This document shows, in pieces, positions 1-10,705 of a stretch of DNA of 10,705 nt (position 1 is its first letter; each line of letters opens with the position of its first letter). This DNA comes from Pseudomonadota bacterium. Its GTDB lineage: Bacteria > Bdellovibrionota_C > UBA2361 > OMIW01. The translations under genes were made by a program, and so were the position numbers. The stretch spans positions 1-10,705 of the forward strand of contig OMIW01000113.1 in NCBI GenBank assembly GCA_900299205.1, read 5' to 3'. The notes under the pieces are model-generated. The model was not told the origin of the DNA and did no database searches. It worked only from the letters and a program-made list of their open reading frames with translations.

Positions 1-164
1 GACTCACGGGAAATTCCAGCTCTCGTTTCAAGCGAAACTGAACGTCGCACGTAACCAGGAGTGTTTACATTCGCGATATTATTTGAGAGCACACTGATGA
101 GTGCCTGATGGGCACTCAGCGCACCTGATGCGGTGTTCAGGATTTTCGCCCCATAATTAACCAT
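1..164 (-). CDS. flgK: Flagellar hook-filament junction protein FlgK, N-terminal fragment (cut by window edge)
   Basis: Only the first 54 codons are present; the gene continues past position 1. The visible peptide begins MVNYGAKILNTASGALSAHQ and then shows SNNIANVNTPGYVRR, the conserved N-terminal D0 helix motif of the rod/hook axial family. The NTPGY form is typical of FlgK and distinguishes it from FlgF and FlgG (NTTGF). FlgK (HAP1) is exported by the flagellar type III apparatus and forms the first ring between hook and filament. The ATG at 164 is firm because an in-frame TGA lies three codons upstream. A G-rich stretch (AGGGGG, 174-179) sits about 12 nt before it, which is long spacing for a Shine-Dalgarno. 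It follows flgN by 71 nt, so the chaperone and its known client are adjacent and probably co-transcribed. No separate promoter was recognised in the gap. Confidence 0.95.
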   Translation of the reverse strand, partial: MVNYGAKILNTASGALSAHQALISVLSNNIANVNTPGYVRRSVSLETRAGISRE

Positions 165-235
165 ACTGATTCATTGCCCCCTGCGTCTCGATGAAAGCCT
201 TATCACCACGGAAGTTTAATCGCTCCCCTCAATAC

Positions 236-760
236 CTACGCCTGCCGGATAGTCAGTTCTGCGCGAGAGTATCGAGGTATTGACTTCTCTGAGATGATGC
301 CTCGGGCGCTGTAGACCTGATTCCGGATCTGTTTCGCCGCATGAAACAGCGAGAGACAACCGTTGACCACCTCTAAACTGAAGCCCGACAAGCTCTGAAG
401 CTGAGCTGATAAGGTGCGGACCTCGACCATCCGATTTCGAAGAGTGCGAACAAGAAGTACGATTCTTGCCCTATCTGCCGCAGTTACCCCGGGACCGAGG
501 GGTACACGGAGAAGCCACCGCTGAAGCGGCTCCTTAGTCTCGCCAATCTCCTTCTCTATGAGTGCACGCCTGGCCTCCTCAGCAATTTGTAGCTGTTCAA
601 AAAGGGCGACTCGCGATTGTGATGCCGCAAGGAGATGGCTGCTATCGAGAGATAGCACGGCAGCGTACTCAGCTGTCGTGACCTCCATCAACGAGTTCGA
701 GAGCTTTATTTGGTTTGAAATTAAGCGCTCGATTGATTCTAAAAACTGAGAATGTAACAT
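236..760 (-). CDS. flgN: Flagellar export chaperone FlgN-like protein
   Basis: A 174-residue, almost entirely helical soluble protein with no signal peptide or membrane segment. FlgN family proteins are cytoplasmic chaperones that bind the C-termini of FlgK and FlgL and deliver them to the type III export gate. Sequence identity is low across this family, so the call rests on the pattern (N-terminal long helices with a LESIERLISNQIKLSNSLMEV-type start, basic mid-region around residues 97-111, amphipathic C-terminal helices) and above all on its position directly before flgK. It is somewhat longer than the usual 140-160 residues. The start at 760 is supported by a strong AGGAAAGGGGAC ribosome site immediately upstream. 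The gene probably begins a transcription unit read from the sigma-54-type promoter at 989-1004, with a leader of roughly 220 nt. Confidence 0.82.
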   Translation of the reverse strand: MLHSQFLESIERLISNQIKLSNSLMEVTTAEYAAVLSLDSSHLLAASQSRVALFEQLQIAEEARRALIEKEIGETKEPLQRWLLRVPLGPGVTAADRARIVLLVRTLRNRMVEVRTLSAQLQSLSGFSLEVVNGCLSLFHAAKQIRNQVYSARGIISEKSIPRYSRAELTIRQA

Positions 761-867
761 GTCCCCTTTCCTGAGAGCCCCCTACTTACTCGGCAGAGCG
801 AATCATAACGAGGAGAAAGGGGCACGCTTTAGATGTAGCATCGAACAATCCGTGAGGTGGCGTCCTT

Positions 868-900
868 CTCGAATCAACTCACGAGTGAGTATCAATCGAG
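868..900 (-). repeat. Two-tier inverted repeat in the flgN leader
   Basis: The core is a perfect repeat, ACTCAC-GA-GTGAGT on the plus strand (877-890). It is flanked by a second matching pair, CTCGA (868-872) and TCGAG (896-900), separated from the core by 4 nt on one side and 5 nt on the other. As RNA from the minus strand this folds as a lower 5-bp stem, an internal loop, and an upper 5-bp stem closed by a CUCG tetraloop. It lies about 110 nt before the flgN start, inside the predicted leader. It could be an RNA structure or a DNA-binding operator; the sequence cannot decide. Confidence 0.5.
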
Positions 901-912
901 AGCGATTAAGGA

Positions 913-922
913 CGTGGCCACG
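913..922. repeat. 10-bp perfect palindrome CGTGGCCACG
   Basis: A gapless palindrome with GTGGCCAC at its centre, about 60 nt downstream of the start site predicted from the 989-1004 promoter. With no loop it is a poor RNA hairpin, so if it matters it is more likely a dimeric protein-binding site. Its function is unknown. Confidence 0.3.
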
Positions 923-931
923 GACAAGCTC

Positions 932-947
932 GCGCGCTTAGGCGCGC
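932..947. repeat. GC-only hairpin (GCGCGC, 4-nt loop, GCGCGC)
   Basis: A perfect 6-bp all-GC stem with a 4-nt loop, in the predicted flgN 5' leader about 30-45 nt after the presumed transcription start. No U-run follows on either strand, so it is not a standard intrinsic terminator. It may stabilise the leader or cause pausing. Confidence 0.4.
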
Positions 948-988
948 CCCACGAGGCGATACACCTCAACAACAAGTCTTAGGTTTAC

Positions 989-1004
989 AGCAAGAAAGGT
1001 GCCG
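989..1004 (-). promoter_or_regulatory. Sigma-54-type (-24/-12) promoter for flgN-flgK
   Basis: The minus strand reads CGGCACCTTTCTTGCT. It has GG and GC separated by exactly ten bases, GGCAC at -24 and TTGCT at -12, close to the RpoN consensus TGGCAC-N5-TTGCA. It lies in a gap with no coding sequence and points at flgN, with transcription expected to begin near 978. A closely similar element occurs before flgG (6507-6522). Sigma-54 control of flagellar genes is known in many proteobacteria and depends on an enhancer-binding activator that is not in this window. Confidence 0.65.
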
Positions 1005-1196
1005 CACCGAGAGGGAAAGGGGAGAGAACCGTCTCATAGGCGTAAATGGCTGATTCAACACACTTGTACCATCCATGACCAGGCACCTCTCAAATTCGGC
1101 ACTCCCCTCATTCGGTATTTTTTTCCGCATTACACGGAATGAACCCGCTCATCCGACGATATTTGCAAAAAGTCCGCCTATCGTTTCGAGACACCA

Positions 1197-1784
1197 TCAC
1201 CATTGAGAACGGGATGCTAAATCGCCCGATGATGCGAGATTTTTGGCCGAAACAATCCCAAAAACGAGGTATCCGATTGGCATGAGAATCAGCAAGAGAA
1301 GCAAAGGGGATACGGGGAATGCTATCATCCAGAAGATGAAGAGGGGTGGCGGGGTAAGGAGGATAAGTGGGGGAGTAAGAGCAATCGCAGAGATCCGAAA
1401 GATGGCGGGGAAGGGAAGTTCGGCGTTAAGGAGGGAGCAAATAACGATGCCTGCCATCGAGAGGAGTAGGCAGAGGAGCAGCGCAAGCAGATAAAAGACG
1501 AATATGAGAATTATTGAAGCAATCCAGATATAACTATAGATGGTCGACCGAATCAAACCTTTGAAAACGGCGTAGCTGAAACCGCGACTTAGCTCAAGAC
1601 CGTATTGCCCGGCTCCATCTGCGAAAGTGAGCTTGAAAACGATACTGTAGAGAAGGACAAAAACCCCAGAAAGGAGAAATAGGTACAATCCATTTATCCC
1701 TGTCCAACGAAGCGCAACCTCCGCATAAAATCGCTTTGAGTACCACGCTTCCCCCGGCACTCGATACCATTGAGATATTGCCAT
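1197..1784 (-). CDS. Multispanning membrane protein of unknown function, DUF1189/Yip1-like in appearance
   Basis: A 195-residue very hydrophobic protein. A short soluble N-terminus (MAISQWYRVPGEAWYSKRFY) precedes predicted membrane segments at about residues 30-50, 84-118 (long, perhaps two), 128-156 and 158-179, ending in a short polar tail. The layout of an aromatic N-terminal segment, a loop with a Gly/Glu-rich stretch, then clustered helices with a TPP turn resembles DUF1189/Yip1-like proteins, but I cannot assign the family firmly. The ATG at 1784 has a GGAAAGACGAG ribosome site. The frame stays open upstream into the end of flgM, without a better ATG. It starts 43 nt after the flgM stop, so it is probably co-transcribed with the flgG-flgM genes. 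This is not a usual member of that operon. The N-terminal region contains two tryptophans and several aromatic residues, which would suit a membrane interface. Confidence 0.8.
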   Translation of the reverse strand: MAISQWYRVPGEAWYSKRFYAEVALRWTGINGLYLFLLSGVFVLLYSIVFKLTFADGAGQYGLELSRGFSYAVFKGLIRSTIYSYIWIASIILIFVFYLLALLLCLLLSMAGIVICSLLNAELPFPAIFRISAIALTPPLILLTPPPLFIFWMIAFPVSPLLLLLILMPIGYLVFGIVSAKNLASSGDLASRSQW

Positions 1785-1827
1785 CTCGTCTTTCCAGCCA
1801 TTTCTCCAACAGCGAAATAAAATCGGA

Positions 1828-2145
1828 CTATACCCGAGCTCGCTGCAGATCTTGGAGCAAAGTGACCTCCTCTGAGAGTCCTTCCGCGATTTTAGAGGGA
1901 AGGTCGGGTCGCGAGGAAAAATAGTTTCCCGATTTTACTTGCTCGGCGATTGCCGTGACCTTTGCTCTTCGGACCTTCATAAAATCGACGGCAGCATCCG
2001 CTACTGTTTGCTCTAAACCTACCGCACTAATTTTATCTTTCGGAGCGCTGGAACTCTCTTTAAGGCGACCAGCATCATCATTGCGTCGCCTCAAACCATC
2101 AGCCCCCCCACCGATGGGAGGTATCCGTTTGTCATTTATCTTCAT
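1828..2145 (-). CDS. flgM: Anti-sigma-28 factor FlgM
   Basis: A small 105-residue protein with the FlgM plan: a disordered polar N-terminal half, a short DKIS motif (37-40), then C-terminal helices with VRRAKVTAIAEQVKSGNYF (58-76) and a final helix LPSKIAEGLSEEV. The VR..KV..I...V..G.Y pattern is the family's sigma-binding signature. FlgM holds sigma-28 (FliA) inactive until the hook-basal body is complete and FlgM is exported. The start at ATG 2145 is chosen because GGGAG lies 6 nt upstream. A longer frame opening with TTG at 2190 has no such site and adds only an unrelated-looking 15-residue peptide. It follows flgJ by 66 nt. Its presence implies a sigma-28 regulon elsewhere in the genome, although promoters seen in this window are of the sigma-54 type. 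Confidence 0.85.
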   Translation of the reverse strand: MKINDKRIPPIGGGADGLRRRNDDAGRLKESSSAPKDKISAVGLEQTVADAAVDFMKVRRAKVTAIAEQVKSGNYFSSRPDLPSKIAEGLSEEVTLLQDLQRARV

Positions 2146-2211
2146 TGGTTCTCCCGTAAGATTCTCCCACCCTCTTTCCACAAGGATCAACGTACCACAT
2201 ACTTCAAAAGC

Positions 2212-2583
2212 CTACACGACCTCATCGACCTTCCGCTCTCGCTCAGCCGTCCTGACCATATCGTCTGCAAAAGCCTTTTTGAGACCAATACTTTGGGAAT
2301 GCGCTATTTCCTTCGAAAGCTCCTGATTAAGCATATCCCGATAAAACTCCGCCTCATTCCCTCCCTCAAGAAGCCCTCCATTCGGAACGGAGCTCCACAT
2401 CACATCAAACATTTGCTGAAGCAGAAGTGCCTCAAATTCCTCTGCTGCCTTGTTAATCCTCTCAGGTGAATCGGAAGGCGTTGAACCGATTGAGAATGAT
2501 TGACCTTTATCAACGCCGAGTGGCATCTCCAAGCTTGGGAGTCCGTCGTTGAGCAATCCTCCTGAAAGTGGAGATGTCTTCAT
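2212..2583 (-). CDS. flgJ: Flagellar rod-capping protein FlgJ, rod-binding domain only
   Basis: A 123-residue protein that matches the N-terminal half of enterobacterial FlgJ. The segment AAEEFEALLLQQMFDVM (46-62) and the following EAEFYRDMLNQELSKEIAHS are the rod-binding domain signature. The C-terminal glucosaminidase domain found in the roughly 310-residue E. coli protein is absent, as in many delta- and alpha-type lineages, so the peptidoglycan-opening activity must come from another enzyme. The ATG at 2583 has GAGG six bases upstream. ATG 2586 is too close to it, and GTG 2595 has no ribosome site. The flgI stop codon is itself part of this Shine-Dalgarno (TGAGGGG), which suggests translational coupling. 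Confidence 0.9.
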   Translation of the reverse strand: MKTSPLSGGLLNDGLPSLEMPLGVDKGQSFSIGSTPSDSPERINKAAEEFEALLLQQMFDVMWSSVPNGGLLEGGNEAEFYRDMLNQELSKEIAHSQSIGLKKAFADDMVRTAERERKVDEVV

Positions 2584-2591
2584 CATTCCCC

Positions 2592-3749
2592 TCACATCAC
2601 TATCATGTCTGCGTGTAAAGCCCCCGCTTTTTTGAGAGCAGCAAATATTGATATCAGATCTCGGGGAGTCGCACCGATGGCGTTTAGACCTTTCACCAGC
2701 TCCCCGAGGGTCGCCTCGCCCCCTACCAATTCGAGGCGTCGCTTCTCCTCACCGACCTCTAATTCGCCGTTGGTCACAACAGCAGTCTGACCACCTCCTG
2801 CGGGTGCTTGTGGTTGTGAAACCTGCACATCATTTCTAATAGAGATACTGAGGTTCCCATGAGCAAGGGCAACGGGACTCAGACGAAGATCGTCTCCCAT
2901 AATAATGGTGCCAGTCCGCTCGTTTACCACTATCTTTGCCCCAATATCCTGCTCGACTTCGGTTTGTTCTATGAACGAAACGGCTCCAATCGGATCCTGC
3001 ATCAGATGTGTGGGAAGCGACACCTCCACAACACCTGAATCACGGGCTACCGCCAGGGGAGCTCCGAGTCGATAGTTGAGTGCTAATACAACCCTTTTCA
3101 TGGTCGTGAAGTCTGGCTCTCGGAGAACAACCCGTACCGAGTGACTCCGAAAGATATCAACCGATATGGATCGCTCGATCGTCGCTCCCCCGGTAATAAC
3201 CCCGACGGTGGGATGGTTCCTTACTGCAGCATCTCCTCCCCCTTCGATTGTAAACCCACCAATCGCGACCGCCCCCTGACCGATTGCATACACATTCCCA
3301 TCAGCCCCTCTCAGTGGAGTGAAGAGCAGAGTACCTCCTTGAAGACTTTTGGCATCACCCATCGAGGAGAGAGTCACATCCAGCTTGCTTCCCGGTCGTG
3401 AGAACGGAGGTAGAGTGGCAGTAACAAGAACCGCCGCTACATTCTTCACCTTAATATCTTGAGAATCGACCCGAATACCAACCTTCTCAAGCATGTTGCT
3501 CAAACCTTTCGTTGTAAATTCGACGCTCCGACCATCACCGGTCCCGTTGAGACCGACGACGAGTCCATACCCGAAAAGCTGATTTCCTCGAACTCCCTCA
3601 ATATCAGCCATGTCTTTCAGACGAGCCGCTTTTGCTGAAGATGAAATCGCAAAGACGAGAGCGATATTAATCAAACACAGGACGGACCAATCGGACCAAC
3701 TCAGGGCGTCATCCCTCCGCTTTGTAGGCTGCTTTAACCTTATATTCAT
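2592..3749 (-). CDS. flgI: Flagellar P-ring protein FlgI precursor
   Basis: 385 residues, near the usual 365-380. A basic N-terminus and a hydrophobic stretch (about 23-36) end in SSSAKA-A, a standard signal peptidase I site near residue 41. The mature protein starts with the hallmark RLKDMADIEGVRGNQLFGYGLVVGLNGTGD. Other family blocks follow: LPPFSRPGSKLDVTLSSMGDAKSLQGGTLL, the VVVNERTGTIIMGDD-type block near 275, and the C-terminal GGEATLGELVKGLNAIGATPRDLISIFAALKKAGALHADM. FlgI forms the periplasmic ring around the distal rod in the peptidoglycan layer and needs FlgA for assembly. The ATG at 3749 has GAGG six bases upstream and lies 18 nt after flgH. The N-terminal region before the signal core is longer than usual (about 20 polar residues), so a shorter real start is possible, though no better one is visible. 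Confidence 0.97.
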   Translation of the reverse strand: MNIRLKQPTKRRDDALSWSDWSVLCLINIALVFAISSSAKAARLKDMADIEGVRGNQLFGYGLVVGLNGTGDGRSVEFTTKGLSNMLEKVGIRVDSQDIKVKNVAAVLVTATLPPFSRPGSKLDVTLSSMGDAKSLQGGTLLFTPLRGADGNVYAIGQGAVAIGGFTIEGGGDAAVRNHPTVGVITGGATIERSISVDIFRSHSVRVVLREPDFTTMKRVVLALNYRLGAPLAVARDSGVVEVSLPTHLMQDPIGAVSFIEQTEVEQDIGAKIVVNERTGTIIMGDDLRLSPVALAHGNLSISIRNDVQVSQPQAPAGGGQTAVVTNGELEVGEEKRRLELVGGEATLGELVKGLNAIGATPRDLISIFAALKKAGALHADMIVM

Positions 3750-3767
3750 AGGTTCCCTCGGTCACTC

Positions 3768-4628
3768 TTAGAACGGCCACAATTTCATCAGCGCTCTCAT
3801 CAGCCATCCCGGAGACTGAATCAAACCAATCGTTCCTTTGCCGTAGTAGTCGATACGCATATTGGCAACCTTTGCGGAGTCCACCTCATTACGAGAGTTC
3901 ACATCACGGGGACGAACGAGTCCTGACATAACCATAATCTGCTCTTCGTCATTGACCGCAATTATCTTCTCTCCCTGAATCCGTAAGATACCGGACGGAA
4001 GAACCTCCTGAACCATACACGAAATAGTTCCCCTTAATTGCCCTCTCCGCAGCGTCTCTCCTCGTCCCTCAACTTGCGTGGCTGTAGTCGCATCGATGAG
4101 AGCCGTCGGATCGACATCGGGATTTGAGCGGGGTACCGATTTCTCAAGACCAAGAAATGCAGCTATCTCAGCGGTTATACTCGATTGAGAATTGACCCGA
4201 GTGTCTGCCTGTTTTCGTCCTTCCGTAACTTCAGTTACCAGGACCGTAACGAGGTCCATCGGCTGAAATGCCCGAAAGTCATGAAAAAGCGAGGTTGCGC
4301 CCTCCCCCTCCCGCCAGAGGGATGGGTTGGCCGATACCTCACCGTCGCGAAGGGGCCCACGATAGGATGGCTGGAGTGGAACCAAATCGGGAACTCGCTC
4401 GAGAGAATCCACAGCCGATCTTTCACCCTCAACAAGATGAAGATGAGCACGAGGTCCGTCTGGAGACTCACCACCTGAGGCTGTAACGCCCTCAGGCCTG
4501 AGAAGGGCTCGGGTATACTCTATTGCAGGGACTCTGGGCGGGATCGGTGAGGAGGACGTGCAGCCGAGTGCTACCATACTCAGAAAACTAAACCATCCCA
4601 AACGACCGCTAAATCGCTCGCTTGCCAT
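3768..4628 (-). CDS. flgH: Flagellar L-ring lipoprotein FlgH
   Basis: 286 residues. The N-terminus carries a lipoprotein signal ending in VALGC, so Cys23 should be lipidated and anchor the protein in the outer membrane. The NPSLW element (near 99-103), then FHDFRAFQPMDLVTVLVTEV, then IQGEKIIAVNDEEQIMVMSGLVRPRDVNSRNEVDSAKVANMRIDYYGKG form the FlgH core and C-terminal signature. FlgH makes the outer-membrane bushing of the rod. The protein is longer than the common 220-240 residues. The extra length lies between the lipid-attached cysteine and the NPSLW motif, a polar linker of about 75 residues. The ATG directly abuts the flgA stop codon (TAG-ATG), and its GGAGGT ribosome site is within the end of flgA, so the two are translationally coupled. 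Confidence 0.96.
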   Translation of the reverse strand: MASERFSGRLGWFSFLSMVALGCTSSSPIPPRVPAIEYTRALLRPEGVTASGGESPDGPRAHLHLVEGERSAVDSLERVPDLVPLQPSYRGPLRDGEVSANPSLWREGEGATSLFHDFRAFQPMDLVTVLVTEVTEGRKQADTRVNSQSSITAEIAAFLGLEKSVPRSNPDVDPTALIDATTATQVEGRGETLRRGQLRGTISCMVQEVLPSGILRIQGEKIIAVNDEEQIMVMSGLVRPRDVNSRNEVDSAKVANMRIDYYGKGTIGLIQSPGWLMRALMKLWPF

Positions 4629-5615
4629 CTATTGGACCTCCACCAAACCAGGCTCAACGATCGTACCCTGTAAAATCCGCTTTGATATCTCATTCCGAAC
4701 GCGTATCTTACCCCCTCGTCGCCCACCCTCGAGTGCGCTCCCCGTTGCCGTTGCAGTGAATCCACGACCACTAAACTTAATCGTTACCGATGAGCCGGCT
4801 GTAATATCGTGAGGAAGGACAAGATCCGGAGACCGGAAAAAGTCCCCCGTTGAGAGCGTTCTTTTAACCGCATGACCGACTATGCCATCTCGTGTTGATG
4901 CGACGTCCCGGGGAAGACTTTTGGTGTCGAGTCGAGCCATTACCACATCCTCAAAAGAAACCACGTTCCCCACCGAAAGCTGCCGACTTGCAACCGGCAT
5001 ATACATAAACTCATCGAGCGTCCCGACAAGGGTAAGCTGTTCAACCTCTCCCGATTCTGATCGGGCCTCGACGATTATTCTGCTCAGACCGACCCGTTGT
5101 CTCTCAACCGATAGGACTCTCATCGTGGCTGGTCCGACAAAAAGCCGACCGTTACCATCGTGGGAGAAACTCCTCACTCGGGCCTCCCGTCCACTCCCTC
5201 GAAGATATTCATCGAGCACGTTTTGGAGCTCGCTCTGCCCGATATCTCTCCCTGCCCGTTTGATAGTGACCCGTTCCGGTATCGAATAACCGATAGAGCC
5301 CGACTCGAAAGCTGCTCCGCGAAGCTGCTCGAGGAGTTGATATGCACTGAGATCGCTCTCCTGACCCGGTCGCAGGTGGGGTATAAGGATCACCCGCTTG
5401 AGCGCGACTGCCTTTTCATCGTTAATTTCGCTCGAGCTCTCAACTATGCCGATGTCACCCAACGTGACCACCGCTCCCATTACTGTGCTCGAAGCTCGAA
5501 CCCGAAGAGTAATCGGGAAGGTTTCCGAGTGAGCTTCAAAGGCGAACAGGAGAGCAAGAATGGAGAAAAGGGTCACAACTCGCACTGCTCGGCTCTCCGA
5601 GAGAAATATCCCCAT
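4629..5615 (-). CDS. flgA: Flagellar P-ring assembly chaperone FlgA
   Basis: 328 residues with a signal peptide (hydrophobic 13-27, cleavage near AHS at 28-30), so the protein acts in the periplasm, where it helps FlgI polymerise. The C-terminal half has the SAF/FlgA module: YMPVASRQLSVGNVVSFEDVVMARLDTKSLPRD (about 205-238), GIVGHAVKRTLSTGDFF, then the closing part AGSSVTIKFSGRGFTATATGSALEGGRRGGKIRVRN (about 275-310). The N-terminal half, about 35-200, is less conserved, as is normal. Total length exceeds the 220 residues of E. coli FlgA and fits the longer delta-type form. The ATG at 5615 is preceded by GAGGAG at ideal spacing and lies 18 nt after the flgG stop. Confidence 0.93.
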   Translation of the reverse strand: MGIFLSESRAVRVVTLFSILALLFAFEAHSETFPITLRVRASSTVMGAVVTLGDIGIVESSSEINDEKAVALKRVILIPHLRPGQESDLSAYQLLEQLRGAAFESGSIGYSIPERVTIKRAGRDIGQSELQNVLDEYLRGSGREARVRSFSHDGNGRLFVGPATMRVLSVERQRVGLSRIIVEARSESGEVEQLTLVGTLDEFMYMPVASRQLSVGNVVSFEDVVMARLDTKSLPRDVASTRDGIVGHAVKRTLSTGDFFRSPDLVLPHDITAGSSVTIKFSGRGFTATATGSALEGGRRGGKIRVRNEISKRILQGTIVEPGLVEVQ

Positions 5616-5633
5616 ATGCCGCTCCTCAAATCA

Positions 5634-6422
5634 TCAACGCTTCATATTGATCGCGAGACTGAGCATCTCATCGGAGGTGCTTATGCCCTTTGAATTCGCC
5701 TCATACGCGCGCTGCGCCGTTATCATATTCACAACTTCACTGACGACACTCACATTACTACTCTCAAGGAATCCCTGATTTAATCGGCCAAAACCAGGCT
5801 GCTGAAAAAGAGCGATTATCGGAGCCCCAGAGGATACCGTCTCTTCAAATTGGTTTCTGCCAACCGCCCGCAGCCCCGCATTATTGGGGAACCTTACTGC
5901 CGTTAACTGACCGACGGCCTGCGCGGCAGCGTTTCCAGGCTGACGAACACTAACCGTCCCATCCTCCCCGATGGTAATCGCCTGAGCATCATTGGGTATC
6001 GTTATTCCGGGCCCGACCTGATATCCATCTGACGTGACCAAACTCCCATTTTGATCGAGTTGAAATGATCCAGAACGGGTATATGCGAATGTCCCATCAG
6101 GTTTTATTACCTGAAAAAAACCATCTCCCTCGATAGCGACATCAAGAGGTGCCCCTGTATTGACAGAGTCTCCCTGACCGAACATCTTTTGAACCGCGAT
6201 GGTTTTGACCCCGAGCCCTATCTGAACACCGCTCGGATTCACCGATGTCTGAGAGCTCTGGGCCCCCGGTTCGGTTTGATACTGGTACATTAGATCTTGA
6301 AATGCAGCTCTCCCCTTTTTGAAACCGGTCGTGTTGACGTTCGCCAGATTGTTGGCGATGACGTCAATATTCGTTTCCTGGGCGTTCATCCCGGTGGCTG
6401 CGGTGTAGAGTGCTCGGATCAT
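5634..6422 (-). CDS. flgG: Flagellar distal rod protein FlgG
   Basis: 262 residues, the normal length (about 260). It opens with MIRALYTAATGMNAQETNID and NLANVNTTGFKKGRAAFQDLMYQ, then PGAQSSQTSVNPSGVQIGLGVK, a FlgG-specific segment. Further along are DVAIEGDGFFQV, the FAYTRSGSFQLDQNGSLVTSDGYQV block and a C-terminal helix with SNVSVVSEVVNMITAQRAYEANSKGI. It builds the distal rod that crosses the peptidoglycan and outer-membrane rings encoded by the genes after it. It has only a weak ribosome site (AAGAAGACCAAC). It begins a separate transcription unit, since 180 bp and a sigma-54-type promoter separate it from flgF. Confidence 0.98.
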   Translation of the reverse strand: MIRALYTAATGMNAQETNIDVIANNLANVNTTGFKKGRAAFQDLMYQYQTEPGAQSSQTSVNPSGVQIGLGVKTIAVQKMFGQGDSVNTGAPLDVAIEGDGFFQVIKPDGTFAYTRSGSFQLDQNGSLVTSDGYQVGPGITIPNDAQAITIGEDGTVSVRQPGNAAAQAVGQLTAVRFPNNAGLRAVGRNQFEETVSSGAPIIALFQQPGFGRLNQGFLESSNVSVVSEVVNMITAQRAYEANSKGISTSDEMLSLAINMKR

Positions 6423-6459
6423 GTTGGTCTTCTTTGCTTTTTACCGTGTGCCCCCCTCC

Positions 6460-6479
6460 GAAGTAGCGTGATGCACTTC
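6460..6479 (-). repeat. Hairpin in the flgG leader
   Basis: GAAGT (6460-6464) pairs with ACTTC (6475-6479). A bulged A and two further GC pairs extend this to seven pairs with a 5-nt loop. It falls in the roughly 75-nt leader predicted between the promoter at 6507-6522 and flgG. No U-run follows, so it is not a terminator. Confidence 0.35.
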
Positions 6480-6506
6480 AGACAGAGAGAGTCCCTCCAA
6501 TGACAA

Positions 6507-6522
6507 AGCAAGAATGAGGCCG
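6507..6522 (-). promoter_or_regulatory. Sigma-54-type (-24/-12) promoter for flgG-flgA-flgH-flgI-flgJ-flgM
   Basis: The minus strand reads CGGCCTCATTCTTGCT: GG-N10-GC with CGGC at -24 and TTGCT at -12. It shares TTCTTGCT and the leading CGGC with the element before flgN. It lies in the 180-bp gap between flgF and flgG, where flagellar gene pairs are usually close together. Transcription would start near 6496, about 75 nt before flgG. The -24 half departs from consensus in its last two bases, so activity is likely but unproven. Confidence 0.6.
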
Positions 6523-6602
6523 AAGTGGGAGTGGTAGGAGCCGATGAGATCGTCGACTTAGCCTTACTGCGCTACGAAGATTATCTTTGCGCTTATGCTT
6601 TA

Positions 6603-7361
6603 TTACTCACTTCGAGATACCTGATTGATGGCTCCCTCGTTCATTTGATCTATCGATTGAGTCATCTTGGTGTAAGCTTCAAAGGCTCGGTGCGCCGCTA
6701 TTAGCTCAACCATACCAGACACAACAGAGACGTTTGCCCCTTCAACCGTTTGCGTAATGAGGTCTGGCTCGACCGGTGTCGCCGATCCCGTCTCGGAAAG
6801 ATTAAACCGCGCGGCCCCCTCAGGAACCAGCTGATTCAGGTCGTTTACTGTGACAACTCGGATTGCCCCGACCGGAACCCGCCCCGACGTCACCTGACCA
6901 GAAGCGGATATTTCAGCATCAGCACCCGTCGTAACAATCGGACCACTATCGCCGACGACCTCAAACCCCTCGGATGTGACCAGGCGGCCATCAGCGGAAA
7001 GGGTGAAATCTCCCGCACGGGTATACCGGACCCCATTTGGCGTGTTTATTGAAAAAAATTGATTCATCCCTCTCAGCGCAACATTCAGCGGATTTCCGGT
7101 CCTCAGAAGGGAACCGGGAGAAAAATCGGTCACGCTCTCGATATGGGTAACCGCAGTTACACGTTCTTGATCCCGCGCCGCGAATGGATCAGCCGGACTC
7201 GCAGCTGCCGCGAGAGTCTCATCAAATTTTTGAGTTTCACCCGATAACACCTCTTTCTTGAACCCCGTCGTCGAAACATTCGCGAGATTGTTCGCGACCG
7301 CATCGAGCCGCCGAATTTGATAAAGCCCCCCTGACGCTGCAACGTACGTTCCCGAGTCCAT
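6603..7361 (-). CDS. flgF: Flagellar proximal rod protein FlgF
   Basis: 252 residues. The N-terminal axial motif LDAVANNLANVSTTGFKKE (19-37) and the C-terminal NVSVVSGMVELIAAHRAFEAYTKMTQSID place it in the rod/hook family. The central blocks NPLNVALRGMNQFFSINTPNGVRYTRAGDFTLSADGRLVTSEGFEV are those of FlgF and FlgG. It is FlgF, not a second FlgG, because it begins MDSGTYVAASG, lacks the FlgG-specific PGAQSS segment and is followed by a genuine flgG. It forms part of the proximal rod. A very strong ribosome site (GGGAGGGAGGGG) stands before the ATG. It follows the coiled-coil gene by 51 nt and is probably in the same transcript. Confidence 0.92.
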   Translation of the reverse strand: MDSGTYVAASGGLYQIRRLDAVANNLANVSTTGFKKEVLSGETQKFDETLAAAASPADPFAARDQERVTAVTHIESVTDFSPGSLLRTGNPLNVALRGMNQFFSINTPNGVRYTRAGDFTLSADGRLVTSEGFEVVGDSGPIVTTGADAEISASGQVTSGRVPVGAIRVVTVNDLNQLVPEGAARFNLSETGSATPVEPDLITQTVEGANVSVVSGMVELIAAHRAFEAYTKMTQSIDQMNEGAINQVSRSE

Positions 7362-7412
7362 CGTACCCCTCCCTCCCGAATATCATCATCGAACGACGTG
7401 CACCTCAGCTAT

Positions 7413-8441
7413 TTACCGCGAACGTCGCAACCCTCCGAGGACTCCCAGTCTCGGGTCAATCGAAGATCGCAATACCGATCGACCGTCTGCTGATGACTGC
7501 ACCTCTCTTCTCTTGTGCGCCGCAGCAAGGAGAAGTCGAACCTGATCAGCGGGCAGCACACTCCTTTTGACCAGATTTCCCCCTGCGGATTGCTGCTCAT
7601 TACGTCCGTCCTCCAGAGGTAAGCTCTCGCGGAAACCGCTAGGTGCGGGATTTTCAGTTCTGTCGATTGAGATCTGATCAAGCAATGAAGAGGCCGCTAC
7701 CCGCTCAAGAGCCCGACGCTCCGGCTGGTTCTCCGAGGTGCGACCTACCTCTTCACTGAGTGAGGAAATTGATTTTTCTTTCGACGCGACAGGGGGTTTT
7801 CGCGCAATCTGTTCCTGGAATGCGCTCTCGTTACTTTCTGAGTTTGCGCGAACACTACTCCTGTGGGCCGAGACCGTTTTAATCGCCCGAGCCACACCTT
7901 CAGGTTCCTCAAACCAGTGGCGGCTGAGGTTGCTCCCGTCGCGTTTACCCTCCGACGATTGGGACTGCTCATCACTCGCCGGAATTGTGTTTACCTTCTG
8001 AGACGCATCGCTCGCGCGACTGGGTAAAGCGTTGGACTCCTCAAGATTGCGAAGTTGATGTTCACGGGTCTGATATCGATTCAGTGCGGCATTAAGGGCG
8101 TCGAGCGCTTTTTGCACTTTTGCCATTGCGACATCAACACCCCCTCGGGTCTCCTCAGCGCGCGACTGCACCCGATGAATCCGCTTTTCGCACGATTCGA
8201 GATCAAACAACAGCTTTTCAAGCGATTCTTGTCGTCGGATCAATTGATCATTCAACGATTTTCCCGCCCCCTCAGCCTCGCGAATTAAACTGCGAATAGT
8301 TCCCTCAAGCTCGCCAAGCTGTCGAAGGCCCCGAGGGTTGGTTCGATTTCGAAGAACTCGATGGACAAACAGAAGAATTGACCCCATAAGAGCGATATCC
8401 GCTCCGAGGCTCAGCATGGAAATAGTCGTCGGCGAACCCAT
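7413..8441 (-). CDS. Membrane-anchored coiled-coil protein, first gene before flgF; function unknown
   Basis: 342 residues with three parts. Residues 8-29 form one hydrophobic segment (ISMLSLGADIALMGSILLFVHRV) followed by RNR, so the protein is probably anchored with its bulk in the cytoplasm. Residues 37-135 have heptad-like Leu spacing and many charged residues, a long coiled coil. Residues 136-295 are polar, Ser/Glu/Arg-rich and probably disordered. A short helix around 297-310 (LPADQVRLLLAAAHKRRE) is followed by a basic tail. A transmembrane segment plus coiled coil plus short C-terminal module resembles DUF2802/DUF6115-type proteins of flagellar and chemotaxis clusters, but no diagnostic motif allows me to say so. 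The ATG at 8441 has GGGAGAAG rather far upstream (about 12 nt). A structural or regulatory flagellar role is inferred only from position. Confidence 0.8.
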   Translation of the reverse strand: MGSPTTISMLSLGADIALMGSILLFVHRVLRNRTNPRGLRQLGELEGTIRSLIREAEGAGKSLNDQLIRRQESLEKLLFDLESCEKRIHRVQSRAEETRGGVDVAMAKVQKALDALNAALNRYQTREHQLRNLEESNALPSRASDASQKVNTIPASDEQSQSSEGKRDGSNLSRHWFEEPEGVARAIKTVSAHRSSVRANSESNESAFQEQIARKPPVASKEKSISSLSEEVGRTSENQPERRALERVAASSLLDQISIDRTENPAPSGFRESLPLEDGRNEQQSAGGNLVKRSVLPADQVRLLLAAAHKRREVQSSADGRSVLRSSIDPRLGVLGGLRRSR

Positions 8442-8466
8442 GTGAATCGTCTTCTCCCGTCAATCG

Positions 8467-8534
8467 ACCGGTGCTTCTACCGGACATCTGTCAACTTGCT
8501 GGCACTTCTGCGACCGGTTATAATACTTCCGGTC
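8467..8534. repeat. Cluster of four CCGG-centred elements around the hemF -10 box
   Basis: ACCGGT (8467-8472), ACCGGA (8479-8484), ACCGGT (8513-8518) and CCGGTC (8529-8534) lie within 68 bp. Two of them are in identical CGACCGGT copies (8465-8472 and 8511-8518, 46 bp apart). One pair (8513-8518 and 8529-8534) brackets the TATAAT at 8519-8524. Four CCGG words in this length are far more than the quarter of one expected by chance. It could be an operator for a regulator of hemF; no known family's site is recognised. Confidence 0.35.
8496..8524 (+). promoter_or_regulatory. Sigma-70-like promoter toward hemF
   Basis: A perfect TATAAT (8519-8524) has TTGCTG (8496-8501) exactly 17 bp upstream, giving a full -10 and a three-of-six -35. 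Transcription would begin near 8531 and yield a leader of about 185 nt. A second, weaker option lies closer to the gene: TTCATT (8665-8670), 18 bp, TATAGT (8689-8694). Confidence 0.45.
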
Positions 8535-8699
8535 TTTGTGTCGTCTTATGGTGAACTTAGCTCCTGTGGAGCGGGCCTACTATCGTCACGACCCCAGGAC
8601 CTCTCACCCTTTTTCGTGACGGCGCAGCCCCCCGCCATTACCAAGGCGCTGATTGCATCGCCAATTCATTCGGTATTGCCGACGGGGGTATAGTCGGAT

Positions 8700-8716
8700 T
8701 TGCAAGGATCTTGCCA
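8700..8716 (-). promoter_or_regulatory. Near-consensus sigma-54 promoter for the flgF transcription unit, overlapping hemF start
   Basis: The minus strand reads TGGCAAGATCCTTGCAA, against the RpoN consensus TGGCAC-N5-TTGCA: GG-N10-GC is exact and only one of the eleven consensus positions differs. It points at the coiled-coil gene and flgF, with transcription expected near 8690 and a leader of about 250 nt. On the opposite strand the same bases are the ribosome site and first base of the hemF start codon. Part of it, GCAAG-GAT-CTTGC, is also an inverted repeat. Confidence 0.6.
8702..8714 (+). repeat. Inverted repeat GCAAG-GAT-CTTGC over the hemF ribosome site
   Basis: A 5-bp stem with a 3-nt loop that covers AAGGA, the apparent Shine-Dalgarno of hemF, immediately before the ATG at 8716. 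In the hemF mRNA it could partly hide the ribosome site. The stem is short, so the effect would be modest. It may simply reflect the overlapping -24/-12 promoter elements on the other strand, GGCAA and TTGC. Confidence 0.3.
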
Positions 8717-9774
8717 TGGCGCGCCTACCCCTCAACCATGAGGCTACCGAGCCACCTACCGCTGACTTCCCTGAGTTTGTTCCCGATAAGACAACCGTTC
8801 AGCCTCGAGGACACTTTTCTTCTGATTACGCCCCCTTGGTCGCCTCGGGCGGCTCAAAACTGCGGAACTATTTCCAGACGGTCTTTCGTGAGGTCCAGTC
8901 GCGTTACTGCGAAGCCTTGGAGCAAATCGAGCCTGAATGCCGGTTCTCCCAAGACGATTGGGTTCGAGAGAAGGAGCAGGTCATCACTGAGGGCCAAGGA
9001 ACCACTCGGGTCCTCAGTGGAGGTGCCGTTTTTGAACATGCCGTCGTTGCACTCAGTTCAGTGCGGGGCCTGCTCCCGCCTGCGATGAGCGAAAAGCTTA
9101 TCGGCTCCCCTTGCGAAACTTCCTTTGCGGCGGATGGGGTCTCCGTCATCGTTCACCCCTTGTCACCGATGATCCCCACCACGCACGCCAATGTTCGGCT
9201 TCTGACGGTAGGGAACAAAACATGGTTCGGCGGAGGCGCCGACCTGACCCCTTATTACCTATTCGAGGATGATGCTCAACTCTTTCATCGGCACCTCCAC
9301 GACATCTGTGAGTCAACCCGACCCGGATGGTATCAATCGTTGAGAAAATGGTGTGACGAATACTTTTACCTACCTCACAGGAGAGAGGCACGGGGCATCG
9401 GGGGAATATTTTACGATTACATAGGTCGGGATTCTTTGGACGACCTCCTCGATGGTGCTCGTCTTACCGAGCTTCTCGGACGGGAGCTTGCAGGATGCTA
9501 TATCCCGATCGTTGAAAAAAGAAAGGGTATTTCGTGGGGAGATGATGAGCGACTCTTCCAGGAGATTCGTCGCGGACGGTACGTTGAGTTTAATCTTCTT
9601 CATGACAGAGGCACCCAGTTCGGGTTACAAACAGGTGGCAGGACGGAATCCATCCTCGCTTCCCTCCCGCCCCGGGCGCAATGGTCGTACGGATATGAGC
9701 CTCAGGTAGGCTCCCGAGAGGCGAGACTGATCGAGGCATTACGTAATCCGCGAGATTGGCTAAAAGGCGCTTAA
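8716..9774 (+). CDS. hemF: Oxygen-dependent coproporphyrinogen III oxidase HemF
   Basis: A 352-residue cytoplasmic enzyme that uses O2 to decarboxylate coproporphyrinogen III to protoporphyrinogen IX in heme synthesis. The family signature KWCDEYFYLPHRREARGIGG followed by IFYD is complete at 211-234. Also present are HPLSPMIPTTHANVR (147-161), WFGGGADLTPYY (170-181) and GRYVEFNLLHDRGTQFGLQT (287-306), continuing into GGRTESILASLPP. The start is ATG 8716, with AAGGA seven bases upstream. The frame can be opened 63 nt earlier only with a TTG and no ribosome site. It is about 50 residues longer than E. coli HemF (299), mainly at the N-terminus. The RVLSGGAVFEHAVVALS segment (98-114) departs somewhat from the usual GGVFEKAGVN-type block. 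It is divergent from the flagellar operon and not part of a heme operon here. Confidence 0.97.
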   Translation: MARLPLNHEATEPPTADFPEFVPDKTTVQPRGHFSSDYAPLVASGGSKLRNYFQTVFREVQSRYCEALEQIEPECRFSQDDWVREKEQVITEGQGTTRVLSGGAVFEHAVVALSSVRGLLPPAMSEKLIGSPCETSFAADGVSVIVHPLSPMIPTTHANVRLLTVGNKTWFGGGADLTPYYLFEDDAQLFHRHLHDICESTRPGWYQSLRKWCDEYFYLPHRREARGIGGIFYDYIGRDSLDDLLDGARLTELLGRELAGCYIPIVEKRKGISWGDDERLFQEIRRGRYVEFNLLHDRGTQFGLQTGGRTESILASLPPRAQWSYGYEPQVGSREARLIEALRNPRDWLKGA

Positions 9775-9818
9775 ATTCGCCGAAATAGGCACTGATTCGT
9801 AGCAACGATCATGTTTTG

Positions 9819-10400
9819 ATGGTGTCTATTTCCGAGCAAGTATTGGAGTTCTTCGTGTTTTATCCACCCGTTGACAAGGTAACTCAGCAAGTCACCAGTC
9901 GCTCTCCGAGCAACCCCTTCGTTCTGCGAACCTTTCCTTCCCTCTTTGGCCGAGTTGGATCCTTTCTTTGGCTTGTCGTAACCACCGCAGCCGTTTTAAC
10001 TATCGCGGTCAGACTGTGTGGCGGAGATAGTTCAGCCAGCTGCGCCCCCAACGTCATCCGCTGGGCAGGGCTCATTCCCCTTGGATTCTTCCTGTCAATC
10101 GTTCATTTCCGATTTAATAACGCTTACATCTTCGACAGCACCAATATCTATCGCGAAGAGGGTCGATTATCCCTTTGCTATAAAAACCCCTCTATTCGGT
10201 ATGCTGACATCAAAGGAATAACTGTTTACCAGTCGTTCTGGGGCCGCATTTTTAATTTTGGTTCAATAGAGTTAGGTACAGCGGCTAATGAGGGAAATGA
10301 ACTTATTATTCAGGGCATTCGAGGGCCTCATGAGCTTGCTGAGCTGATAGAAGCGCTCCGCCTCCTCAACCTTGACCCTGATGCGTGGAGGAATCTCTAG
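9819..10400 (+). CDS. Membrane protein with bacterial PH (bPH2/DUF304-type) domain
   Basis: 193 residues. An N-terminal cytoplasmic stretch is followed by two membrane helices (about 46-67 and 80-97). The C-terminal part (about 102-183) has the bacterial PH pattern: YIFDSTNIYREEGRLSL, then IRYADIKGITVYQSFWGRIFNFGSIELGTA, then LIIQGIRGPHELAELIEAL. The D-I-K-x-I-x-V-x-Q-S motif, followed by a glycine-rich strand and a final helix, is characteristic of YdbS-like proteins; their molecular role is unknown. The start is uncertain: ATG 9819 (used here), TTG 9816 and GTG 9822 are adjacent, and none has a clear Shine-Dalgarno. It begins 44 nt after hemF and may be co-transcribed with it, without a known functional link. 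Confidence 0.82.
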   Translation: MVSISEQVLEFFVFYPPVDKVTQQVTSRSPSNPFVLRTFPSLFGRVGSFLWLVVTTAAVLTIAVRLCGGDSSASCAPNVIRWAGLIPLGFFLSIVHFRFNNAYIFDSTNIYREEGRLSLCYKNPSIRYADIKGITVYQSFWGRIFNFGSIELGTAANEGNELIIQGIRGPHELAELIEALRLLNLDPDAWRNL

Positions 10401-10452
10401 CTGCTCCTCGCCCGCGGCAATCTGCACATCATGCCTCACCAGCGTCCCTTAA

Positions 10453-10473
10453 CGCGGCGGCACACATGCCGCG
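10453..10473. terminator. Hairpin between converging genes (possible weak terminator)
   Basis: CGCGGC (10453-10458) pairs with GCCGCG (10468-10473), with a 9-nt loop. An alternative 5-bp GCGGC/GCCGC pairing uses a 6-nt loop. It lies in the 105-bp gap between the PH-domain gene and the converging short gene, where a shared terminator is expected. No proper T-run follows on either strand (AAAAG on one side, TTAAGG on the other), so this is a tentative call. Confidence 0.3.
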
Positions 10474-10505
10474 AAAAGATGCCCGTTTCTCCATCCCCTA
10501 TCGGC

Positions 10506-10700
10506 CTATCCTTCAAGAAGCTTCCTTACTCGATGAAGCACTTCCTGCTCTCTCGGCTCGATTCCAACCTCAGCAAGAGCTATCTCACGTAACATGGCGG
10601 TCACCAGATAAATCTGATCACCATCGAGCATACAACGAAGTTGGGTAGCAGCCTCCTCAATAGAGGCTTGGAAACCATCACTCAACACCCCAGTCAACAT
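10506..10700 (-). CDS. Small hypothetical protein (64 residues, possibly continuing past the window)
   Basis: The frame from ATG 10700 to TAG 10508-10506 gives a mostly helical acidic peptide: MLTGVLSDGFQASIEEAATQ, then LRCMLDGDQIYLVTAMLREIALAEVGIEPREQEVLHRVRKLLEG. Codon use looks coding, and the composition (alternating hydrophobic and charged residues) is that of a folded helical protein. I do not recognise a family. Only five bases remain upstream, so no ribosome site can be judged. The frame is still open at the edge, so this may be the C-terminus of a longer protein. It converges on the PH-domain gene. Confidence 0.45.
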   Translation of the reverse strand: MLTGVLSDGFQASIEEAATQLRCMLDGDQIYLVTAMLREIALAEVGIEPREQEVLHRVRKLLEG

Positions 10701-10705
10701 ACATC

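Follow-up and report, generated by a model that had tools for sequence, protein, structure and literature searches.

The stretch of DNA analysed here (the window; 10,705 nucleotides) is the entire contig C113 of a genome of 2.45 Mb, which is assembled in 206 contigs and is about 90% complete. Its minus strand carries a flagellar operon that runs from ORF1 through flgF, flgG, flgA, flgH and flgI to a gene for an FlgJ-type protein (Table 1), past which lie a DUF1189 gene, flgN and the first part of a gene for a Flg_bb_rod protein, which runs off the end of the contig. The plus strand encodes HemF, whose gene diverges from ORF1, and a small protein that contains a bacterial PH domain. In the whole order, and in the majority of class members, ORF1 is the gene that opens the flgF operon, and its product belongs to no family above the cut-off in Pfam or NCBIfam. 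A weak match to DUF2802 is seen for ORF1 of two relatives only.

Table 1. Coordinates of the genes, sites and candidate signals discussed in the text. Positions are those of the window unless a locus and contig are named.
Feature	Position	Strand	Remarks
Predicted sigma-54 promoter, TGGCAAGATCCTTGCA	8701..8716	-	-24 GG at 8715-8714; -12 GC at 8703-8702
Second sigma-54-like site, CGGCACCTTTCTTGCT	989-1004	-	In the DUF1189-flgN interval, 228 bp before flgN
ORF1	7413..8441	-	First gene of the operon; coiled-coil-like protein
flgF, proximal rod protein	6603..7361	-	Pfam Flg_bb_rod, FlgE/F/G D1, Flg_bbr_C
flgG, distal rod protein	5634..6422	-	PF00460; 61-76% identity to order relatives
flgA	4629-5615	-	Named by reading the translation and by gene order
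flgH	3768-4628	-	Named by reading the translation and by gene order
flgI	2592-3749	-	Named by reading the translation and by gene order
Rod-binding FlgJ-type protein	2212-2595	-	PF10135
Candidate downstream enhancer, inverted repeat CGTCACGA / TCGTGACG	8584-8591 / 8614-8621	-	In the flagellar leader
hemF, oxygen-dependent coproporphyrinogen oxidase	8716..9774	+	PF01218, E 7e-108; NCBIfam NF003727, 348.7 bits (cut-off 297)
hemF Shine-Dalgarno sequence AAGGA	8704..8708	+	Inside the sigma-54 site
Candidate hemF -10 TATAAT	8519..8524	+	Best -35 TTGCTG at 8496, 3/6; speculative
Alternative candidate hemF -10 TATAGT	8689..8694	+	Poor -35 match; speculative
Sigma-54-like site before flhB-flhA-flhG-fliA	L133 (G000:C127), 7345-7360		Directly before flhB
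Sigma-54-like site before fliC	L134 (C142), 9032-9047		127 bp before the flagellin gene
Sigma-54-like site before flgB-flgC-fliE-fliF	L136 (C166), 11-26		Slightly weaker
Sigma-54-like site before NtrC-type activator gene	L138 (C125), 7441-7456		Slightly weaker
Near-consensus site TGGCACCACCCTTGCT	L137 (G000:C86), 3261-3276		Directly before an unassigned 207-aa ORF, possible start at a downstream ATG

The original prediction placed a near-consensus RpoN site over the AAGGA sequence and the first base of the ATG of hemF, and both its letters and its coordinates proved right. Read on the minus strand from 8716 to 8701, the site has one mismatch to TGGCAC-N5-TTGCW, and with at most one mismatch allowed this consensus is matched twice in the window, here and at 989-1004. 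Loose sigma-54 matches in the window number 30 against 34.7 expected, which is the level of chance, and the 2.45 Mb genome contains 12 matches to TGGCA-N6-TTGCW, compared with 9 to a reversed control. Since these counts lie near chance both in the window and in the genome, the motif alone is weak evidence, and it is position and conservation that set the site beyond chance. Four of the 12 genomic matches are correctly oriented upstream of a gene, namely the hemF/flgF site and three others that precede fliC, flhB and an unassigned gene, respectively.

For the comparison with relatives, the operon was located by FlgG in the order (28 genomes) and in the class (45 genomes), and the DNA upstream of it was then compared across families other than the window's own. 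Of 38 upstream stretches, 4 are cut by contig ends and 34 are intact. All 34 of these other intact loci of the class have GG-N10-GC close to ORF1 or upstream of it, on the strand that encodes flgF, which upholds the assignment of the site to a sigma-54 promoter of the flagellar operon. The distance from the site to the called start of ORF1 ranges from -20 to 347 bp, mostly 100-260 bp, and is 260 bp in the window. Scored with a position weight matrix built from the published consensus, from which the GG-N10-GC criterion is independent, 34 of 35 loci (the window included) have a best score that stands out from dinucleotide shuffles with p <=0.045, the exception being L175, where the site lies at the edge of the scanned stretch. 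When the loci of the order are aligned by this element, GG, CA and TTGC do not vary and AAG follows GGC in about nine out of ten, while the flanks carry near-zero information; YGGCAAG-N4-TTGCA therefore represents a promoter-specific form that marks the ORF1-flgF-flgG operon in the order. Class members outside the order mostly have TGG-N-N-N-N6-TTGCA, with C or T after GG. Loss of the GG-N10-GC pair in close relatives that keep the gene order had been named beforehand as evidence against the promoter, and the pair is kept in all six of them (G004, G010, G021, G023, G026, G027). From its sequence and conservation, 8701-8716 is thus predicted to be a sigma-54 promoter driving the flagellar rod genes, a promoter ordinary in kind.

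The machinery that such a promoter would use is encoded in the genome, which has rpoN (E 1.7e-61) and five strong sigma-54 activator genes. Two of the activator genes are neighbours on contig C125, and the product of one of them is closest to FlbD, although under the cut-off of the FlbD model. Sites similar to that of the window precede flhB, fliC, flgB and an NtrC-type activator gene (Table 1), and together they would constitute a sigma-54 flagellar regulon, flagellin included; the site before flgN, like two of these, is slightly weaker than the matches to TGGCA-N6-TTGCW. The 207-aa ORF behind the near-consensus site TGGCACCACCCTTGCT has no match in NCBIfam. Near the flhB and activator-gene promoters, TTGACGGTC(A/G)TC is observed, upstream in one and downstream in the other, and this is possibly the site of the activator in this genome.

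The predicted start of minus-strand transcription lies near 8690, and the flagellar leader behind it contains a second conserved pattern. In most families, TGACR half-sites are situated about 92 and about 123 bases past the -12 element, and in most of the sister family f11 they are situated 102 and 134 bases past it; YGTCA is often found at about 112, which gives rise to dyads such as CTGTCA-N6-TGACAG. Outside f11, 31 TGACR/YGTCA half-sites are counted against 9.0 expected, at near-fixed positions 31-32 bp apart, and within f11, 21 against 5.3 expected. The half-sites of the window occupy the same part of the leader as those of the relatives, but with other letters and another spacing. Two sites about three helical turns apart could suit a multimeric activator, and the leader half-sites are regarded as a candidate, and probable, downstream enhancer. 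The FlrC sites of Vibrio function as true enhancers, typically from a position downstream of the start (PMC6504787). The f11 leaders (L169-L176, L207) share a strongly conserved block, ATGCTAATTCAACTGGTTAGC, some 45-65 bp past the -12 element, and a fainter version of it (ATCAA..GGTTAG) is seen in the other families. This block could serve as a third regulatory site or represent a short upstream ORF.

On the opposite strand, a start of hemF at 8716 is supported, not proven, by Shine-Dalgarno spacing and by codon usage. Of 112 long ORFs, 48 have a word resembling a Shine-Dalgarno sequence ahead of their first ATG, compared with 15 of 112 for a control stretch, and codons 1-40 of hemF score +0.119 per codon, compared with +0.081 for the rest of the gene and -0.108 upstream. 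HemF proteins of the relatives are without the first ~45 residues. The reverse complement of a sigma-54 -12 element (GCAAGG) itself resembles a Shine-Dalgarno sequence. An upstream TTG start at 8653 was ruled out by codon usage. A scan of 8400-8900 for the sigma-70 consensus yielded no site, and the two -10 candidates in Table 1 are speculative; from TATAAT at 8519-8524, the hemF leader would, equally speculatively, be about 185 nt long and would overlap the flagellar leader. A plus-strand sigma-54 promoter for hemF was also considered for the window and rejected: the GG is lost, the plus strand reading TTGC at -24 and thus lacking GG-N10-GC, and a start at about 8726 would be inside the gene.

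Whether relatives keep the overlap of promoter and hemF start had been named as a check, and they do not. In the same six relatives of the order, the divergent hemF lies behind an aminotransferase gene, which intervenes between it and the site, and the overlap exists in this genome only. The aminotransferase is closest to NCBIfam models of glyoxylate or pyruvate aminotransferases, all far under cut-off. The distance from the site to its gene is 45-58 bp in f11, 5 bp in G004 and 22-50 bp in others, and the gene is far away in still others; measured to the divergent ATG, the gap amounts to 5-58 bp in eleven relatives, and in others it is wider. The ~90%-complete genome yielded no orthologue of the aminotransferase, the best match having 23% identity; the gene is absent from this locus and could lie in an assembly gap. 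hemF adjoins the site here because the intervening gene is absent, and the overlap, which appears from the gene orders to be lineage-specific, would most simply be explained by loss of the aminotransferase gene. A search anchored on hemF with flanks of 1.5 kb misses the flagellar genes, since the aminotransferase gene intervenes, and a hemF search in GTDB contigs gave distant hemF only, with no flagellar neighbour within flanks of 3 kb. Across the class, a NarL-type response regulator (MxxxIIADDHVVLR...) recurs on the divergent side of the flgF operon (L182, L184, L185, L197-L201, L204, L206 and others), encoded on the plus strand and sometimes accompanied by a bacterial-PH-domain gene.

In family f11, the site takes the form TGGCAAG-N3-CTTGCCA or a variant of it, so that GG-N10-GC can be read on both strands in 11 of 11 loci, including three with changed inner arms (AGGCAAAAGGTCTGCCA, AGGCAAAAGCCCTGCCA). 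The sigma-54 consensus is nearly self-complementary, and for this reason a single base, C for A at position 16, suffices for the reverse reading. Base 16 is C in all eight tabulated f11 loci, and in 27 loci outside f11 it is A in 25, T in 2 and C in none. In the reverse reading, the ATG of the aminotransferase-hemF operon is 45-58 bp away, and the TGAC sites come to lie in the classical upstream position. The palindrome might thus act as a two-way sigma-54 promoter, to which the same holoenzyme binds in either orientation and which a shared activator site opens in both directions, a tentative reading that we rate somewhat below even odds; for the flagellar operon this activator site would be a downstream one, for the aminotransferase-hemF operon an upstream one. 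Such a promoter would possibly argue for co-activation of flagella and hemF over simple antagonism. f11 is a single genus in the sample, and its two-way form may be one event kept by descent. In the window's own genome, the site before the activator gene on C125 (TGGCACGGGTGTTGCC) can likewise be read in both directions, which may be due to chance. As the mark of a transcription-factor regulon the palindrome was discarded, with 0-4 copies per genome, usually one, at the flgF locus. A literature search for two-way or back-to-back sigma-54 promoters returned nothing relevant, which is not proof of absence.

We favour an account, with a probability of about 0.88, in which a flagellar sigma-54 promoter conserved throughout the class is served by an activator bound in the leader, and in which loss of the aminotransferase gene has brought hemF onto the site. 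On this account, 8701-8716 would provide the -24/-12 element of the ORF1-flgF-flgG-flgA-flgH-flgI-flgJ operon, at which sigma-54 RNA polymerase would wait as a closed complex. The complex would most likely be opened by an NtrC-type flagellar activator (FlrC/FlbD-like) sitting on the paired TGAC-type leader sites, some 70-110 nt downstream of the start, and flagellar transcription would begin near 8690. In the ancestor, the aminotransferase gene, in some lineages aminotransferase-hemF, would have been transcribed divergently from nearby; once it was lost in the present lineage, hemF would have moved up, placing its Shine-Dalgarno sequence and ATG on the promoter.

What this arrangement means for hemF is a separate matter. 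It had been proposed that the closed sigma-54 complex blocks elongation into hemF, a proposal that finds no support in this genome and fits poorly with a genome-wide test in E. coli, in which no roadblock effect was seen at intragenic sigma-54 sites (PMC4591121). If there is any effect on hemF, promoter competition or converging polymerases would be more likely than an elongation roadblock. With TATAAT at 8519-8524, about 160 nt would be transcribed in both directions, as parts of the hemF and the flagellar transcripts, and the claim that the flagellar transcript runs antisense through the hemF leader gains support if hemF starts from there; with TATAGT at 8689-8694, two polymerases would compete for the same DNA, since this element would overlap the footprint of the sigma-54 polymerase. 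On these grounds the overlap could conceivably work as a regulatory switch, with hemF held down by the sigma-54 polymerase that occupies the flagellar promoter: the site is placed on the start of translation, flagellar transcription would overlap or traverse both candidate hemF promoters, and sigma-54 has been reported to repress promoters that it overlaps (PMC4551910, PMC4591121). We nevertheless consider a switch unlikely, given that the site meets the start in this genome only and is separated from it in the relatives, and that repression by intragenic roadblock was looked for and not seen in E. coli. The negative coupling of flagella and heme synthesis suggested in the original prediction suffers from the same lack of conservation, which does not bear out selection at this spot, and f11 hints at co-activation instead.

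The overlap may well be incidental, a result of aminotransferase loss without regulatory consequence for hemF, which is compatible with the favoured account and which we judge slightly better than an even bet. The gene-order comparison and the absence of the aminotransferase gene provide it with a simple history, and the overlap is not conserved; on the other hand, members of the order commonly have the site near the divergent start (at 45-58 bp in f11 and at 5-50 bp in other families), and because of this common closeness some interaction of the two units may be old. Far less probable is a reading of the dyad GCAAG-GAT-CTTGC not as a sigma-54 site but as an operator to which a dimeric regulator binds. 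The dyad does form a 13-base inverted repeat with perfect arms in the window, and a longer one in f11, but outside f11 the CTTGC arm is not kept, whereas GG, GC and TTGC are, and the three f11 loci that break the inner arms retain GG-N10-GC on both strands. The sigma-54 promoter thus remains the preferred reading of the site.

By this reading, a flagellar sigma-54 promoter with a probable enhancer can be traced, from sequence, through a whole class of uncultured bacteria. Its closest known counterpart is the flgFGHIJ operon of Vibrio cholerae, which has its own sigma-54- and FlrC-dependent promoter (PMC7064773); common to both is a sigma-54 promoter directly before the flgF rod operon, FlrBC dependent in Vibrio (PMC7064773, PMC6504787). 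The present case differs in that ORF1 precedes flgF, that a divergently oriented hemF or aminotransferase gene lies opposite the promoter, and that the form of the -24 element (YGGCAAG) is promoter-specific. In E. coli and Salmonella, sigma-54 sites likewise place a -24/-12 site on another transcription unit, and the documented effect of the overlapping sites is holoenzyme competition (PMC4591121, PMC4551910, PMC3844500); those sites are mostly inactive as promoters, whereas the site in the window belongs to a neighbouring operon as its conserved promoter. Should the f11 site work in both directions, an oxygen-dependent heme enzyme would be tied to flagellar control in the sense opposite to the antagonism proposed earlier, and how a single polymerase chooses its direction at a single site would become directly testable. 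The f11 palindrome is like the bidirectional promoters of E. coli, which are pseudo-symmetrical and bind polymerase in either of two exclusive orientations (PMC12825309). It would differ from them in being activator-dependent, the text of that report containing neither sigma-54 nor RpoN, and a working f11 promoter would extend bidirectional promoters to activator-dependent transcription.
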